Below are positions 1 to 64,000 of a stretch of 64,000 nucleotides of DNA, in pieces. The position numbers and the translations under genes are program-made. Each line of letters starts with the position of its first letter. Position 1 is the stretch's first letter. Under the pieces are notes generated by a model. It did not search any database. It had not been told where the DNA came from and was given only the letters and a program-made list of their open reading frames with translations. Source of the DNA: Candidatus Gallimonas merdae (GTDB lineage: Bacteria; Bacillota; Clostridia; Christensenellales; Borkfalkiaceae); contig CAJFRT010000006.1 of assembly GCA_904419525.1 (NCBI GenBank), positions 1 through 64,000 on the forward strand, read 5' to 3'.

Positions 1-313
1 CCGACTTCTCCCTTGTACGATTTATACTTGCTTTTGCGCCGTTTCCCATGCAATCCCATGCTTCGCATGAGCTTATGTACCGTTTTATGGTTGAGTTTTA
101 TGCCCTTTCCCCGCAATACAAGCAAGATTCGTCGATAACCGTATCTTTGTTTGTTCTCGGTAAAGATCCTTTTTATCTCTTGTTTGATCAAAGAATACTT
201 ATCCTCTGCCCGTCTCTTTACATGGTAGTAGTAGGTGCTTCGCGGCAATTGAGACAACGACAGCAACCCTTTCAGCGGATATCTTTGCCTTAACTCAGAT
301 ACTATTTCGGCTT
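1..313 (-). CDS. IS3-family transposase OrfB, N-terminal part (partial)
   Basis: This is the start of the catalytic transposase subunit. Reading the minus strand in the frame with codons beginning at 311, the protein runs without a stop to the window edge (about 103 codons). It shows the OrfB N-terminal pattern: a KAEIVSELRQRYPLKGLL-type helix, SRSTYYYH-like LPRSTYYYHVKR, the RYGYRRI segment, NHKTVHKLM and KYKSYKGE. These belong to the HTH_21 region before the rve/DDE integrase core, which lies outside. No good independent start codon is seen, so it is probably made as an OrfAB fusion by -1 frameshifting at the A-AAG run near 311-314, just ahead of the OrfA stop. The frameshift is inferred from family knowledge. 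Confidence 0.8.
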
Positions 314-622
314 TCTGCCGTTCCGTTCCTCCTCCGCTCGAATTAAGGCGTCGAGTTTTTTTAAGTATTCAAGCTCCATTTCCAACGGTCTGCCCGTGCT
401 TTTCCTTCCGCGCCGTTCTTCCATGAGTCCTGCCGCCCCTTCTTCCAAGTATATGCGCTCCCATCTGTGCAAGGTGGATATTGCCCCGCCCATGGAACTT
501 GTTACAAGCCCATATTTGCGAGCCGTTTCTCTGTAGCCCATATGGTTTTCGCGCATATCCATTATAACAGATATCTTGAACTCCGCGCGATACTTTTTCT
601 GCTTGTTTCCTTTTTTTGCCAT
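302..622 (-). CDS. IS3-family transposase OrfA (HTH DNA-binding subunit)
   Basis: A 106-residue basic protein that binds the element's ends. It starts MAKKGNKQKKYRAEFK and carries a helix-turn-helix of the IS3/IS150 OrfA type (MGYRETARKYGL, then LHRWERIYLEEG), followed by a charged helical tail with the typical LEYLKKLDALI pattern that in this family mediates multimerisation. ATG 622 is chosen because GGAGG lies 10-14 nt upstream and the alternative upstream start reads through the terminal repeat. Its stop at 302 is overlapped by the OrfB frame. Confidence 0.85.
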   Translation of the reverse strand: MAKKGNKQKKYRAEFKISVIMDMRENHMGYRETARKYGLVTSSMGGAISTLHRWERIYLEEGAAGLMEERRGRKSTGRPLEMELEYLKKLDALIRAEEERNGRKPK

Positions 623-691
623 AAAAATATGCACCTCCAAAAGTTTGTCCAACTTTTGGGGTGCATAGCATCCGGGCAGTCCTTTTTTTGT

Positions 692-1228
692 TCACAGACA
701 GTATTCCAGCTGACAGTCATACGGTTCCCGCTCCGCATGCGCGGCGACCGTCTCCGCAGCGTCGACGCACCCGATGCCCCGGTAAAAAGCCTGCGTCTCC
801 ACGGCGGAGTGGGAGGAAATATACAGTTTTTTTCCGCCCAGCCGACGGGCGGCGTCCGCCGCGAGCGCAAACAGCCGCTTCCCGATGCCGCGCCCGCGCA
901 GCTCGCACGAGACGTGCAGGCTGGTCAGATCGCGGTACTGTCCGGCGCTGCCCAGGGGCTCTGCTTCCAGCGAACAGAATCCCTTGAGTTCCCCGGACAC
1001 GAACGCGCCGTATACCGCGCCGCCGCGTTCCAGCGTGCGCAGGAGACAGCGCACGAGAAACGCATAGTCCTCTGCGTTCCAGTCGTCGGTGAAGGGGTCG
1101 GCGCGGACACACCATCCGCCCCTTTCGTCCCGGCGGTAACAGTCCTTCACTTCCTGACGGCGGTCAAACGCGCCGAACAGTTTTTCGGTCAGTTCCGCTG
1201 CCTCGAGCGGACGGAAGACGACATTCAT
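692..1228 (-). CDS. GNAT-family N-acetyltransferase
   Basis: A 178-residue protein with a C-terminal Gcn5-type acetyltransferase fold. The acetyl-CoA-binding segment is visible as a beta strand (LTSLHVSCEL) followed by RGRGIGKRLFALAADAARR, the Q/RxxGxG/A motif, at about residues 112-130. A later HSAVETQAFYRGIGC segment matches the usual 'aF Y.k.GF' ending. The substrate cannot be told from sequence. It is the last gene of the yicC-to-M19 block, its ATG overlapping the M19 stop (ATGA), so it is probably co-transcribed and translationally coupled. The IS element ends about 28 bp after its stop. Confidence 0.8.
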   Translation of the reverse strand: MNVVFRPLEAAELTEKLFGAFDRRQEVKDCYRRDERGGWCVRADPFTDDWNAEDYAFLVRCLLRTLERGGAVYGAFVSGELKGFCSLEAEPLGSAGQYRDLTSLHVSCELRGRGIGKRLFALAADAARRLGGKKLYISSHSAVETQAFYRGIGCVDAAETVAAHAEREPYDCQLEYCL

Positions 1229-2133
1229 AAAACGTCCCTGATCACCCGTAAAAAGTTGTCCCGCGCGGCTTTTTCGGCGATCCTTGCGCCGAATTCGTCC
1301 GCGAGCAGCTGTAAAAAGACCGGCATACGCGACGGGTCCGGGAGAAAGGCATTGTCAGGAATCCCGTCAAAATCGCTGCCGATCGCCAGCACGTCCTCAC
1401 CGCCCGCGCGGAGCACGGCGTGTGCATGGGCGAGCAAAGCGGCGCGCTGCCCCTCCGCACTCCCGTCGTCCGAAAGGAAGTCCGCGCAGAAATTGAGCCC
1501 GACCACGCCGCCGCAGTCCGCAAGGGTGCGGATCTGGCCGTCCGTCAGATTCCTTGCCCAGTTCTGCACGGACGCCGCATTGGAGTGGCTTGCCACAAAG
1601 GGCCTTTTCAGAGACGCGATGTCGGCAAACAGTCTGTCGCTGCCGTGCGAGACGTCGGCAATGATCCCGACCTCGGCCATATACTCCGCCGCGGCAAAGC
1701 CGAACTCCGTCAGTCCGCGCGCAGTCTCCCTGAGCGCGGGAGCGACGCGGCCCGAACACAGCCCCGCATAGTCCGGAAAATTGGGAAAACCCGCGCCCGT
1801 CGGCATATTCCAGACAAATCCCGCGATCCGCACGCCGCGATTATACAATCCTTTGAGCTCTTCCAATGAGGAAAAAGCGCCGCCCTCGCTCGTAAGCATC
1901 GCGTTGACGGCGTCTTCCCGGATATCGCCGGCGCACAGCACCCTGTGATATCCCTCTCTCTGACAGAGCTGATCGAACTTGTCCGCAAGGGAAGCAAAGC
2001 GGGAAAAACCGCCCTCTTCCACAAATGCGGCGAAACACTGCACAAGGCACCCGCCTGCCGCCAGGCGCTCCCCCGTCACCCGGGGCGCGCCGGACGCGGT
2101 GAGCGCGTCGCAGTGCATATCGCAGTACCTCAT
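1225..2133 (-). CDS. M19 family membrane dipeptidase (renal dipeptidase-like)
   Basis: A 302-residue zinc dipeptidase of the amidohydrolase fold. The N-terminal DMHCD gives the first metal ligands (His7, Asp9). Further motifs are ADVSHGSDRLF, ASHSNA and, near residue 245, AIGSDFDGI, all typical of peptidase M19. No signal peptide is seen, so it is likely cytoplasmic, as for most bacterial members. Expected activity is hydrolysis of dipeptides, including D-amino-acid-containing ones. Its ATG overlaps the stop of the tiny spoVM-like gene (AAATGAGG), so translation is probably coupled to it. Physiological substrate unknown. Confidence 0.85.
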   Translation of the reverse strand: MRYCDMHCDALTASGAPRVTGERLAAGGCLVQCFAAFVEEGGFSRFASLADKFDQLCQREGYHRVLCAGDIREDAVNAMLTSEGGAFSSLEELKGLYNRGVRIAGFVWNMPTGAGFPNFPDYAGLCSGRVAPALRETARGLTEFGFAAAEYMAEVGIIADVSHGSDRLFADIASLKRPFVASHSNAASVQNWARNLTDGQIRTLADCGGVVGLNFCADFLSDDGSAEGQRAALLAHAHAVLRAGGEDVLAIGSDFDGIPDNAFLPDPSRMPVFLQLLADEFGARIAEKAARDNFLRVIRDVL

Positions 2134-2204
2134 TTCTTTTTCCCGAACAGGCGCAAGAACCGCGCAAATACCCCCGGGAGCCTGATGCAGACGATCATGT
2201 TCAT
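2130..2204 (-). CDS. spoVM: SpoVM-like sporulation micropeptide (24 aa)
   Basis: A 24-codon gene encoding a short cationic amphipathic peptide: it begins MNMIVCIRLPGVFARF and ends in GKKK. SpoVM of Bacillus (26 aa) has the same plan, a short hydrophobic start, an I-K/R-L-P motif with the key proline at residue 9 (10 here) and an amphipathic helix with basic residues. Position supports the call: in Bacillus spoVM directly follows thiN in the rpe-thiN cluster, exactly as here. A strong ribosome site, GGAGGTGA, lies 5-12 nt before the ATG inside the last codons of thiN; the start overlaps the thiN stop and the stop overlaps the M19 start. In the family it recognises the curved forespore membrane and anchors SpoIVA for coat assembly. 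Confidence 0.8.
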   Translation of the reverse strand: MNMIVCIRLPGVFARFLRLFGKKK

Positions 2205-2806
2205 GCTTTCACCTCCTGATCGACGAATACAAGCGCTGTCCCCTGCGCGCGGAAAAACGCCCTGTCCTCCGTCACGACGTTGGAAATGCCGCGCGTGGAG
2301 CCGTAGACGAATTTTTCGGGCAGAGGATAATAGAATCCGCCGCTCTCCAGTATATGCACTTCACCCCCGAAAGGGACAATCGACACCGTTTTTCCGCGGA
2401 TCCCGCACAGCTCCGCAAAACCGTCCGCCGCAAAGATGCGCGCATGATTTGTCACCATCACGGCGCGGACGCCCTGCCGGCAGGCCGCGAACAGAAGGTG
2501 CAGATTGCCGAGGAAGTGATCTTCCCGGCCGCCGCCTCCGCCGTAAAATTCGATCTCGTCGGCGCCCGCCGCGATCGCCCGCACGAGCGCAAGCTCGCCG
2601 TCCGTGTAATTCTTCTCGGAAGGATAGATCTCCGCCGGGGGTGGATCGGGCATATAGGGAAGGGAATCGTAATCGCCCAGGTTGACATCGATGCGCACCC
2701 GACCCCTGGCCCACGCATAGGCCCCGTCACAGCACAGAACGAGCGCATCTTCGGCCGCGATCGTCCCGCGGTACGGCTCGCCGTTCAACAGCACGACCGC
2801 CCTCAT
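2201..2806 (-). CDS. thiN: thiamine pyrophosphokinase
   Basis: A 201-residue enzyme expected to transfer pyrophosphate from ATP to thiamine to give thiamine diphosphate. Family motifs are all present: CCDGAYAWAR near residue 26, GDYDSL near 44, EKNYTDGELAL near 65 and GGGGREDHFLGNL near 90, followed by the beta-rich C-terminal thiamine-binding domain (GKTVSIVPFG, GFYYPL, GISNVV). Its ATG overlaps the rpe stop (ATGA) and its final codons contain the ribosome site of the spoVM-like gene, so the three genes form a tight translational chain. Confidence 0.93.
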   Translation of the reverse strand: MRAVVLLNGEPYRGTIAAEDALVLCCDGAYAWARGRVRIDVNLGDYDSLPYMPDPPPAEIYPSEKNYTDGELALVRAIAAGADEIEFYGGGGGREDHFLGNLHLLFAACRQGVRAVMVTNHARIFAADGFAELCGIRGKTVSIVPFGGEVHILESGGFYYPLPEKFVYGSTRGISNVVTEDRAFFRAQGTALVFVDQEVKA

Positions 2807-3462
2807 GCGCCGCGCAGCCTCCCGATCGTCGCTTTCATATCGGGGGAGCGGAAGACCGCGCTGCCCGCCACGATGACGTTCGCGCCCGCCGAGATGACGT
2901 CCCGGACGTTTTCTTCCGTGATCCCGCCGTCCACTTCGATGTCCAGATCGGCGCGGCCGTTCCGCACAAGGAAGTCGCGCAGTTTTTCGATCTTTTTCAG
3001 CGTGGAGGGAATGAACTTCTGGCCGCCCCAGCCGGGATGCACGCTCATCAGAAGCAGCATGTCCGCGGCCTCCGCACAGTCAAAGAGCTCCTCGACCGGC
3101 GTATTCGGGTTGATGACCGCGCTCGCCTTCATGCCGTAATTTCTGATGATGCGCAGTGTCTGCACCGTCAGTTCGCGGCATTCCTCCACATGGACGCTCA
3201 CGATATCTGCGCCCGCCCTTGCGAACGCCTCCAGACGGGTATCCGGGCGCATCACCATGAGGTGACAGTCGAGCGGAAGGCCTGTATACGGACGGATCTG
3301 TTCGATCATCTGACTTCCGAACGTGATCGTGGGTACAAAGTTCCCGTCCATGACGTCGCAGTGGACATAGTCCGCCCCGCACGTCTCCAGTTTTTTGACC
3401 GTCTCGCCCATCCGCGCAAAATCTCCCGCCAGAATGGACGGCGCCACTTTGATCTGCAACAT
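2803..3462 (-). CDS. rpe: ribulose-phosphate 3-epimerase
   Basis: A 219-residue TIM-barrel enzyme of the pentose phosphate pathway interconverting ribulose 5-phosphate and xylulose 5-phosphate. Motifs: PSILAGDFARM at the N-terminus (catalytic Asp in SILAGD is conserved), HCDVMDGNFVP with the metal-binding His and catalytic Asp, DCHLMV, MSVHPGWGGQKFIP, and VDGGI followed by GANVIVAGSAVF, the phosphate-binding end. Length is standard. The start has AAGGGGTG upstream. It follows rlmN after 71 bp; in Bacillus prpC, prkC and rsgA stand between these two genes and are absent here. Confidence 0.97.
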   Translation of the reverse strand: MLQIKVAPSILAGDFARMGETVKKLETCGADYVHCDVMDGNFVPTITFGSQMIEQIRPYTGLPLDCHLMVMRPDTRLEAFARAGADIVSVHVEECRELTVQTLRIIRNYGMKASAVINPNTPVEELFDCAEAADMLLLMSVHPGWGGQKFIPSTLKKIEKLRDFLVRNGRADLDIEVDGGITEENVRDVISAGANVIVAGSAVFRSPDMKATIGRLRGA

Positions 3463-3533
3463 TCAGCACCCCTTTTTTATCTTATCTTTCCCTTTCGGGT
3501 AACTTGCCCTATCCGGCCGCAGGCGCCGCCTCG

Positions 3534-4691
3534 TCACCGCTGCGCCTCTTCCTCACCGCTCTCTTCGTTCGCGGTTTCTCCTTTCGGCGCGCGGCTCCTC
3601 TTCCCGCAACATGACTCCGTCCTTTTGCGGGATCCCTGCGACATCGGCGGCTCCTCTTCCCCGTTCACGTAACTCGCACGAAGCTGGCCGCAGGCGCCGC
3701 CGATGTCGCTGCCCATGCTGCGGCGCAGCGTCGCGGAGATGCCCCGCGCCGTCAGCGCCTTCAGAAAGGCCTGGGCCTCCCTTTCTCCCGTCGCGCGCAG
3801 CGACCGCTCCCTGACCTCGTTCAGCCGGATGAGGTTGACGTGACAGGGCCGCCCCCGCAAGAGTTCCGCAAGCGCTTCCGCATGCGCGGGATCGCAGTTT
3901 TCGCCCGCGATCAGGCTGTATTCAAAGATGTACCGCCGGCCCGTCTTTTCAAAGTAAAACGCGCAGGCGTCCAGAATTTCGCGGATGCTGTAAGCCCTGG
4001 CTACGGGCATCGTGCGGGCGCGCTCCCGATCGGTCACGGCATGCAGAGAGACCGTAAGATTGAGCGGGATCCCCTCCTGCGCAAAGGCGCGCATCTGCGG
4101 CACAAGGCCGCAGGTAGAAAGGCTGATATTGCGCGCGCTGATCCCCATTCCGCGGCTGTCCGTCACATTGCGCAGAAAGCGCACGACCTGGTCGTAGTTG
4201 TCAAATGGCTCGCCGCTGCCCATCAGCACCAGATTGGTGACGGCGCGCCTGTCTTTGACGCCCCCTTCCGCGCGGTTGACGGCAAGGATCTGGCCGAGGA
4301 TCTCCCCCGCCGAAAGATTGCGCACGAGTCCGCCGAGCGTGGAGGCGCAGAACTTGCACCCCATACGGCAGCCGACCTGCGTGGAGACGCACTGCGTGTT
4401 GCCGTACTTGTACTTCATGAGCACCCCTTCGATCAGGTTTCCGTCCGCAAGGGCAAACAAGAATTTCTTTGTGCCGTCCTTTGCCGTGAACACCCGTTCG
4501 ATGCGGACGGGCTCGTCCTCGAACTGTTCGAGAAGAGCGGCGCGCAGGGCCGCCGGAACGGGGATTTCCGAAATGCGCTTCCCCTGCGTCAGCCCCTCGG
4601 CAAGCTGTTTTGCACGGAAGGGCTTTTCCCCCGCCTGCGCTACGAGCGCAGCGAGCTCTTCATAGGTCTTGTCCTGCAAAACTGCTTTCAT
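3534..4691 (-). CDS. rlmN: 23S rRNA A2503 / tRNA A37 C2-methyltransferase, radical SAM
   Basis: A 385-residue radical-SAM methyltransferase. The cluster-binding CxxxCxxC is CRMGCKFC near residue 115, followed by GEILGQILA and VLMGSGEPFDNYD. The C-terminal ACGQL supplies the methyl-carrying cysteine, so both catalytic centres are intact. ATG 4691 is preferred because it overlaps the rsmB stop (ATGA) and gives a protein beginning MKAVLQDKTYEEL; a longer in-frame reading runs back into rsmB. After the GQL motif the protein has an unusual tail of about 40 residues, highly charged, with adjacent cysteines (ESCCGK) and an acidic run, not part of the normal family core. Confidence 0.95.
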   Translation of the reverse strand: MKAVLQDKTYEELAALVAQAGEKPFRAKQLAEGLTQGKRISEIPVPAALRAALLEQFEDEPVRIERVFTAKDGTKKFLFALADGNLIEGVLMKYKYGNTQCVSTQVGCRMGCKFCASTLGGLVRNLSAGEILGQILAVNRAEGGVKDRRAVTNLVLMGSGEPFDNYDQVVRFLRNVTDSRGMGISARNISLSTCGLVPQMRAFAQEGIPLNLTVSLHAVTDRERARTMPVARAYSIREILDACAFYFEKTGRRYIFEYSLIAGENCDPAHAEALAELLRGRPCHVNLIRLNEVRERSLRATGEREAQAFLKALTARGISATLRRSMGSDIGGACGQLRASYVNGEEEPPMSQGSRKRTESCCGKRSRAPKGETANEESGEEEAQR

Positions 4692-5908
4692 AGGCGCACC
4701 AACTTTGCGATATAAAACCCTGCGCCGAATGCCGTATCGGGCAGAAACTGTATCCCGCACCTTTTTTTCTCGTGCGGGAGAGGGCTCTCCGCCCCGCACA
4801 CGGCAAAGTCCGCATGCGAGGCCAGAAAGGCCGAAACGATGCCGTCGTTTTCCTCGCCGAACAGGGAACAGGTGGAATAATAGAGATGTCCGCCCCGCTT
4901 AACATAGCGGGAACAATTGTTCAGGATCGCCGTCTGCGCGGCATGGAGTCCTGCGAAATCTTCCTCCCTTTTGAAGAGCGGAAGGTCGGGATTTTCCGCC
5001 ACCGTTCCGAATCCCGAACAGGGAACGTCGCACAGGACGCCGTCGAACGCGTTTTCAAACTCCGGGCGAAAGACGCTGCTGTCCGCCTGCATCGCCGTCA
5101 CGTTCTCCGTCCCCATGCGCGCACAGTAGCTTTCAATGAGCGAGACGCGGTGCGCATGCAGTTCGCAGGCCGTCACGCGGGCGCACTTTTCCGCGAGCAG
5201 GACGGACTTCCCGCCCGGCGCGGCGCATGCGTCCAGCAGCGTTTCGCACGGCTCTACCGCATGACAGATCGCGACGCTCCCCACCGACTGAAAGGTATAG
5301 TCCCCTGCGAAGAACGATGCGTCCCGCGTAAAATTTTCAAACAGATATACCTTTTCAAAGGGCGTTGCGGTATGGGGCCGGGACAGATACCGCTCTGCGC
5401 CGCGCACGAACCGCACGCTGACGCCCCCGCTCTTTGCCCGCACGATCGCCTCCGTCCGGCCGCCGTACTCTGCGCGCAGGCGACGGACGGCGAACATCGG
5501 ATAGGGCGTTGTGACGCAGAGGCCGGCGTCCCCCTCCGGGACCGCGACCTTTTCGCGGTCAAACGAACGCAGTGCGGCATTGACAAATCCCGCCATGCCG
5601 CCCTTGCCCATCTTTTTGAGCAAACCGACGGCCAGATCCGTGACCATATAGCGCGGTTTTCCGAGAAAGAGCAGAAAATACAGCGCGATCTTCATGACGA
5701 TGCGCACGCTCTGTTTCGGGCTTTTTGAAGCGACCGACTTCACACAGAGCGAAAGATACTGCTCCTGTTCGAGCACGCCGTAACAGACCTTTACGGTACG
5801 CGCGCGGTGCGCCTCTTCGATCGGCGTGTCTGCAAGCGCGATTTTCAGATGCGCCCCGCCGTAGACCTTGGTGAGCACCTGATACGGGTCATAAAACGGG
5901 TTGGTCAA
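4688..5908 (-). CDS. rsmB: 16S rRNA (cytosine-967-C5)-methyltransferase
   Basis: A 406-residue protein with an N-terminal NusB-like RNA-binding domain (KKMGKGGMAGFVNAALR near residue 105) and a C-terminal SAM methyltransferase domain: DACAAPGGKSVLLAE, the SAM loop, then CDVPCSGFG with the first catalytic cysteine and YYSTCSLF with the second. The reading frame continues upstream inside fmt, and no ATG exists near the expected start. TTG at 5908 is chosen because a GGGGGG ribosome site lies 4-9 nt before it and the resulting protein begins at the conserved region; this gives a 20-bp overlap with fmt. Confidence 0.92.
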   Translation of the reverse strand: MTNPFYDPYQVLTKVYGGAHLKIALADTPIEEAHRARTVKVCYGVLEQEQYLSLCVKSVASKSPKQSVRIVMKIALYFLLFLGKPRYMVTDLAVGLLKKMGKGGMAGFVNAALRSFDREKVAVPEGDAGLCVTTPYPMFAVRRLRAEYGGRTEAIVRAKSGGVSVRFVRGAERYLSRPHTATPFEKVYLFENFTRDASFFAGDYTFQSVGSVAICHAVEPCETLLDACAAPGGKSVLLAEKCARVTACELHAHRVSLIESYCARMGTENVTAMQADSSVFRPEFENAFDGVLCDVPCSGFGTVAENPDLPLFKREEDFAGLHAAQTAILNNCSRYVKRGGHLYYSTCSLFGEENDGIVSAFLASHADFAVCGAESPLPHEKKRCGIQFLPDTAFGAGFYIAKLVRL

Positions 5909-6812
5909 ACCGGTCCCCCCTGTGCAGTTTTCCGCTGTTGCAGAACGCCGTGTCCGCCATGCGCTTTCCGCCTGCGGGCTGGACTTCCGTGAGCCGCACG
6001 GCCCCGTCGCCGCACCTGACGACAAGCCCTTCCCGGAAGGAAGCGGCCAGCACCGTGCCCGCGGGCAGCTCCTGCGCGTCGGCAACGACGCGCGCATTGT
6101 AACAGTTCAGAAGCAGATCCCCCGCCTCCGCAAACGCGAGCGGCGCAGGCGAAAGGGAGCGGATGAGCGCGCTTACCTCGGCGGCGGGGCGCGAAAAATC
6201 GATTTGGGTGCGCACGGTCTTGCGGCACACCGTTCCTTCCCCCTGCCGTTCCAGACGGATATCCCCCCTTTCGATCTGCCTGAGCGCGCGGCAGATCAGA
6301 CGCGCGCCGACCAGGGAGAGTTTTTCCGAGAGCGTCCCGCACGTATCTTCGTCCGCAATGGGAACGCGTTCTTTCAGGAACATGTCGCCCGTGTCGAGCC
6401 CCGCGTCCGTGCGTATGACGGTGACGCCCGTCTCCCGTTCACCGGCGGCAATGGCGGCCGCAACGGGGGCCGCTCCGCGGTATTTCGGAAGCAGGCTCGC
6501 ATGCACGTTCCACACGCCCAGGGGGAACATGTCGAGCGTCTCCTGCGTCAGGATCTGACCGTATGCGCAGGTGACCATGAGATCGCCCCCCGCGGCGCGG
6601 AGCGCCGACAGATCGTCGCGCAGCCGGGCGGGCTGCAACACGGGGATCCCGCGCGAAACCGCCGCCTGTTTGACGGGCGACGGCGTCAGAACGCGCTTTC
6701 TGCCCTGCGGCCTGTCAGGCTGTGTGAGCACAGCCGCGATATCAAATTGTTCCGCGACCGCCTCGAATACGGGCACGGCGAAGGCGGGTGTTCCCGCAAA
6801 AATGATTTTCAT
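5889..6812 (-). CDS. fmt: methionyl-tRNA formyltransferase
   Basis: A 307-residue enzyme that formylates initiator Met-tRNA using 10-formyl-tetrahydrofolate. It starts MKIIFAGTPAFAVPVFE and contains VLTQPDRPQGRK, the catalytic block with NVHASLLPKYRGAAP, where Asn, His and a following Asp are expected, and DTGDMFL. The C-terminal domain (QIDFSRPAAE, then GEGAVRLTEVQPAGGKRM-like segment) matches the tRNA-binding part. Next to def, the deformylase that removes the same formyl group, as in most Firmicutes. Confidence 0.97.
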   Translation of the reverse strand: MKIIFAGTPAFAVPVFEAVAEQFDIAAVLTQPDRPQGRKRVLTPSPVKQAAVSRGIPVLQPARLRDDLSALRAAGGDLMVTCAYGQILTQETLDMFPLGVWNVHASLLPKYRGAAPVAAAIAAGERETGVTVIRTDAGLDTGDMFLKERVPIADEDTCGTLSEKLSLVGARLICRALRQIERGDIRLERQGEGTVCRKTVRTQIDFSRPAAEVSALIRSLSPAPLAFAEAGDLLLNCYNARVVADAQELPAGTVLAASFREGLVVRCGDGAVRLTEVQPAGGKRMADTAFCNSGKLHRGDRFDQPVL

Positions 6813-6871
6813 ACGATTCCTTTCCGGCGCCGGTTCCGGTCAGCCGGGTTCAGAAAAAGACGCGCAGGGCC

Positions 6872-7327
6872 TCAGTCCTCCACGTCATGGACGTTCTGTG
6901 CTTTATCCGTGTAGAGGATCCCGTCGAGATGATCGAGCTCATGGCAGACGGCGCGGGCGAAAAATCCGCGCGCGGTCAGCGAATAACGGTTGCCGTTTCT
7001 GTCCGAAAAGACCACCTTGACCTTTTCCGGACGGGTGACCGTGCCCGCCTTGCCGCGCACCGAAAGGCAGCCTTCCGCCCCCGTCTGTTCCCCTTTCTGC
7101 GACACAAGCACGGGATTGACGAGCTCGAAAAAGCCCTCCTCCACGTCCACCTGCACGGCGCGGACGGGAACGCCCACCTGCGGTGCGGCAAGCCCCGCGC
7201 CCTCGGCATGCCGGAGCGTCTCCTTCATGTCGTCGAGGAGTTTTGCAAGTTCGTCGTCGAACCGCGTGACGGGCTTGCATTTTTCCCGCAGAACGGGGTC
7301 GCCCACCTGTACAATTTCACGAATCAT
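6872..7327 (-). CDS. def: peptide deformylase
   Basis: A 151-residue metallohydrolase that removes the N-formyl group from nascent proteins. The three catalytic motifs are all there: GAGLAAPQVG near residue 43, EGCLSV near 88 (Cys metal ligand) and HELDHLDG near 130 (two His ligands and the catalytic Glu). Length fits the short, type I-like form. It lies 18 bp after priA and 59 bp before fmt. Confidence 0.97.
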   Translation of the reverse strand: MIREIVQVGDPVLREKCKPVTRFDDELAKLLDDMKETLRHAEGAGLAAPQVGVPVRAVQVDVEEGFFELVNPVLVSQKGEQTGAEGCLSVRGKAGTVTRPEKVKVVFSDRNGNRYSLTARGFFARAVCHELDHLDGILYTDKAQNVHDVED

Positions 7328-7345
7328 ATCCTTTCACCTGACTTT

Positions 7346-9508
7346 TTAACTCAAATTGGAGGGATTCTCCTCCACCCAGACGAGCGTGTCCTTGTGTTTC
7401 ACGCCCGAAACGATCTCATAGATGCGCTCCAGAAGCCTGCGCGACGTCAGCCGCATGAGTACCTGGTAGCGGAATTTTCCCTGAATGCGCTTGATGGGCG
7501 CATGCATGCGGTTGAAGAAGAGGAACTCCTCCCTCTCCTCAACGAACACCGCCTGTAATTTTTCATAGACCTCGCGCAGGGCGCCGACGGCCGCGCGGTC
7601 CTCCGCGCCCGATACCATGACGCGCACGATGACGGCAAAGGGCGGGAACATTGTCGCCGCGCGCATGTTCACTTCATGCCGGTAAAATCCTTCGTAGTCG
7701 TATGCAGCGGCAAAGCGGAGAATATAGTTGTCGGGGTCATACGTCTGCAAAACGACATCTCCCTTTTCCTTTCCGCGGCCGCTCCTGCCCGCGACCTGCG
7801 TCACAAGCTGGAAGGTGCGTTCGCCGCTTCGGTAATCGGGGAAATGCAGGCTCATGTCCGCATCGAGAATGCCGACAAGCGTCACGAGCGGGAAGTCGTG
7901 CCCCTTCGCGACCATCTGCGTCCCCACCAGGATATCCGCTTCCCGGTCGGCAAACTGTTTCAGAATGCGGTAATGGCCCTCTTTTCCGTTGGTCGTATCG
8001 TTGTCCATGCGCAGGATCCGTGCCGACGGATAGAGTTTTTTCAGCTCGCCGACGACGCGCTGCGTACCCGTACCCGCGTAATAGATGTGCTTCCCGCCGC
8101 ACGAAGGACACGCTTCGAGCATTCTGTACCTTGCGCCGCAGTAGTGGCATTTGAGACAGTTTTCCTCGCTGTGATAGGTGAGCGAGACGTCGCACTGTTC
8201 GCACTTGGCGACATAGCCGCAGTCGCGGCAGAGAACGGTCTGGGAATATCCCCTGCGGTTGAGAAAGAGGATCGCCTGCTGTCCCTCCGCAAGGCAGCTC
8301 TCCAGCCGCTCGCGCAGCGCCGCCGAAAAGGGCGACGGGTTCCCGCGCTTGACCTCGCGGCGCATATCCACGATGTTGACGTCGGGCAGCGGCCGCGCGT
8401 TGATGCGGTCGGGCATGCGCACGAGCGCGAATTCCCCGTCCAGCGCACGCTTGTATGTCTCCACCGACGGCGTGGCGCTGCCGAGCACGAGTTTGCAGCC
8501 GTTGTGCCGCGCTCGCATGAGCGCAATGTCGAACGTGTTGTATCGGGGGGCGCTTTCGGAGGAATAGCTGCCGTCGTGTTCCTCGTCAAGGACGATGATG
8601 CCGATGTTTTCCACGGGAGCGAACACCGCGGACCGTGCGCCGATCGCGATGCGCGCGCTCCCCTCGCGGAGGCGCTGCCATTCGTCGAAGCGTTCCCCTG
8701 CCGAAAGCCCGCTGTGCAGAATGGCCGCCGCGGAACCGAACCGGGCGCGCAGCTGAGAGAGCATCTGCGGCGTCAGGGAAATTTCCGGCACGAGAAATAT
8801 GGCCGTCCTGCCCTGCGCAAGCGCATCGGCGATGAGGGTGAGATACACCTCCGTCTTGCCGCTTCCCGTCACGCCGTGCAGCAGCGTGACCGTCTTGTCC
8901 GTCGCGCCGATCGCCGCGACCGCGCGGCGCTGTGCCGCGGTGAGCACGTGCTCTGCCGCCTGCCCTTCCACGCCCTTGTAAGGATCACGCAGGACGCGCC
9001 GACGATCGAGGACGATGCCGCCCTTTTTCACAAGCGCGTTGACTGCCGAACCGAACTGCTCACGCAGGCGCGCCGCGTCCGTTTCGCCGTTTTCTTTCAG
9101 AAACGCAAGACACGCCGCCTGCTGCGGCGCGTTTTTGATCGGAACGTCCTGCGCGAACCGGGCATAGGTCCGATAGGTCTCGGCAACCTTGCCCGTGCGC
9201 ATTTCGGGCGGAATGAACAGTCTGAGGCAGAGCGCCAGCGGCACACGGTAGCGCCGCGCTATCGCCCCCGCGAGCCGCAGGCATTCGGCATTGACGGCGG
9301 AAGTCCCCTCCTCCACGCGGTAGATCTTTTTCAGTTTTTCGGCGGGATAGTCGCTCGTCTCCTTCACGCGCACGACAAAACCCGTCGCCGCGCTCCGTCC
9401 GAAGGGCACGGCGACGCGGGCTCCCGCCTCGACGGGCACATCGCATACATAGTCGAAGATCTTGTCCACTTCGCTGTGCGCAATATCGACGATGACCTCG
9501 CAAATCAT
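7346..9508 (-). CDS. priA: primosomal replication helicase PriA
   Basis: A 720-residue helicase that restarts stalled replication forks. Order: N-terminal DNA-binding 3'BD domain (ICEVIVDIAHSEVDKIFDY), Walker A GVTGSGKTEVYL near residue 217, DEEH box in IIVLDEEHDGSYSSE, then helicase motifs with a zinc module of four CxxC pairs (CRDCGY, CEQCDV, CLKCHYCGA, CPSCGG) and GTQMVAKGHDFP, VAGRSGRG. All catalytic and metal residues look intact. A hairpin with T-run separates it from rpoZ upstream; no clear promoter of its own is seen, so it may depend on read-through. Confidence 0.97.
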   Translation of the reverse strand: MICEVIVDIAHSEVDKIFDYVCDVPVEAGARVAVPFGRSAATGFVVRVKETSDYPAEKLKKIYRVEEGTSAVNAECLRLAGAIARRYRVPLALCLRLFIPPEMRTGKVAETYRTYARFAQDVPIKNAPQQAACLAFLKENGETDAARLREQFGSAVNALVKKGGIVLDRRRVLRDPYKGVEGQAAEHVLTAAQRRAVAAIGATDKTVTLLHGVTGSGKTEVYLTLIADALAQGRTAIFLVPEISLTPQMLSQLRARFGSAAAILHSGLSAGERFDEWQRLREGSARIAIGARSAVFAPVENIGIIVLDEEHDGSYSSESAPRYNTFDIALMRARHNGCKLVLGSATPSVETYKRALDGEFALVRMPDRINARPLPDVNIVDMRREVKRGNPSPFSAALRERLESCLAEGQQAILFLNRRGYSQTVLCRDCGYVAKCEQCDVSLTYHSEENCLKCHYCGARYRMLEACPSCGGKHIYYAGTGTQRVVGELKKLYPSARILRMDNDTTNGKEGHYRILKQFADREADILVGTQMVAKGHDFPLVTLVGILDADMSLHFPDYRSGERTFQLVTQVAGRSGRGKEKGDVVLQTYDPDNYILRFAAAYDYEGFYRHEVNMRAATMFPPFAVIVRVMVSGAEDRAAVGALREVYEKLQAVFVEEREEFLFFNRMHAPIKRIQGKFRYQVLMRLTSRRLLERIYEIVSGVKHKDTLVWVEENPSNLS

Positions 9509-9524
9509 TTCCGGATTCCGTGAT

Positions 9525-9550
9525 GAAAAAGAAGCCCCGTTGACGGGGCG
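9525..9550 (-). terminator. rho-independent terminator after rpoZ
   Basis: A GCCCCGT/ACGGGGC stem with three-base loop is followed on the minus strand by a T-rich run (CTTCTTTTTC). It lies between rpoZ and priA and would reduce, not necessarily abolish, read-through into priA. Confidence 0.7.
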
Positions 9551-9569
9551 CTTGTGTAGGGGAACGGAG

Positions 9570-9791
9570 TCAGTCGTGAACCGCCGTGACCTTTCCGTTC
9601 ATGATCTCCTGGCAGGCGAGCACGATCTCTTTCTGCTTGCCGGGAAGTTCCGTAACGCCGGCAGACTGCATCTGCTCGATGATCTGCCGCGTACGCTTGG
9701 CAACCACCACGCACAGCTCGTAACGGCTTGCGGGCTCCTCCTCCTTGCCCAGTTTGCGGATCAGGGCGTCTACCGAAGGTTCATTGATCAT
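9570..9791 (-). CDS. rpoZ: DNA-directed RNA polymerase omega subunit
   Basis: A 73-residue protein beginning MINEPSVDALIRKLG. The family core is the SRYELCVVVAKRTRQI segment (residues 22-37), the conserved region that clamps the beta-prime C-terminus. It then has the KEIVLACQEIMNGKV helix. The gene starts inside the gmk stop (ATGA overlap), as commonly found, and is followed by a terminator hairpin. Confidence 0.93.
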   Translation of the reverse strand: MINEPSVDALIRKLGKEEEPASRYELCVVVAKRTRQIIEQMQSAGVTELPGKQKEIVLACQEIMNGKVTAVHD

Positions 9792-10354
9792 ATCTGTTTC
9801 TCCTTTTCTTTGCGGATAATTTCCTGAATTTCGCGCTTGGTGCGCTGCAGGTCGTCGTTGACGACGACATAATCGTAGAGCGGCGCCTGATCGAGCTCAT
9901 AGCGCACGCGGCGCATGCGCTCTCTGAGCGCTTCCTCCCCTTCCGAGCCCCTTCCGCTGAGGCGGCGCTCCAGCTCCTCGAGGGAAGGAGGCGTCACCAT
10001 GACGAGCACCGCGCTTTCGGGCATCAGGCGCTTTGCGTTGAGTGCGCCCACGACGTCGATCTCAAGCACCACCGACTTGCTGCGGAGCTGACGCTCCACA
10101 AAGGAACGCGGCGTGCCGTAATAGTTGCCGAAATGTTCGTCGTATTCGAGAAAATCGTTCTCGGCGATGCGGTTGCGGAATTCGCTCTGCGTGATGAAGA
10201 AATATTCCCTGCCGTTCACCTCGCCCGCGCGGGGTGCGCGCGTGGTGCAGGAGACGGACTCCACCAGATCGTTATCTTCGGCGAGCAGCAGATCGACCAG
10301 CGTCCCCTTGCCCACGCCGGAAGGTCCAGAAATGACAACGAGGACGTTTCTCAT
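9788..10354 (-). CDS. gmk: guanylate kinase
   Basis: A 188-residue kinase phosphorylating GMP to GDP. P-loop GPSGVGKGT at residues 10-18, TTRAPRAGEVNGREYFF, the GMP-binding block, FLEYDEHFGNYYGTP and LEIDVVGAL are all typical. The C-terminus keeps the R/YD pattern (LDQAPLYDYVVVNDD). It starts 3 bp after yicC ends and overlaps rpoZ, so the three form one unit. Confidence 0.97.
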   Translation of the reverse strand: MRNVLVVISGPSGVGKGTLVDLLLAEDNDLVESVSCTTRAPRAGEVNGREYFFITQSEFRNRIAENDFLEYDEHFGNYYGTPRSFVERQLRSKSVVLEIDVVGALNAKRLMPESAVLVMVTPPSLEELERRLSGRGSEGEEALRERMRRVRYELDQAPLYDYVVVNDDLQRTKREIQEIIRKEKEKQI

Positions 10355-10357
10355 GCG

Positions 10358-11230
10358 TTACTCCAAATTCTGTATCTGTTCGCGGACTTTCTCGATCTCG
10401 TTTTTCATTTCGAGGGCGAGCGCCGTCACTTCCCCGTCGTTCGATTTGCTGCAGATCGTGTTGCACTCGCGGTTGAATTCCTGCACCAGAAAGTCCAGTT
10501 TCCGGCCCACTTCGTCAAGCTGCGCAATTTCCCGGAACGCCTTGATGTGAGCTTTCAGACGGGTGAGTTCCTCGTCGATGCTGCACTTGTCTGCAAAGAC
10601 GGCCGCTTCCGTCAGGATCCGCGTCTCGTCAGCCTTGCCCGCAAGGTATTCGTGAATGCGCTCGGTCAGTTTTTCGCGGTACTGCGCGGCAACGAGCGGC
10701 GCACGCGCGGCGATGCATCCCGTCAGCCGTTCAATGGTCTCCATGCGCGCAAGCAGATCGGCTTTCAGCCTGGCGCCCTCTTTTTCGCGCATACGGGTGA
10801 GCGAACAGAGCGCGGCCTCCAGCGCCTTTTCGAGCGCGGCGACGAGCGTCTCGTCCGCTTCGCCGGTTTCCTCGGCGCGCACGACGTCCGGAAGCCGCAG
10901 ATAGAACGAAAGCGCGACGTCGTCCGCAACGTCGGGGAGCGCCTCTCTGAGCTGCCGTGCGGCCGTGTGATAGGCGAGCGCGACCGAAGTATCGACCGAA
11001 TAGGTCTTTTCCCTTTCGCGCTTATCGGCATAGCTGATAAAGACGTCCACGTGCCCGCGGGTGATGTGCCGGCGGACGACGGAACGCACGCGCTCCTCCT
11101 GGGAAAGAAAGATGCGCGGGCTCTTGACGGAGAGATCGAGAAAGCGGTTGTTGACCGATTTGACTTCCGCGGTCAGCTCAACGCCGCCCTCGCTGCAGGT
11201 TCCCCTGCCGTACCCCGTCATACTCTTCAT
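10358..11230 (-). CDS. yicC: YicC/YloC family endoribonuclease
   Basis: A 290-residue protein of the YicC family, endoribonucleases acting on RNA (sRNA turnover in E. coli). It begins MKSMTGYGRG, the family signature; further conserved parts are the VKSVNNRFLDLSVKSPR block and the C-terminal GRKLDFLVQEFNRECNTI with KSND, characteristic of DUF1732. The start is fixed by MKSMTGYG and a GGGAGG site upstream. In Bacillus remA separates this gene from gmk; it is absent here. First gene of the long minus-strand housekeeping block. Confidence 0.93.
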   Translation of the reverse strand: MKSMTGYGRGTCSEGGVELTAEVKSVNNRFLDLSVKSPRIFLSQEERVRSVVRRHITRGHVDVFISYADKREREKTYSVDTSVALAYHTAARQLREALPDVADDVALSFYLRLPDVVRAEETGEADETLVAALEKALEAALCSLTRMREKEGARLKADLLARMETIERLTGCIAARAPLVAAQYREKLTERIHEYLAGKADETRILTEAAVFADKCSIDEELTRLKAHIKAFREIAQLDEVGRKLDFLVQEFNRECNTICSKSNDGEVTALALEMKNEIEKVREQIQNLE

Positions 11231-11257
11231 GCGCCTGCCTCCCGGATCTGATATCCC

Positions 11258-11286
11258 ATTATACCACGCCGCGGCGCAGATTTCAA
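11258..11286 (-). promoter_or_regulatory. sigma-A promoter for yicC operon
   Basis: On the minus strand TTGAAA (11281-11286), a 17-bp spacer and TATAAT (11258-11263), followed by a short leader with GGGAGG before yicC. Near consensus. Confidence 0.85.
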
Positions 11287-11340
11287 GCACTTTCGCAGTT
11301 TTTTTCCCGGAAAGCGGAGAAAGTCTCCCGATCCCGCCCG

Positions 11341-11973
11341 CTTGTCAAGCTGCACTTCCGCAAGTTCCCCATCGTGCTCGTTGACCGCTACTTTGCCGGC
11401 TTCAACATTCCCAGCGTCAGCACCAACAACTTCGAGGCGGCGCAGGCCGTCACGCAGTACCTGTTCGACAAGGGACACGAAAAGATCGGATTTTTGTGCA
11501 GCCCGCAGGCGAACACCTCCTCCGTGCAGGAGCGCATGGACGGCTTTACCTCCATGTACATCACCAACCGCAAGGCGGCCGACAACTTCCACATCCTGAA
11601 CACGGTCATGAGCCCGCACGCCTCCAACGATTCGGAGGTCGCCCGCAGCGACGTGGAGATCATCAAAAAATTCCTTGGGGCAAACCCCGACCTGACCGCC
11701 CTGATCTCCTCGGAATTCTCCGTCACGCAGCTGCTGATGACCGCCCTGCGCGAGATCGGAAAGACGGTGCCGGACGACTACTCGCTCGTCATGTTCGACG
11801 CCTACGAATCGGTGACGCTCCCCCTTCTGACGCACGTCTATCAGGATCAGGAGGAGATCGGGCGCATCGCATTCGACACCCTGCTTTCCACCATCTCGGA
11901 AAAAGTCGTCGGAACAAAGATCTACGTCCCCTTCCGCATCGTAGAGGGAAACAGCGTCAAGAGTCTGAAATAA
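11341..11973 (+). pseudogene. LacI/GalR-type regulator, C-terminal sensor domain only
   Basis: About 210 codons of the periplasmic-binding-protein-like sensor domain of a LacI/GalR (or GntR-LacI hybrid) regulator: PIVLVDRYFAG, VSTNNFEAAQAVTQYLFDKG, EKIGFLCSP, ALISSEFSVTQLLMTALRE and DDYSLVMFDAYE are the standard strands and helices. The N-terminal helix-turn-helix is missing. The frame is open upstream into the yicC promoter but shows no homology and no ribosome site there, so the gene is truncated rather than restarted. A GTG at 11374 could make a 199-residue fragment, without a visible ribosome site. A strong terminator follows. Confidence 0.75.
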
Positions 11974-12010
11974 AAAAGTCCGGCGGAAAACATTTCCGCC
12001 GGACTTTTTC
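11974..12010 (+). terminator. rho-independent terminator after the regulator fragment
   Basis: A 12-14 bp stem (AAGTCCGGCGGAAA / TTTCCGCCGGACTT) with short loop and flanking A and T runs directly after the stop codon. It can work in both directions. Confidence 0.85.
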
Positions 12011-12017
12011 CGGACAT

Positions 12018-12051
12018 GAACAGGCTCCGCCGAATCGGGCGGAGCCTGTTC
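12018..12051 (-). terminator. hairpin downstream of ligA
   Basis: A 14-bp perfect stem (GAACAGGCTCCGCC and its complement) about 30 bp after the ligA stop. There is no T-run directly after it on the minus strand; the next hairpin (11974-12010) provides one, so termination probably uses both. Confidence 0.5.
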
Positions 12052-12079
12052 GCAATTTATGCCTTATGCCGCGCACGGC

Positions 12080-16407
<4,328 letters not shown>

Positions 16408-16415
16408 ACCCGTTC

Positions 16416-16444
16416 ATTATATCACACGCGCCGTCAAATGACAA
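16416..16444 (-). promoter_or_regulatory. sigma-A promoter of pcrA, predicted leaderless
   Basis: Minus strand TTGTCA (16439-16444), 17-bp spacer, TATAAT (16416-16421). Only 8 nt separate the -10 box from the pcrA ATG at 16407, so transcription would start at or within two bases of the start codon. Confidence 0.8.
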
Positions 16445-16509
16445 GTTTTCGGCAAAGCCGCGCACAAAAAAGCCCACAGGAAAAACGGGCGGAAAAACGC
16501 CGCGCACTC

Positions 16510-16538
16510 TTGCATTCACCCGCGCCGAATGCTATAAT
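16510..16538 (+). promoter_or_regulatory. sigma-A promoter of the rhomboid gene
   Basis: TTGCAT (16510-16515), 17-bp spacer, TATAAT (16533-16538), followed by AAGGAGGG ahead of the ATG at 16560. Confidence 0.85.
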
Positions 16539-16559
16539 ACATACAGATAAGGAGGGAAT

Positions 16560-17231
16560 ATGAAACTGATCGACAGTTCCAAAAAACGGCTTGCGTGGTA
16601 TTCCCGCAACTACTTTTATGCGGCGACCATCGCCGTCGTCCTGACAAACATTCTGCTCTATGCTCTGCTTGACTACTACTGGGAGGGCGCATACGGGAAC
16701 GGCCACGTCAGCTGGGGAAAATCCTTTGATTTCGAACGTATTCTGCGCTGTTTCCTCAACAACTTCTCCCATTCCAACTTGCAGCACGTTCTGCTGAATA
16801 TGCTCTGCTTTTTTGTGGCGGGGCTGTATCTGGAGCGAAAGACGGGCAGCCTCGGCCTTTTGGGACTTGTGCTGTCCATTGCCATACTGCAAGGCTGCGT
16901 CTGCGCAGCGGCAGACGGCGACATGGGATTTCACGGCTATTCGGGCGTCAACTACGCGCTGTACGCCTATATCCTCATCGACTATCTGTTCTCCCTCGGA
17001 ACTGCGCGGCGCAACAAAACCGACCTCATCTTCGGCGGCGTCGTGCTTGCGCTCATCTACTTTGCCATGTGTTTCAACGGCGGCACTTCCGAAGTATCCT
17101 TTGCCGTTTACCCTTACGACCTCCTGCACAATCTCGGGCACGGGACGGGATTTTTCTGCGGCGCGATCGTAGCACTGCTCATTCAGATCCCCATGGCCGC
17201 CGCCCGCCGCAGCGCCCAAGCACAGCGCTGA
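16560..17231 (+). CDS. rhomboid-family intramembrane serine protease
   Basis: A 223-residue integral membrane protein with about six hydrophobic segments. Rhomboid marks are visible: HSNLQHVLLNMLCFFVAG with a following LERKTGS (residues 77-105, the loop-1/TM2 pattern), GYSGVNYAL near 143 where the serine of the GxSG motif is kept, and GHGTGFFCG near 200 carrying the TM6 histidine partner. The Ser-His dyad therefore looks intact, though GYSG replaces the common GASG. Substrates cannot be inferred. Monocistronic, with its own promoter and terminator. Confidence 0.82.
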   Translation: MKLIDSSKKRLAWYSRNYFYAATIAVVLTNILLYALLDYYWEGAYGNGHVSWGKSFDFERILRCFLNNFSHSNLQHVLLNMLCFFVAGLYLERKTGSLGLLGLVLSIAILQGCVCAAADGDMGFHGYSGVNYALYAYILIDYLFSLGTARRNKTDLIFGGVVLALIYFAMCFNGGTSEVSFAVYPYDLLHNLGHGTGFFCGAIVALLIQIPMAAARRSAQAQR

Positions 17232-17254
17232 CGTCCACCACGATCCATAACATT

Positions 17255-17296
17255 GCGCCCGCCGCTGCCTCAGGCAGCGGCGGGCGCAGCTTTTTT
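17255..17296 (+). terminator. terminator after the rhomboid gene (bidirectional)
   Basis: A 15-bp GC stem (GCGCCCGCCGCTGCC with its complement, loop TCA) followed by AGCTTTTTT. The same stem lies just after the convergent ABC permease gene. Confidence 0.9.
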
Positions 17297-17303
17297 ATGC
17301 AGT

Positions 17304-18131
17304 TCAATCCTTCTGACGATAGACGCGTTTCAGGCGGAAGATCGTGAGCAGAACGAACACGATCGCGATCGCCGCAAGGACGGCGATGCCTATGAGCGGG
17401 TTGAGATCGAACATGGACTTGTAAAAATATTCGCGCGGGGCCCAGCTGTTCAGGGCGCACTCGCGGCTGAACACGGCGATCCCCCATGCGCTCGGCGTGA
17501 CATAGCGGAGCCAGCCGGCCGCCCCTTCAAGCGAAAACAGGCTGTCGCAGAACACCACCTGCATGATGATGATGAACAGAACGGGCAGAATGGCGCTCTC
17601 CGACTTTTTCAGGAGCGCGGAGATAAACAGCCCGACCGCCATCACGCTGATATTCGTCAGCGCCATGGCCGCATAGGAACAGAGATACCCCGTGGCGGGC
17701 ACCGGATAGGCGAAGTCGATGAACAGCAGCGTTCCGCCGAAGAGGATCGCACACTGCACAATGCCGACGACGGAAAGCACGGTGAACTTGGACAAGACGT
17801 AGGCCGGAATGTCCAGCCCGCCGAACACTTCGCGGGAGAGGATCTCCCGCTCCTTGCAGATCTCGCGGTAGCTGTTGAGGATCCCCATCAGCGCGCTCAT
17901 GATGATCAGCATGAACAGCGTCACATTCGCGCCCGTCAGCGCCTCCGGCGATTTGAGCGTGAATGCGTCCTTCTGGCTGACAAGCCAGACGATGATCAGC
18001 ATCACGGGCGCCTGCAGAACGAGCGGCAAAAGCGTTCCGAGGCTGGAAAAGATCTGTCTGAAATACCGGGCGACAAGCACGCGGTAGTGCATCAGGTTCA
18101 TGCGCGCAGAACGGCGGCGGAACTGTTTCAT
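17304..18131 (-). CDS. ABC-2 type transporter permease
   Basis: A 275-residue membrane protein with six predicted transmembrane helices and the ABC2_membrane (ABCG/WHITE-like) arrangement: cytoplasmic start, MLIIMSALMGILNSYREICKE-like segment with REIxxEREIL (residues 75-95, the family's coupling-helix motif) and a long periplasmic loop before the last helix. It is encoded directly after the FHA-ATPase gene with an ATGA overlap, so the two form one transporter whose halves are separate proteins. Start at 18131 chosen from the overlap. Substrate unknown. Confidence 0.85.
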   Translation of the reverse strand: MKQFRRRSARMNLMHYRVLVARYFRQIFSSLGTLLPLVLQAPVMLIIVWLVSQKDAFTLKSPEALTGANVTLFMLIIMSALMGILNSYREICKEREILSREVFGGLDIPAYVLSKFTVLSVVGIVQCAILFGGTLLFIDFAYPVPATGYLCSYAAMALTNISVMAVGLFISALLKKSESAILPVLFIIIMQVVFCDSLFSLEGAAGWLRYVTPSAWGIAVFSRECALNSWAPREYFYKSMFDLNPLIGIAVLAAIAIVFVLLTIFRLKRVYRQKD

Positions 18132-19696
18132 GCGTCCTCCTCCCCTTCCGGCACTCCGGTAAGCGGCCTGGGCAGATCCTTGGGCGGCCGCTCCCACGGC
18201 GCCTGCACTTCCTCTTCTTCGGGCGGCAGGCAGCAGCCCTTGCCGTACTCTTCGACGAGCTGTTTATACAGGTCCTTATAATACGCGCTGCGGCGGTACT
18301 TCTTTGCAAAGGCCTCGCTGGTCGCCTCGTCGGTGAGCGCGGCAAAGATGCGCGAATAACTGCGGCGGTTGAACCAGCGGAACGCGTCCTTGGCGGGGCC
18401 GTAATAGCACAGCCTTCCGCCGCGGCCGAGGAAGGCCACGCTGTCGCATTTATCCAGATTTTCCATTGCGTGCGTGATCACGACGATCGTGCGCCCCTTT
18501 TTGGAGAGATCTTTCAGCAGAGCCATCATCTCCATGTCCAGATCGGGGGAAAGCCCGCTCGTCGGCTCGTCGAGGAAGATGACCTTCGGGTCGGAAAGCA
18601 GTTCCATGGCGATGGAGACGCGCTTTTTCTGCCCGCCCGAAAGCGAAGCGATGCGCAGTTTTTCCTTTCCCTGCAGATGCACGTCCGCGATCGCCTCCGC
18701 GACGCGCGCGGAGAGCTCTTCGGCGGGAAGATCGGCGCGCATACGCAGCATGGCCGTATAGCGCAGGGCGTCCGAAACGGTCAGATCGTCGTGCATGATA
18801 TCCCGCTGCGGGACGTATCCGACGACCCCCTTATAGGTGTTCATATTCTCATAGTAGTCGTTGGTGTCGTAGTAGATCTTGCCGTCCGTTGCGGGCCGCA
18901 TGCCGTTGATACAGTCGAGCAGCGTCGACTTTCCCGCGCCGCTTCCGCCCACGACCGCCACAAACGAGCCCGCCTCGATGCGGAACGTCACGTTGGTGAC
19001 GAGGGAGATCTTCCCGCGCGAATTTTTGTCGCGCACCCGCTTGCACACGTCCACCGCGTCAATGCGGATCCCCCCTTCCGCCGTCGAATACAGCAGCGTA
19101 TTGCGGTAGAAGATGTAGGCCGCCGAAGGAATGGAGATGCGGTCATAATCGCCCAGCTTCTGCCGCTTGACCTTTTTGTTGTTGACGTAGGTACCGCTCA
19201 TGCTGTGCGCGTCCTCGACAAAGCAGTTGGCTCCGTCGAACACGATAAAGAACTGCTTTTCGGAGACGAGCGGATTGTTCACGCGGATATCGCAGTTTTC
19301 GCCGCTTCCCACCGTGGTGACCGTCTTTGCCGTGAGGTCGAAATTGTTTTTGACCTTCCTGCGGCTGAACTGTTTGACTGCTCTGATGCGGACGAGGTCT
19401 TCCTTTTCCTTTTTCCCCGCGCGGCGGATGGAGAGCACGCCGTCAAACTTCATCATCGGCCGCTTGAACCGCCTTCCGTCAAGCAGAACGATGCTCCTTG
19501 CATTCTCCGGCGTGAGGTCTTCCGCATACCACACGTTGTTTTTGAGCAGCAGACGGATCTGCACGGGCTCGACGACCTGTGACTTTACGACGATGTCCGC
19601 CGTGCGCTTGGACCCGACGGTCAGTTCGGTGCGCTCTTCGCTGTCAATGAAACGAAACAGATCGCCTTCGCGGATCTTGAGAATCAGATTTTTCAA
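18128..19696 (-). CDS. ABC transporter ATPase with tandem FHA domains
   Basis: A 522-residue protein with two FHA-like domains followed by an ABCG-type ATPase. The first (about residues 1-85) is degenerate; the second (about 120-205) keeps VGSGENCDIRV, PLVSEKQFF and SMSGTYVNNKKV, the phosphothreonine-binding pattern. The ATPase has Walker A GGSGAGKST, Q-loop YVPQRDIMHDD, signature LSGGQKKRVSIA, Walker B VIFLDEPTSGL and H-loop THAMEN. No permease is fused, unlike mycobacterial Rv1747; it is the next gene. TTG 19696 is chosen because AAGGAGGGG lies just upstream and the upstream ATG would fall 2 nt after the -10 box. FHA domains suggest control by Ser/Thr phosphorylation. Confidence 0.88.
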   Translation of the reverse strand: MKNLILKIREGDLFRFIDSEERTELTVGSKRTADIVVKSQVVEPVQIRLLLKNNVWYAEDLTPENARSIVLLDGRRFKRPMMKFDGVLSIRRAGKKEKEDLVRIRAVKQFSRRKVKNNFDLTAKTVTTVGSGENCDIRVNNPLVSEKQFFIVFDGANCFVEDAHSMSGTYVNNKKVKRQKLGDYDRISIPSAAYIFYRNTLLYSTAEGGIRIDAVDVCKRVRDKNSRGKISLVTNVTFRIEAGSFVAVVGGSGAGKSTLLDCINGMRPATDGKIYYDTNDYYENMNTYKGVVGYVPQRDIMHDDLTVSDALRYTAMLRMRADLPAEELSARVAEAIADVHLQGKEKLRIASLSGGQKKRVSIAMELLSDPKVIFLDEPTSGLSPDLDMEMMALLKDLSKKGRTIVVITHAMENLDKCDSVAFLGRGGRLCYYGPAKDAFRWFNRRSYSRIFAALTDEATSEAFAKKYRRSAYYKDLYKQLVEEYGKGCCLPPEEEEVQAPWERPPKDLPRPLTGVPEGEEDA

Positions 19697-19752
19697 TGGC
19701 CCCTCCTTTTCCGTCACGCCGTCACCGGAACGGATTCCCGTCGTTCCCATAC

Positions 19753-19782
19753 ACTATACCACAAAAAAGCACTCTTCGGCAA
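19753..19782 (-). promoter_or_regulatory. promoter of the FHA-ABC operon
   Basis: Minus strand TTGCCG (19777-19782), 18-bp spacer, TATAGT (19753-19758), about 50 nt before the TTG start. Confidence 0.65.
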
Positions 19783-19807
19783 CCGAAACGCGGCCCCAAA
19801 ATAAGAA

Positions 19808-19839
19808 CTTCGGCGGCGGACTCAGGTCCGCCGCCGAAG
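19808..19839 (-). terminator. terminator after the TraX-like gene
   Basis: A 14-bp stem CTTCGGCGGCGGAC with its complement lies 13 bp after the TraX-like stop; the minus strand then reads TTCTTATTTT. Confidence 0.75.
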
Positions 19840-19852
19840 CGATATCCGTTCC

Positions 19853-20641
19853 TCAGAACAGTGTCATGAAAAATTCCGGCCAAACGATCAGATAGACCGC
19901 CCCCAGGACGGCAAGATGCGCGGGATAAAAGACATAAAAGAGCGCCTTCAGATGCGCCTTTCCACGCTTCCCGCTGTACAGGGCGATGAAAATCAGCGAA
20001 ACGAGCGAAAACAGCTGGATCTCCCCCGTGAACAGCACGACAAACAACAGCCCCGCCGCAAACAGCAGAAGCATCGTGACGGGCGTGTAGATCGCGCTCA
20101 GCGCGCCCTTTGCGCCGTACGAGCGAAAATCGAGCAGCCGCACGGTGACGGGCAGCAGCACCCCCGCCAGTCCGTAATCGACGTTCAGTCCCGAAAAACA
20201 GCACACGCCCACGCAGAATGCGACCGCGGCTGCCAGCAAAAGGGCAAAAACAACCGTTTTTTTGACCTGATGCGCAAAGGCGCTTCGTTTGAGAGCGTCA
20301 AGCGCGCCGATCACAAGCGCCGAAAGCGACAAAGTGATCAGGATATCCCCCTGCGGCGACTTCTCCACAAAGGACATGACCGAGCTCGTCACAATCCCCA
20401 GGCAAAGAATGAGCAGAAAGCGCCGCAGCCTGTGCCGCGAATAAAAGCAACCCTCCGCGAACGTGAATGCGAACAGCGGCATGGCAAGCCTGCCGATGAC
20501 GCGCAGAACGACCACATCGGGAAAGAAGATCATTCCGACATGGTCGATCAGCATGCTGATGCAGGCAATGACTTTGAGCGTGTTTCCGCTGAGCGGACCC
20601 GTATAGAGATTTCCTCCGTCGGCCGTCTGTCCGCACGGCAT
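19853..20641 (-). CDS. TraX-family membrane protein
   Basis: A 262-residue protein with seven to eight hydrophobic helices. The TraX family pattern is clear: LKVIACISMLIDHVGMIFFP (residues 20-39) with the conserved D-H, LRVIGRLAMPLFAFTFAEGC, and a later block near GDILITLSLSALVIGAL. TraX of F plasmids acetylates pilin; chromosomal homologues in Firmicutes are probably membrane acyltransferases of unknown substrate. The start is set just after the flavodoxin-like gene's stop (TGA-T-ATG), with no strong ribosome site, suggesting coupling. Last gene of the alcohol dehydrogenase operon. Confidence 0.8.
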   Translation of the reverse strand: MPCGQTADGGNLYTGPLSGNTLKVIACISMLIDHVGMIFFPDVVVLRVIGRLAMPLFAFTFAEGCFYSRHRLRRFLLILCLGIVTSSVMSFVEKSPQGDILITLSLSALVIGALDALKRSAFAHQVKKTVVFALLLAAAVAFCVGVCCFSGLNVDYGLAGVLLPVTVRLLDFRSYGAKGALSAIYTPVTMLLLFAAGLLFVVLFTGEIQLFSLVSLIFIALYSGKRGKAHLKALFYVFYPAHLAVLGAVYLIVWPEFFMTLF

Positions 20642-20642
20642 A

Positions 20643-21263
20643 TCAGCGGATAAAGTTTGTATAATGCGCGGTTTCCTGTTCGGGCGCAGGAATGCCCGCC
20701 GCGCGGCCGGCCTCGATGCATTTGAGCAGGTAGGCCATATTGCGTCCAAGGTTGCGCATCGTCTGCATTCCCTCGGCGTCCTGCCTGACCTCGTCGGGCG
20801 TCTTGCCGTATACCATGTTCCAGTAAGTGGAGGAGACGACGGGCATCGAGGAGATCCCGAAATACTTGTTGACGACGTCGAACGACGCCGCGGTGCCGCC
20901 CCTGCGCGCAGAGACGATGCTCGCGCCCGGCTTTCCGATAAACGCATACTTTCCGGCATAGAACGCGCGGTCGAGCACCGACTGAATGCGCCCCGTGGGG
21001 TGCGCATAATAGACGGGCGAACCGAACACAAACCCGTCCGATTCCCTGGCCTTTTCGATGAGCAGATTGGCAGCATCGTCAAAGACGCATTTGCCGAGTT
21101 CGCGGCATTTCATGCAGGCGATGCAGTCCTGAACGGGCTTTGCCCCGAGCTGGAAGATCTCCGTGGCGATCCCCTCCGCCTCCAGCGTCTTTGCCACTTC
21201 CGAAAGCGCCGTAAAGGTGCAGCCCGCCGCACGCGGGCTTCCGTTGACAAGCAGTACTTTCAT
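20643..21263 (-). CDS. NADPH-dependent FMN reductase / flavodoxin-like oxidoreductase
   Basis: A 206-residue flavoprotein. It begins MKVLLVNGSPRAAGCT, the FMN-phosphate loop, followed by a CIACMKCRELGKC stretch (residues 47-59) typical of the iron-sulfur flavoprotein-like multimeric reductases, and SPVYYAHPTGRIQSVLDR that packs on the flavin. ATG 21263 has GGAG upstream; an ATG 15 nt earlier is possible. It follows the alcohol dehydrogenase gene and precedes TraX. Electron acceptor unknown. Confidence 0.85.
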   Translation of the reverse strand: MKVLLVNGSPRAAGCTFTALSEVAKTLEAEGIATEIFQLGAKPVQDCIACMKCRELGKCVFDDAANLLIEKARESDGFVFGSPVYYAHPTGRIQSVLDRAFYAGKYAFIGKPGASIVSARRGGTAASFDVVNKYFGISSMPVVSSTYWNMVYGKTPDEVRQDAEGMQTMRNLGRNMAYLLKCIEAGRAAGIPAPEQETAHYTNFIR

Positions 21264-21290
21264 ATATTTCATCTCCATAAAATCTTCGGG

Positions 21291-22457
21291 TTACAGGCTC
21301 TCTTTGAAAATAGAACGGATCTCGTCCTCGGTCAGCACCTTATAGCCGCCCTTCATCACGAGCGTGCTCTTCACAAGCCCGTCGATCATGTCCTCCGTCA
21401 CGCCCAGTTCGCGCAGGTTCATCACGAGCCCGAGCTCTTTCATCCACTTCTCCATGGCGCGAAGTCCTTCCTCGGCGATCTGCCCGTCCGTCCTGCCTGC
21501 GGGATCGACTCCCCACACATTGACCGCAAACCGTATGAACCTGGCAAGTCCGTAGGGCAGAATGTGCCGGTAATACGCCATTGAGACGGCGGCGAGCGTC
21601 ATGCCGTGCGTTGCGTCCGTGTGCGCCCCGACCGCCTGGCCGAGCATATGCACTTCCCAGTCGGTGTCCTTGCCCATCGCGATCAGCGTGTTGAGCGCCC
21701 AGGTCGCCGTCCACATGATATTGCTGCGCGCCTCATAGTCCGTCGGATCCTTGGCCGCGGCCGGCGCACTGTGAATGAGCGAGCGGAGCAGGCCCTCGGC
21801 AAGATAGTCGCTCGTGTTGTCGTCCGTTCCCGAAAAGTACTGTTCCAGGATATGGGACATGATGTCATAAAATCCGGAGATCATCTGATATCTGGGCAGT
21901 GTGAACGTATACGTCGGGTCGAGAATAGAGAACTTGGGGAACACCTCCTCCCCGAACACATGGCCGATCTTGAGCTTCTGCGCATGGTTGGTGATGACGG
22001 AGCCGCCGTTCATTTCGCTCCCGGTCCCGACCATCGTCAGCACGCACGCCACGGGAACGATCGGGCAGGTCGGTTCCTCGAAGCGGATAAAATACTTGTC
22101 CCACGGCTCTTCGTCGCAGTTGACCGAGACGGAAACCGCCTTGGCATAGTCGCAGACCGATCCGCCGCCCACGGCCAGGATCAGATCGGCCTTGCACGCC
22201 CGCGCGCGGGCGATGCCCTCATGCAGTTTTTCCACGGTGGGATTGGGCATGACGCCCGCGTCCTCGGCGATCGTCTTTCCGCACTCTCTGAGAATGGAGA
22301 CGACCTGATCGTAGATGCCGTTCTTTTTGATCGAACCGCCGCCGTAGACCAGCAGCACGTTTTTCCCGTACCCCGGCAGTTCCGTCCTGAGATTTTCGAC
22401 CGCGGCCTTTCCGAAATACAGTTTTGTGGGATTGCAGTAAGTAAAATTCCCGAGCAT
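21291..22457 (-). CDS. iron-containing alcohol dehydrogenase (butanol dehydrogenase-like)
   Basis: A 388-residue class III alcohol dehydrogenase, expected to reduce aldehydes with NAD(P)H. The nucleotide site is VGGGSVCDYAK near residue 95; MVGTGSEMNGGSVITN follows. Metal ligands are visible in GFYDIMSHILEQYF (Asp and His) and in WEVHMLGQAVGAHTDATHGM (two His). The protein resembles the YugJ/BdhA branch that begins with F-x-x-xNPTKLYFG, seen here as FTYCNPTKLYFGK. ATG 22457 has AAAGGAG 7-8 nt upstream. First gene of a three-gene operon with its own strong promoter. Confidence 0.92.
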   Translation of the reverse strand: MLGNFTYCNPTKLYFGKAAVENLRTELPGYGKNVLLVYGGGSIKKNGIYDQVVSILRECGKTIAEDAGVMPNPTVEKLHEGIARARACKADLILAVGGGSVCDYAKAVSVSVNCDEEPWDKYFIRFEEPTCPIVPVACVLTMVGTGSEMNGGSVITNHAQKLKIGHVFGEEVFPKFSILDPTYTFTLPRYQMISGFYDIMSHILEQYFSGTDDNTSDYLAEGLLRSLIHSAPAAAKDPTDYEARSNIMWTATWALNTLIAMGKDTDWEVHMLGQAVGAHTDATHGMTLAAVSMAYYRHILPYGLARFIRFAVNVWGVDPAGRTDGQIAEEGLRAMEKWMKELGLVMNLRELGVTEDMIDGLVKSTLVMKGGYKVLTEDEIRSIFKESL

Positions 22458-22499
22458 TGTTTTCTCCTTTCCGCGGCAGACACGCCGCATTTTTTCTCT

Positions 22500-22528
22500 A
22501 TTATACCCCACATGTTTCCGCCTGTCAA
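22500..22528 (-). promoter_or_regulatory. sigma-A promoter of the alcohol dehydrogenase operon
   Basis: Minus strand TTGACA (22523-22528), 17-bp spacer, TATAAT (22500-22505); full consensus. Confidence 0.88.
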
Positions 22529-22566
22529 ATGCCTCTTTTTTATCGGTCGCCATAGCAAACAGGCAT

Positions 22567-22594
22567 AAAAAGCGCCCCCGGACAGGGAGCGCCT
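22567..22594 (-). terminator. terminator after tadA
   Basis: Imperfect GC stem AGGCGCTCCCTG / CGGGGGCGCT directly after the tadA stop, followed by TTTTTATG on the minus strand. Confidence 0.75.
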
Positions 22595-23056
22595 CTATTT
22601 CTTCTCCGCCTTTTCTCTTGCGCGCATCTCCGTAAAAAAGGAGGTGAGCACCCCGGCGCATTCCTCTTTCAGAATGCCGCCCGTCACTTCCACCTTGTGA
22701 TTGAGAAGATTGGCGTTCGCGAGCTCGTTCGTCAGGCTCCTGCCCTTCTGTTCGTATGCGCCGAAAAAGATGCGGTCGATGCGGGCGTTCAAAATCGCCC
22801 CCATGCACATGGGGCAGGGCTCCAGCGTGACGTAGATCTCCGCGCCCGGAAGCCGCCAGGAATGGAGCTTTCTGCATGCCCTGTCGATGGCGCGCATTTC
22901 GGCATGCGCCGTTGCCATCTGCAGTTTCGTGCGCAGATTATAGCCGCGGCCGATGATCTTCCCGTTCAGGACCACGACCGCGCCGATGGGGACTTCCCCC
23001 TTTTTTTTGGCTTTTCGGGCAAGGCGGACCGCCTCGCGCATAAATTTTTCGTCCAT
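22595..23056 (-). CDS. tadA: tRNA(Arg)-specific adenosine-34 deaminase
   Basis: A 153-residue zinc deaminase converting A34 to inosine in the tRNA-Arg anticodon. The zinc/catalytic motifs are HAEMRAI (His ligand and proton-shuttling Glu, near residue 51) and PCPMCMGAI (two Cys ligands, near 80). EVPIGAVVV and the NLLNHKVEV segment fit TadA. ATG 23056 follows the M14 gene stop by one base, so it is probably translationally coupled; a TTG 18 nt earlier is the alternative. Last gene of the CPBP-rlmH-M14-tadA operon. Confidence 0.95.
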   Translation of the reverse strand: MDEKFMREAVRLARKAKKKGEVPIGAVVVLNGKIIGRGYNLRTKLQMATAHAEMRAIDRACRKLHSWRLPGAEIYVTLEPCPMCMGAILNARIDRIFFGAYEQKGRSLTNELANANLLNHKVEVTGGILKEECAGVLTSFFTEMRAREKAEKK

Positions 23057-23057
23057 A

Positions 23058-23870
23058 TCAGAATGCAAGAGCAAGTTTTACAAGCGCATCAAGATTTTTC
23101 GTCACGATATCGGCAAGCGCGGAAAAGCCCAGCGGATGGGAGAACGTCTCCCGCCCCGCCTCGACGGTGAACGCGGGGATCTTCAGCTTTTCCACGCACC
23201 AGTCCTTGTACCCGCCCGCAGAGTCGGGCGCCTCCGCAAGCGGATATCCCGTTGCGGCGCTTAAAATTTTCGCATATTTTTTATCGCGCACCGCGCGCAG
23301 CGCATTCTGACGGTACCGCCAGTAGATGACCTCCCCCTTCGTATGCCAGCTCACCGTAAAAGCGGGGGAAATTTCCAGCGTAAAATCGCGGAGCGCCTGC
23401 GTTTCGGGCTCGGAAAAGGGCGCGGAACCGATGTAGTTTGCGGGCGCGGGAGAGCGCAGATTCTGCCTGCCTGTTCCCCAGCCGGCGTCAAAGTTGACAT
23501 TGAGGTCGACCGCGCGCACATTCGCTTTCCACAGCGAAAAATCCGCCCCGCCGTTCAGGTACAGGAGTCCGCCGCGCAGGGAAGTCCTGACGCTGACCGC
23601 GCCCTCCTGAACGAGGAGCGCGCCGTCCGGATTGACGAGCGGAACCACCCACACGCCCCCGCGCACAAGTCCTCTGCGGACATGCTGCATCGCAAGATAC
23701 GCCGTGATCCACTCCCGCGCATGCATGGCGTACGTGGAGATCCCGACAGGCCCGCCCGCGGAGCCGATGAACAGCGCAAAGATGTCCCTTCCTTCGCGGC
23801 TCTTTCCGATCACCCGCTTTTCGCCGCGGAATCCGTCGTAAAATGCCCTGACTTCTTCATAGACGTTCAC
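23058..23870 (-). CDS. M14 family zinc carboxypeptidase
   Basis: A 270-residue metallopeptidase of the carboxypeptidase A fold. Zinc ligands are in AMHAREW (His and Glu, near residue 42), and the third His in VSWHTKGEVIYW near 155; the catalytic Glu is in FTVEAGRETFSHPLG near 222. VVPLVNPDGALL and the N-D substrate-side region are also present. The closest described relatives are gamma-D-glutamyl-diaminopimelate peptidases, so peptidoglycan peptides are a plausible substrate. No signal peptide is seen. Start GTG 23870 gives MNVYEEVRAFYDGF and lies 32 bp after rlmH; the ribosome site is weak, so the start is uncertain. Confidence 0.85.
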   Translation of the reverse strand: MNVYEEVRAFYDGFRGEKRVIGKSREGRDIFALFIGSAGGPVGISTYAMHAREWITAYLAMQHVRRGLVRGGVWVVPLVNPDGALLVQEGAVSVRTSLRGGLLYLNGGADFSLWKANVRAVDLNVNFDAGWGTGRQNLRSPAPANYIGSAPFSEPETQALRDFTLEISPAFTVSWHTKGEVIYWRYRQNALRAVRDKKYAKILSAATGYPLAEAPDSAGGYKDWCVEKLKIPAFTVEAGRETFSHPLGFSALADIVTKNLDALVKLALAF

Positions 23871-23902
23871 CCTGCATTCTATGAAAGAGACAGGCCCGGG
23901 GG

Positions 23903-24340
23903 TTACTTGTGGTATTCCGCCCCCGCGGCGATCATGAACGCCCGGTAGATCTGTTCGGCAAGGATCACGCGCATCATCTGATGCGGAAATGTCATTTTGG
24001 AAAAGGAGAGCAACCCGTCCGCCTGCCTTTTGACGCGTTCCGCAAGTCCGCAGGAGGAGCCGATGACGAACGTCATCTCCTTTCCCGCGTCGCACAAAGA
24101 GGCGATTTCCGCGGCAAACTGCTCGGACGATACCTGTTTCCCCTCCACCGCCAGCGCAAACACATGTCCGCGGCAGGCGCGCAGGATCGCATCCGCCTCC
24201 TCCTCGGGCGTGCGCCGTTCGGGGAGTTCGGTCACCTCCAGCCTGCAGAACCGCGCAAGGCGCTTGGCGTACTCGGCAAGGGCGGCGCGCCAGTATTCTT
24301 CCTTGAGCTTTCCGACGCAGACGATGCGGACCCTGATCAC
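23903..24340 (-). CDS. rlmH: 23S rRNA pseudouridine-1915 N3-methyltransferase
   Basis: A 145-residue SPOUT-class methyltransferase. It begins with a GTG at 24340 (IRVRIVCVGKLKEEYW) overlapping the stop of the CPBP gene (GTGA). The knot region keeps MTFVIGSSCGLAERVK, LSFSKMTFPHQMMRVILAEQ and the YRA...GAEYHK end that binds SAM and forms the dimer. It is about 10 residues shorter than most members, and the SAM loop has GSSCG instead of GGxxG. Confidence 0.92.
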   Translation of the reverse strand: MIRVRIVCVGKLKEEYWRAALAEYAKRLARFCRLEVTELPERRTPEEEADAILRACRGHVFALAVEGKQVSSEQFAAEIASLCDAGKEMTFVIGSSCGLAERVKRQADGLLSFSKMTFPHQMMRVILAEQIYRAFMIAAGAEYHK

Positions 24341-25266
24341 GCCGTGAACCCCGTAATGAGCACGACGATCCACTGCACCGCACACACCGCGATGCCGACC
24401 GCCGCGGCAAAAAAGAAATATTTTCCGTCCCGGACGCCGCCCTTGCGCGCATTCGATTTGTCCAGAAAGGGAAGAAACACGAGCGACGCGGCAAGACAGA
24501 CCGCCGAGGAGACGATCAGCCCGATATTCCATGCCTGCGGCATCACCCAGCCGCCCTCCGTGCCGTATCCCGTCGAAGTGAGGATCACGATCAGCGCATT
24601 GTTTGCAAAATGCGCGGCCATGGACGGCAGAATGCTTCCCGCACGCACCACCAGAAGCGCAAAGCAGACCCCGCAGATGAACTGATAGATCGTCTGCGCG
24701 GGGTTGCCGTGGAACAGAGAAAAGAGCGCGCCGGAGATCAGCAGCGTTGCCGCCGTCCCCCAGCCGGAAGCCGACATGCGCCCGACGAGGATCCCGCGGA
24801 AGAGCGTCTCCTCAAAGATCGCGGGAAGCACCGCGATGATGAGCAGCGCGGGCAGGAGATACCAGCCGTCCAGCGGCGGAAGAGGCGTCGTCTGATTGGT
24901 GTAACCGAACGATTCAAGGAATCCCACGAACAGGTTGTTGAGTTCGGAGAGCGAAAACATGAGCCCGAACTGCAAGAAAAGCGCAACGGGGAAATAGTAC
25001 CACCTGCACCCGCGGTAGACCCCGCGCACGGACACCTTGCTGCGGCGGAAAAAGACGATCGCCGCCGCCGCGAAACAGATCTGCGGCAAAAGATAGGCAA
25101 GGAAGCGATACCACGCCGCACTGCTGTACCCTTCGCCCGCGGTGAGCGCCGCAATGAACCCGATGAGCAGCGATGCAAGAACGGGCAGGACGGCGCCCAC
25201 CGAATAGGCAGCGCCCGCTTCCGTCAGCGCGCGCCTTTTGAAAAATTGTTCTTCCTGTTCTGCCAT
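24337..25266 (-). CDS. CPBP-family intramembrane glutamic endopeptidase
   Basis: A 309-residue membrane protein with about eight transmembrane helices. The CPBP/Abi signature is present: EETLFRGILVGRM (EExxxR, near residue 162) and, about 40 residues later, SLFHGNPAQTIYQFICG with the conserved His, then a third helix ending in FANNALIV (N/H position). Members cleave membrane proteins or process peptides; Rce1 is the eukaryotic relative. The ATG at 25266 has no ribosome site and sits 6 nt after a TATAAT, so a leaderless mRNA is predicted. First gene of the rlmH-M14-tadA operon. Confidence 0.87.
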   Translation of the reverse strand: MAEQEEQFFKRRALTEAGAAYSVGAVLPVLASLLIGFIAALTAGEGYSSAAWYRFLAYLLPQICFAAAAIVFFRRSKVSVRGVYRGCRWYYFPVALFLQFGLMFSLSELNNLFVGFLESFGYTNQTTPLPPLDGWYLLPALLIIAVLPAIFEETLFRGILVGRMSASGWGTAATLLISGALFSLFHGNPAQTIYQFICGVCFALLVVRAGSILPSMAAHFANNALIVILTSTGYGTEGGWVMPQAWNIGLIVSSAVCLAASLVFLPFLDKSNARKGGVRDGKYFFFAAAVGIAVCAVQWIVVLITGFTA

Positions 25267-25272
25267 GGCATT

Positions 25273-25301
25273 ATTATACAGGAAAATCGGAAAATGTCCA
25301 A
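25273..25301 (-). promoter_or_regulatory. sigma-A promoter of the CPBP-rlmH operon, predicted leaderless
   Basis: Minus strand TTGGAC (25296-25301), 17-bp spacer, TATAAT (25273-25278), and 6 nt to the ATG at 25266. It stands back to back with the fumarate hydratase promoter. Confidence 0.85.
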
Positions 25302-25310
25302 GGAAAAACT

Positions 25311-25338
25311 TTGCATTTTCCGAAATTTGTTCTATAAT
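25311..25338 (+). promoter_or_regulatory. sigma-A promoter of the fumarate hydratase operon, predicted leaderless
   Basis: TTGCAT (25311-25316), 16-bp spacer, TATAAT (25333-25338), and 6 nt to the ATG at 25345, with no ribosome site between. Confidence 0.85.
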
Positions 25339-25344
25339 ATCCGT

Positions 25345-26181
25345 ATGAGAACGTTGGATACAAGTGTAATTTCCGACTGCGTATACCGCCTTGCGGGGAA
25401 AGCGGGCATCACGCTCACCCCAGCCTGTCTTGCCGCCCTTGAACGGGCGAAAAAGAGCGAGACGGGTGCGGCGCATTTTGCCCTTGATACGCTGCTCCGG
25501 AACGCCGGAACGGCGCAGGAAAATCATATGCCGGCCTGTCAGGACACCGGCATGGCGGTCGTTCTGCTGGAACTCGGACAGGACGTGCACCTCACGGGCA
25601 TGCCCCTTGCCGACGCGGTCAACGACGGCGTCCGCCGCGCCTATGCGGACGGATACTTCCGCAAGAGCATCTGCGATCCGCTCACGCGCGTCAACACGGG
25701 CGACAACACGCCCGCGCACCTGCACACGGAGATCGTTCCCGGCGAGAGGGTGAACGTCACCTTCCTGCCCAAGGGCTTCGGCAGCGAAAACATGAGCAGG
25801 CTGTACATGCTCACCCCCTCCGAGGGCCGCGCGGGGATCGTCAATGCGATCGTGGAGACGGTGCGCCTTGCAGGTTCGCGCCCCTGCCCGCCCGTCTATG
25901 TGGGCGTGGGGATCGGCGGCGCGTTCGACTCCTGCGCATTCCTTGCCAAAAAGGCGCTGACGCGGGACGTCGGCACCCGCAATGCCCGCACGGACGTTGC
26001 CTCCATCGAGGAAGAGGCGCTTGAAAAGATCAACGCCCTCGGGATCGGCGCACAGGGATTCGGCGGCCGCGTGACGGCGCTGGGCGTCGCGTGCGAGATC
26101 GCCCCCACCCACATTGCGGGGCTACCCGTCGCGGTCAATATCCAGTGCCACTGCATCCGCTGCGAAAAGGAGAGCCTTTAA
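25345..26181 (+). CDS. class I fumarate hydratase, alpha subunit (Fe-S)
   Basis: A 278-residue subunit of the oxygen-sensitive [4Fe-4S] fumarase (or related tartrate dehydratase) in its two-subunit form. Cluster cysteines and active-site motifs: PACQDTGMAV near residue 63, NTGDNTPAHLHTEIVPG near 115, LPKGFGSENMSR, VGVGIGGAFDSCAFLAKKAL near 193 and GFGGRVTAL with HCIRCEK at the end, which holds the last Cys. Normal length. The start lacks a ribosome site and lies 6 nt after the -10 box. The beta subunit follows, with an acetyltransferase gene between. Confidence 0.93.
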   Translation: MRTLDTSVISDCVYRLAGKAGITLTPACLAALERAKKSETGAAHFALDTLLRNAGTAQENHMPACQDTGMAVVLLELGQDVHLTGMPLADAVNDGVRRAYADGYFRKSICDPLTRVNTGDNTPAHLHTEIVPGERVNVTFLPKGFGSENMSRLYMLTPSEGRAGIVNAIVETVRLAGSRPCPPVYVGVGIGGAFDSCAFLAKKALTRDVGTRNARTDVASIEEEALEKINALGIGAQGFGGRVTALGVACEIAPTHIAGLPVAVNIQCHCIRCEKESL

Positions 26182-26184
26182 GCC

Positions 26185-26862
26185 ATGACAGACCCCGGAA
26201 AAATCCCCTCCCCCGACGACCCCTTTCCCAACGAATTCGGCACGACGTGCTTTATCAAAAACGTTGTCAGGGCGCCCAACGTGATCATCGGGGATTATAC
26301 CTATTACGACGACGAAGAAGCGCCCGATCAATTTGAAACGCGCAATATCCTGTTCAACTATCCCTTTTTCGGGGACAAGCTCATCATCGGAAAATTCTGC
26401 CAGATCGCAAGCGGCACGCAGTTTCTGATGGGTGCGGCGAATCACCGGCTGGGCACGGCAAGCACATATCCGTTCAACGTCATGGGCGGCGTATGGCGGG
26501 AAAAAAGCACCCCGCACATCGAAGATCTTCCGCACAAGGGGGATACCGTCGTCGGAAACGACGTATGGTTCGGCAGAAACTGCGTCGTCATGCCGGGCGT
26601 CAGGATCGGAGACGGCGCCATCATCGCCGCACAGTCCGTCGTCACGAAAGACGTTGCGCCCTACACCGTGGTCGGAGGAAACCCGGCACGTTTCCTCAAA
26701 AAGCGGTTCGACGACGAGCTGACCGATCTGCTTCTGCGCCTCAGATGGTGGGACTTCCCGCCCGAAAAACTGACCGCATTTCTGCCCGTGCTGTGCGATC
26801 CCGATCCGGAGACGGTCAAAGCCGCCCTAAAAAAGGCGATCGCCGAAAAGGAGACGACATGA
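26185..26862 (+). CDS. xenobiotic acyltransferase (Vat/CatB-like, left-handed beta helix)
   Basis: A 225-residue hexapeptide-repeat acetyltransferase. The XAT pattern is strong: NYPFFGDKLIIGKFCQIASG, then MGAANHRLGTASTYPF with the catalytic His near residue 84, then the repeats VVGNDVWFGRNCVVMPGVRIGDG-type and IIAAQSVVTKDVAPYTVVGGNPAR. Vat enzymes inactivate streptogramin A and CatB chloramphenicol, but many chromosomal relatives act on other substrates, so resistance is not claimed. It starts 3 bp after the alpha subunit gene and its stop overlaps the beta subunit ATG (ATGA), so it is made from the fumarate hydratase mRNA. Confidence 0.88.
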   Translation: MTDPGKIPSPDDPFPNEFGTTCFIKNVVRAPNVIIGDYTYYDDEEAPDQFETRNILFNYPFFGDKLIIGKFCQIASGTQFLMGAANHRLGTASTYPFNVMGGVWREKSTPHIEDLPHKGDTVVGNDVWFGRNCVVMPGVRIGDGAIIAAQSVVTKDVAPYTVVGGNPARFLKKRFDDELTDLLLRLRWWDFPPEKLTAFLPVLCDPDPETVKAALKKAIAEKETT

Positions 26863-27383
26863 AACAGCTTCATCTTCCCCTCTCCGCCGAGGAGACGCAG
26901 CGCCTGCGCGCGGGCGACGGCGTTCTGCTGTCAGGGGTCATCTATACCGCGCGGGACTGCGCCCACAGGCGGCTGTTCGAGCTTCTGGACGCGGGCAAAG
27001 ATCTGCCCGTCGACCTGAAAACGACCTATCTCTATTACGCCGGCCCCTGTCCCGCGCCGGCAGGCAAGGCATGCGGAAGCTGCGGACCGACGACCTCGGC
27101 GCGCATGAACGCGTTTGCGCCGCGCCTGCTCGACCTGGGGCTTCCGGGCATGATCGGCAAAGGCGAAATGAGCGAGGAGACGCGGCAGGCGCTCGTGCGC
27201 AACAAGCGGGTCTATTTCGCGGCGATCGGTGGCGCGGGCGCCCAGTATGCGCAGGCCATTAAAAGGGCCGATTTGGTTGCCTTCCCCGATCTTCTGAGCG
27301 AGGCGATCTACCGCATGGAGGTCGAGGACTTCCCCGCCGTCGTTGCCATCGACTCCGCGGGGAACAGCGTCTACGACAGATAG
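26859..27383 (+). CDS. class I fumarate hydratase, beta subunit
   Basis: A 174-residue C-terminal-type subunit of class I fumarase. Visible motifs: LLSGVIYTARDCAHRRL (residues 23-40), YYAGPCPAPAGKACGSCGPTTSARMN near 60-85 with the substrate-binding GPTTS, and GLPGMIGKGEMS near 98. Length and content match the beta half of the two-subunit enzyme. Ribosome site AAAGGAG lies 5-8 nt before the ATG, within the acetyltransferase gene. Confidence 0.92.
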   Translation: MKQLHLPLSAEETQRLRAGDGVLLSGVIYTARDCAHRRLFELLDAGKDLPVDLKTTYLYYAGPCPAPAGKACGSCGPTTSARMNAFAPRLLDLGLPGMIGKGEMSEETRQALVRNKRVYFAAIGGAGAQYAQAIKRADLVAFPDLLSEAIYRMEVEDFPAVVAIDSAGNSVYDR

Positions 27384-27386
27384 AAC

Positions 27387-27430
27387 AAAGGCCCGGCCCG
27401 GGAAGCAGCTGCTTCCCGGGCCGGGCCTTT
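27387..27430. terminator. strong bidirectional terminator between fumarate hydratase and acpP
   Basis: A 20-bp nearly perfect GC-rich stem beginning AAAGGCCCGGCCCGGG and ending in TTT; flanked by A and T runs, serving the two convergent genes. Confidence 0.9.
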
Positions 27431-27443
27431 GATGTCAGAAACA

Positions 27444-27671
27444 TTATTTCTGCAATTTTTCCATCATATCGACGATATCCTGCACCGTCTTGACGTTTTC
27501 CACTTCCCCTTCGGGCAAAGTGATGCCGTACTCGTCCTCCAGCGCCATCATCAGTTCCACGACGTCCAGCGAATCGGCGCCGAGATCTTTGACGACCTCG
27601 GAAGCGGGCGTGATCGTATCGGCAGAAATATCGAGCTGCTCGGCGAGCATTTTACAAACTTTTTCGTACAT
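27444..27671 (-). CDS. acpP: acyl carrier protein
   Basis: A 75-residue acidic protein carrying growing fatty acyl chains. The phosphopantetheine site is GADSLDVVELMMALE with Ser34. ATG 27671 (MYEKVCKMLAEQL) has CGGAGGA upstream; a longer in-frame reading has no ribosome site. It is alone between a strong promoter and a strong terminator, away from any fatty acid synthesis genes in this window. Confidence 0.95.
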   Translation of the reverse strand: MYEKVCKMLAEQLDISADTITPASEVVKDLGADSLDVVELMMALEDEYGITLPEGEVENVKTVQDIVDMMEKLQK

Positions 27672-27720
27672 AACAACAGTCCTCCGCTCATCCCGCACGC
27701 GGCGGAATGTGTTTTTTCAT

Positions 27721-27749
27721 ATTTTACCCCATTCCGGGGGCTTTGTCAA
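27721..27749 (-). promoter_or_regulatory. sigma-A promoter of acpP
   Basis: Minus strand TTGACA (27744-27749), 17-bp spacer, TAAAAT (27721-27726), leader of about 45 nt. Confidence 0.85.
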
Positions 27750-27795
27750 TACTTTTGGCGAAACAAGTCGGGAAAAGTCACAAAATTTTGTGACA

Positions 27796-28467
27796 TCACC
27801 GCTTCATATCCCGCAGTTCCGCCTTTTGCGCATCGCTCAGACGGAAACTTTCGCACGCCTTGCGGACGGCGCGGTTGTGCGTCTCGCGCGAAAGACGGTT
27901 GCCTTCCAGGAACGCCTTCCCCTCCCCGTAATATTTCACGAGGACTTCCGCCATGAGCCATGCCGCGGCCATGGAGACATAATATTCCTCCGTGTTCACC
28001 TGTCCGAGACAGCGGAATACGAAGGGCAGCTCCTCCTCCGTGACATAAAAATGCAGCAGCGTTATGAGCGCAAAGCGGCGCACAAACACCCGCTCGTCCC
28101 CGAGGTAGCGCAGAATGCACGTCCTGAACAGATCGCGGTGTCTGGCGATGCACGCCGGCGCGAACATGTCGCACGTCGCCCAGTTGTCGAGCAGTCCGAC
28201 CAGGCGGTCAACGACGGAGCAGAATTCCCCGTACGGCAAAAAACAGGCGGCGGCACATTTGAGCCAGGTGACTTCATAGTACTCGTCCGGAAAGGTGAGA
28301 AGCGTATCGAAGTCGCCTTTGCACGCCTTTGCCAGCCTGCGCAGATCGGGCGTCCGCACGCCGATGACGCGGATGCGGTCGTCTTTCAGCAGTTTTTTAT
28401 GAAATTCGCGGTATTTCTCATCGGAAAGCGCATTGAGCCGCGATAAAAGTTCTTCATATGTAATCAT
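27796..28467 (-). CDS. AlkD-like DNA alkylation repair protein
   Basis: A 223-residue all-helical HEAT-like repeat protein of the AlkD family, DNA glycosylases that excise alkylated purines without base flipping. Typical features are the start YEELLSRLNALSDEKYREFHKKL, the VIGVRTPDLRRLAK motif near residue 35, and the catalytic-region signature LLDNWATCDMF near 90-101 with the conserved Trp and Asp. It ends the ylxY-M16-glycosylase operon with an ATGA overlap to the glycosylase gene. Confidence 0.88.
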   Translation of the reverse strand: MITYEELLSRLNALSDEKYREFHKKLLKDDRIRVIGVRTPDLRRLAKACKGDFDTLLTFPDEYYEVTWLKCAAACFLPYGEFCSVVDRLVGLLDNWATCDMFAPACIARHRDLFRTCILRYLGDERVFVRRFALITLLHFYVTEEELPFVFRCLGQVNTEEYYVSMAAAWLMAEVLVKYYGEGKAFLEGNRLSRETHNRAVRKACESFRLSDAQKAELRDMKR

Positions 28468-28952
28468 ATTTTTTCTCCGAATACCGAACGCAGGGCCTGC
28501 TCCCAGGCCTCAGCCGAAAAGCGCGGATTGGCGGGCGACGTAGAGGGCAGGCACTCCACCCGCACCCCCGGCGACGGGCGGCGCATGAGCATCGCATACG
28601 CCGTCTTGCCGTTGCAGAAGACCGCCTCGATCGCGCTTCCCGCAACGAGCGACGCAACGTCGGCAAGGTCCTCTTCCCGTATGGAGGCGTCGGACGACCC
28701 GACGATCTCGCAGGACATCACGATGTCCCAGAGCGCGATCTTTCTGCGCCGGAGGAACTGCTTTTTTCCCGCGACGTCGGCCGGGACGGGCTCGCCGAAA
28801 AAGCCGCACACCGTCTTCCAGAACCTGTTCTGCGGATTGCCGTAATAGAACCCCTGCGCACGGCTTCTGACGGACGGGAAGCTCCCCAGGATCAGCAGAC
28901 GGCTGTCGGGAAACGCAAACGGCTCGAAGCCCTCCGCCCGCTGTGCGTTCAC
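28464..28952 (-). CDS. uracil-DNA glycosylase superfamily, DNA-deoxyinosine glycosylase type
   Basis: A 162-residue glycosylase of the family 6 (HDG) branch. Motif 1 is LGSFPSVRSRAQGFYYGNPQNRFW (shown here as its parts GSFPS and YYGNPQNRFW, residues 22-45), the family's hallmark; motif 2 is LPSTSPANP near residue 137. HDG enzymes remove hypoxanthine, and in some members uracil, from DNA. Overlaps both neighbours by 4 bp (M16 peptidase and AlkD), so two base-excision glycosylases are translated together. Confidence 0.88.
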   Translation of the reverse strand: MNAQRAEGFEPFAFPDSRLLILGSFPSVRSRAQGFYYGNPQNRFWKTVCGFFGEPVPADVAGKKQFLRRRKIALWDIVMSCEIVGSSDASIREEDLADVASLVAGSAIEAVFCNGKTAYAMLMRRPSPGVRVECLPSTSPANPRFSAEAWEQALRSVFGEKI

Positions 28953-30187
28953 AGTTTCAGGCCGCCGCCGAGATTGCCGACGGAAGCGACGGCCGCACGC
29001 GAAAAGTCAAAGTTCTGCGCGATCGCGCGCAGGATATCCTCGCGACGGAGGGCGGCGATCTCCGCCATACGCCGCTCAAAATCATAGACCTTGCGGTTAT
29101 AGAGCATCTCTTTCCCGTAGAGAAGCATCTGCGACGAGGTGTTCTCCTGCGAAAAGATCGCCCCCGATTTGACCTGTTCCCTGCCGCGCAGGAACTCTTC
29201 CTCCGTGACGCCGCCTTCAACGAACGTTTCGATCGTCCCGCGCACGGCGGCAAAGGCGTCCTCCGCCTTGGCCGGATTGACGCCCGCGTACACCGTGAGC
29301 TGGCCCGTCTCCTCGTAGTGCGAACAGTACGAATAGACGGAATAGGCAAGCCCCAGCTCCTCGCGCACCTTTTTGAAGAGGCGCGAACTCATGCCGCCGC
29401 CCAGGACCGCGTTCATCACCTGCACGGCGGGACGGCCGGCGTCCTCGCGCGCGACGGTGGGAAAGCCGATCGCGAAGTGCGCCTGTTCGATGGGCTTTTT
29501 GCGGAAGAGATTTCCCGCCGATGTGACGACTTCCTTTCTGCGTTCGCAAAAATCGGTGCGCTCCATGCCGCCGAAGTACCGTTCGGCGAGATCGAGCGCC
29601 TCGTTCACGTCGATACAGCCCGCAAACGCGACGACGATGTTGTCGGGGCAGTAGCGCTCCTTCCGGTAGGCGGACAGATCTTCCCGCGTGAAGCCTTCGA
29701 CGTTCTTTGCAGGGCCCAGAATGTTTCTGCCGTACCCGCGGTTTCCGAACATGGCGCGCGACAGAAGATCGAGGCAGAGATCTTCGGGGGAGTCCTCGTC
29801 CATGTGGATCTCCTCCAGAACGACCCCCTTTTCGCGCTTCATCTCCTCTTCGGGGAAACAGGCGTTGAGGAACAGGTCTGCAAGAAGCGCGAACGCTTCC
29901 GCCGCGTGATCGCTCGTCGACTTGGAGTAGTAGCAGGTCAAGTCCTTCCCCGTGAAGGCGTTGACCTGCGCGCCGAGCGCGTCGAACGCATCGGAAATTT
30001 CAAATGCCGTGCGCGTGGGCGTCCCCTTGAAGAGCATGTGCTCGATGAAATGGGAAATGCCGTCCTCCGCGTCCGTTTCGTAAGCCGCGCCCGTCCCCAC
30101 GAGCACGCCCATGGAGACGGACAAAAGTCCCTCCATCTGCTTGACGATGACGCGGATCCCGTTTGCGAGTGTCTTTGTTTCGATCAT
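28949..30187 (-). CDS. M16 family processing peptidase (MlpA/YmxG-like)
   Basis: A 412-residue zinc peptidase of the pitrilysin/insulinase family. The inverted zinc motif HFIEHMLFKGT (HxxEH) is near residue 46, with the third ligand Glu expected in the GVVLEEIHMDED segment near 125. The rest follows the two-lobed M16 plan (KPIEQAHFAIGFP, VLGGGMSSRLFKKVRE). Ribosome site AGGAG upstream of ATG 30187. Directly downstream of a YlxY-type gene, the same order as ylxY-mlpA in Bacillus. Confidence 0.93.
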   Translation of the reverse strand: MIETKTLANGIRVIVKQMEGLLSVSMGVLVGTGAAYETDAEDGISHFIEHMLFKGTPTRTAFEISDAFDALGAQVNAFTGKDLTCYYSKSTSDHAAEAFALLADLFLNACFPEEEMKREKGVVLEEIHMDEDSPEDLCLDLLSRAMFGNRGYGRNILGPAKNVEGFTREDLSAYRKERYCPDNIVVAFAGCIDVNEALDLAERYFGGMERTDFCERRKEVVTSAGNLFRKKPIEQAHFAIGFPTVAREDAGRPAVQVMNAVLGGGMSSRLFKKVREELGLAYSVYSYCSHYEETGQLTVYAGVNPAKAEDAFAAVRGTIETFVEGGVTEEEFLRGREQVKSGAIFSQENTSSQMLLYGKEMLYNRKVYDFERRMAEIAALRREDILRAIAQNFDFSRAAVASVGNLGGGLKL

Positions 30188-30207
30188 ATGTTTTTTCTCC
30201 TATGTAT

Positions 30208-30921
30208 TCAGGCAAGTCCCAGATTTTCGCCGACCGTCACGGCGCGCAGGCCCTGCTCCCGATAAAATTCCAGAATGCGCGGAAGCGCCGCGAGCGTATG
30301 CGGCATGGGGTGCATCAGAACGAATTCCCCCGCCGATACGTCCTTCGTCGCACGAAGATAACAGGTATCCTCGTCCTTGTCCCGCCAGTCGACGGTATCC
30401 TTTGACCAAAGGATCGTTTTCAGACCGAGCGATTGGGCCGCATTCACCGTGTCCTCGTCATATGCGCCCGAGGGCGGGGCAAACAGCGTGACGGGTTTGC
30501 CCGTGACAAGCGACAGAAACTGAACGCTGTGCGCGATCTCATCCACGTTGCCCTCGTAGCCGAGCGTCGTGTGGTCGCGGTGGAAATACCCGTGCGAGCC
30601 GATCTCGTGCCCCGCCGCGGCAATGCGCCTCACGCAGTCCGCATTGTCGTCCGCCCAGCTTCCGCCGATGAAAAAGGTCGCCTGCGCTTCGTATTCTTCC
30701 AGGACGGACAGGATCCCGTCCACCTCCTCCGTGCCCCAATAGACGTTGAACATCAGGGAAACGCCGTCCGAAGACGTCCCGCGGCGCAGGACGCGCTCCT
30801 CCAGGCCGGACGAGACGTGTGCTGCGGACGGAAAAAAGCAGACGCAGCCCACAACGATGAGCACAAGCGCGAGCACGCCGTTGGTGACGGCGGCAACGGC
30901 ACGGGAAGAGAGCTTTTTCAC
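30208..30921 (-). CDS. YlxY/PdaB-type polysaccharide deacetylase-like protein
   Basis: A 237-residue protein with one N-terminal transmembrane helix (residues 12-30) and an extracellular NodB domain. The TFFIGGSWA, GHEIGSHGYFH and LHPMPHTLAAL motifs match the sporulation-linked PdaB/YlxY branch. The two metal-binding His are kept (near 110 and 114), but the first motif reads MFNVYWG where family members have FDxxWG: the catalytic-base Asp is Asn59, so deacetylase activity is doubtful. GTG 30921 is chosen for its GGGGGAAACT ribosome site. Synteny with the M16 gene supports the YlxY assignment. Confidence 0.85.
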   Translation of the reverse strand: MKKLSSRAVAAVTNGVLALVLIVVGCVCFFPSAAHVSSGLEERVLRRGTSSDGVSLMFNVYWGTEEVDGILSVLEEYEAQATFFIGGSWADDNADCVRRIAAAGHEIGSHGYFHRDHTTLGYEGNVDEIAHSVQFLSLVTGKPVTLFAPPSGAYDEDTVNAAQSLGLKTILWSKDTVDWRDKDEDTCYLRATKDVSAGEFVLMHPMPHTLAALPRILEFYREQGLRAVTVGENLGLA

Positions 30922-31023
30922 AGTTTCCCCCAAACAAAGAGTTTTCACCCACATTGTATTGGAAAAACCGCAAAATTATGCGCTTTCCGCCGCGAACGCC
31001 GCATCCGGCAGAAAAAGCGCGGA

Positions 31024-33372
31024 CTACCTGAGCGTCACCACCGTCACGCCGCCCTCGCCTTCGCCGTATTTCCCGAGCCGGAACGCCTCCACGCGCGGAT
31101 TGCGGCGGAGCATCTCGTGAACGGCGGCGCGCAGTTTCCCCGTACCGTAGCCGTGCACGATGCGCACTTCCTGCAGGTTGGCAACGACGGCGGCGTCGAG
31201 GAAGGCCTCCGCCTCCGCCACCCCCTCGGCCGTCGTCATGCCGATGATGTTCAGCTCGCGCTTGGCGGCGGGCCGGCCGGAGAGGTTCCTTGTCACCCTG
31301 ACCTGTTCCCTGACGGGCGCCTTGGGCGCGGCGACATAGAGATCGGAGATCTTTGCATTTACGCGGAGCGCGCCCGTCGACACCTCGCAGGTGCCCTTGT
31401 CGCGGCGCACGGACAGCACCGTTCCCTCCGCCCCCATTGCCCCGACGAGCACGCGGTCGCCCGCTTTCAGGGAGGCGGCGTCCACGGGGACCGCACGCAC
31501 GGGAGTTTCCTCGGCGGGCTGTTCCGCCGTCATTTTGTTTTTGAGCGTGCGGGCGCGGATCAGGTCGGATTCGGACAGATCCTTCTTCCGGAAGATCTCC
31601 TCCATCTCCGAGAGCAGCTCTTCGGCATACGCGGTGCGCTCCGAAACGATGCGCCGCGCCTCCGCTCTGGAGGACAGAAGGAATTTTTCCCGTTCCCTGC
31701 GGAACTTTTCCTCCTCTTTGGACAGGGCGGCGAGACGCGTCTCCCACTCCTTTTGCAACTCGCGCGCCCGACGGGTCGCCTCCTCCGTGCGCACGCGGCT
31801 CTCCTCGGCCGCGCGCAGCGTGTGCTCGAACGCACGCGCCCCTTCCGAAAGATACCCCCTGGCCTCCTCCACAACGGAAGCGGGAAGCCCCAGCCGCGTG
31901 CAGATGAGAAGCGCGTTGGAAGAGCCGGGCGCGCCGATCTTCAGCCGGTACAGCGGGCGGAAATCGGCCGCGTCGAATTCCATACAGCCGTTCTCGATGC
32001 CGTCCTGCGAATAGGCGAACTCCTTGAGGGCGGAATAGTGCGTGGTGACGACCCCGCGGCAGCCCCGCCGCAGAAGTTCCGCCACCACCGCCCGCGCAAG
32101 CGCCGCGCCCTCCTCGGGATCCGTTCCGCCGCCGGGCTCGTCGATGAGGACGAGCGATCTCTCCGTGGCCTGCTCCAGGATCTCCCGGATATGCACGACG
32201 TGCGAGGAAAATGTGGACAGATTCTCTTCGATGGACTGGCTGTCGCCCACGTCGCACCAGACCCCGTCGAATACCGAAAGCCGCGTTCCCGCGGCGGCAG
32301 GGACGAACAGCCCGCACGCCGCCATCAGGCAGAACAGGCCGCACATTTTCAGCGTGACCGTCTTGCCGCCCGTATTCGCGCCGCTGATGAGGAGAAAGCG
32401 ATGCCCCTCGCCCAACGAGAGCGAAACGGGGACCGCCGACCCGGGATCGAGCAGCGGGTGCCGCCCCTTGACGATCTCCAGCGTCCCCCTTGCGTTGAGT
32501 TCGGGTCTGACGGCACGCAGCCGGTACCCGTACTCCGCGCGGGCATAGAATGCGTCTGCCGACGCAAGGATCTGCATGTCCCCTTCCAGCTGCGCGCGCA
32601 TGCGCCCGACGGCATGGGAGAGCTCCGCCAGAATGCGCGCCGCCTCCTCCTTTTCGTCCAGCATGAGGGAGCGCAGTTCATTGTTCATTTCAAGCACTTC
32701 TTCGGGCTCGATGAATACCGTTGCGCCGCTCGCCGAGCGATCGTGCACAAACCCGCGCACGCTGCGCTTATATTCCGCCTTGACGGGAATGACGAATCTG
32801 TCCCCGCGCACCTTGACGATGCCGTCCTGTAAATATTTTCGCTCCTCCCCCGAAAGATATCCCTGAAGGCGGGAGCGGATGCGTTCTCCGAGCTGGCGGA
32901 TCTGCGTCCGCAGGGAAAACAGCTTTTCGCTTGCGTGGTCGGCGAGCTCGTTCTCGTTGAGGATCTTGCGCCCGATGTCCTCTTCCAGCCGCTCGTCGAA
33001 CATCAGATGTTCGGTCAGCTCCTTCATGCGGACGATGCGTTCGTCCGAAAAAGAGCGCACCGAGCGGTAGAGCACCCGCGCCGAGCGCAGCAGCCGCGCC
33101 GTCCCAAGAAGCTCCGCCATGCTCAGCGTCGCGCCCTTTTCGGCGCGCTCGAGCAGCTCCCCGCAGGGCGGAAATTCTTCCACCTTCCCCGCGCCAAGCG
33201 TGAACAGAAGCAGCGTCGCCTCCTCCGTCAGATCGAGCATTGCGCGCGCCTCGCCGACCTCGCACACGGGCTGACAGGAGAGCAGAAGCTCCTTTCCTGC
33301 CTCCAGCACGGCATGGGAAGCGCAGGCAGACAGAATTTTATCCAGTTCCAGTCTTCTCGCGTTTTCGTTCAT
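31024..33372 (-). CDS. mutS2: MutS2 (ribosome-rescue / anti-recombination endonuclease)
   Basis: A 782-residue MutS family protein without the mismatch-recognition N-terminus. Clamp helices are followed by Walker A SGANTGGKTVTLK near residue 335, Walker B SLVLIDEPGGGTDP and a long coiled coil (residues 510-620), a KOW-like segment (KAGDRVLVG) and a C-terminal Smr nuclease domain with IGMTTAEGVAEAEAFLD and VRIVHGYGTGKLRAAV. Known roles are splitting collided ribosomes and limiting recombination. It overlaps the U32 gene (ATGA) and ends the uvrC operon. Confidence 0.96.
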   Translation of the reverse strand: MNENARRLELDKILSACASHAVLEAGKELLLSCQPVCEVGEARAMLDLTEEATLLLFTLGAGKVEEFPPCGELLERAEKGATLSMAELLGTARLLRSARVLYRSVRSFSDERIVRMKELTEHLMFDERLEEDIGRKILNENELADHASEKLFSLRTQIRQLGERIRSRLQGYLSGEERKYLQDGIVKVRGDRFVIPVKAEYKRSVRGFVHDRSASGATVFIEPEEVLEMNNELRSLMLDEKEEAARILAELSHAVGRMRAQLEGDMQILASADAFYARAEYGYRLRAVRPELNARGTLEIVKGRHPLLDPGSAVPVSLSLGEGHRFLLISGANTGGKTVTLKMCGLFCLMAACGLFVPAAAGTRLSVFDGVWCDVGDSQSIEENLSTFSSHVVHIREILEQATERSLVLIDEPGGGTDPEEGAALARAVVAELLRRGCRGVVTTHYSALKEFAYSQDGIENGCMEFDAADFRPLYRLKIGAPGSSNALLICTRLGLPASVVEEARGYLSEGARAFEHTLRAAEESRVRTEEATRRARELQKEWETRLAALSKEEEKFRREREKFLLSSRAEARRIVSERTAYAEELLSEMEEIFRKKDLSESDLIRARTLKNKMTAEQPAEETPVRAVPVDAASLKAGDRVLVGAMGAEGTVLSVRRDKGTCEVSTGALRVNAKISDLYVAAPKAPVREQVRVTRNLSGRPAAKRELNIIGMTTAEGVAEAEAFLDAAVVANLQEVRIVHGYGTGKLRAAVHEMLRRNPRVEAFRLGKYGEGEGGVTVVTLR

Positions 33373-35519
33373 AAAAGACTCCTTGCGGCATGCCCGCGCG
33401 TTGCCCCCGGAAGTTTTCCGGCAGGGTCGCGGGCATATGCGACGATTCCGTCTCCGCCCGCCGTACAGTCGACGAGCGCGGACGAGCTACCCGCCCCCGC
33501 CGCGAGCGGAGCGCAGTTGTACAGTTCAAACCGGCACCCGCCGGCCGCGCGGTACCGGCGCAGAGGGAACGCCCTGCCCTCCTCATCCGTCATGGTATAC
33601 ATTTCCCGCCTGTCGCATTCCGCGCACGCCCTGCCGAAGGGACAGTAGCACAGATCCATCACCTTGATCCCGCCCGCAGAGAGCACAAACGTCCCGTCGG
33701 CGGCGAGCGCGTCCTGTTCGCGCAGGGTGAGTTCCTTGGAGAGCGCGGCATACGTGCAGCAGCCGAGCGCGCCGGCGACCGCAATGCGGTTGGTCAGGTT
33801 CCAGCCCGTTCCCGCAAACAATTTCACGCCGTATTTTTTTGCAAACTCCGCGCCGTACGTCCCGTCGCAACAGATCCCCTCGAACAGGTGCAGACGGGGT
33901 GCGACAAGCGCCTCGTCCGCCGCCGTAAAGAAGGGCGGAAGGTACAGCCATGTCCCCTTCGGCGGATGCATGTCCGCATAGTCGGCGGGTTTCCAGATCA
34001 CCATGTCCGCACCCGCGGGCATGGCATGCCCCGTCGCGATCACCGCGGTCATGCCTCCCCTGTGCGCGGCAAGGCCGGGCAGGGAGGGCTGCCGCTCCGG
34101 AAGCGGGACGCGGGCCGGCGCAAGGTGTGCGGCAAGCCCTTCGTAAAAGTCCCGGCGGAACGCATTGAGCACGGATTTCGGCACGAACACCCCGTCCGTT
34201 TCGACCTCGGTGCGGGGAGCGAAGGGAAGCGCATCCGTCTTTGCGAAACAGGCGCAGACCTCCTGCGCGGAGAGCGGCGCGTTTTTCGCGCGCTCGCAGA
34301 TCGCGCCCGTCAGGGAAAATCCTTCGCCCTCGGCGCGCATCTCCTCGCCCGCACGCAGCGTCACGCGCACCCGGACGGGCCGCTTTTTCTGCAGGGACAG
34401 GGCATGTTCGGTCAAGGACACGTCCAGCGTGATGCGGACTTCATCTCCGGCGGCAAGCCCGTCGCGCGAAGAGAGGTAAAAACCGCCCTTCCCCGCGGCG
34501 GCAAACAGGGCGCCGCCGACCTCTTTCCCGCCGCGCAGGATCTTGAAAGCGTCCCCCTTTTCCGCCGCGAAAGAGCTTGCGCAGAACCACTTCCCCTCCC
34601 TGCGGGAGAGCGTTCCGGCGCGTTCGCCGATGTGCCCCTGCACGCTGCGCGAAAGAAGGTTCGCGTCCTGCCCGAATGCGAGTCCGCGCGTGTAATTTCC
34701 GCGGTTGAACGTGCGTTTCAGGCGGGAAAAGAGCTCGTCGGCGGGTCTCTTGTCCAACAGCGCGCGATAGTATTCCACCGCCGCCGCGACGTAGGCCGCA
34801 GAGCGCATTCTGCCCTCGATCTTGAGGGACGTCACGCCGGCCGAAAGAAGTTTTTCCGCGTCCGCTCCCACCGACAGATCGGACAGGGAAATCGCATAGG
34901 CGCGATCCTCATACCCCGCGCGGTCGATCGAATACCGCTTGCGGCAGGGCTGTTTGCATCTGCCGCGGTTGCCCGAATTGTTGCCCGCGAACGAGGAGAG
35001 ATAGCACTGGCCCGAAAAACAGGTGCAGAGCGCCCCCTGTACGAACGCCTCCGTCTCGATGATTTCGGAAATGGCGGGAATGTCCCCGATCGGCGTCTCG
35101 CGCGCGAGCACGACGCGGGAAAAACCGCACGCCTTTGCAAGCCGCGCCCCGTGCACGTTGCAGCAGCCCGCCTGCGTGGAGAGATGGGTCACGATCTCCG
35201 GACAGAGTTCCCTGAGCGCGCGTCCGAGAAAGATATCCTGCAAAAGGATCGCATCGGCGCCCGCGTTCCACGCCTCGCGCGCCGCACAGAAAAAGTCGGA
35301 AAGCTCATCGTCCTTCACAAGGGTATTGAGTGCGACATATACCTTTGCGCCCAGAAGATGCGCTTCCCGCGTCAGCTTTGCAAGCGAAGAAACGCAAAAA
35401 TTTTCCGCGCTCTCGCGCGCGGAAAATCGCGTCAGTCCCAGATATACGGCGTCCGCGCCCGCACGAAGCGCCGCGTATGCCGTTTTTTCGTCCCCGGCGG
35501 GGGCAAGAAGTTCGGTCAT
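33369..35519 (-). CDS. U32 family peptidase-like protein (RlhA/TrhP type)
   Basis: A 716-residue protein with an N-terminal U32 domain: LLAPAGDEKTAYAALRAGADAVYLG-type start (residues 4-28), AKVYVALNTLV, HLSTQAGCCN and the SGQCYLSSF plus CKQPCRKRY cysteine block near 170-200, which in related proteins binds an Fe-S cluster for tRNA or rRNA hydroxylation. The later part matches the DUF3656/collagenase-associated region and includes a second Cys pair set (CYCPFGRACAECDR) near 640. An RNA-modifying role is more likely than proteolysis. TAATG overlap with hprK, ATGA overlap with mutS2. Confidence 0.9.
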   Translation of the reverse strand: MTELLAPAGDEKTAYAALRAGADAVYLGLTRFSARESAENFCVSSLAKLTREAHLLGAKVYVALNTLVKDDELSDFFCAAREAWNAGADAILLQDIFLGRALRELCPEIVTHLSTQAGCCNVHGARLAKACGFSRVVLARETPIGDIPAISEIIETEAFVQGALCTCFSGQCYLSSFAGNNSGNRGRCKQPCRKRYSIDRAGYEDRAYAISLSDLSVGADAEKLLSAGVTSLKIEGRMRSAAYVAAAVEYYRALLDKRPADELFSRLKRTFNRGNYTRGLAFGQDANLLSRSVQGHIGERAGTLSRREGKWFCASSFAAEKGDAFKILRGGKEVGGALFAAAGKGGFYLSSRDGLAAGDEVRITLDVSLTEHALSLQKKRPVRVRVTLRAGEEMRAEGEGFSLTGAICERAKNAPLSAQEVCACFAKTDALPFAPRTEVETDGVFVPKSVLNAFRRDFYEGLAAHLAPARVPLPERQPSLPGLAAHRGGMTAVIATGHAMPAGADMVIWKPADYADMHPPKGTWLYLPPFFTAADEALVAPRLHLFEGICCDGTYGAEFAKKYGVKLFAGTGWNLTNRIAVAGALGCCTYAALSKELTLREQDALAADGTFVLSAGGIKVMDLCYCPFGRACAECDRREMYTMTDEEGRAFPLRRYRAAGGCRFELYNCAPLAAGAGSSSALVDCTAGGDGIVAYARDPAGKLPGATRGHAARSLL

Positions 35520-36445
35520 TATCTTCCTATCGTACGCGCGATGAGTTCCTGCGCCGCATCGTACCCCATGTTCTTGAGCCGCTGATCGCGCGCCGCGACT
35601 TCAATGAGGATGGCAAGGTTGCGGCCGGCGCTGACGGGCACGGTGAGCTTGGGAATATTCAGCCCGAGAATGGTCTCCGTGTTCGCTTCGCCGCCGATGC
35701 GGTCGTATTCCTTGTCCTTGCGCCAGGGTTCGAGTTCCATGACGAGCTCGATGGCCTTTTCCGTCATGACCGCGCCGGAACCGTACATGTTTTTGACGTT
35801 GATGATGCCGATGCCGCGCAGCTCCATGAAATAGCGGATGCGTTCGGGCGCGGTGCCGACCAGTTCGTTTTCGATGCGCTTGATGAGCACGGAGTCGTCC
35901 GCCACCAGGCGGTGTCCGCGCTTGATGAGCTCCATGGCCGTTTCGCTCTTTCCCACGCCGCTGTTGCCCGTCAGCAGAATGCCGGCGCCGAACACGTCCA
36001 TGAGCACGCCGTGCACCGTGGTCGTGGGCGCAAGCAGACGGTTGAGATAGATGCACAGATCGACCGTCACGGACGAAGTCATCTTGCCCGAACGGAAAAT
36101 GGGAGTCCCCGTGGCGCGGGCGCACTCCATGAACTCGGGCAGGACGGGAAGATCGCGCGCAAAGATCACGCACGGGATCTCGCCGCAGTCGAACAGTTTT
36201 CTGATTTTTTCCAGCCGCTCTTCGGACGGAAACGAATGCATATATTCGTGCTCGGTCAGTCCGATCAGCATGATGCGCTGGGTGTCGAAATAGCTGAAAA
36301 AGCCCGCCAGCCGCAGACCGGGACGGTCGACGCTGATGCTTGTCAGCGTAATGATCCCCCTGCCCGCATACAGCATTTCGAGCCCGAGATCGGACGCGAA
36401 CTTGTCCAGCATGACGGTTTCCTTGGGTAAAATGTTCTCAGTCAT
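35519..36445 (-). CDS. hprK: HPr kinase/phosphorylase
   Basis: A 308-residue bifunctional enzyme that phosphorylates and dephosphorylates HPr on Ser46, the switch for carbon catabolite control in Firmicutes. Features: VHGVLMDVFG with His145, Walker A GNSGVGKSETAMEL at about 160-173, LVADD, the MELRGIGIINVKNMYG block and the C-terminal signature IPKLTVPVSAGRNLAILIEV-type segment. ATG 36445 overlaps the HAD gene stop. Encoded in the uvrC operon, a common position in Clostridia. Confidence 0.96.
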   Translation of the reverse strand: MTENILPKETVMLDKFASDLGLEMLYAGRGIITLTSISVDRPGLRLAGFFSYFDTQRIMLIGLTEHEYMHSFPSEERLEKIRKLFDCGEIPCVIFARDLPVLPEFMECARATGTPIFRSGKMTSSVTVDLCIYLNRLLAPTTTVHGVLMDVFGAGILLTGNSGVGKSETAMELIKRGHRLVADDSVLIKRIENELVGTAPERIRYFMELRGIGIINVKNMYGSGAVMTEKAIELVMELEPWRKDKEYDRIGGEANTETILGLNIPKLTVPVSAGRNLAILIEVAARDQRLKNMGYDAAQELIARTIGR

Positions 36446-37260
36446 AGTTCCTCCCCCATGGCGATCGCAAGCGCCTGCGCAACGCCGTTTTCCTCTACCG
36501 CGGCGACGACGCGCGCACGGTCTTTGAGCGCATTGTCTGCATTGGCGACGGCAAACCTTCCGCCCGCGCGCTCGATCATGGGCAGATCGTTGAGCTGATC
36601 GCCGATCGCGGCGCACTTTTCGCGCGGAATGCCGTAATACCCGCACAGAAAGTCCACGGCCGCCGCCTTGGTCTGCCCCGCCGGCATGACTTCCACCAAA
36701 AAGTCCGCGGAACAGGTGACATAGAACCCCTCGCCCAGACGGGGAATCAGCCAGTCCATGAGCGGACGGCGGTCCTCCTTTTCCACCATGGCGAGCGCCT
36801 TGACCACGCGCAGCCCCTTCCTTTCGACATACTCGGAGATCGGCATATCGCGGACGATCTCCGCCTTGACGCGGCAGATACGCTCATACATTTTCAGCGG
36901 TTCATCGTCGACATTGCAGTACAGCCGGTCCACCGTGTATACGTGCACGTGCCGCCCGTCCTGTTCGAGAAGGCGCACCGCTTTCAGCGCGTCCTCCCCG
37001 GAAAAGCCGTCGTCCTTGAGCAGTTTCCCCGTTGCAACGTCGGCGACCGTCGCCCCCTGATAGGCAACGACGAGGCCGTCGGTGATGCCGAGCTCCTTCA
37101 GGCGCGGCACAATGGACGTCAGTCCCCGCCCCGTACAGACGGCAAACACGCCGCCCGCCGCGCGGTAACGGGCGATCGCACGGATATTCTCCTCCGAGAC
37201 CGTCCCATCCGGGCGGACGAGCGTCCCGTCAAAGTCAGATAAAAAAAGCGGATATCTCAT
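36442..37260 (-). CDS. Cof-type HAD-IIB phosphatase
   Basis: A 272-residue HAD hydrolase with a C2 cap. The nucleophile motif is FLSDFDGTLVRPDG at residues 6-19, motif II AVCTGRGLTSI, motif III lysine in QTKAAAVDFL and motif IV CAAIGDQLNDLPMIERAG. Members dephosphorylate sugar phosphates, FMN or similar; the substrate is not predictable. ATGA overlaps with uvrC before and hprK after. Confidence 0.93.
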   Translation of the reverse strand: MRYPLFLSDFDGTLVRPDGTVSEENIRAIARYRAAGGVFAVCTGRGLTSIVPRLKELGITDGLVVAYQGATVADVATGKLLKDDGFSGEDALKAVRLLEQDGRHVHVYTVDRLYCNVDDEPLKMYERICRVKAEIVRDMPISEYVERKGLRVVKALAMVEKEDRRPLMDWLIPRLGEGFYVTCSADFLVEVMPAGQTKAAAVDFLCGYYGIPREKCAAIGDQLNDLPMIERAGGRFAVANADNALKDRARVVAAVEENGVAQALAIAMGEEL

Positions 37261-39071
37261 AGTTCCTCGAAATGATTGCGGATGCGCGCGGCGAGCGCGG
37301 GGCCGATCCCCGCGACCTGTGCAAGCTCTTCTTCGCTCGCGTGCATGATCTTGTCGATATCGCCGAACGCCCGCATGAGCGCCGTGCGTTTGTTCTTTCC
37401 GACGCCCTCGATCTCGTCGAGCACGGAGGCAAGGTTGCGTCTGGAGTGCAGGCTCCTGAAATAGGTGATCGCAAAGCGGTGCGCCTCGTCGCGGATCCTC
37501 TGCAGCGTCTTCAGCGCATAGTCGCGGCGGTCGATGCGCACGGGATCCTCTGAATGCAGGGTATACACTTCCTCTTCCCGTTTTGCAAGGGAGACGAGGT
37601 CGATGTCCGTGATCCCCATCTCGTCAAAGATCTGGCTGACGGCAGAGAGCTGCCCCTTGCCGCCGTCGATGACGATGAGCTGCGGACGGGCAAAACGCTC
37701 CTCTTCCGGAGTTCCCAGCTTGGCAAGGCGGCGGCGCAGGACCTCCTGCAGGGAAGCGAAGTCGTTCGCGCCCTCCACCGTCCTGATGCGGAAACGGCGG
37801 TACTGCACCTTGTCGGCCTCCCCGTCCGTAAAGACGACCATGCTGCCGACTTTATCGACGCCCGAAATATTGGAAATATCGTAGCACTCCATGCGTTTGG
37901 GGTAGCGGGAGAGCGAGAGAAGCTCTTTTAGTCGTTCGCATGCGCCCGTCGTCATGTCGCTCTTGTGCGCGATGGCGGAGACGGATTTTTCAAGGTATTC
38001 CTTGACGTTCCCCTCCGCCATATCCAGAAGTTCGCGGCGGATCCCGAACTTCGGACGGGTGATCGTGACCTTGCGTCCCGCCCTTTTTTCGGCATAGCCG
38101 AGAAACAGCGCCTCGTCGAACGGTTCATCCGCGACCAGTTCGTGCGGAAGTTCGTGCGCCGCATAGTACTGCGTGAGGAAGGAGAGAAAGTTTTCCCCTC
38201 GCTCTCCGGCGCCCGCGTCGAGAGAGAAATTCCGGCTCCCCTGCATGATGCCGCCGCGCGTCAGAAGCACGCTCGCCGCGGCGTACAGCCCGTTGGATTC
38301 AAATGCCCAGATGTCGGCATCGACATCGCGCGGCATCGCCGTGATGCGGCGATCGCCGAGCCGGGAGAGCATTTCGATCTTGTCGCGGTATTCGAGCGCG
38401 AGCTCGAATTCCTCGTTCTCGGCAAAGGCGTTCATCTTTTCCGTGAGGATGCGCGCCGCCTCTTCATAGTCCCCCGAAAGAAAGGCAAGCGTCTTTTCCA
38501 CTGCCCCGGCATATGTTCCGGCGTCGATAAGGTGCGCGCACGGCGCGCCGCATCTTCCGAGATGATATTCCAGACATGGCTTTGCGGGTTTTCCCCGGAC
38601 GGAAACCGAACAGGTGCGGATATGATAGACCCCGGCGGCGACATCCACGATCTCCTTGGCGGCGACGCCCCCCATGAACGGACCGAAATAGCGTCCGTCC
38701 CCCCGCTTCACCTTGCGCGTGATGCCGATGTGCGGATATTCCTCCCTCGTATACACCTTGATATAGGGATAGGTCTTGTCGTCCTTTAAGAGAATGTTGT
38801 ACTTGGGCTTGTACTTCTTGATGTAAGTGTTTTCAAGCGCAAGGGCGTCCACTTCGCTCGGGGTCACGACATAGGCGAAATCGGCAATGCTGTCCACCAT
38901 AGCCTGCACTTTTGCGGGCTTGGGGGAGGAATGAAAGTACTGCCGCACGCGGTTTTTCAAAACCCGCGCCTTGCCGACATAGATGACCGTGCCGTCCGCG
39001 TCCATCATGATGTAGACGCCGGGGCTGTCCGGCAGCAGTCTGAGTTTTTCGCGAATGACGTTCTCGCCCAT
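37257..39071 (-). CDS. uvrC: excinuclease ABC subunit C
   Basis: A 604-residue nuclease making both incisions in nucleotide excision repair. Order: GIY-YIG domain (SPGVYIMMDADGTVIYVGKA, residues 16-35), a CxxxxxxCxxxxxGRCxxPC zinc/Fe-S-type block (CLEYHLGRCGAPC near 168), UVR motif (EFELALEYRDKIEML near 215), RNase H-like domain (YDISNISG, VIDGGKGQL) and C-terminal tandem HhH (IEGVGKNKRTALMRAFG, VAGIGPALAARI). ATG 39071 has no ribosome site and lies 6 nt after a TATAAT, so the mRNA is predicted leaderless. First gene of the five-gene operon. Confidence 0.97.
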   Translation of the reverse strand: MGENVIREKLRLLPDSPGVYIMMDADGTVIYVGKARVLKNRVRQYFHSSPKPAKVQAMVDSIADFAYVVTPSEVDALALENTYIKKYKPKYNILLKDDKTYPYIKVYTREEYPHIGITRKVKRGDGRYFGPFMGGVAAKEIVDVAAGVYHIRTCSVSVRGKPAKPCLEYHLGRCGAPCAHLIDAGTYAGAVEKTLAFLSGDYEEAARILTEKMNAFAENEEFELALEYRDKIEMLSRLGDRRITAMPRDVDADIWAFESNGLYAAASVLLTRGGIMQGSRNFSLDAGAGERGENFLSFLTQYYAAHELPHELVADEPFDEALFLGYAEKRAGRKVTITRPKFGIRRELLDMAEGNVKEYLEKSVSAIAHKSDMTTGACERLKELLSLSRYPKRMECYDISNISGVDKVGSMVVFTDGEADKVQYRRFRIRTVEGANDFASLQEVLRRRLAKLGTPEEERFARPQLIVIDGGKGQLSAVSQIFDEMGITDIDLVSLAKREEEVYTLHSEDPVRIDRRDYALKTLQRIRDEAHRFAITYFRSLHSRRNLASVLDEIEGVGKNKRTALMRAFGDIDKIMHASEEELAQVAGIGPALAARIRNHFEEL

Positions 39072-39077
39072 ATTTTC

Positions 39078-39106
39078 ATTATACACGCTTTGCGTGTATT
39101 TTTCAA
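39078..39106 (-). promoter_or_regulatory. sigma-A promoter of the uvrC operon, predicted leaderless
   Basis: Minus strand TTGAAA (about 39101-39106), 17-bp spacer, TATAAT (39078-39083), then 6 nt to the ATG at 39071. Confidence 0.85.
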
Positions 39107-39131
39107 GCGATTGGAAAAAATATTCCGAAAA

Positions 39132-39171
39132 GCCGCGGGCGGGCACGGAGAATTCCGTGCCCGCCCGCGGC
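39132..39171 (-). terminator. terminator after arsR
   Basis: An 18-bp GC-rich stem (GCCGCGGGCGGGCACGGA and complement) 12 bp after the arsR stop, followed on the minus strand by CTTTTCGG. It insulates the copper operon from uvrC. Confidence 0.85.
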
Positions 39172-39182
39172 GTCCGTCCGGC

Positions 39183-39518
39183 TCAGTAGCCGAGAAATTC
39201 CACACCTTTGAGGAGAACGTCGTTCACGATCTCATTGGAAAGGGAGTAAAAAATGATCTTGCCGTGACGGTCGGTGCGCACCATTCCCGCATCTTTCAGA
39301 AACCTGAGCTGATGGCTGACGGTCGTCTGATTGATGCCGAGCACACGCGAAATGTCCGTCACGCACATCTCGGAGATCGCGAGCGCCGAAAGAATACGCA
39401 GGCGCGTATTGTCCGCGAAAATCGAAAAGAAGCGCACGAGCGCCGTGAGCACTTCCCCCTCCGGAACGTATCCCTCGATCATATCCTGCGTGCGTCTGTC
39501 CAGCAAAAGCGTCTGCAT
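39183..39518 (-). CDS. ArsR/SmtB-family transcriptional regulator
   Basis: A 111-residue winged-helix repressor. The family core is FSIFADNTRLRILSALA, then CVTDISRVLGINQTTVSHQLRFLKDAGMV (recognition helix near residues 58-80) and the wing RTDRHGKIIFYSL. The ELCVCD-like alpha3 metal site reads EMCVTD, with only one Cys, so which metal or signal it senses is unclear. ATG 39518 has CGGAGGCGG upstream. Last gene of the csoR-copA unit, after a hairpin that may dampen its expression. Confidence 0.88.
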   Translation of the reverse strand: MQTLLLDRRTQDMIEGYVPEGEVLTALVRFFSIFADNTRLRILSALAISEMCVTDISRVLGINQTTVSHQLRFLKDAGMVRTDRHGKIIFYSLSNEIVNDVLLKGVEFLGY

Positions 39519-39607
39519 AAACCGCCTCCGTTTTTGTTTCCAGCATATCATCTGCACGGGTGCGCACGCATGGAAGATGTGACGAAATCCGGACAATTTT
39601 GTCGCAA

Positions 39608-39638
39608 ACGCCGCGTCGGAAATTTCCGGCGCGGCGTC
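39608..39638 (-). terminator. hairpin between copA and arsR
   Basis: A stem ACGCCGCG...CGCGGCGT with inner pairing lies directly after the copA stop. The T-run is short, so it could be a leaky terminator or an mRNA-stability element. Confidence 0.5.
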
Positions 39639-39641
39639 CGC

Positions 39642-39851
39642 TCATCTGATGTCCGTCACTTCATAGCCCGCTTCTTTCACGGCCGAAGTCAGAACTTCGT
39701 CCGCAACGGGGCCTTCGAGCGTGACGACGGCGCGCTTCTTTTTGAGATCGACCTCCGCCGTCTTAACGCCCTCCACCGCCTGCAAAGCGTCCGTCACGTG
39801 TCTGACGCAGTGCTGGCACATCATGCCTTCCACTTTGAGTTCGCGTTTCAT
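39642..39851 (-). CDS. possible free CopZ copper chaperone from an internal start in copA
   Basis: The final 69 codons of copA, from ATG 39851 (MKRELKVEGMMCQHC), are a complete HMA copper chaperone with the CxxC copper site. AAGGAGG lies 7 nt before this ATG at 39859-39865, as good as any start in the window. A separate 69-residue CopZ could therefore be made in addition to the fused form. This is an inference from the start signals; alternatively the site is a relic of a recent gene fusion. Confidence 0.5.
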   Translation of the reverse strand: MKRELKVEGMMCQHCVRHVTDALQAVEGVKTAEVDLKKKRAVVTLEGPVADEVLTSAVKEAGYEVTDIR

Positions 39852-42080
39852 GCTGTCTCCTCCTTTCTGTGATGTTTGTTTCGACGGATTTTTTCTGCCG
39901 CGCATGAAGCCCGTCAGGCGCAGCGCATTGCCCACCACGAAGAGCGAAGAACAGCTCATCGCGGCGGCGGCGATCATGGGATTGAGCGTGACGCCCGCCC
40001 ATGCGAAGCACCCCGCTGCAAGCGGAATGCAGATGCAGTTATAGAAGAACGCCCAGAACAAATTCTGTTTGATGATGCGCATCGTCCTGCGGGCGAGTGC
40101 GAACGCGCGGGGCGCGGCGGCAAGGTCGCCGCCCATCAGAACGATGTCGGCGCTTTCGATCGCAACGTCCGTTCCGTTTCCCATCGCGATCCCCACGTCC
40201 GCCTCTTTCAGGGCGGGGGAATCGTTGATCCCGTCGCCGATCATCGCCACGCCCTTGCGGACATGCTTTCCCCCGTCCGCGTTGCGCTTCTTGTGCTCGA
40301 TCACGTACGCGAGCTTATCCTGCGGGAGCACTTCGGCGTATACCATGTCCGCGGGGATCCCCGCATTTTCGGCGATCGACCGCGCGCACGCGGCATTGTC
40401 GCCCGTGAGCATGTACGTCTCCATGTCCAGGCCGCGAAGCTGCGCAACGGCCTCCGCGCTGCCCGCTTTGAGCGTATCGGCAAGGGCGAACATGGCCAGC
40501 ACGCGCGCGCCGTCCGCAAGAAAGAGCACCGTCTTGCCCTGCGCGGAAAGGGCGTCCGCCTTCTCCTTCTGCGCCGCAAAGTCCACGCCGCGTGCCGCAA
40601 GCATCTTCTCGTTCCCCAGGAAGTATTCCCGTCCGTGCACCGTTCCGCGCGCGCCCTGGCCGACAACGTATTCGACATCTTCCGCCGCGTCGCCCCCGCC
40701 GCAAAAATCCACAATGCACTGCGCCAACGGGTGATTCAGCTTGTTTTCGAGCGCGTAGGAAACCGACTTCGCCGCGCGTTCATCGCCGTAGGCCTCAAAG
40801 AACACGACTGACGGCTTTCCTTCGGTGACGGTCGCCGTCTTGTCGAGCAGAACGGTCTTTACGTCCGCCGCCCGCTGAAGGGATTCCGCACTCTTGATCA
40901 GGACGCCGAGCGAGGCGCCCCGTCCGGTCGCCGCCATGACCGCGACGGGCGTTGCAAGCCCGAGCGCGCACGGGCAGGAAATGACGATGACGCTCACGCC
41001 GAAATTGAACGCCGCCTGCACGTCCCGGGTCGCAAAAAGCCAGGCGAAAAACGTGACGAGCGCGATGCCGAGCACCACGGGAACGAACACGGCGGAAATT
41101 TTGTCCGCCAGTTTCTGTATGGGCGCCTTGCTTGCCCCCGCCTCGCGCACCATGCGGATAATGGAGGAGAGCATCGTGTTTTCGCCCACTTTTTCCGCCC
41201 GGATCTTCAGATAGCCGCCCGTCACAAGGGACGCGCTCATGGCGCGGCTCCCCTGCGAAAGTTCCACGGGCAGGCTCTCGCCCGTCACCGCCGACTGATC
41301 GGCAAAGGCGTGGCCTTCGGTCACCGTTCCGTCCACGGCAATGGATTCCCCCTGCCGGACGATCAGGATATCCCCTTCGGCGACCTCGGAAAGCGGAAGG
41401 GTGAGCTGATTTCCGCCGCGTTCCACCGTGACCGTATCGGGCGCCAGCGAGAGCAGTTTTTCGATCTCCCGCCCCGTGCGGCGCTTGCTCTTGTCCTCCA
41501 GCCATTTGCCGAGCGTGACAAGCGTGACGATCATGGCTGCGGACTCAAAGAAGAGCGTCGGCTCCTCAGGCGCCAGGATCGCCATGACCAGACTGTAGAT
41601 GAACGAGACGGCCGCGCCCAGCGTGACCAGCGTATCCATGTTCGGCACGCGCTTCCAGGCGGCGCGCACGCCGCTGACAAAGAACCGGCCGTTGATGAGC
41701 AGGATCGCAAGCGTCAGCCCGACCTGAAACCCGTAGTTGAGCCAGCCGTGCGGCACGGGCAGGCCCATCATATGCCCCATCGCAAAATACATTTCGGGAA
41801 TCAGCAGGATCAGCGAAAGCAGAAAGCGCACGCCGAGCGTAAAGCGTTTTTTCTTTTTTTGGGGAACTTTTCCGTAATCGAACGCCCCGTAACCGAGCGC
41901 GGTCACCGCCTTTTTGATGCCGGCGTCCGTTACGACGGATTCGTCAAAGGTGACGTCCATGCTCTCCCCCATCAGGGAGACGGCACAGCTCTCCACCCCT
42001 TTCATCTTTCCGACCGTGCGCTCGATGCCGGACGAACACGCCGCGCACGTCATGCCGGTGATCGAATATTTCTTTTCCAT
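39642..42080 (-). CDS. copA: copper-exporting P1B-type ATPase with N- and C-terminal HMA domains
   Basis: An 812-residue Cu+ efflux ATPase. Residues 1-70 form an HMA domain (GMTCAACSSGIERTV). Then eight membrane helices with CPC (ISCPCALGLATPV, near 395), the actuator TGES, a nucleotide domain (NHPLAQ, GDGINDSPAL). The phosphorylation motif reads DKTATVTEGKP instead of DKTGT, an unusual change. From about 744 a second HMA domain follows (GMMCQHCVRHVTDAL), resembling a whole CopZ chaperone, joined through KQTSQKGGDS. This linker encodes a perfect ribosome site before an in-frame ATG (39851). Ribosome site AAGGAG precedes the main start. Regulated by CsoR from upstream. Confidence 0.95.
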   Translation of the reverse strand: MEKKYSITGMTCAACSSGIERTVGKMKGVESCAVSLMGESMDVTFDESVVTDAGIKKAVTALGYGAFDYGKVPQKKKKRFTLGVRFLLSLILLIPEMYFAMGHMMGLPVPHGWLNYGFQVGLTLAILLINGRFFVSGVRAAWKRVPNMDTLVTLGAAVSFIYSLVMAILAPEEPTLFFESAAMIVTLVTLGKWLEDKSKRRTGREIEKLLSLAPDTVTVERGGNQLTLPLSEVAEGDILIVRQGESIAVDGTVTEGHAFADQSAVTGESLPVELSQGSRAMSASLVTGGYLKIRAEKVGENTMLSSIIRMVREAGASKAPIQKLADKISAVFVPVVLGIALVTFFAWLFATRDVQAAFNFGVSVIVISCPCALGLATPVAVMAATGRGASLGVLIKSAESLQRAADVKTVLLDKTATVTEGKPSVVFFEAYGDERAAKSVSYALENKLNHPLAQCIVDFCGGGDAAEDVEYVVGQGARGTVHGREYFLGNEKMLAARGVDFAAQKEKADALSAQGKTVLFLADGARVLAMFALADTLKAGSAEAVAQLRGLDMETYMLTGDNAACARSIAENAGIPADMVYAEVLPQDKLAYVIEHKKRNADGGKHVRKGVAMIGDGINDSPALKEADVGIAMGNGTDVAIESADIVLMGGDLAAAPRAFALARRTMRIIKQNLFWAFFYNCICIPLAAGCFAWAGVTLNPMIAAAAMSCSSLFVVGNALRLTGFMRGRKNPSKQTSQKGGDSMKRELKVEGMMCQHCVRHVTDALQAVEGVKTAEVDLKKKRAVVTLEGPVADEVLTSAVKEAGYEVTDIR

Positions 42081-42137
42081 AAAAACTCCTTGACATTCCG
42101 GACAGCCGCGCTGCCCGGGAAAAATTCCGGCACGCCA

Positions 42138-42443
42138 TCAGTTCAGTTTTCTGATGAGTTCGACCGTCTCCTTTACGATATCCTTGTCCCCGGCCCTGAT
42201 CTTTTCGGAGACGCACGTGTTCATGTGATCTTCCAGAACGAGATAGCCGAACGCGCGCACCGCGCTCTCGACGGCGGAGACCTGCACGAGTACATCGCCG
42301 CAATAGCGGTTTTCCTCGATCATCTTTTTGATGCCGCTCAGCTGCCCCGCAATGCGGTTCAGACGGTTGACAAGATTCCTGATCTGATCTTCCCCGCGCG
42401 GCGTATCCTTATAATGCTCCCGGCAATGTTCGCAGTCCTGCAT
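42138..42443 (-). CDS. csoR: CsoR-family copper-sensing repressor
   Basis: A 101-residue all-alpha repressor of the CsoR/FrmR family. The NRLNRIAGQLSGIKKMIEENRYC segment (given here as NRLNRIAGQL and MIEENRYCGDVL, residues 26-50) holds the first Cys of the copper site; DHMNTCVSEKI near 75-80 holds the His and second Cys, giving the C-H-C pattern. The N-terminal MQDCEHCREHY adds more potential ligands. ATG 42443 has ACGGAGGAAAGG upstream. It sits before copA and behind a promoter overlapped by CsoR-type boxes, so it should repress its own operon until Cu+ binds. Confidence 0.93.
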   Translation of the reverse strand: MQDCEHCREHYKDTPRGEDQIRNLVNRLNRIAGQLSGIKKMIEENRYCGDVLVQVSAVESAVRAFGYLVLEDHMNTCVSEKIRAGDKDIVKETVELIRKLN

Positions 42444-42461
42444 AACCTTTCCTCCGTAAAT

Positions 42462-42512
42462 TACCCCCATGGGGTATATTGACATTATACCCATATGGGG
42501 TATTCTTGTCAA
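42462..42512 (-). promoter_or_regulatory. copper-operon promoter with two CsoR operator boxes
   Basis: Minus strand TTGACA (42507-42512), 17-bp spacer, TATAAT (42484-42489), perfect consensus. A pseudo-palindrome TACCCCATATGGGTA (42488-42502) fills the spacer and touches the -10 box; a second, TACCCCATGGGGGTA (42462-42476), lies just downstream. Both have the G-tract/A-T centre form of CsoR operators. Confidence 0.88.
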
Positions 42513-42523
42513 GCGTCTGCGCA

Positions 42524-42552
42524 CAAAAAAACGGCGCAGGCGCGCCGTTTTT
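42524..42552 (-). terminator. terminator after the flavin reductase-rubredoxin gene
   Basis: Stem AACGGCGC / GCGCCGTT followed by a run of seven T on the minus strand, about 12 bp after the stop codon. Confidence 0.85.
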
Positions 42553-42564
42553 CAGAATTTTATA

Positions 42565-43197
42565 TCATAATTTTTCAAACCGGGACTTGGGAGCGCCGCA
42601 CACAGGGCATACCCAGTCGTCGGGCAGCTGTTCAAAGGGAACGTCTCCGCTGTATTCATACTTGCAGATCCTGCAGACATACCTGCCGCCGCTCTTTTCC
42701 TCCGCCTGGTAGGTGGGAGCATTCGCCGCGGTCTTTCCCTTGAGCACCTTGTGATAGTAGGCATACGTCATGGGCGTACCCTCCGCAAGAATGTCTGCGT
42801 CCATGACCTCGCCCAGAAACACCGTATGCGTGGATGTCTCCATTTTGTCGATCACCTTACAGGCGAACCAGCACAGGGCGCCGTCCGGCACCGGGAGTTT
42901 CCCGCGAACTTTCCAGGGAAAGTCCGCGAATTTGTCCTTTTCCCTGGACGTGAAGAAGCCGAACTTTCCGATCAGTTTGGGATCGCAGTCCTCGGCGAGC
43001 ACGCAGACGGAAAAATACCCCGTATCCCCCACGCATTTGTTGGTATAGTTGTCATGGTTGAGGGAAACGGCAAGCGTCGCGGGCGAAGACGTGATCTGCA
43101 TCGCGCTGTTGGCGACGCATCCGACCGGACGACCCTCGTCCCAGCTTGTACAAAGATACACGCCGTAGGACAGATGATAAAATGCTTTTTTGTTCAT
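42565..43197 (-). CDS. flavin reductase-rubredoxin fusion (high-molecular-weight rubredoxin type)
   Basis: A 210-residue two-domain redox protein. Residues 1-150 are a flavin reductase-like FMN-binding domain ([27 protein letters not shown]). Residues 168-210 are a rubredoxin: [13 protein letters not shown] and [18 protein letters not shown], giving the four iron-binding Cys. In Moorella the same arrangement (Hrb) passes electrons from NADH to the FprA flavo-diiron protein for NO or O2 removal, so oxidative or nitrosative defence is likely. Ribosome site GGGGG upstream. Stands alone between rpmF and the copper operon. Confidence 0.9.
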
Positions 43198-43243
43198 GAT
43201 TACCCCCTGAAACCCTTGCCCGCAGGCAGATTTGTACGTTCAC

Positions 43244-43282
43244 AGAAAAAAGAAAGCGGACGGAAACCGCCCGCGTCTTTTT
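43244..43282 (-). terminator. terminator after rpmF
   Basis: Stem GACGCGGGCGG / CCGTCCGC with T-rich sequence (TTTCTTTTTTC) on the minus strand, at the rpmF stop. Confidence 0.65.
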
Positions 43283-43469
43283 ACTTGCTCTCTTCTTTTT
43301 CGGCGATGACTTCCTTGCCGTCGTAATAGCCGCAGTTCTTGCACACGCGGTGCGCAACTTTCAGCTCATGGCAATGCGGGCACTCGACGAGCGTCGCCGC
43401 GGTCGCCTTATAGTTTGCAAAACGCTTGTTCGTCCTGCTCTTCGACTGCTTTGTCTTGGGGACTGCCAT
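43281..43469 (-). CDS. rpmF: 50S ribosomal protein L32
   Basis: A 62-residue zinc-ribbon ribosomal protein beginning MAVPKTKQSKSRTNKR, the usual L32 start. The zinc site is CPHCHELKVAHRVCKNCGYY with four Cys at about residues 30-46. Downstream of yceD by 16 bp, the conserved yceD-rpmF pair. Confidence 0.96.
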   Translation of the reverse strand: MAVPKTKQSKSRTNKRFANYKATAATLVECPHCHELKVAHRVCKNCGYYDGKEVIAEKEESK

Positions 43470-43485
43470 TCTTCTTCACCTCTTC

Positions 43486-43893
43486 TTATTCTTTTTCCCA
43501 TTGCTCGCACGACTTGCACAGGAGCCGCGCGGGAAGCGCGAACATCACTGCGTCGCGCAAAAATTCCTCAAGCGAAATCCTGCCGTTCGTGTAGCCGTAC
43601 GCCTCGCCGTCGCTCTCGCCGCGGACGAAAGTTCCTTCCGCCCTGTAGACGATATCCGACGACGCCTCTTCGAGACAGCGCGAGCAGGAGCCCTGCAGTG
43701 TGAAAGCGAGAGTTCCCTCCACCCCGACCGATTCATCATCGGCGATACGGTAGGTCAGCTCCGCACGGACGGGACCCGCAAACTTCACGAAAGGGATATC
43801 GAGGAGCCCCTCGTCTGCCTCAAAGGAAAAGACGAGCGTATCCTCCCAAATTTTTCTCGCGATACAGCCGCGGACGTCTATTTCGGGAATCAT
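43486..43893 (-). CDS. yceD: YceD/DUF177 family protein
   Basis: A 135-residue protein of the DUF177 family, linked to 23S rRNA accumulation in plants and bacteria and almost always encoded before rpmF. The conserved core is GSCSRCLEEASSDI near residues 68-81, and the end has LLCKSCEQW with a second Cys pair, possibly a zinc site. Biochemical role not established. Confidence 0.85.
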   Translation of the reverse strand: MIPEIDVRGCIARKIWEDTLVFSFEADEGLLDIPFVKFAGPVRAELTYRIADDESVGVEGTLAFTLQGSCSRCLEEASSDIVYRAEGTFVRGESDGEAYGYTNGRISLEEFLRDAVMFALPARLLCKSCEQWEKE

Positions 43894-43971
43894 CGACTTA
43901 CAAAAGTATAGGCGATTTTACACGCTTTGTCAATCTTTTTTGCCGCGTATTTGCAAGGAATTTTGCAAAAA

Positions 43972-45165
43972 TCAGAGCAGAGCCGCCGTCTCGCGCGCAA
44001 TGACGAGTTCCTCGTTCGTGGGGATCACGAGCACCTTGACTTTCGAGGCGTCCGCAGAGATTTCGTGGATCGCGCCGTCGTTTTTGTACTCGTTCTTTTT
44101 CGCGTCGATCTCGATGCCGAACGCCTGCATGTCGGCAAGCACCGAGGCGCGGATATGGGGCGTATTTTCGCCCACGCCCGCCGTGAACACGACGGCGTCC
44201 AGCCCGCCCAGCGCCGCCATATAGGCGCCCACGTACTTTTTGCAGGCATACGTGAACATGTTGAGCGCAAGCTGCGCGCGGTAATTGCCCTCCTTCGCCG
44301 CGGCCGTCAGATCGCGGTAATCGGAGGAGACGCCCGAAACGCCGAGCATGCCGCACTTTTTGTTGAGATAGACGAGCGCCTCGTGGATATCCATGCCCTT
44401 TTTGTTGCACAGGAATTCCACCGCCGCCGCGTCGATGTCGCCGCTGCGCGTTCCCATGGGCACCCCCGCGAGCGGCGTGAAGCCCATGGACGTATCGATG
44501 CATTTCCCGCCCTTGACGGCCGAAATGGACGAACCGTTTCCGAGGTGGCAGGTGATGATCTTCAGATCTTCGGGATTCTTTCCGAGATAGTCCGCCGCCG
44601 CCTGCGAGACGTACTTGTGCGACGTACCGTGCGCGCCATACTTTCTGACCTGGTAGGTCTTATAGTCGTCGTAATCGATGGCGTAAAGATACGCGTAGTC
44701 GGGCATCGTCGCATGGAAGGACGTGTCGAACACGAGCGCCATTTTCTTGTCCGGCATGACCGCGCGGCAGGCATTGACGCCCTTGATCGCCGCGGGATTG
44801 TGCAGGGGCGCAAGCTCGGCGATCTCGTCCATCGTCTTCATGACTTCGTCCGTGACGAGCGTCGTCTTTTTGAATGCCTCCCCGGAGGCGACGACGCGGT
44901 GTCCCACGGCGTCGATCTCGTCCATCGAACGGATGACCCCCGCCTCGCCGTCGATGAGCTCGTTGAGAACGAGCTGAATGGCCTCGGTGTGGTCCTTGAT
45001 CTCCTTTTCGATGACGAACGTCTTTCCTCCGGCCTTGTGCGTGAGCGCGCCGCCCTGAATGCCGATGCGCTCGACGTTGCCCTTGGCAAGGACTTCCTCC
45101 GTCTCGATGTTGATGAGCTGGTATTTGAGCGAGGAACTCCCCGCGTTGATGACAAGTATTTTCAT
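43972..45165 (-). CDS. ackA: acetate kinase
   Basis: A 397-residue kinase making ATP and acetate from acetyl phosphate. N-terminal VINAGSSSLKYQL (residues 4-16), VGHRVVASGE, VFDTSFHATMPDYAYLYAI, CHLGNGSSISAVKGGKCIDTSMG (given in two parts: CHLGNGSS and DTSMGFTPL) and GGLDAVVFTAGVGEN are diagnostic. Length is standard. Follows pta by 17 bp; together they form the acetate/ATP branch of fermentation. Confidence 0.98.
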   Translation of the reverse strand: MKILVINAGSSSLKYQLINIETEEVLAKGNVERIGIQGGALTHKAGGKTFVIEKEIKDHTEAIQLVLNELIDGEAGVIRSMDEIDAVGHRVVASGEAFKKTTLVTDEVMKTMDEIAELAPLHNPAAIKGVNACRAVMPDKKMALVFDTSFHATMPDYAYLYAIDYDDYKTYQVRKYGAHGTSHKYVSQAAADYLGKNPEDLKIITCHLGNGSSISAVKGGKCIDTSMGFTPLAGVPMGTRSGDIDAAAVEFLCNKKGMDIHEALVYLNKKCGMLGVSGVSSDYRDLTAAAKEGNYRAQLALNMFTYACKKYVGAYMAALGGLDAVVFTAGVGENTPHIRASVLADMQAFGIEIDAKKNEYKNDGAIHEISADASKVKVLVIPTNEELVIARETAALL

Positions 45166-45182
45166 TGCTTTCCTCTTTGGTC

Positions 45183-46232
45183 TCAGTCTTTTACCTGCAG
45201 TGCCGTGATCGCGACAGCCAGAACGATATCGGACGCCTTGCAGCCGCGCGAAAGATCGTTCAAAGGTTTTGCAAAGCCCTGGCAGATCGGGCCGACCGCC
45301 TGGAATCCGCCCAGACGTTCCGCAATCTTATAGCCGATGTTGCCGGACTGAAGGTCGGGGAAAATGAACACGTTGGCATGTCCCGCGACCGCGGACTTGG
45401 GCGCCTTGATCGCCGCGACTTCGGGCACGAGCGCCGCGTCGAACTGCAGTTCGCCGTCCAGCGCGAGATCGGGCGCCTTCTCCTTGGCGATGCGCGTCGC
45501 CTCCTGCACGAGCGTTACATTGTCGTGCCTGGCGCTGCCCATCGTGGAGAACGAGAGCATCGCCACTTTCGGCTCGATGCCCGCGATCTCCCTGGCGCTC
45601 TGCGCCGTGGCAAGCGCGCAGTCCGCAAGCCCCTCTGCGGTATAGGTGGGATTGAGTCCGCAGTCGGCGAACACGAGCACGTCGCCGTCCATATACTTGT
45701 TGCCGCCCAAGGGCGCGATCATGACATTGAAACTGGATACGGCGCTCACGCCGGGCGCGGTCTTGATGATCTGAAGGCCGGGACGGAGCGTATTGGCAGT
45801 CGAATGGCACGCGCCCGAAACAAGGCCGTCCGCATCGCCCGCTTTCAGCATGAGCGCGCCGAAGAAGGTGGCGTCCTTGGCCTGTTCCCTGGCCTGTTCC
45901 TCCGTCATGCCCTTTGCCTTGCGCAGTTCATAGAGAAGCGCGGCGTACTCGTCGAGCTTGGGCGACGTGGCAGGATCGACGATCTCGATCCCGTCGAGAA
46001 CGGCGTCGGGATTTGCCGCCTTGATCTCCGATTCCTTGCCGAGCAGGACGATCTTTGCGACGCCCTCTTCCACACAGCGCTGTGCCGCCTCGACGACGCG
46101 TTTGTCCTCGCCCTCGCAGAGGACGATCGTGCGCTGTTTTTCGCCCGCGCGCTTCTTGAGCTCGTCCGCAAACGAACCGGACTCAACGATCTTTCTTCCG
46201 ATCTGTTTGAGCTGTCTCATGAAATTCGCCAT
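45183..46232 (-). CDS. pta: phosphate acetyltransferase
   Basis: A 349-residue enzyme of the short Pta class (no N-terminal DRTGG extension), converting acetyl-CoA and phosphate to acetyl phosphate. Markers: VLCEGEDKRVVEAAQRC near residue 38, GDADGLVSGACHSTANTLRP near 130, and the C-terminal GGFQAVGPICQGFAKPLNDLSRG-like block (QAVGPI, DLSRGC). ATG 46232 is where homology begins (MANFMRQLKQIG). The leader is about 69 nt. Confidence 0.97.
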   Translation of the reverse strand: MANFMRQLKQIGRKIVESGSFADELKKRAGEKQRTIVLCEGEDKRVVEAAQRCVEEGVAKIVLLGKESEIKAANPDAVLDGIEIVDPATSPKLDEYAALLYELRKAKGMTEEQAREQAKDATFFGALMLKAGDADGLVSGACHSTANTLRPGLQIIKTAPGVSAVSSFNVMIAPLGGNKYMDGDVLVFADCGLNPTYTAEGLADCALATAQSAREIAGIEPKVAMLSFSTMGSARHDNVTLVQEATRIAKEKAPDLALDGELQFDAALVPEVAAIKAPKSAVAGHANVFIFPDLQSGNIGYKIAERLGGFQAVGPICQGFAKPLNDLSRGCKASDIVLAVAITALQVKD

Positions 46233-46275
46233 AGTCTTTTCTTTATAACCCCTTTTCTTTTTTTGCGATTTCGTG

Positions 46276-46336
46276 TATAATAAGAACGAACATACGCTTA
46301 CCCTGTCATTATACACCATTTTATAAAACTTGTAAA
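46276..46336. promoter_or_regulatory. overlapping promoters of pta (minus) and tmcAL (plus)
   Basis: The pta promoter on the minus strand is TTTACA (46331-46336), 17-bp spacer, TATAAT (46308-46313). On the plus strand TATAAT at 46276-46281, with a weak -35 (TTTTCT) 17 bp upstream, would drive tmcAL. The two face each other, so each transcript would begin by crossing the other promoter. The plus-strand call is the weaker. Confidence 0.6.
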
Positions 46337-46354
46337 GGACAACACGGAAAAAAC

Positions 46355-47539
46355 ATGAAATTTTGTGCGGTGATCTGCGAATATAATCCGTTCCACAACG
46401 GACACAAATACCAGCTTGCCGAGGCGCGCAGGCTGTCCGGCTGCGACAAACTCCTCTGCATCATGAGCGGCAATTTCACCCAGCGCGGAGAGCCCGCCGT
46501 CTTTCACAAATACGAGCGCGCGCGGCACGCCGTCCTGGGGGGCGCGGACGCCGTCATCGAACTTCCGGCAGCCTTTGCCGTTGCCCCGGCCGAGGTGTTC
46601 GCACGCGGCGCGATCCACATTCTTGCCTCCCTTCCCGCCGTTTCCGCCCTTGCGTTCGGGTGCGAGAGCGGAACAAAGGAGGACTTTTTGAAAACCGCCC
46701 GCGCCCTGCTTTCGGAGAGCAAGCAGTTCAAGGCGACGCTCAAAGAGAACATGAAGGACGGGACAAGCTATATCCGTGCCCGCAATGCCGCGCTCCTTGC
46801 CTCCGGTGCAGACGTGGACGAAGCGCTCCTCTCCTCTCCCAACAACATCCTCGGCACCGAATACTGCCGCGCGATCCTCTCGGAAGGGAGCGCGATCGGG
46901 CCCATTCCCGTTCCCCGTGTGGGCGGAGGATATGCCGACACGGCGCTCTTCAAGGACTTTTCCTCGGCGACCGCCCTGCGGGCCGCGATGCTGGACGGCT
47001 CGCGCAAGGCAAAAAAAGCGCTGAAAAACAACCTTCCCGAATATGTCTGGCGGGCGGCGCTTGGCTACAAGCCCACCTGCTACGAAACGGCCGCCCTGTG
47101 CGCGATCCTGGCAGTCCCTGCCGAGACGGCTGCCCGCTGCACCGACTGCGCGGAGGGGCTGGAAAACCGGATCCGTTCCATGGCGCGCACCAATCCCGAT
47201 TTCCGGGAACTGCTGCCGAAGGTCGTCTCCAAACGGTACACGTATGCGCGCATTCGCCGGGTGCTTGCGCAGAATTTTCTGGGCATCGACCGGGACAGCG
47301 CCCTCTCCTATGCGCACGAGCCGCTCTATATCCGCACCCTCGCCGTAAAAAAGGAGGGCGCGGAGGAGACCCTCGCCGCGCTCAGCGCAGGGAAATTTCC
47401 GCTCATCGCGCGCAAGAGCGATTACTCTCTGCTGAAAAAGGATGCCCTTGCCTGCTTTGAAACGGACGTGCGCGCAAACGATCTTTACAACGCGCTCTCC
47501 GGCCGGCACACCGGCGATTTCGAGACGATGTTCGTCTGA
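46355..47539 (+). CDS. tmcAL: tRNA(Met) cytidine acetate ligase TmcAL
   Basis: A 394-residue nucleotidyltransferase-fold enzyme (YlbM) that makes N4-acetylcytidine-34 in elongator tRNA-Met from acetate and ATP. It starts MKFCAVICEYNPFHNGHKYQL, with the HxGH-like nucleotide site, then MSGNFTQRGEPAVF and NNILGTEYCRAI near 167. The C-terminal tRNA-binding part (RIRRVLAQNFLG) is present. In Bacillus ylbM also neighbours yceD-rpmF, but here pta-ackA lie between, placing an acetate-using enzyme next to the acetate-producing pathway. Ribosome site weak. Confidence 0.93.
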   Translation: MKFCAVICEYNPFHNGHKYQLAEARRLSGCDKLLCIMSGNFTQRGEPAVFHKYERARHAVLGGADAVIELPAAFAVAPAEVFARGAIHILASLPAVSALAFGCESGTKEDFLKTARALLSESKQFKATLKENMKDGTSYIRARNAALLASGADVDEALLSSPNNILGTEYCRAILSEGSAIGPIPVPRVGGGYADTALFKDFSSATALRAAMLDGSRKAKKALKNNLPEYVWRAALGYKPTCYETAALCAILAVPAETAARCTDCAEGLENRIRSMARTNPDFRELLPKVVSKRYTYARIRRVLAQNFLGIDRDSALSYAHEPLYIRTLAVKKEGAEETLAALSAGKFPLIARKSDYSLLKKDALACFETDVRANDLYNALSGRHTGDFETMFV

Positions 47540-47568
47540 TCCAAACCCTCATTCCGTGACAAAACGAT

Positions 47569-47605
47569 GCGCGCCCGCGGCAAAACTGCCGCGGGCGCGC
47601 TTTTT
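47569..47605 (+). terminator. terminator after tmcAL
   Basis: A 14-bp stem GCGCGCCCGCGGCA with complement, followed by TTTTT; the gene beyond is convergent. Confidence 0.88.
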
Positions 47606-47643
47606 CCGGATTTCGCTTCGTCCGTCTGAAAAGATGCACGGCG

Positions 47644-49329
47644 CTATTTTTCCATGCCGCACGGATACGCCGAACTGCCGGACGCGCAACCGCGGTGCAC
47701 CGCCTCATAGAACCGGTACCCGCCCGAAAAATTGTAACAGTCATACCCGTTCTGCGAGAGGATCCTGCACGCAAGGTAACTCCTGAGTCCGCTCTGGCAC
47801 ATGACATAGACGGGCTTGCCCTTCTCCACCTCGCCGAGCCGTTCGCGGAGTTCGTCCAGGGGAATGTTTATGAATCCCTGCGCATGTCCGCGCGCGTATT
47901 CCCGCGGCGTGCGCGTATCGAGAAGCGTCACGCGGTTTTCCCGCGCAAGCGCGTCCGTCTCCTCCACATGGAACTGCCTGACTTTTCCCGTCATGACGTT
48001 CTCAATGATATAGCCCGCCATGTTGACAGGGTCCTTTGCCGAGGAATAGGGCGGCGCATACGCAAGGTCGAGGTCTTTGAGCTCCGGCGCGGGCATTCCC
48101 GCCCGAATGGCGGTCGCAAGCACGTCGATGCGCTTATCCACCCCTTCGCCGCCCACGATCTGCGCGCCGAGCAATTTTCCGCCCGTCCGCTCAAAGAGCA
48201 CTTTCATCGTCATGACCTGCGCCCCGGGATAGTAGGAAGCATGGCTGAGCGGAGAGAGGACGACTTTATCATAGTCCAGACCGAGCGCGCGGGCCGTTTT
48301 TTCGTTGATCCCCGTCGAAGCGGCCGTCAGCGAGAACACGCGCAGCACGGACGAGCCCTGCGAACCGCGGTAGACGCTGTCTCCCCCGCAGATGTTGTCC
48401 GCGGCGAGCCGCCCCTGTCTGTTGGCGGGCCCTGCCAGCGCGATGAGCGCTTTCTCACCCGTGACGGACTGGCGCACTTCCACCGCGTCGCCGACGGCAT
48501 AGATATTTTCATCCGAAGTGCGCATATGCGCGTCCACGGCGATGCTCCCTTTCAGTCCCAGCGCAAGCCCCGCGTCCCGCGCGAGGTCGCTTTCGGGCGT
48601 GACGCCTACGGCAATGACGGCAAGGTCGGCGCCATAGGTTCCCCTGTCCGTCTGCACGGTAAGTCCGCCCTCCGTCCCGATCGCGGAAAAACTCTCATCA
48701 AGGCGCAGATCGACGCCGCGGCGCATGAGTTCTATGTGCAGAAAAGCCGCCATGTCCGCATCGAACGGCGCAAGCACCTGTTCCCCGCGCTGAATGAGCG
48801 TGACGCGCACGCCCCGGCGCATGAGGTTTTCGGCGAGCTCGAGCCCGATAAACCCGCCGCCCACAATGACGGCGCGCTCCGGCCCGCGCTCCCGGACAAA
48901 TCTGTGAATGGCAAGCGTATCCTCCACCGTCCGCAGGGTAAACACGCGTCCGTCGTCCGTCTTTGCCCCCTGCGGGACAAACGCCTTTGCTCCGGGGGAA
49001 AGCAGAAGTTTATCATACGTCTCCGCGTACGTCTCCCCCGTGCGCAGATTTCTGACCGTCACCGTCCTTGCGGCGCGGTCGATTTTGACGGCCTCGCTGA
49101 ACACGCGGGCGTCGATGCGGTAGCGGGCATAGAAGGACGCGGGCGTCTGGAGCGTCAGCTCCTCTTCGTCCGTGATCTCGCCGCCCACGTAGTAGGGAAG
49201 CCCGCAATTGGCATACGAGATATATCCCGTGCGTTCGAGTATGACGATCTGTGCATTTTCATCGAGACGGCGGATGCGCGCTGCGGCCGTCGCGCCGCCC
49301 GCAACCCCGCCGATAATGACAACTTTCAT
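47644..49329 (-). CDS. CoA-disulfide reductase-type oxidoreductase with rhodanese domain
   Basis: A 561-residue FAD enzyme. Residues 1-450 are a pyridine nucleotide-disulfide reductase of the CoADR/NADH-oxidase family: VVIIGGVAGGATAAAR, the single redox Cys42 in YANCGLPYY, NADH site VIVGGGFIGLELAEN and FAD site NIYAVGDAVE. A C-terminal rhodanese domain (VTLLDTRTPREYARGHAQGFINIP-type region, active CQSGLRS near 525) is fused, as in Bacillus/Shewanella CoADR-Rhd enzymes that reduce CoA disulfide or persulfides. ATG 49329 has GAGGTG upstream. Probably thiol or sulfane-sulfur homeostasis. Confidence 0.92.
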   Translation of the reverse strand: MKVVIIGGVAGGATAAARIRRLDENAQIVILERTGYISYANCGLPYYVGGEITDEEELTLQTPASFYARYRIDARVFSEAVKIDRAARTVTVRNLRTGETYAETYDKLLLSPGAKAFVPQGAKTDDGRVFTLRTVEDTLAIHRFVRERGPERAVIVGGGFIGLELAENLMRRGVRVTLIQRGEQVLAPFDADMAAFLHIELMRRGVDLRLDESFSAIGTEGGLTVQTDRGTYGADLAVIAVGVTPESDLARDAGLALGLKGSIAVDAHMRTSDENIYAVGDAVEVRQSVTGEKALIALAGPANRQGRLAADNICGGDSVYRGSQGSSVLRVFSLTAASTGINEKTARALGLDYDKVVLSPLSHASYYPGAQVMTMKVLFERTGGKLLGAQIVGGEGVDKRIDVLATAIRAGMPAPELKDLDLAYAPPYSSAKDPVNMAGYIIENVMTGKVRQFHVEETDALARENRVTLLDTRTPREYARGHAQGFINIPLDELRERLGEVEKGKPVYVMCQSGLRSYLACRILSQNGYDCYNFSGGYRFYEAVHRGCASGSSAYPCGMEK

Positions 49330-49446
49330 AGGCACCTCGCTTCAAAAAACCGCGGAACCGCCCTGAGCGGCTTCCGCTTTCCCGCCATTATAACAGACTC
49401 CGGCGCCGTTTGCAAGACCCCCGCCCGGATTTTCCGCCCTTCTTTT

Positions 49447-49480
49447 CAAAAAAAAGCCCCGCGGCATGAACCGCGGGGCC
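49447..49480 (-). terminator. terminator after the GH43 gene
   Basis: Stem GCCCCGCGG / CCGCGGGGC followed on the minus strand by eight T. Confidence 0.9.
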
Positions 49481-49492
49481 GTTCTGTCTTTT

Positions 49493-51682
49493 TCATTCAC
49501 CCACAATGCCGCTTCCCGTCATCGTGGAATAGTTGTTCATGAACATGGACATGCTGCGCGTATTGCTGCCCGTCTGTCCGAGACAGGTGATCGTGAAGCC
49601 CGATCTGTTCTGATCGCCCAGCCATGCGGGGCGCACGACGCCGTAGTACACCGTTTCGCCGCTGTCCCCTCCGTTCGAGCCCTTGAGCGTCGTTTCAAAC
49701 CGGAACACGATATAGCCGTCGCCGTACATCTTCCATGTCCCGATGGGCGTGCCCGAAGCCTGCGAGCCGTCGTAGATGCTTCCGCTGTTCCCGTCGTCCG
49801 GATCCTGCGTGAGCACCACGTCGCGGGAGGTGTTGACGGCGCGCTTGCCGCTGTCGGTATCCTGCTGATTGAGCGAAACGACCATCTTGAATTTTCCGCC
49901 GTCCGTATAGGCGAACAGCTCCTCCGCGGTCACGGCGCGGTCGATCTCGCCGCCGTAGCGGTTGGGATTGATGACGATCTGTCCGTAGCTGTTCAGATAA
50001 TACTGATGCAGCTGGGTCACGAAGTTGCCGTCGTTGCCGCTCTGGCGCGTGATGTACGCCGCAACGGAGACGCCGCTGTTTGTCGTGAACAGATCGTTGT
50101 GTCCGGGCAGAATGATATCGAGCTCGGTATTGCCCTGACTCTTGTTGTGCCAGGTGAACGCGCCCATATACTTGTTGCCCTGGTTGGCGCCGTTCCCGGG
50201 ACCGACGTTGTAGACAATGCCCTGATCCGTCGTCGTGCGGTAGATGCCCCAGACGCTCTCGCTTCTGCCGCCCCACATCTGATAGTTGTCCGCAAGCCCG
50301 TCGTAGGAATGCATGGAATAAAAATAGGTCTTGTTCTCTTCCAGCACGGTTCCGTTCTCGTCCATCGTGGTCACGTTGTCGTGCCGCGCGATGACGGGCG
50401 CTTCCATATTCTGCTTGCTGATGTTGGTGCCGTAGTATTCGTGCTTCCAGCCGATCGCATCGCTCGTTTCGACATAGAGATCCTGGATCCCGCCGTCGCC
50501 CTCGATATATTCACGGATCTGATCGTGCGTGACCCACTGCGTCTTGCCATCCTTGCGCAGCCCCGTTGCGGGATCGAGCTCCAGAAGATAGTTCCCCGAC
50601 CCGAACGAACCGTATGCCATGTACATGTTCCCGTCTTCGTCGAAGATGATCTGCGGGTCGATCGCGTTGACGTCGTGCGACTCGCCCGTACGGGGAATGC
50701 TGCACTGCACGAAGGCATACTGCTCACCGTTCTCGTCCATGACGGGCTTGAAGGAGCCTGCGTCCAGCGTCTCGGATTCATACAGCAGAATGCACGCGCG
50801 CGAATACAGGCGGCTTTCCCCGTCCAGCTGAAGCCCTTCCAGCCTTCCGTTTGCATATTCCGAACCGTCCACGACGCAGGTGTACAGCCAGTAGCCGCTG
50901 CCGTCCGGCTTTGCCACGATGTCGGGCGCCCACCAGCCGGCGTCGCTCGCGCTATACCCGTTTCCGCCCGAAGGGAACCCCTGATCTTCGGCGGTATGAC
51001 CCTCCGAATACAGGAATCTTCCCGCCTTGGTGTCGACGAAATCTTCGTCGCGCGTCTCCCAGTCAAACGTTCTGCCGAGGTACATCCACGTCTTCATGCC
51101 GTCGTAGGAAACATGAATGGCGTTTCCGTACGTCATTCCGCCCGTTGTGACGGACTCGCTGCGGTTGTTCCAGCCCGTGGAAAAGATATAATAGACGGGA
51201 CGTCCGTCCGAGCCCTGCACTTCGATCAGGGACGGATCGTGCGTGTGGCCGAGCTGTTCCTCGCCGCCCGATTCGTCAAAGTCCACGTTGCCGCCGCTGT
51301 ACTGATAGCCCGGATCGGTCACATAGGCGGGGACGACTTCCACCGTCCCGAGCTCGCCGTCCGCCGTGCGGTAGACCACCGTTCCGGCGGAGACGGCGGT
51401 AAACACGCCGTCCGCATAGGTCGCGATCGAGAACGAGAACGCGTCGTCCACGCGCGTGCCGGCGGCATTGTAGCCTGCGACGACGGTCACTCCCGCAACG
51501 CTCGCCTTCGTCACGGAATCGTCAAGATACCCCCCCCCGAGGTTGTCGTAGCAGATGCGGACATCGGATGCCGCGTCCTGTTCGGTCGTGCCGTCGCTGC
51601 TGTCGGGCGCGCAGGCTGCAAACGCGGAGAGCGCAAGCGCGCCCCCGATCAGCAGAGCAAACGCCCTGGATTTCTGATTCAT
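49493..51682 (-). CDS. GH43-family secreted lipoprotein (arabinanase-like)
   Basis: A 729-residue predicted lipoprotein: signal peptide with lipobox LSAFAAC, Cys24. After a linker, a five-bladed beta-propeller glycoside hydrolase of family 43 follows. The general base is Asp148 in THDPSLIEV, the pKa modulator Asp in AIDPQIIFDEDG near 343, and the acid Glu probably in NMEAPVIARHD near 427; GHNDLF near 540 matches the metal-associated His of arabinanases. A C-terminal beta-rich domain follows. Endo-1,5-alpha-L-arabinanase is the best guess. Nine consecutive G at codons 49-51 (51530-51538) could slip and switch expression. Alone, with its own promoter. Confidence 0.85.
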   Translation of the reverse strand: MNQKSRAFALLIGGALALSAFAACAPDSSDGTTEQDAASDVRICYDNLGGGYLDDSVTKASVAGVTVVAGYNAAGTRVDDAFSFSIATYADGVFTAVSAGTVVYRTADGELGTVEVVPAYVTDPGYQYSGGNVDFDESGGEEQLGHTHDPSLIEVQGSDGRPVYYIFSTGWNNRSESVTTGGMTYGNAIHVSYDGMKTWMYLGRTFDWETRDEDFVDTKAGRFLYSEGHTAEDQGFPSGGNGYSASDAGWWAPDIVAKPDGSGYWLYTCVVDGSEYANGRLEGLQLDGESRLYSRACILLYESETLDAGSFKPVMDENGEQYAFVQCSIPRTGESHDVNAIDPQIIFDEDGNMYMAYGSFGSGNYLLELDPATGLRKDGKTQWVTHDQIREYIEGDGGIQDLYVETSDAIGWKHEYYGTNISKQNMEAPVIARHDNVTTMDENGTVLEENKTYFYSMHSYDGLADNYQMWGGRSESVWGIYRTTTDQGIVYNVGPGNGANQGNKYMGAFTWHNKSQGNTELDIILPGHNDLFTTNSGVSVAAYITRQSGNDGNFVTQLHQYYLNSYGQIVINPNRYGGEIDRAVTAEELFAYTDGGKFKMVVSLNQQDTDSGKRAVNTSRDVVLTQDPDDGNSGSIYDGSQASGTPIGTWKMYGDGYIVFRFETTLKGSNGGDSGETVYYGVVRPAWLGDQNRSGFTITCLGQTGSNTRSMSMFMNNYSTMTGSGIVGE

Positions 51683-51711
51683 ATGTCTTCCCCCCGAATG
51701 AAGTTTTCCCT

Positions 51712-51740
51712 ATTGTACCATATTTTTCCCGCTTTGACAA
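51712..51740 (-). promoter_or_regulatory. sigma-A promoter of the GH43 gene
   Basis: Minus strand TTGTCA (51735-51740), 17-bp spacer, TACAAT (51712-51717), about 30 nt before the ATG, with GGGGGGA upstream of it. Confidence 0.8.
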
Positions 51741-52044
51741 TGAGATCGGAAAAAATTTCACCCGAAAGACCGCAGAAGTTCGGAAAAGTTTTTTACTCCC
51801 TTTTAATGGGAACATCACACAACGCACACGAACAGCGTGTATGATATAGGCAAGAAACAAGGTTGCAGGACGATACGTTCCGTCCGGATCCGCAGGACAG
51901 GGTTCGGGCGGGCAACCGACAACAATCCGCCTACTCTCCACAATTTTTTCATATTCTCTCAAAGCGAAGCGCACACCGTAGCGATACGGGGTGCGCTTTG
52001 CCGTATTCCGTGAAACGGGCGGAGAACGCCGCGCAGACGCGCAG
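51741..52044. other. intergenic stretch between GH43 and the FAD dehydrogenase
   Basis: About 300 bp without a supportable gene. It contains a hairpin (AAGCGCACACCG...CGGGGTGCGCTT, 51965-51998) shortly after the end of the minus-strand FAD dehydrogenase gene, without a clear T-run. Nothing else recognised. Confidence 0.6.
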
Positions 52045-53568
52045 TCAGATCTCCGCATATTTTTCCGCCAGAGCCTCCGCCACCCGGATCCCGTCCGCCG
52101 CCGCGGAGGTGATGCCGCCCGCATAGCCGCAGCCCTCGCCGCAGGGATAGATCCCCGCGATCCCCGCCGCCTGCAGGTCGGGGCCGCGTACGATCCGCAC
52201 GGGGGAAGAAGTGCGCGATTCGACGCCCGTCAGCACGCTCTCGTACGCCGCGATCCCGGAGAGGCGGGCGTTCATGTCGGGAAGTGCGGCCTTCATCGCA
52301 TCGGTGACGGCGCGCGGGAAGATCGCCTGCATGGGCACGAAGGCGGTGCCCGGCGCATACGTTGGCCTGACTTCCCCGAAATAATAGCTCTCCTTGTCCG
52401 CAAGGAAATCCCCCACCAGCTGTACGGGCGCGCGGTATCCCCCGCCCGCGGCGGCAAACGCGGCGCGTTCGAGTTTTCTTTGAAACTGCACGCCCGCAAG
52501 GGGATGTTCGCTGCCGAAATCGCTTCTGAACACCTGCACGACGAGCGCGGAATTGGCGTTCCTGCCCGCCCTTGCAAAGTCGCTCATGCCGTTGGTGACG
52601 ACGCCGCCCTCCTCGCTCGCGGCGGGAATGACGACGCCTCCGGGGCACATGCAGAACGTGAACACGCCGCGGTCGGAGGCATGCGAAACGAGTTTGTAGT
52701 CCGCGGGAGGAAGCGCCGCATAGCCCGCGCCGTACTGAGCCCGCCCGATCTTTTCCTGCAGATGCTCCATGCGCACCCCGACGGCGAACTCCTTCTGCTC
52801 GATCACGAACCCGCGGGAAAGGAGCATTTCAAACGTATCCCGCGCGCTGTGCCCGACGGCCAGCACCAGTTCATCGCACGGTTCGCTGCCGCGCGTAGTC
52901 ACGATTTCCGCAAGACGTCCGTCCCGGATGCGGACATCGGTGAGCTGTTCCGAAAAGCGGAACTCGCCCCCGTGTTCCTGAATGTATGCGCGGATATTGG
53001 CGACCACCTTTTTCAGGTTGTCGCTGCCGACGTGCGGCTTGCCCAGATAGCCCACCTCCTCGGGTGCGCCGAACCGGACAAAGGCGTCAAGAACATCCCG
53101 GTTGCGCACATCGTTGGTCTGCGTGTTCAGCTTTCCGTCCGAGAACGCTCCCGCTCCTCCCTCGCCGAACTGTACGTTGCTGTCCGGGTCGAGAACCCCC
53201 GTCTGCGTGAATTTCCGGATATCCTCCGCGCGCTCTTCCACGCGCTTGCCGCGCTCCAGAATGACGGGCGCAACGCCGTGGTCGATGAGACGGAGCGCAC
53301 AGAACAGTCCGGCCGGCCCCGCCCCCGCGATCACGACGCGGGGTTTTCCCTTGACCTGGCGGAACACGCGCGGGACGGACGCCGGAGGCTCCGTTCCGCA
53401 CTCCACGGAATATACCCAACGAATATCCGACTTGTCCCGTGCGTCCAGCGATTTTTTCAGGATCTTAAAATAGCGGCAGGGCGCATGCAGTTTTTTCTCG
53501 CACAGCTTTATGAGCGCGCTCTCCTTCTGATGGGGGCGGAGAATGAGCCCCGTCAATGTCTTTCTCAT
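52045..53568 (-). CDS. FAD-dependent oxidoreductase (uncharacterised dehydrogenase family, COG2509)
   Basis: A 507-residue flavoprotein. A short N-terminal region (MRKTLTGLILRPHQKESALI) with basic residues precedes the FAD-binding loop VVIAGAGPAGLFCALRL near residue 80, and GEGGAGAFSDGKL near 135, a motif of this uncharacterised family. ELVLAVGHSARDTFEML and CMCPGGVVIPA near 290 are further family marks, and GIYPCGEGCGYAGGITSAAADG closes the FAD site (CGEGCGYAGG). Possibly an Fe-S-less tRNA or carotenoid-type dehydrogenase; function unknown. ATG overlaps the upstream flavoprotein stop. Confidence 0.85.
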   Translation of the reverse strand: MRKTLTGLILRPHQKESALIKLCEKKLHAPCRYFKILKKSLDARDKSDIRWVYSVECGTEPPASVPRVFRQVKGKPRVVIAGAGPAGLFCALRLIDHGVAPVILERGKRVEERAEDIRKFTQTGVLDPDSNVQFGEGGAGAFSDGKLNTQTNDVRNRDVLDAFVRFGAPEEVGYLGKPHVGSDNLKKVVANIRAYIQEHGGEFRFSEQLTDVRIRDGRLAEIVTTRGSEPCDELVLAVGHSARDTFEMLLSRGFVIEQKEFAVGVRMEHLQEKIGRAQYGAGYAALPPADYKLVSHASDRGVFTFCMCPGGVVIPAASEEGGVVTNGMSDFARAGRNANSALVVQVFRSDFGSEHPLAGVQFQRKLERAAFAAAGGGYRAPVQLVGDFLADKESYYFGEVRPTYAPGTAFVPMQAIFPRAVTDAMKAALPDMNARLSGIAAYESVLTGVESRTSSPVRIVRGPDLQAAGIAGIYPCGEGCGYAGGITSAAADGIRVAEALAEKYAEI

Positions 53569-54695
53569 TTCAGCGCCTCCGCCACGGCATGAGCCGACGC
53601 GAACGCCCAGTGCAGATTGTATCCGCCGCACTCCCCGTCCACGTTGAGGATCTCCCCCGCAAAGTACAGGCCGCTCCGACAGACGCTCATGAGGCCGTCG
53701 TCCGTCTCTGCAAGCGGGATCCCGCCCCGCGTCGCCTGCGCATAGTCAAAGCCGAGCGTTCCCGTCACGTCCAGGGGGAACGCCTTGATGAGGGCGATCA
53801 CCCGCCCCCTGTCCCCCTGCGCCAGGCGCAGAAGGTGCCTGCCGAGCCCGTTGTTGACGACGCACAGCAATCCGTCCGTCCCCTCCCCGACGGCGCGGGA
53901 GAGTTCCGCGGCGCTTGTGTCGGGCAGAAGGTCGAGCACGACCCGGTCGCCCTTGTGCGCATACGAGGAAGCGCGGAACACGGCGTCCCCCGAAAGGCCG
54001 CTTTCGGTAAAGAGCACGTCGCCGCGGCAGGCAAAGATCTGTGTCTGCCCGCGCAGGACGCGCAGCCCGGCGTCAACGCGGATCCCCTTAAGCCCGCGCA
54101 CGGCGGCGGGGTCGCAGCGGAGCTGCACCAATACGGGCGCAAGGGGCGTCACGGTGTGCCCGAACGCCTGCGCAAGGGCATAGGCCGAACCGTCCGTCCC
54201 GAACTGCTTTGCCGCCTTTCCGCCTGCGGCAAGGACGACGGCGTCCGCCGCCTCCTCTCCGCCCGGAAACAGGACACGGAAATTTTTTCCATAGGTCAGT
54301 TTCTGCACGCACGTCCCCGTGAGAACGCGCACGGAACGCCGCTGCAATTCGCGGCGGAACAGATCGGTGACGGCCGAGGCCTGCCGTCCCGCGGGGTATA
54401 CCCTGCCGCGGGCATCGGGCAGGAACAGTCCGCCCATGCCCTCCAGAAAACGGACGGCGTCCTGTGCGGAAAAGTGCGACAGAACACGGGCGACTTTTTC
54501 GCGATCGTCCGAAAAATAATGCGACACGTCCACGGAAAGATTGGTCACATTCCCCTGTCCGTTCCCCGTCGCCGACAGTTTTTTCCCGAGGCGTTCCCCG
54601 CGTTCGAGAAGCAGGACTTCCCTTCCCGCCCCCGCGAGCTGCACAGCACATGCCATGCCCGCGGCGCCGCCTCCGATTACCACAATTTTCACCAT
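53565..54695 (-). CDS. HI0933/YhiN-family FAD-binding oxidoreductase
   Basis: A 376-residue flavoprotein with N-terminal VVIGGGAAGMACAVQL and ERLGKKLSATGNGQGNVTN, the hallmark of the HI0933-like family (sometimes called aminoacetone oxidase). DAVVLAAGGKAAKQFGTDGS and the closing GEILNVDGECGGYNLHWAFASA (seen as DGECGGYN) complete the FAD site. Real substrate unknown. ATG 54695 has no ribosome site and lies 6 nt after a TATGAT, so the mRNA is predicted leaderless. Coupled to the next FAD gene by ATGA. Confidence 0.88.
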   Translation of the reverse strand: MVKIVVIGGGAAGMACAVQLAGAGREVLLLERGERLGKKLSATGNGQGNVTNLSVDVSHYFSDDREKVARVLSHFSAQDAVRFLEGMGGLFLPDARGRVYPAGRQASAVTDLFRRELQRRSVRVLTGTCVQKLTYGKNFRVLFPGGEEAADAVVLAAGGKAAKQFGTDGSAYALAQAFGHTVTPLAPVLVQLRCDPAAVRGLKGIRVDAGLRVLRGQTQIFACRGDVLFTESGLSGDAVFRASSYAHKGDRVVLDLLPDTSAAELSRAVGEGTDGLLCVVNNGLGRHLLRLAQGDRGRVIALIKAFPLDVTGTLGFDYAQATRGGIPLAETDDGLMSVCRSGLYFAGEILNVDGECGGYNLHWAFASAHAVAEALK

Positions 54696-54701
54696 ATTCT
54701 T

Positions 54702-54730
54702 ATCATACAGGATACAAAATTATTTGTCAA
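54702..54730 (-). promoter_or_regulatory. sigma-A promoter of the flavoprotein pair, predicted leaderless
   Basis: Minus strand TTGACA (54725-54730), 17-bp spacer, TATGAT (54702-54707), then 6 nt to the ATG at 54695. Confidence 0.82.
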
Positions 54731-54734
54731 TGCA

Positions 54735-54763
54735 TTGACAGGAATTGTTTTTCGTGATAAAAT
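54735..54763 (+). promoter_or_regulatory. sigma-A promoter of the YegP-type gene
   Basis: TTGACA (54735-54740), 17-bp spacer, TAAAAT (54758-54763); AAAGGAG precedes the ATG at 54793. Divergent from the flavoprotein promoter, only 4 bp between the two -35 boxes. Confidence 0.85.
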
Positions 54764-54792
54764 GGAATAAACATAAAGGAGTGGAAATACCA

Positions 54793-55728
54793 ATGTCTGC
54801 CATGCTGAATGCAACAAGCACTTCGTTCTGGAATTATCTCATGGACAACCTTGCGCTCACCATCATTCTCGGCGTGATCCTTGTCCTCATCGTCGCACTC
54901 ATCATCACGATGATCGTGCTGTCTGCAAAGTATAAAAAGCAGAAGAAAGCGGAAGGCGGCGAACAGGAAGCCGCGGAAGAACCCGCGCCCGCAGAACCTG
55001 CCGCGGAAGAGGCGGCACAGCCCGCTCAGGAAGAGGCTGCCGAACAGCCCGCTGCCGCGGAACCGGTTGCGGAAGAACAGCCTCGGCCGGAGGAGGCGCC
55101 CGCGGAAGAGATCGTTCCCGAGCCCGCTCCCGAACAGGATAGCGTCCCCGCAGAAGAGGAAATTCCCGCCCCTGCAAAAGAAGAAGCGCTCCCTCCCGCA
55201 CAAACCGAGGAAGAGCTTCCCCCCGCTCAGCCTGAAGAGGAACTTCCTCCCGCCGAAGAAAAACCCGCCCCCGTGCAAGCGGCCGCGGAAGAGCAGAAGG
55301 AGGAAAACCCTGTGAAAAAGGAAACCAAGACGGCAAAGCCTGCACCCAAGAAAGCTCCTGCAAAGAAGCCCGCGCCTGCGGCCAAGAAAAAGACCGCCCC
55401 TGCCGGAAAGTGGGTCATCCGTGCGGCCGACAGCGGCTACGTGTTTGAACTGCGCGCCAACAACGGAGAGGTCATGCTCGTGAGCAACGAGTACTCCACC
55501 GTGGCGGGCGCAAAGAGCGGCATTGCAACCTATAAAAAGAGCATCGCGGCGGGGAACTTCTCCGTCATCAAGACCAAGGCGGGCGACTATATCTTCCGTC
55601 TGACCAACGCGCAGAAACGTCTGCTGTGCGTCAGTTCCAATTATATCTCGCAGGAGAGCTGCGAGAGCGCCGTGGAATCCACCAAGCGCTGGGCGGCAAC
55701 CGACTTCATCGAGGCCCCCGAAGAGTGA
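54793..55728 (+). CDS. membrane-anchored protein with Glu/Pro/Ala-rich linker and tandem YegP (DUF1508) repeats
   Basis: A 311-residue protein in three parts. Residues 16-45 are one transmembrane helix (ALTIILGVILVLIVALIITM) followed by basic residues, so the rest should be cytoplasmic. Residues 52-190 are low complexity, rich in Glu, Pro and Ala with PPAEE/PAEEE-like repeats, then a Lys/Ala/Pro-rich basic stretch to about 215. The end holds two YegP/DUF1508 units: GKWVIRAADSGYVFELRANNGEVML... and FSVIKTKAGDYIFRLTNAQKRLL. YegP proteins are usually short and soluble with unknown function; a membrane tether is unusual. Confidence 0.8.
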   Translation: MSAMLNATSTSFWNYLMDNLALTIILGVILVLIVALIITMIVLSAKYKKQKKAEGGEQEAAEEPAPAEPAAEEAAQPAQEEAAEQPAAAEPVAEEQPRPEEAPAEEIVPEPAPEQDSVPAEEEIPAPAKEEALPPAQTEEELPPAQPEEELPPAEEKPAPVQAAAEEQKEENPVKKETKTAKPAPKKAPAKKPAPAAKKKTAPAGKWVIRAADSGYVFELRANNGEVMLVSNEYSTVAGAKSGIATYKKSIAAGNFSVIKTKAGDYIFRLTNAQKRLLCVSSNYISQESCESAVESTKRWAATDFIEAPEE

Positions 55729-55752
55729 TTTATTTCAATGAAAAATTTACAA

Positions 55753-55783
55753 CAAAAGTCCCGCTGAAATAGCGGGACTTTTA
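55753..55783. terminator. bidirectional terminator between the YegP-type and HTH genes
   Basis: Stem AAAAGTCCCGCT / AGCGGGACTTTT with a 5-base loop and T/A runs on both sides. Confidence 0.85.
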
Positions 55784-55796
55784 TTGTTCTGCGATT

Positions 55797-56006
55797 TTAC
55801 TCTATTCCGAACAAATCATTCGGCGTAATATCAAACCGCTTGCAAAGGTACACGATTTTTTCATAATCCAATTCCACTCTTCCTCGTTCATAGTCACTAT
55901 AATCAGATTGATATTTTCCAAGTTCCGCTGCGATTTGACGCTGTGTAACCCCTTTTGCCTGCCTGGCAAGTTTCAAATTTTCTCCTACTATTTTTGCAAT
56001 TTCCAT
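55797..56006 (-). CDS. Xre-family HTH regulator (module 1)
   Basis: A 69-residue Cro/C1-type protein made of little but the helix-turn-helix domain: LKLARQAKGVTQRQIAAELGKYQSDYSDYERGRVELD with the second and third helices at about residues 21-40, ending DITPNDLFGIE. AGAGG lies ahead of the ATG. It is divergent from a small membrane protein gene whose promoter contains a palindrome that this protein is likely to bind. Local base composition is AT-rich, unlike the surroundings. Confidence 0.85.
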   Translation of the reverse strand: MEIAKIVGENLKLARQAKGVTQRQIAAELGKYQSDYSDYERGRVELDYEKIVYLCKRFDITPNDLFGIE

Positions 56007-56026
56007 AATGACCTCTTGTGAGGAAT

Positions 56027-56079
56027 ATAGGAAATTTTACTATAAAAATGTTGACATATAGGAAAAATTCCTATATAAT
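56027..56079 (+). promoter_or_regulatory. promoter of the 161-aa membrane protein with palindromic operator
   Basis: TTGACA (56051-56056), 17-bp spacer, TATAAT (56074-56079). The palindrome ATAGGAAAAATTCCTAT (56058-56074) fills the spacer exactly. A second ATAGGAA half-site opens a weaker repeat at 56027-56043, on the side of the divergent HTH gene. Probable operators for that regulator. Confidence 0.82.
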
Positions 56080-56097
56080 AAAGAAAAGGAGAGAAAT

Positions 56098-56583
56098 ATG
56101 CAGGAAAACACCGTTTTACATGAAGAACAATCAAACGAAACGCTCTTCTTTCCCGATTTGCTTCCTACAGATCAATGTGAGCAACTGCTGAAAGAACAAA
56201 AACAGCGGTTCAGAAAGATAAAAGTCTATTTTTTGATCACAGGTGGGTTGTCTTTCATCTTTTTACTTATTGGGGCAATTATAATGCGCTTTTCTTCTGT
56301 TGGCGCAATCGTATTTCTTATTCTAGTTTTCATATGTCTGATTGCTCTCATAATCGAAATCATTCCTATCATAAAACAACGCAATAAAATTCGTTTGCTG
56401 AACATCAACATTCAGGCAAATGCGCAATATGCCACTTTTATAAAATTAGGCGGTACTCCAAAGGAAGCCTACAAACTGGTTTTGGAATGGCTGGACAGGC
56501 AAGAACTCAACAACTCCATTCTGCAAGCAGGTGCGGCAGTTTCGGCCAGCGTGATCATATCTCAAATCAACCATCTCCATTGA
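56098..56583 (+). CDS. small membrane protein of unknown function (module 1)
   Basis: Not recognised. A 161-residue protein: acidic soluble start of about 35 residues, a Lys/Arg-rich stretch (KEQKQRFRKIK), two transmembrane helices (about residues 42-63 and 68-90), then a soluble C-terminal part of about 70 residues with GGTPKEAYKLVLEWLDRQELNN and a final small-residue helix (AGAAVSASVIISQI). AAGGAGAG precedes the ATG. The gene is clearly AT-richer than its neighbours, suggesting transfer. Its control by the divergent Xre protein is inferred from the operator. Confidence 0.75.
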   Translation: MQENTVLHEEQSNETLFFPDLLPTDQCEQLLKEQKQRFRKIKVYFLITGGLSFIFLLIGAIIMRFSSVGAIVFLILVFICLIALIIEIIPIIKQRNKIRLLNINIQANAQYATFIKLGGTPKEAYKLVLEWLDRQELNNSILQAGAAVSASVIISQINHLH

Positions 56584-56636
56584 CAATGAACCCAAAAAAC
56601 ACAGAAAAAATTTATTCTGAATGCATGATAAAATTT

Positions 56637-56668
56637 CCGCGGGAGGGCGCAAATGCGCCCTCCCGCGG
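56637..56668. terminator. hairpin between the convergent 161-aa and 124-aa genes
   Basis: A 13-14 bp stem CCGCGGGAGGGCGCA with complement. T-rich sequence follows on both sides (TTCTTTG on plus, GAAATTTTAT on minus). Confidence 0.7.
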
Positions 56669-56680
56669 TTCTTTGAAAAT

Positions 56681-57055
56681 TCAGTTGTTTTTTCCGAAAT
56701 ACATACGGTATTCCGGCTCGAATATGAGCTGACGCCTGAGATCGCGCACGCTGGTATATACGGGTTTGAGACCCCCTTCCTGCAACGGCTGCCAGACGGC
56801 AGGAACGGCGCTGTGGCTGTACTCTTCCGCGTCCAGAAAACACAGACGTTCAAAACAATATGTCACATATCCGCCGGCGGAACGGAAGATGACACAGCGC
56901 ACCTCGCCGCCGCACGCATAGTGTGTTTCCAGCGTCCCGGCCGGGAGCATTTCATCGTGCATGAAGCGCGTTACCTCCTCCCGCGAAGGAAGTTCCCGCG
57001 CGATATGCAGTACCTTTTTTGCCGGTTCTTCGCCCCTGCTGCCCTTGCGTTGCAT
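56681..57055 (-). CDS. hypothetical protein, 124 aa
   Basis: Not recognised. A soluble 124-residue protein starting MQRKGSRGEEPAKKVL, with LPSREEVTRFMHDEMLP and a beta-rich middle (ETHYACGGEVRCVIFRSAGGYVTYCFERL). Codon use and GC match the chromosome, and the gene follows mrp by 15 bp in the same direction with a matching terminator, so it is likely real and co-transcribed with mrp. Function unknown. Confidence 0.65.
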   Translation of the reverse strand: MQRKGSRGEEPAKKVLHIARELPSREEVTRFMHDEMLPAGTLETHYACGGEVRCVIFRSAGGYVTYCFERLCFLDAEEYSHSAVPAVWQPLQEGGLKPVYTSVRDLRRQLIFEPEYRMYFGKNN

Positions 57056-57070
57056 TGCGGTTTCCTTCCG

Positions 57071-57916
57071 TCAGTCGGAATAATCGCCGATCCCGCGCGC
57101 CTTCTCCACGGAAAGGAACACGTCGGCCAGAGCGTCCGTATTCGCCTGAGCGATCTTTCCCGCGTCGGCAAGGCGGGCGACCTCCGGATCGATCGGCATG
57201 CGCGCAACGGCGGGAATGCCGTATTCCTTTGCCAGCTCCTCCGCCTTGCTCTTTCCGAAGATCTCATGCCGTTTCCCGCAGTCGGGGCAGGTGAAATAGC
57301 TCATGTTCTCGACGAGGCCGAGCACGGGCACATGCATCATCTTTGCCATATTGACCGCCTTTTTCACGATCATCTCGACAAGGTCCTGCGGCGTTGTCAC
57401 GACAATGATCCCGCTCAGAGGAATGCTCTGAAAGACGGACAGCGGCACGTCGCCCGTTCCGGGCGGCATATCGATGAACATGATATCCACGTCCTCCCAC
57501 AGAACGTCCGTCCAGAACTGTACGGCCGCGCCCGCGATGAGCGTGCCGCGCCATACCACCGGGTCGTCATCGTGCTCCAGAAGGCTGTTCATGGACATGA
57601 GCTGCAGTCCGCTCATCGTACGCACGGGATAGATCACGCCCTCGTCCCCCGTGGCGCGCAGCGTCGTCCCGAACGCCTTGGGAACGGAAGGCCCTGTGAT
57701 GTCTGCATCCAGGATCGCGGTGCGGTAGCCGCGCGCCATCGCGCGCACAGCCAGCAGCGAGGTCACCAGGGATTTTCCGACGCCCCCCTTTCCGCTTGCA
57801 ACGGCGATCGTCTTTCTGACGCTTGCCCCCTCGTGAAGGGGTTTGATAAACGAGGATTTGTCCCGCGAGGAACAGTTTCTCGAACAGGTTGAACAATCGT
57901 GTGTACAATCCGACAT
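57071..57916 (-). CDS. Mrp/NBP35 family Fe-S cluster carrier ATPase
   Basis: A 281-residue P-loop ATPase. The deviant Walker A is VASGKGGVGKSLVTSLLA near residue 40, with DADITGPSVPKAFG, IDMPPGTGDVPLSV and the CxxC motif in YFTCPDCGKRHEIFG near 225 that binds a bridging Fe-S cluster. The start has a Cys-rich tail (MSDCTHDCSTCSRNCSSRD) typical of anaerobe NBP35-type members. Role: Fe-S delivery to apoproteins. ATG 57916 has AAGGAGATG upstream; the longer start would leave 1 nt spacing. Confidence 0.92.
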   Translation of the reverse strand: MSDCTHDCSTCSRNCSSRDKSSFIKPLHEGASVRKTIAVASGKGGVGKSLVTSLLAVRAMARGYRTAILDADITGPSVPKAFGTTLRATGDEGVIYPVRTMSGLQLMSMNSLLEHDDDPVVWRGTLIAGAAVQFWTDVLWEDVDIMFIDMPPGTGDVPLSVFQSIPLSGIIVVTTPQDLVEMIVKKAVNMAKMMHVPVLGLVENMSYFTCPDCGKRHEIFGKSKAEELAKEYGIPAVARMPIDPEVARLADAGKIAQANTDALADVFLSVEKARGIGDYSD

Positions 57917-57939
57917 AGTCATCTCCTTACTTCCCGTTT

Positions 57940-57968
57940 ATTGTAGTCCCGCCGGAAAAAATTGTCAA
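57940..57968 (-). promoter_or_regulatory. sigma-A promoter of mrp
   Basis: Minus strand TTGACA (57963-57968), 17-bp spacer, TACAAT (57940-57945). Confidence 0.85.
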
Positions 57969-58072
57969 CCTATTTCCGACAACGTGCGCGCAATTCCGCG
58001 CTTTCCCCGAAAAATTTTTTCCGGACAGAAATTTGTTACACTTTCGTTACAATTTTGTGTAAATTTTTTTAC

Positions 58073-58101
58073 ATCATCGCGCTATAATGATATAAAATCC
58101 G
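58073..58101 (+). promoter_or_regulatory. probable promoter of the 124-aa membrane protein gene
   Basis: TTTACA at about 58069-58074, 17 bp, then TATAAA near 58092-58097; another TATAAT lies at 58083-58088 without a well placed -35. The stretch before it (58020-58075) is AT-rich with repeated GTTACA/TGTAAA elements that might be regulator sites. Confidence 0.5.
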
Positions 58102-58112
58102 GGAGGCAGTCT

Positions 58113-58487
58113 ATGGCGGAAGAGCGCGAAACCACACGTCGGGAAGAACTCATTCATCAGCTGGAAATATGCCGTGACAGAAGCGCGGGCAGGAGCGTCC
58201 CCCATCTGCGCGCCGCATGGTTTGCCGTGAGCGCGCTCATTTTTGCTGCCGTAATGGTCTTTCTGTTTGCGCAGGACCTGGGAAAACTGTGGGGCATTCC
58301 CTTTGTTCTGCTTGCGGCGGCGATCGTCGTCTGGCTGGGAGTCCGCTATGCGCGCGTCGAGCGTGAACTGCGGCTGATCCTGAAAGAGCTTGCCGCACTG
58401 GAAAAACCCCTGCCGCAGACACCGTCCGATCTGAAACTGCCCGAACACACGCATCGCGCAAACCGGCAGATCCGACGCATCGTTTGA
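58113..58487 (+). CDS. hypothetical membrane protein, 124 aa
   Basis: Not recognised. A charged N-terminus (MAEERETTRREELIHQLE), two transmembrane helices (about residues 32-50 and 57-75) with a short loop, and a soluble helical C-terminus (VERELRLILKELAALEKPL) followed by a basic tail. GGGAGG lies 8-13 nt before the ATG. It directly precedes the SRP RNA gene, which has its own promoter. Confidence 0.7.
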   Translation: MAEERETTRREELIHQLEICRDRSAGRSVPHLRAAWFAVSALIFAAVMVFLFAQDLGKLWGIPFVLLAAAIVVWLGVRYARVERELRLILKELAALEKPLPQTPSDLKLPEHTHRANRQIRRIV

Positions 58488-58507
58488 AATTGCGACAGTG
58501 TTTTCAG

Positions 58508-58536
58508 TTGCAATTTTTATGGAAATGTGCTATCCT
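58508..58536 (+). promoter_or_regulatory. sigma-A promoter of the SRP RNA
   Basis: TTGCAA (58508-58513), 17-bp spacer, TATCCT (58531-58536); the RNA should start near 58541-58544. Confidence 0.75.
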
Positions 58537-58540
58537 ATTG

Positions 58541-58790
58541 GTGCTGTGATAGGTGGGGAGTTAGCGGTGCCCTGTATCTGCAATCCGCTATAGCAGAGCC
58601 GAACGCTTTTCTCGGTGCCGTCTATGGAAGGCTGCATCGGGTAAGGAATGTTGATCGCAAGGTCTTATGCAACGCATCCCTGCGAACCGTGTCAGGGTAG
58701 GGATACAGCAGCACTAAACAGACAGGTGCGTGTGCCATAAGGTAGCTTTGCGGGAGTCACCTGCCCGATTACCGCTTCGGTAGTCTGCAA
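58541..58790 (+). ncRNA. ffs: signal recognition particle RNA, large Bacillus type
   Basis: About 250 nt matching the Bacillus scRNA from end to end. The Alu domain is recognisable by GGGGAGTTAGCGGTGCCCTG and CTGCAATCCGCTATAGCAG, nearly identical to Bacillus. Domain IV, the Ffh-binding hairpin, is GTGTCAGGGTAGGGATACAG followed by CAGCACTAA: the GUCAGG and AGCAGC strands of the asymmetric and symmetric loops flank a GUA/UAC stem capped by a GGGA tetraloop in place of GGAA. The RNA guides Ffh and FtsY in co-translational targeting of membrane proteins. Ends are approximate. Confidence 0.95.
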
Positions 58791-58824
58791 CAAAAAAAGC
58801 CCTCACAGTTTTTTCTGAATTGAA

Positions 58825-58850
58825 TCCCGCGGATCAGCCGCGGGTTTTTT
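58825..58850 (+). terminator. terminator after the SRP RNA
   Basis: Stem CCCGCGG / CCGCGGG with short loop followed by six T, about 35 bp after the RNA end. Confidence 0.85.
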
Positions 58851-58853
58851 ATG

Positions 58854-58884
58854 AAAAATTCCGCAGTATAAACTGCGGAATTTT
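58854..58884 (-). terminator. terminator after the second HTH gene
   Basis: Stem AAAATTCCGCAGT / ACTGCGGAATTTT with loop ATAA; A/T runs on both sides, 31 bp after the HTH stop. Confidence 0.75.
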
Positions 58885-58914
58885 CTTCATCGTTTCAGAT
58901 GCTTCGTCCGTGTG

Positions 58915-59121
58915 TCAGTCGCTTCTTCCGATCAGTTCATCGACGGAGATCTGAAAAAAATCCGCAATACGCCACAGACTTTCCAAATCCGGCTCGATTT
59001 TCCCGCTCTCCCAGTAGGAAATACGCCGCTGCGTCGTCCCAAGTTTTAGCGCAAGATCAACCTGACGCAACCCCCAACTTTCACGCAAAACGGCAAGGTT
59101 GTGTGCAAAACGGATTTCCAT
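58915..59121 (-). CDS. Xre-family HTH regulator (module 2)
   Basis: A 68-residue Cro/C1-type protein: NLAVLRESWGLRQVDLALKLGTTQRRISYWESGKIEPDL-type helix-turn-helix (core LRQVDLALKLGTTQRRIS), ending DFFQISVDELIGRSD. ATG 59121 is chosen because longer readings run through its own -10 box (TATAAT at 59131-59136). The gap of 9 nt to the start leaves little or no leader. Divergent from a DUF4234 membrane protein with a palindromic operator between them, the same layout as the 55.8-kb module. Confidence 0.85.
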   Translation of the reverse strand: MEIRFAHNLAVLRESWGLRQVDLALKLGTTQRRISYWESGKIEPDLESLWRIADFFQISVDELIGRSD

Positions 59122-59134
59122 CGCCCTATTATTA

Positions 59135-59186
59135 TAGACAATAATCATCTAAAACAGTTGACATAGACATTTTTTGTCTATATAAT
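59135..59186 (+). promoter_or_regulatory. promoter of the DUF4234 gene with palindromic operator
   Basis: TTGACA (59158-59163), 17-bp spacer, TATAAT (59181-59186). The spacer is the perfect inverted repeat TAGACATTTTTTGTCTA (59164-59180). A related TAGACA...TCTA element (59135-59151) overlaps the -10 box of the divergent HTH gene. Confidence 0.85.
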
Positions 59187-59214
59187 AGATGATATCAAAT
59201 CTATCGGAGGAACT

Positions 59215-59535
59215 ATGAAAAAACGCAGCGTTGCATTGGCAATCATCTTTTCGATCATCACGTTCGGCATCTATGCCATCTACTGGTTTGTCTGCCTGAC
59301 CAACGACAGCAACCGGATCTGTCCCGAAAAGGCAACGGCAGGCGGCGGACTTGCCATTCTGTTCACGATCATCACGTGCGGCATTTACACGTTTTACTGG
59401 CATTATCGGCTTGGGAAAAAGCTCGGCGAAGAAAGCGTTGCTTTTCTGCTGCTCTCTGTTGTCGGCCTCGGCATCATCGCATGGGCGATCGCTCAATCGA
59501 ACATCAACGCATTGATCGAAAAACAACCTGCATGA
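59215..59535 (+). CDS. DUF4234-type small membrane protein (module 2)
   Basis: A 106-residue protein with three hydrophobic helices. The start KKRSVALAIIFSIITFGIYAIYWFVCLTND-type pattern (core TFGIYAIYWF) and its repeat TCGIYTFYWHYRLGKKLGEE are the signature of the DUF4234 family, whose function is unknown. ATCGGAGG precedes the ATG. Expression is probably repressed by the divergent HTH protein through the palindrome in the promoter spacer. Confidence 0.85.
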   Translation: MKKRSVALAIIFSIITFGIYAIYWFVCLTNDSNRICPEKATAGGGLAILFTIITCGIYTFYWHYRLGKKLGEESVAFLLLSVVGLGIIAWAIAQSNINALIEKQPA

Positions 59536-59550
59536 ACTGAACTGCAAGAT

Positions 59551-59578
59551 AAAACCCCCACCGGCCGGTGGGGGTTTT
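59551..59578. terminator. bidirectional terminator between DUF4234 and M18 genes
   Basis: Perfect stem AAAACCCCCACCGG / CCGGTGGGGGTTTT serving both convergent genes. Confidence 0.92.
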
Positions 59579-59589
59579 GTGATGAACTT

Positions 59590-60990
59590 TTATTTCATGA
59601 ATGCCAGGAAGGCCTTATAGTTGCTGTACAGATCCGCTTTGGAGATGAGCTCATAGGGTGCATGCATGGAGATGACGGGCACGCCCAGATCGACCGTATC
59701 GATGTTCAGGTTGGCAAGGAACTTTGCGACCGTTCCGCCGCCGCCCGCGTCCACCTTGCCGAGCTCTGCCGTCTGCCAGATGACGCCCTCTTTGTCGAAC
59801 ATTCTTCTGACTTCGCCAACGAATTCGGCGGAGGCGTCGTTGGAACCGCTCTTCCCGCGCGAACCCGTGAACTTGCTCATGCAGGTACCGCAGGACAGAA
59901 GCGCCGAATTCATGCGCTCGTAGACGCTTGCAAAGTTGGGATCGTAGGCCGCCGTCACATCGGAGGAAAGGCACTTGGAAGCAAAGCGCACCTTGCGGAA
60001 GTTGGCGCCCAGCGCGACGGAGATCTCCTCCATCAGGTCCTCGTACACCTTGCACTGCATGCCCGTGGTACCCTCGCTGCCGATCTCCTCCTTGTCGACG
60101 AGCATCGCCAGCACGGTGTGTTCGCTCGCGGCGTCAAGCACAGCCGTCAGCGCGGGATAGGCGCAAACCCTGTCGTCATGCCCGTAAGCCCCGATGAGTG
60201 CGCGGTCAAAGCCGACGTCGCGCGCGGGATAGGCGGGAACGGCGGACAGCTCTGCGGAAAGGAAGTCCTCTTCGCACATGCCGTATTCCTTGTTGAGATA
60301 GTCGAGCACGGTGTATTTGATCTTCTTGCCGGCCTCGCCGTCCGCGCAGGGAAGCCCGCCCACGACGACGTTGAGCTGTTCGCCCTCGATCAGCTTGCCG
60401 CCCTTTTGCATCATCTGATCGGCGCCCAGGTGGGGCAGAAGATCATCGATATAGAAGACGGGATCCTTGGGATTTTCCCCCACGTTGATCTGAACGCGCG
60501 TGCCGTCTTTGAGCACCACAACGCCGTGCAGGGCGAGCGGGATCGCCGTCCACTGATACTTTTTGATGCCGCCGTAGTAGTGCGTCTTCAAAAAGCACAG
60601 CCCGCTGTCCTCATACAGAGGATTCTGCTTGATATCCACGCGGGGCGCGTCGATGTGCGAGGCAATGATGCGCATGCCGTCCGTCTCCAGATCGCGCGTG
60701 CCGACGCGGAACACGACGACGGATTTGCCGCGGTTGACAAAGTACTTTTTGTCCCCTGCCGCAAGCGCATCTCCGAAATGATACTCCGTAAAGCCCTTCT
60801 CCTGCGCCATTGCGACCGCGACGTCGCAGGCCTCGCGCTCCGTCTTGGCGGCGTCAAGAAACGCCTTGTAGCCCTCGGCATAGGCGTAGATCGCCTTGCG
60901 CTCTTTTTTGCTCGCTTCTTCAAAACAGTTCTTCTTCTCATAGGCAAGTTCGCCGTAGCGCTCTTTTGCCTTTTCTTTTTTATCAGCCAT
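59590..60990 (-). CDS. M18 family aminopeptidase
   Basis: A 466-residue dinuclear zinc aminopeptidase of the aspartyl aminopeptidase family. Motifs: ASHIDAPRVDIK near residue 110 (His ligand), YGHDDRVCAYPAL near 270 (bridging Asp), LVDKEEIGSEGTTG near 300 (catalytic Glu), SSDVTAAYDPNF near 343 and SMHAPYELISK near 440 (His ligand). Complete set, so active. Releases N-terminal acidic or other residues from peptides in the cytoplasm. AAAGGAG precedes the ATG; own promoter. Confidence 0.94.
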   Translation of the reverse strand: MADKKEKAKERYGELAYEKKNCFEEASKKERKAIYAYAEGYKAFLDAAKTEREACDVAVAMAQEKGFTEYHFGDALAAGDKKYFVNRGKSVVVFRVGTRDLETDGMRIIASHIDAPRVDIKQNPLYEDSGLCFLKTHYYGGIKKYQWTAIPLALHGVVVLKDGTRVQINVGENPKDPVFYIDDLLPHLGADQMMQKGGKLIEGEQLNVVVGGLPCADGEAGKKIKYTVLDYLNKEYGMCEEDFLSAELSAVPAYPARDVGFDRALIGAYGHDDRVCAYPALTAVLDAASEHTVLAMLVDKEEIGSEGTTGMQCKVYEDLMEEISVALGANFRKVRFASKCLSSDVTAAYDPNFASVYERMNSALLSCGTCMSKFTGSRGKSGSNDASAEFVGEVRRMFDKEGVIWQTAELGKVDAGGGGTVAKFLANLNIDTVDLGVPVISMHAPYELISKADLYSNYKAFLAFMK

Positions 60991-61022
60991 AGCCGGTACT
61001 CCTTTCTTTTATTTTCGCAAAT

Positions 61023-61051
61023 ATTATAGCACGTTGCACGCGCTTTGGCAA
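61023..61051 (-). promoter_or_regulatory. sigma-A promoter of the M18 gene
   Basis: Minus strand TTGCCA (61046-61051), 17-bp spacer, TATAAT (61023-61028), immediately after the rplQ terminator. Confidence 0.85.
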
Positions 61052-61053
61052 AC

Positions 61054-61078
61054 AAAAAAGCCCCCGCGAAGGGGCTTT
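61054..61078 (-). terminator. terminator of the alpha ribosomal operon
   Basis: Stem AAAGCCCC / GGGGGCTTT followed by TTTTTT on the minus strand, 10 bp after the rplQ stop. Confidence 0.9.
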
Positions 61079-61087
61079 GATGCCTTG

Positions 61088-61594
61088 TTATACAAGCTCG
61101 ATCACAGCGACTTCGGCGCCGTCGCCGCGGCGCTGACCCATCAGGTAGATGCGGGTATAGCCGCCGCCCTGACCGATCTCTTCCTTGCGCTGCGCATACT
61201 TGGGCGCGATCTCGTTGAACAGCTTCTCCATCAGGGGATGCTGCACTTTCGCCGTGCGCTTTTTGTAATCGCTCTTCTTTTCGTTGAACGCCTTGATCTC
61301 CTGCAGATCATACGTCTTGGCCATGATGGCACGACGGGCTGCAAGCCTCTTGGCGCCGTCTTTGATCGCGGTCGTCCTGATCTCTTTGCCCTTCTTGTCC
61401 TTGGCGACGACTTCGTATTCCACGACGTCGTCGTAGGTGTTCACCGCCTTGGTGATGAGCTTTTCAACATACGGACGGAGCTCTTTCGCGCGGGCAGCCG
61501 TCGTCTCAAGTCTTCCGTACCAAAGGAGCTGGGACGCCTGGTTGCGCAGGATCGCAAGGCGCTGCTCCGTCGTTTTACCCAATTTGCCGGGCAT
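61088..61594 (-). CDS. rplQ: 50S ribosomal protein L17, enlarged
   Basis: A 168-residue L17. The N-terminal KLGKTTEQRLAILRNQASQLL and GRLETTAARAKELRPYVEKLIT and the C-terminal GGGYTRIYLMGQRRGDGAEVAVIELV parts are standard (cores LRNQASQLL and YTRIYLMGQRRGD). Most bacterial L17 are 115-130 residues; here about 45 extra residues lie in the middle, from NTYDDVVEYEVVAKDKKGKE to the KSDYKKRTAKVQHP stretch. Last gene of the alpha operon, 3 bp after rpoA. Confidence 0.95.
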   Translation of the reverse strand: MPGKLGKTTEQRLAILRNQASQLLWYGRLETTAARAKELRPYVEKLITKAVNTYDDVVEYEVVAKDKKGKEIRTTAIKDGAKRLAARRAIMAKTYDLQEIKAFNEKKSDYKKRTAKVQHPLMEKLFNEIAPKYAQRKEEIGQGGGYTRIYLMGQRRGDGAEVAVIELV

Positions 61595-61597
61595 AAT

Positions 61598-62551
61598 TTA
61601 ATCCTCCTTTTTTGCGAGCGAAAGACCGTATGCTTCGAGTTTCTGCATGACTTCGTCGAGCGACTTTTTGCCGAGATTCCGGACTTTCAGCATCTCGTCC
61701 TCCGTCTTGCTGATCAGGTCTTCCACGGTATGAATGTTGGCTCTCTTCAGACAGTTGTAGGAACGGACGGAGAAGTCCATATCCTCGATCTTCATCGAGA
61801 GAATCTGCTGCTGCTTGTCGTCGTCCGTCTTGACGAGAATGTCCATATCCTTGATGGTATCGGACAGGTTGACAAACAGATTGATGTGATCCTGCATGAT
61901 CTTCGCCGCGAGCGACACGATCTCTCTGCCGGAGAATGTCCCGTTCGTCCACACTTCGAGCGTGAGCTTGTCGTAGTCGATGTTCTGACCGACGCGCGCA
62001 GGCTCGACGTTGTAGTTGACTTTCTGGACGGGCGTATAGATGGAATCGATGGGGATATAATCGATGACGGGCTGTTTGTTTTCCTTGGCAGGCTTGTAGC
62101 CTCTGCCGCGCCCGATCGTGATCTCCATGTCGATCTTTCCGCCCTCATCTACCGTGCAGATGTACTGATCGGAATTGATGATCTCGACTTCCGCGTCCTG
62201 AGAGATGTCCGCAGCCGTGATGACGGCGGGGCCCTCTTTGGTTAAACGCAGCGTCTTGGTATAATCCTTGTCGGTGACTCTCGTCTTGATCGCGAGGAGC
62301 TTCAGGTTGAGAATGATCTCGGTGACGTCTTCTTTGACGCCGGGAAGCGCAGAAAACTCATGCTTCACCGTGCCGTCCATGAACTTGATCCCCTGCGCCG
62401 CGGCTCCGGGAAGTGCGGACAGAAGGATTCTTCTTAAGCAGTTGCCGATCGTGAGACCGAATCCCTTTTCAAGCGGCTCAACGACGATCTTCGCGTACGA
62501 TTTGGCGTCGTTCTCCACGACCTCGATCTTGGGCATGTCCATTTCGATCAT
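61598..62551 (-). CDS. rpoA: DNA-directed RNA polymerase alpha subunit
   Basis: A 317-residue subunit. The N-terminal dimerisation domain has EPLEKGFGLTIGNCLRRILLSALPGAA (core FGLTIGNCLRRILL); the C-terminal domain contains DMDFSVRSYNCLKRANIHTVEDLI (core RSYNCLKRANI), the part that contacts UP elements and regulators, and NLGKKSLDEVMQKLEAYGL. Normal length. AGGAGGTAGC lies upstream of ATG 62551. Confidence 0.98.
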   Translation of the reverse strand: MIEMDMPKIEVVENDAKSYAKIVVEPLEKGFGLTIGNCLRRILLSALPGAAAQGIKFMDGTVKHEFSALPGVKEDVTEIILNLKLLAIKTRVTDKDYTKTLRLTKEGPAVITAADISQDAEVEIINSDQYICTVDEGGKIDMEITIGRGRGYKPAKENKQPVIDYIPIDSIYTPVQKVNYNVEPARVGQNIDYDKLTLEVWTNGTFSGREIVSLAAKIMQDHINLFVNLSDTIKDMDILVKTDDDKQQQILSMKIEDMDFSVRSYNCLKRANIHTVEDLISKTEDEMLKVRNLGKKSLDEVMQKLEAYGLSLAKKED

Positions 62552-62573
62552 AAAGCTACCTCCTTCGGATTGA

Positions 62574-63164
62574 TTACTTGGAGTACAACTCGACGATCAT
62601 GTGCTCCGCGATCTGGGTGTCGATGTCCTCCCTCTTGGGAAGCTCGAGAACTTTTCCTTCCAGTTTTTCGAGGTCGCCTTCCAGCCACTTGGGAAGATTT
62701 CCCGCCTTTGCCGTCTTGACCTGCTCGAAATATTTGTTCTTTGCCCTGTTCTCTCTGACGGCGATCACATCACCGGCTTTGACGATATACGAAGGGATAT
62801 CCACTTTCTTTCCGTTGACGGAGAAGTGTGCGTGGCTGACGAGCTGGCGCGCCTGAAGACGGGTCGCCGCAAAGCCCAGACGATACACCACGTTGTCGAG
62901 ACGGCGCTCCAGGAGCGAAAGCATGTTTTCGCCCGTGATGCCCTTCATGCGGTCTGCCATCTCATAGTAACGGTGGAACTGCTTCTCGCTGACGCAGTAG
63001 ATGAACTTTGCTCTCTGCTTTTCGCGGAGCTGCAAGCCGTATTCAGAGACCTTTCTCGACTTTCTGCCCGACGTGCGGATGGACTTTTTGTAGCAGCCGA
63101 CGACCGCGGGATCGAGTTCGAGGAATCTGCACCTCTTCATTTTATGATATTTGTTGATTGCCAT
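62574..63164 (-). CDS. rpsD: 30S ribosomal protein S4
   Basis: A 196-residue S4. The conserved [22 protein letters not shown] segment (core YGLQLREKQ) and the S4 RNA-binding domain with [30 protein letters not shown] (core [12 protein letters not shown]) and [17 protein letters not shown] are clear. The N-terminal Cys pattern of zinc-binding S4 forms is absent. Placement between rpsK and rpoA is the Clostridia arrangement. Confidence 0.98.
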
Positions 63165-63177
63165 TGTCTACCTCTCC

Positions 63178-63576
63178 TTACACTCTTCTGCGCTTGGGCG
63201 GACGGCATCCGTTGTGCGGGATGGGCGAAACGTCGGAGATAAGCGTTACCTCCAGCTCGCAGTTCGCCAGCGCGCGGATCGCAGACTCTCTGCCTGCGCC
63301 GGGGCCCTTGACGTACACTTCGACAGAACGCAGGCCGTGCTCTTTTGCAGCCTTTGCAGCCGTTTCTGCAGCCATCTGCGCTGCAAAAGGCGTGCCCTTT
63401 CTCGATCCGCGGAAGCCGAGCGACCCGGCACTCGACCAGGAAATCGCGTTGCCGTTCATATCCGTGATCGTCACAAGCGTATTATTGAACGTGGACTGGA
63501 TATGCACCTGCCCCCTGTCCACCTTTTTGAGTTCCCTCTTCTTGCGGGAAACCACTCTTCTCTTATCTGCTGCCAT
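63178..63576 (-). CDS. rpsK: 30S ribosomal protein S11
   Basis: A 132-residue S11: [20 protein letters not shown] near residue 25, [19 protein letters not shown] and the C-terminal [20 protein letters not shown] region (core [11 protein letters not shown]) are family signatures. Twelve bp separate it from rpsM. Confidence 0.98.
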
Positions 63577-63588
63577 GACGCTCTCTCC

Positions 63589-63957
63589 TTACTTCTTCTT
63601 GTTCGCCACCGTGCGGCGCGGTCCCTTGCGGGTACGCGCATTGCGCTTGGTGCTCTGTCCGCGGACGGGCAGGCCCTTTCTGTGGCGGACGCCGCGATAG
63701 CACCCGATCTCCATCAGGCGCTTGATGTTGAGGCTGACTGCCCCGCGAAGTTCACCTTCCACCGTGTAGTTGTGGTCGATGTATTCTCTTAACTTGGAAA
63801 CGTCGTTCTCGTCGAGATCCTTGACGCGCGTATCGGGGTTGATGCCCGTCGCAGCGAGGATCTTCTTCGACGTGGTGAGACCGATGCCGTAGATGTAGGT
63901 AAGCCCGATCTCTACCCGTTTTTCTCTGGGTAAATCCACACCGGCAATACGTGCCAT
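63589..63957 (-). CDS. rpsM: 30S ribosomal protein S13
   Basis: A 122-residue S13 beginning [26 protein letters not shown] (core [13 protein letters not shown]). The helix-turn region [22 protein letters not shown] and the basic end [14 protein letters not shown] are standard. CGGAGGAA precedes the ATG. First gene of the alpha operon within the window; the 43 bp beyond it (63958-64000) hold no recognisable gene. Confidence 0.98.
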
Positions 63958-64000
63958 TGAAATTCCTCCGTGTTTTTCGGTAATGATTTTGATGTATCGA

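Follow-up and report, generated by a model that had tools for sequence, protein, structure and literature searches.

The copA gene of the window, by which is meant here the whole analysed stretch of 64,000 nucleotides, carries at its end a complete copZ frame with a Shine-Dalgarno sequence (SD) and a start codon of its own. Judged from the sequence it is very probable that one mRNA gives both a full-length CopA with a tethered CopZ and, by internal initiation, free CopZ. The original prediction had named a gene of this kind, yielding a fused CopA-CopZ as well as a free chaperone, as one of two possibilities, and the selection acting on the nucleotides of the SD and the start speaks in favour of it.

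The copA frame (39642..42080, minus strand) has no stop codon inside and encodes an 812 aa copper ATPase of the P1B-1 type with an HMA domain at each end. The N-terminal HMA (about 41889-42068, minus strand; PF00403) has the motif GMTCAAC, and the CopZ-type HMA at the C-terminus, which is the second PF00403 match in CopA, has GMMCQHC. The protein scores 544 bits against TIGR01511 (cut-off 397) and covers positions 4-541 of the 542 in the profile. P1B-1 copper ATPases have a CPC metal site in the membrane, and this site is present in the translation (SCPCALGLATP). The phosphorylation motif DKTGT is near-universal among P-type ATPases; the CopA of the window has DKTAT instead (residues 413-417; 40830-40844, minus strand). 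DKTAT was found in 131 of 253 loci (genus 87/90, family 35/53, order 9/50, class 0/60), and as a lineage trait it is not taken to exclude a CopA-like pump. Directly upstream of copA lies csoR, a gene for a CsoR-family repressor (42138..42443, minus strand; PF02583, 98.8 bits), and downstream on the same strand arsR, a gene for an ArsR-family regulator (39183..39518; PF01022, 66.3 bits); the queries behind these two scores carried one extra codon before the csoR and arsR starts.

The nested copZ frame (39642..39851, minus strand) runs from an ATG in frame with copA (39849..39851, minus strand) to the stop codon shared by the two and encodes 69 aa. It corresponds to residues 744-812 of CopA and matches positions 2-62 of 62 in PF00403, so that the last 69 codons of copA do form a complete HMA, as was originally proposed; the interval given for it then, 39642-39890, takes in most of the linker besides the domain. 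This linker, which joins the last transmembrane helix to CopZ (39852..39908, minus strand), holds the SD AAAGGAGG (39859..39866, minus strand), 7 nt before the internal ATG, and is otherwise very variable among the relatives; an SD followed by an in-frame ATG had been predicted, and this order is present. The junction peptide reads ...RGRKNPSKQTSQKGGDS-MKRELKVEGMMCQHC... in the window CopA. By comparison, the start of copA itself has AAGGAG 5 bases before it. Of the 933 ATGs on the minus strand of the window, 8, the internal one included, are preceded at a suitable spacing by 7 nt or more that match the anti-SD core; chance becomes untenable as an explanation of the window site since the SD and the start are conserved in relatives. 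RNA folding at the internal start is weak, with a mean of -2.2 kcal/mol in 175 folding windows vs -12.5 kcal/mol in 875 around other ATGs; as the GC content also differs (0.34 at internal starts vs 0.56 at other ATGs), the weak folding reflects A-richness and is no separate signal.

The nested domain resembles stand-alone CopZ more than it resembles the other HMA of the same protein. Its CxHC motif is MMCQHC, and the residue before the second Cys is His in 217 of 222 fused C-terminal domains vs 0 of 247 N-terminal domains. The solved free chaperones which match it include 1cpz (a copper chaperone) and 1k0v/2qif (CopZ). Two models were compared, one made from 21 stand-alone CopZ of split relatives, which were chosen with a requirement for H or N and have His in 20 of 21 by construction, the other made from the same 309 N-terminal domains that were scored with it. 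The stand-alone model gave the higher score for 283 of 284 C-terminal domains and for none of the 309 N-terminal ones, and the C-terminal domain of the window scored 92.0 bits with it vs 50.4 bits with the N-terminal-domain model. Against curated models a 71-aa piece scored 80.6 bits with CopZ_AFE_1862 (cut-off 85), 68.4 with CopZ_Eh (95), 57.6 with CopZ_Bs (91) and 62.2 with TIGR00003 (62), i.e. it lies just above the cut-off of a general copper-ion-binding model and below those of three CopZ models, in one case narrowly. By the comparison of the stand-alone and N-terminal-domain models, the C-terminal domain is of the CopZ type and is not a copy of CopA's own N-terminal domain.

The loci of relatives were sampled by taking the best matches automatically and picking the rest by hand from the listings, the hand-picked rows being most of those left for the genus and only a portion of those for family, order and class; none was picked by its SD. 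In the genus a CopA match at E <= 1e-100 was found in 92 of 101 genomes. Among the copA loci of the genus 81 of 90 are fused, and the other 9, which are without a C-terminal CopZ, showed no separate copZ in the 500 nt that follow copA. At the family level 51 loci were fused and 2 were counted as unfused (n=53), but one of the latter (L143) is actually fused with a divergent motif which the motif search missed; it has no proper SD, its one possible start being a GTG 18 codons upstream with an SD match of 4 nt. The order-level loci comprise 47 fused, 1 split and 2 with neither arrangement (n=50), and the class-level ones, which were picked as 40 fused-looking loci and 20 with stops or short matches, comprise 43 fused, 13 split and 4 with neither (n=60). 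The comparison of relatives for a stop codon between the two parts, which had been suggested for this locus, finds the loci read mostly fused, and split in 1/50 at the order level and 13/60 at the class level. Altogether there are 222 fused copA-copZ genes from 41 family codes in one taxonomic class. The other possibility originally considered, that two genes were fused recently when copA lost its stop codon, is ruled out by the fused frame in 81/90 genus loci and in 41 family codes. The window assembly is fragmented into 39 contigs, which could be held in favour of an assembly error masking a stop or a frameshift between two ordinary genes. The probability of this is practically nil: the same fused frame occurs in the assemblies of relatives, in 222 genes, no two of the 253 CopA proteins read are identical, and the idea is thereby refuted. 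A sequencing error at the junction, foreseen in the original prediction, falls with the same observation.

In the split locus at the order level (L185) copZ overlaps the end of copA by 4 bases, and this overlap is one step from fusion. Among 13 genomes without the fused domain that were searched, one has a copZ overlapping the end of copA, the same order-level one (L185/L252). From the HMA stretches of that search 20, a part of the total, were retrieved, and in one of these (L253) the motif search found nothing. A scan of named genomes, in which His is present in all matches by construction of the search, gave 578 confirmed CopZ-type matches. Among the best 80 of these 578, 62 are fused, six of them (L315, L316, L317, L351, L382, L392) assigned by hand on the ground that their frame also encodes the last helix of CopA, and at least three of the 62 (L315-L317) are junctions already in the set of 222. 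The 62 fused genes among the best 80 of 578 belong to Bacillota (53), Actinomycetota (4) and Spirochaetota (3), with two lacking a phylum, one of which is titled SAR324. Eggerthella sinensis DSM 16107, Megasphaera massiliensis and Acetatifactor muris DSM 23669 are cultured carriers of the fused gene.

The internal start is found in nearly all of the fused genes. Taking the best of several candidate starts in each gene, an in-frame start codon lies within 18 codons in 211 of 222, the window included (207 ATG, 4 GTG), and a start with an SD of at least 4 nt in 207/222, at least 5 nt in 196/222 and at least 6 nt in 167/222. By rank, a start with an SD of at least 4 nt occurs in 81/81 fused genes of the genus, 44/51 of the family, 42/47 of the order and 40/43 of the class. 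All fused genes read have an SD of at least 5 nt in 29 of the 41 family codes. When the start was instead fixed at 8 codons before the GM motif, a 5-nt SD at any spacing was found in the preceding 22 nt in 169 of 178 genes. The background is low: other in-frame ATGs of the 222 fused genes have an SD of at least 5 nt in 131 of 4728 cases and of at least 6 nt in 18 of 4728, and for all 253 loci these numbers are 179 and 24 of 5419. The fused genes among the best 80 of 578 matches in named genomes have a start with an SD of at least 4 nt in 62/62 and of at least 5 nt in 57/62. Separate copZ genes have the same signal; their start has an SD of at least 4 nt in 14 of 14 split loci of the class-wide sample, and among the best 80 of 578 matches of the named-genome scan one of 7 split loci (L365) is without such an SD.

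The aligned distance from SD to start is 7-8 nt in 172 of 207 genes, and the linker measures 8-138 codons with a median of 21 (207 fused genes with an SD; helix end mapped by BLAST). In three loci (L043, L053, L054) there is a repeat-like in-frame insertion in the copA linker, with the SD-ATG intact behind it. It has to be considered that the SD-like stretch, which sits after the last transmembrane helix, might slow elongating ribosomes and aid membrane insertion of the last helices with no initiation taking place. This is very unlikely, since the stretch keeps an almost constant distance to the start codon while its distance to the helix varies over 130 codons, and since a start codon would be of no use to a pause site, yet the SD has in most cases gone together with the start. 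Where the start codon is missing, an SD of at least 6 nt remains in 1 of 11 fused genes, and where it is present, in 171 of 211 (Fisher p 1.4e-6, uncorrected for relatedness).

The conservation is not due to the peptide encoded. In a test where the start was chosen without regard to the SD, the glycine positions lying 2-5 codons ahead of the internal ATG used GGA in 121 of 129 cases and GGC in none of the 129, whereas elsewhere in the fused genes GGA makes up 2178 of 12138 (18%) and GGC 5880 of 12138 (48%); further up in the same linkers GGA accounts for 64 of 307. The SD lies in all three codon phases (112, 89 and 6 of 207) and the peptides under it vary (KGD, SED, KEV, KEA), so no single peptide is conserved at the SD. 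It was also considered whether a particular peptide beside the domain is needed for structural reasons; the phase changes together with the glycine codon test rule this out. In the genus the information per alignment column is 2 bits at the start codon and 1.17-1.77 bits over positions -14 to -8, the columns further upstream being A-rich with at most 1.04 bits; outside the genus the peak is 0.74-1.35 bits vs at most 0.46 before -15. Randomising synonymous codons over stretches of nine codons gave a weak result for single genes and counts against the reading (58 of 207 below 0.05, median 0.107, 19 above 0.5); the weakness arises because KG(D/E) peptides already favour AAGGAG. By the glycine codon test and the joint loss of SD and start, the site is under selection at the nucleotide level.

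The distribution of fused, split and absent copZ was placed on a FastTree tree of 256 CopA cores, for which the genus was thinned by chance. The three states require 16 changes, whereas 200 shuffles required 36 on average and never fewer than 32, i.e. the states are clustered on the CopA tree. Seventeen of 21 split genes fall within one clade of 19, which also has one gene without copZ and one separate fusion with an SD (L326, SAR324). Midpoint rooting gives a fused state at the root, but the sample is enriched for fused genes and the root state is therefore unsafe. These data bear on the explanation that the fused protein alone is made. The C-terminal HMA would then give the pump another metal-binding domain, and the SD-ATG would be a relic from a time when copZ was a separate gene. 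The full-length frame is intact as this requires, 15 of the 222 fused genes, and likewise L143, are without an SD or a start, and Archaeoglobus fulgidus CopA, with "two MBDs" in the portion of the source available, is a precedent. A relic would decay, yet an SD of at least 4 nt and a start are found in at least one fused gene of 40 of the 41 family codes despite the variable linkers, the two are mostly lost together, and the states are clustered on the tree to the degree just given. We therefore regard the relic as unlikely. If free CopZ is made by internal initiation, the genes without an SD or a start indicate that the free form is dispensable in some lineages, and the 13 changes in SD presence among fused genes on the tree mean that the losses are scattered.

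A scan of 39100-42700 with the sigma-70 consensus gave two promoter-like sites, both upstream of csoR and one on each strand. The one on the minus strand (42484..42512) is TTGACA-17-TATAAT and agrees with the consensus at 12/12 positions. At the other end a near-perfect hairpin (39604..39641, minus strand) abuts the stop codon shared by copA and copZ; it has only a short T run after it, and the 51-nt stretch holding it has a folding energy of -33 kcal/mol. It is a possible transcript end or terminator, although it is not included in the terminator-like listing of the same 39100-42700 scan. Free CopZ could also be produced from a short mRNA of its own, made by an internal promoter or by RNA processing, with the SD serving that mRNA. 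The SD-ATG would work equally well there, and the title of the 2017 paper by Drees, taken as a title, names differential transcripts for the E. coli chaperone; the sigma-70 consensus scan found no promoter-like site within copA, and we look upon a short mRNA as quite improbable.

With internal initiation on the long mRNA, which is the preferred reading, expression would proceed as follows. A csoR-copA mRNA would be made from the promoter upstream of csoR, its transcription presumably being released when CsoR binds copper, as expected from the family. Ribosomes starting at the copA start would make the 812-residue pump with CopZ tethered at the C-terminus, while others would start at the strong A-rich SD-ATG in the linker and make free CopZ of 69 residues, which would accumulate and carry Cu(I) to the pump. 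When the SD matches of the two starts are compared in 193 pairs, the internal start has the longer one in 143 and the copA start in 23, with 27 ties, which suggests that more carrier than pump would be made; elongating ribosomes may, on the other hand, mask the internal site. It is also rather likely, with somewhat less assurance than the mechanism itself, that the inside of copA is a normal home of copZ across the class and in other phyla, and that one gene has long made a tethered pump and an excess of free chaperone in a ratio given by the two start sites. As the internal start is independent of the copA stop codon, separate and fused copZ would be interchangeable states.

In E. coli the frameshift in copA uses a slippery site and a stimulatory structure after the N-terminal HMA and releases the N-terminal part, i.e. 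that HMA, as a chaperone. This programmed frameshift is reportedly the subject of work by Meydan and by Drees, both from 2017. The available portions of the literature agree that E. coli copA also encodes a copper chaperone produced by frameshifting, and the contrast originally drawn with it is a fair one. Both systems have one gene for the pump and the copper chaperone; here, unlike in E. coli, the CopZ-like domain is C-terminal and would be obtained by an internal start, and the N-terminal HMA is of the CxAC kind (GMTCAAC). If the proposal is true, the nested copZ is convergent with the E. coli frameshift at the opposite end of the gene, and a copper-pump gene can furnish its own chaperone by a second route, independent of the first.

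A parallel in mechanism is SctQ/HrcQ/SsaQ/YscQ, where, in the portion of the source available, an in-frame internal start gives a separate C-terminal protein, and where HrcQa and HrcQb of "Pst" are tabulated as two proteins (PMC8553256). As in SctQ, copA has an in-frame start and an SD before a self-standing C-terminal domain, and the two-protein state of HrcQa/HrcQb, as tabulated there, parallels the split copA/copZ relatives. We take "Pst" to be P. syringae pv. tomato. The systems differ in that SctQ belongs to a secretion-system ring and copA and copZ make a copper pump and its carrier, and in that the short product is demonstrated for SctQ and predicted here. Cas11b is likewise described, in the text accessible, as the C-terminal part released by an in-frame internal start. 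Copper operons with a separate copZ adjoining copA are also described in the accessible parts of the literature; they have the same partners and the same CopZ-type domain, but here there is no stop between the two. The CopA of A. fulgidus has the layout HMA-ATPase-HMA, and the window CopA is like it, the comparison being one of layout alone. The excerpts available give the A. fulgidus CopA two terminal metal-binding domains, and that organism a separate CopZ as well. In full texts under open licences, which leaves most subscription papers aside, no report of copZ nested in copA was found. In-frame internal initiation is already known; what appears to be new is its pairing with CopA and CopZ, and its breadth. 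The nested arrangement occurs often in the sampled class and is found in cultured species as well, and ordinary annotation is expected to give one long CopA and no CopZ. The nested gene is also a natural test of the effect of tethering a chaperone to its pump.

The window genome, which is 92.6% complete, has four HMA domains in a PF00403 search, two of them within CopA. The third is in a small protein near another ATPase (motif DLDCANC) and the fourth in an 85-residue protein with the motif CGMC, so that this search of the 92.6% complete genome gave no CopZ-type HMA besides the nested one. Small stand-alone HMA proteins with CGMC and not CxHC are carried by the window genome (G000:C10:30220-30396; L064), three other members of the genus and one order-level genome (L236, L242, L244, L254). 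Other small stand-alone HMA proteins (L238, L240, L241, L243, L245-L250) have a CCxxCAER-type motif and mostly a KGIF tail, and this type occurs in fused and unfused genomes alike.
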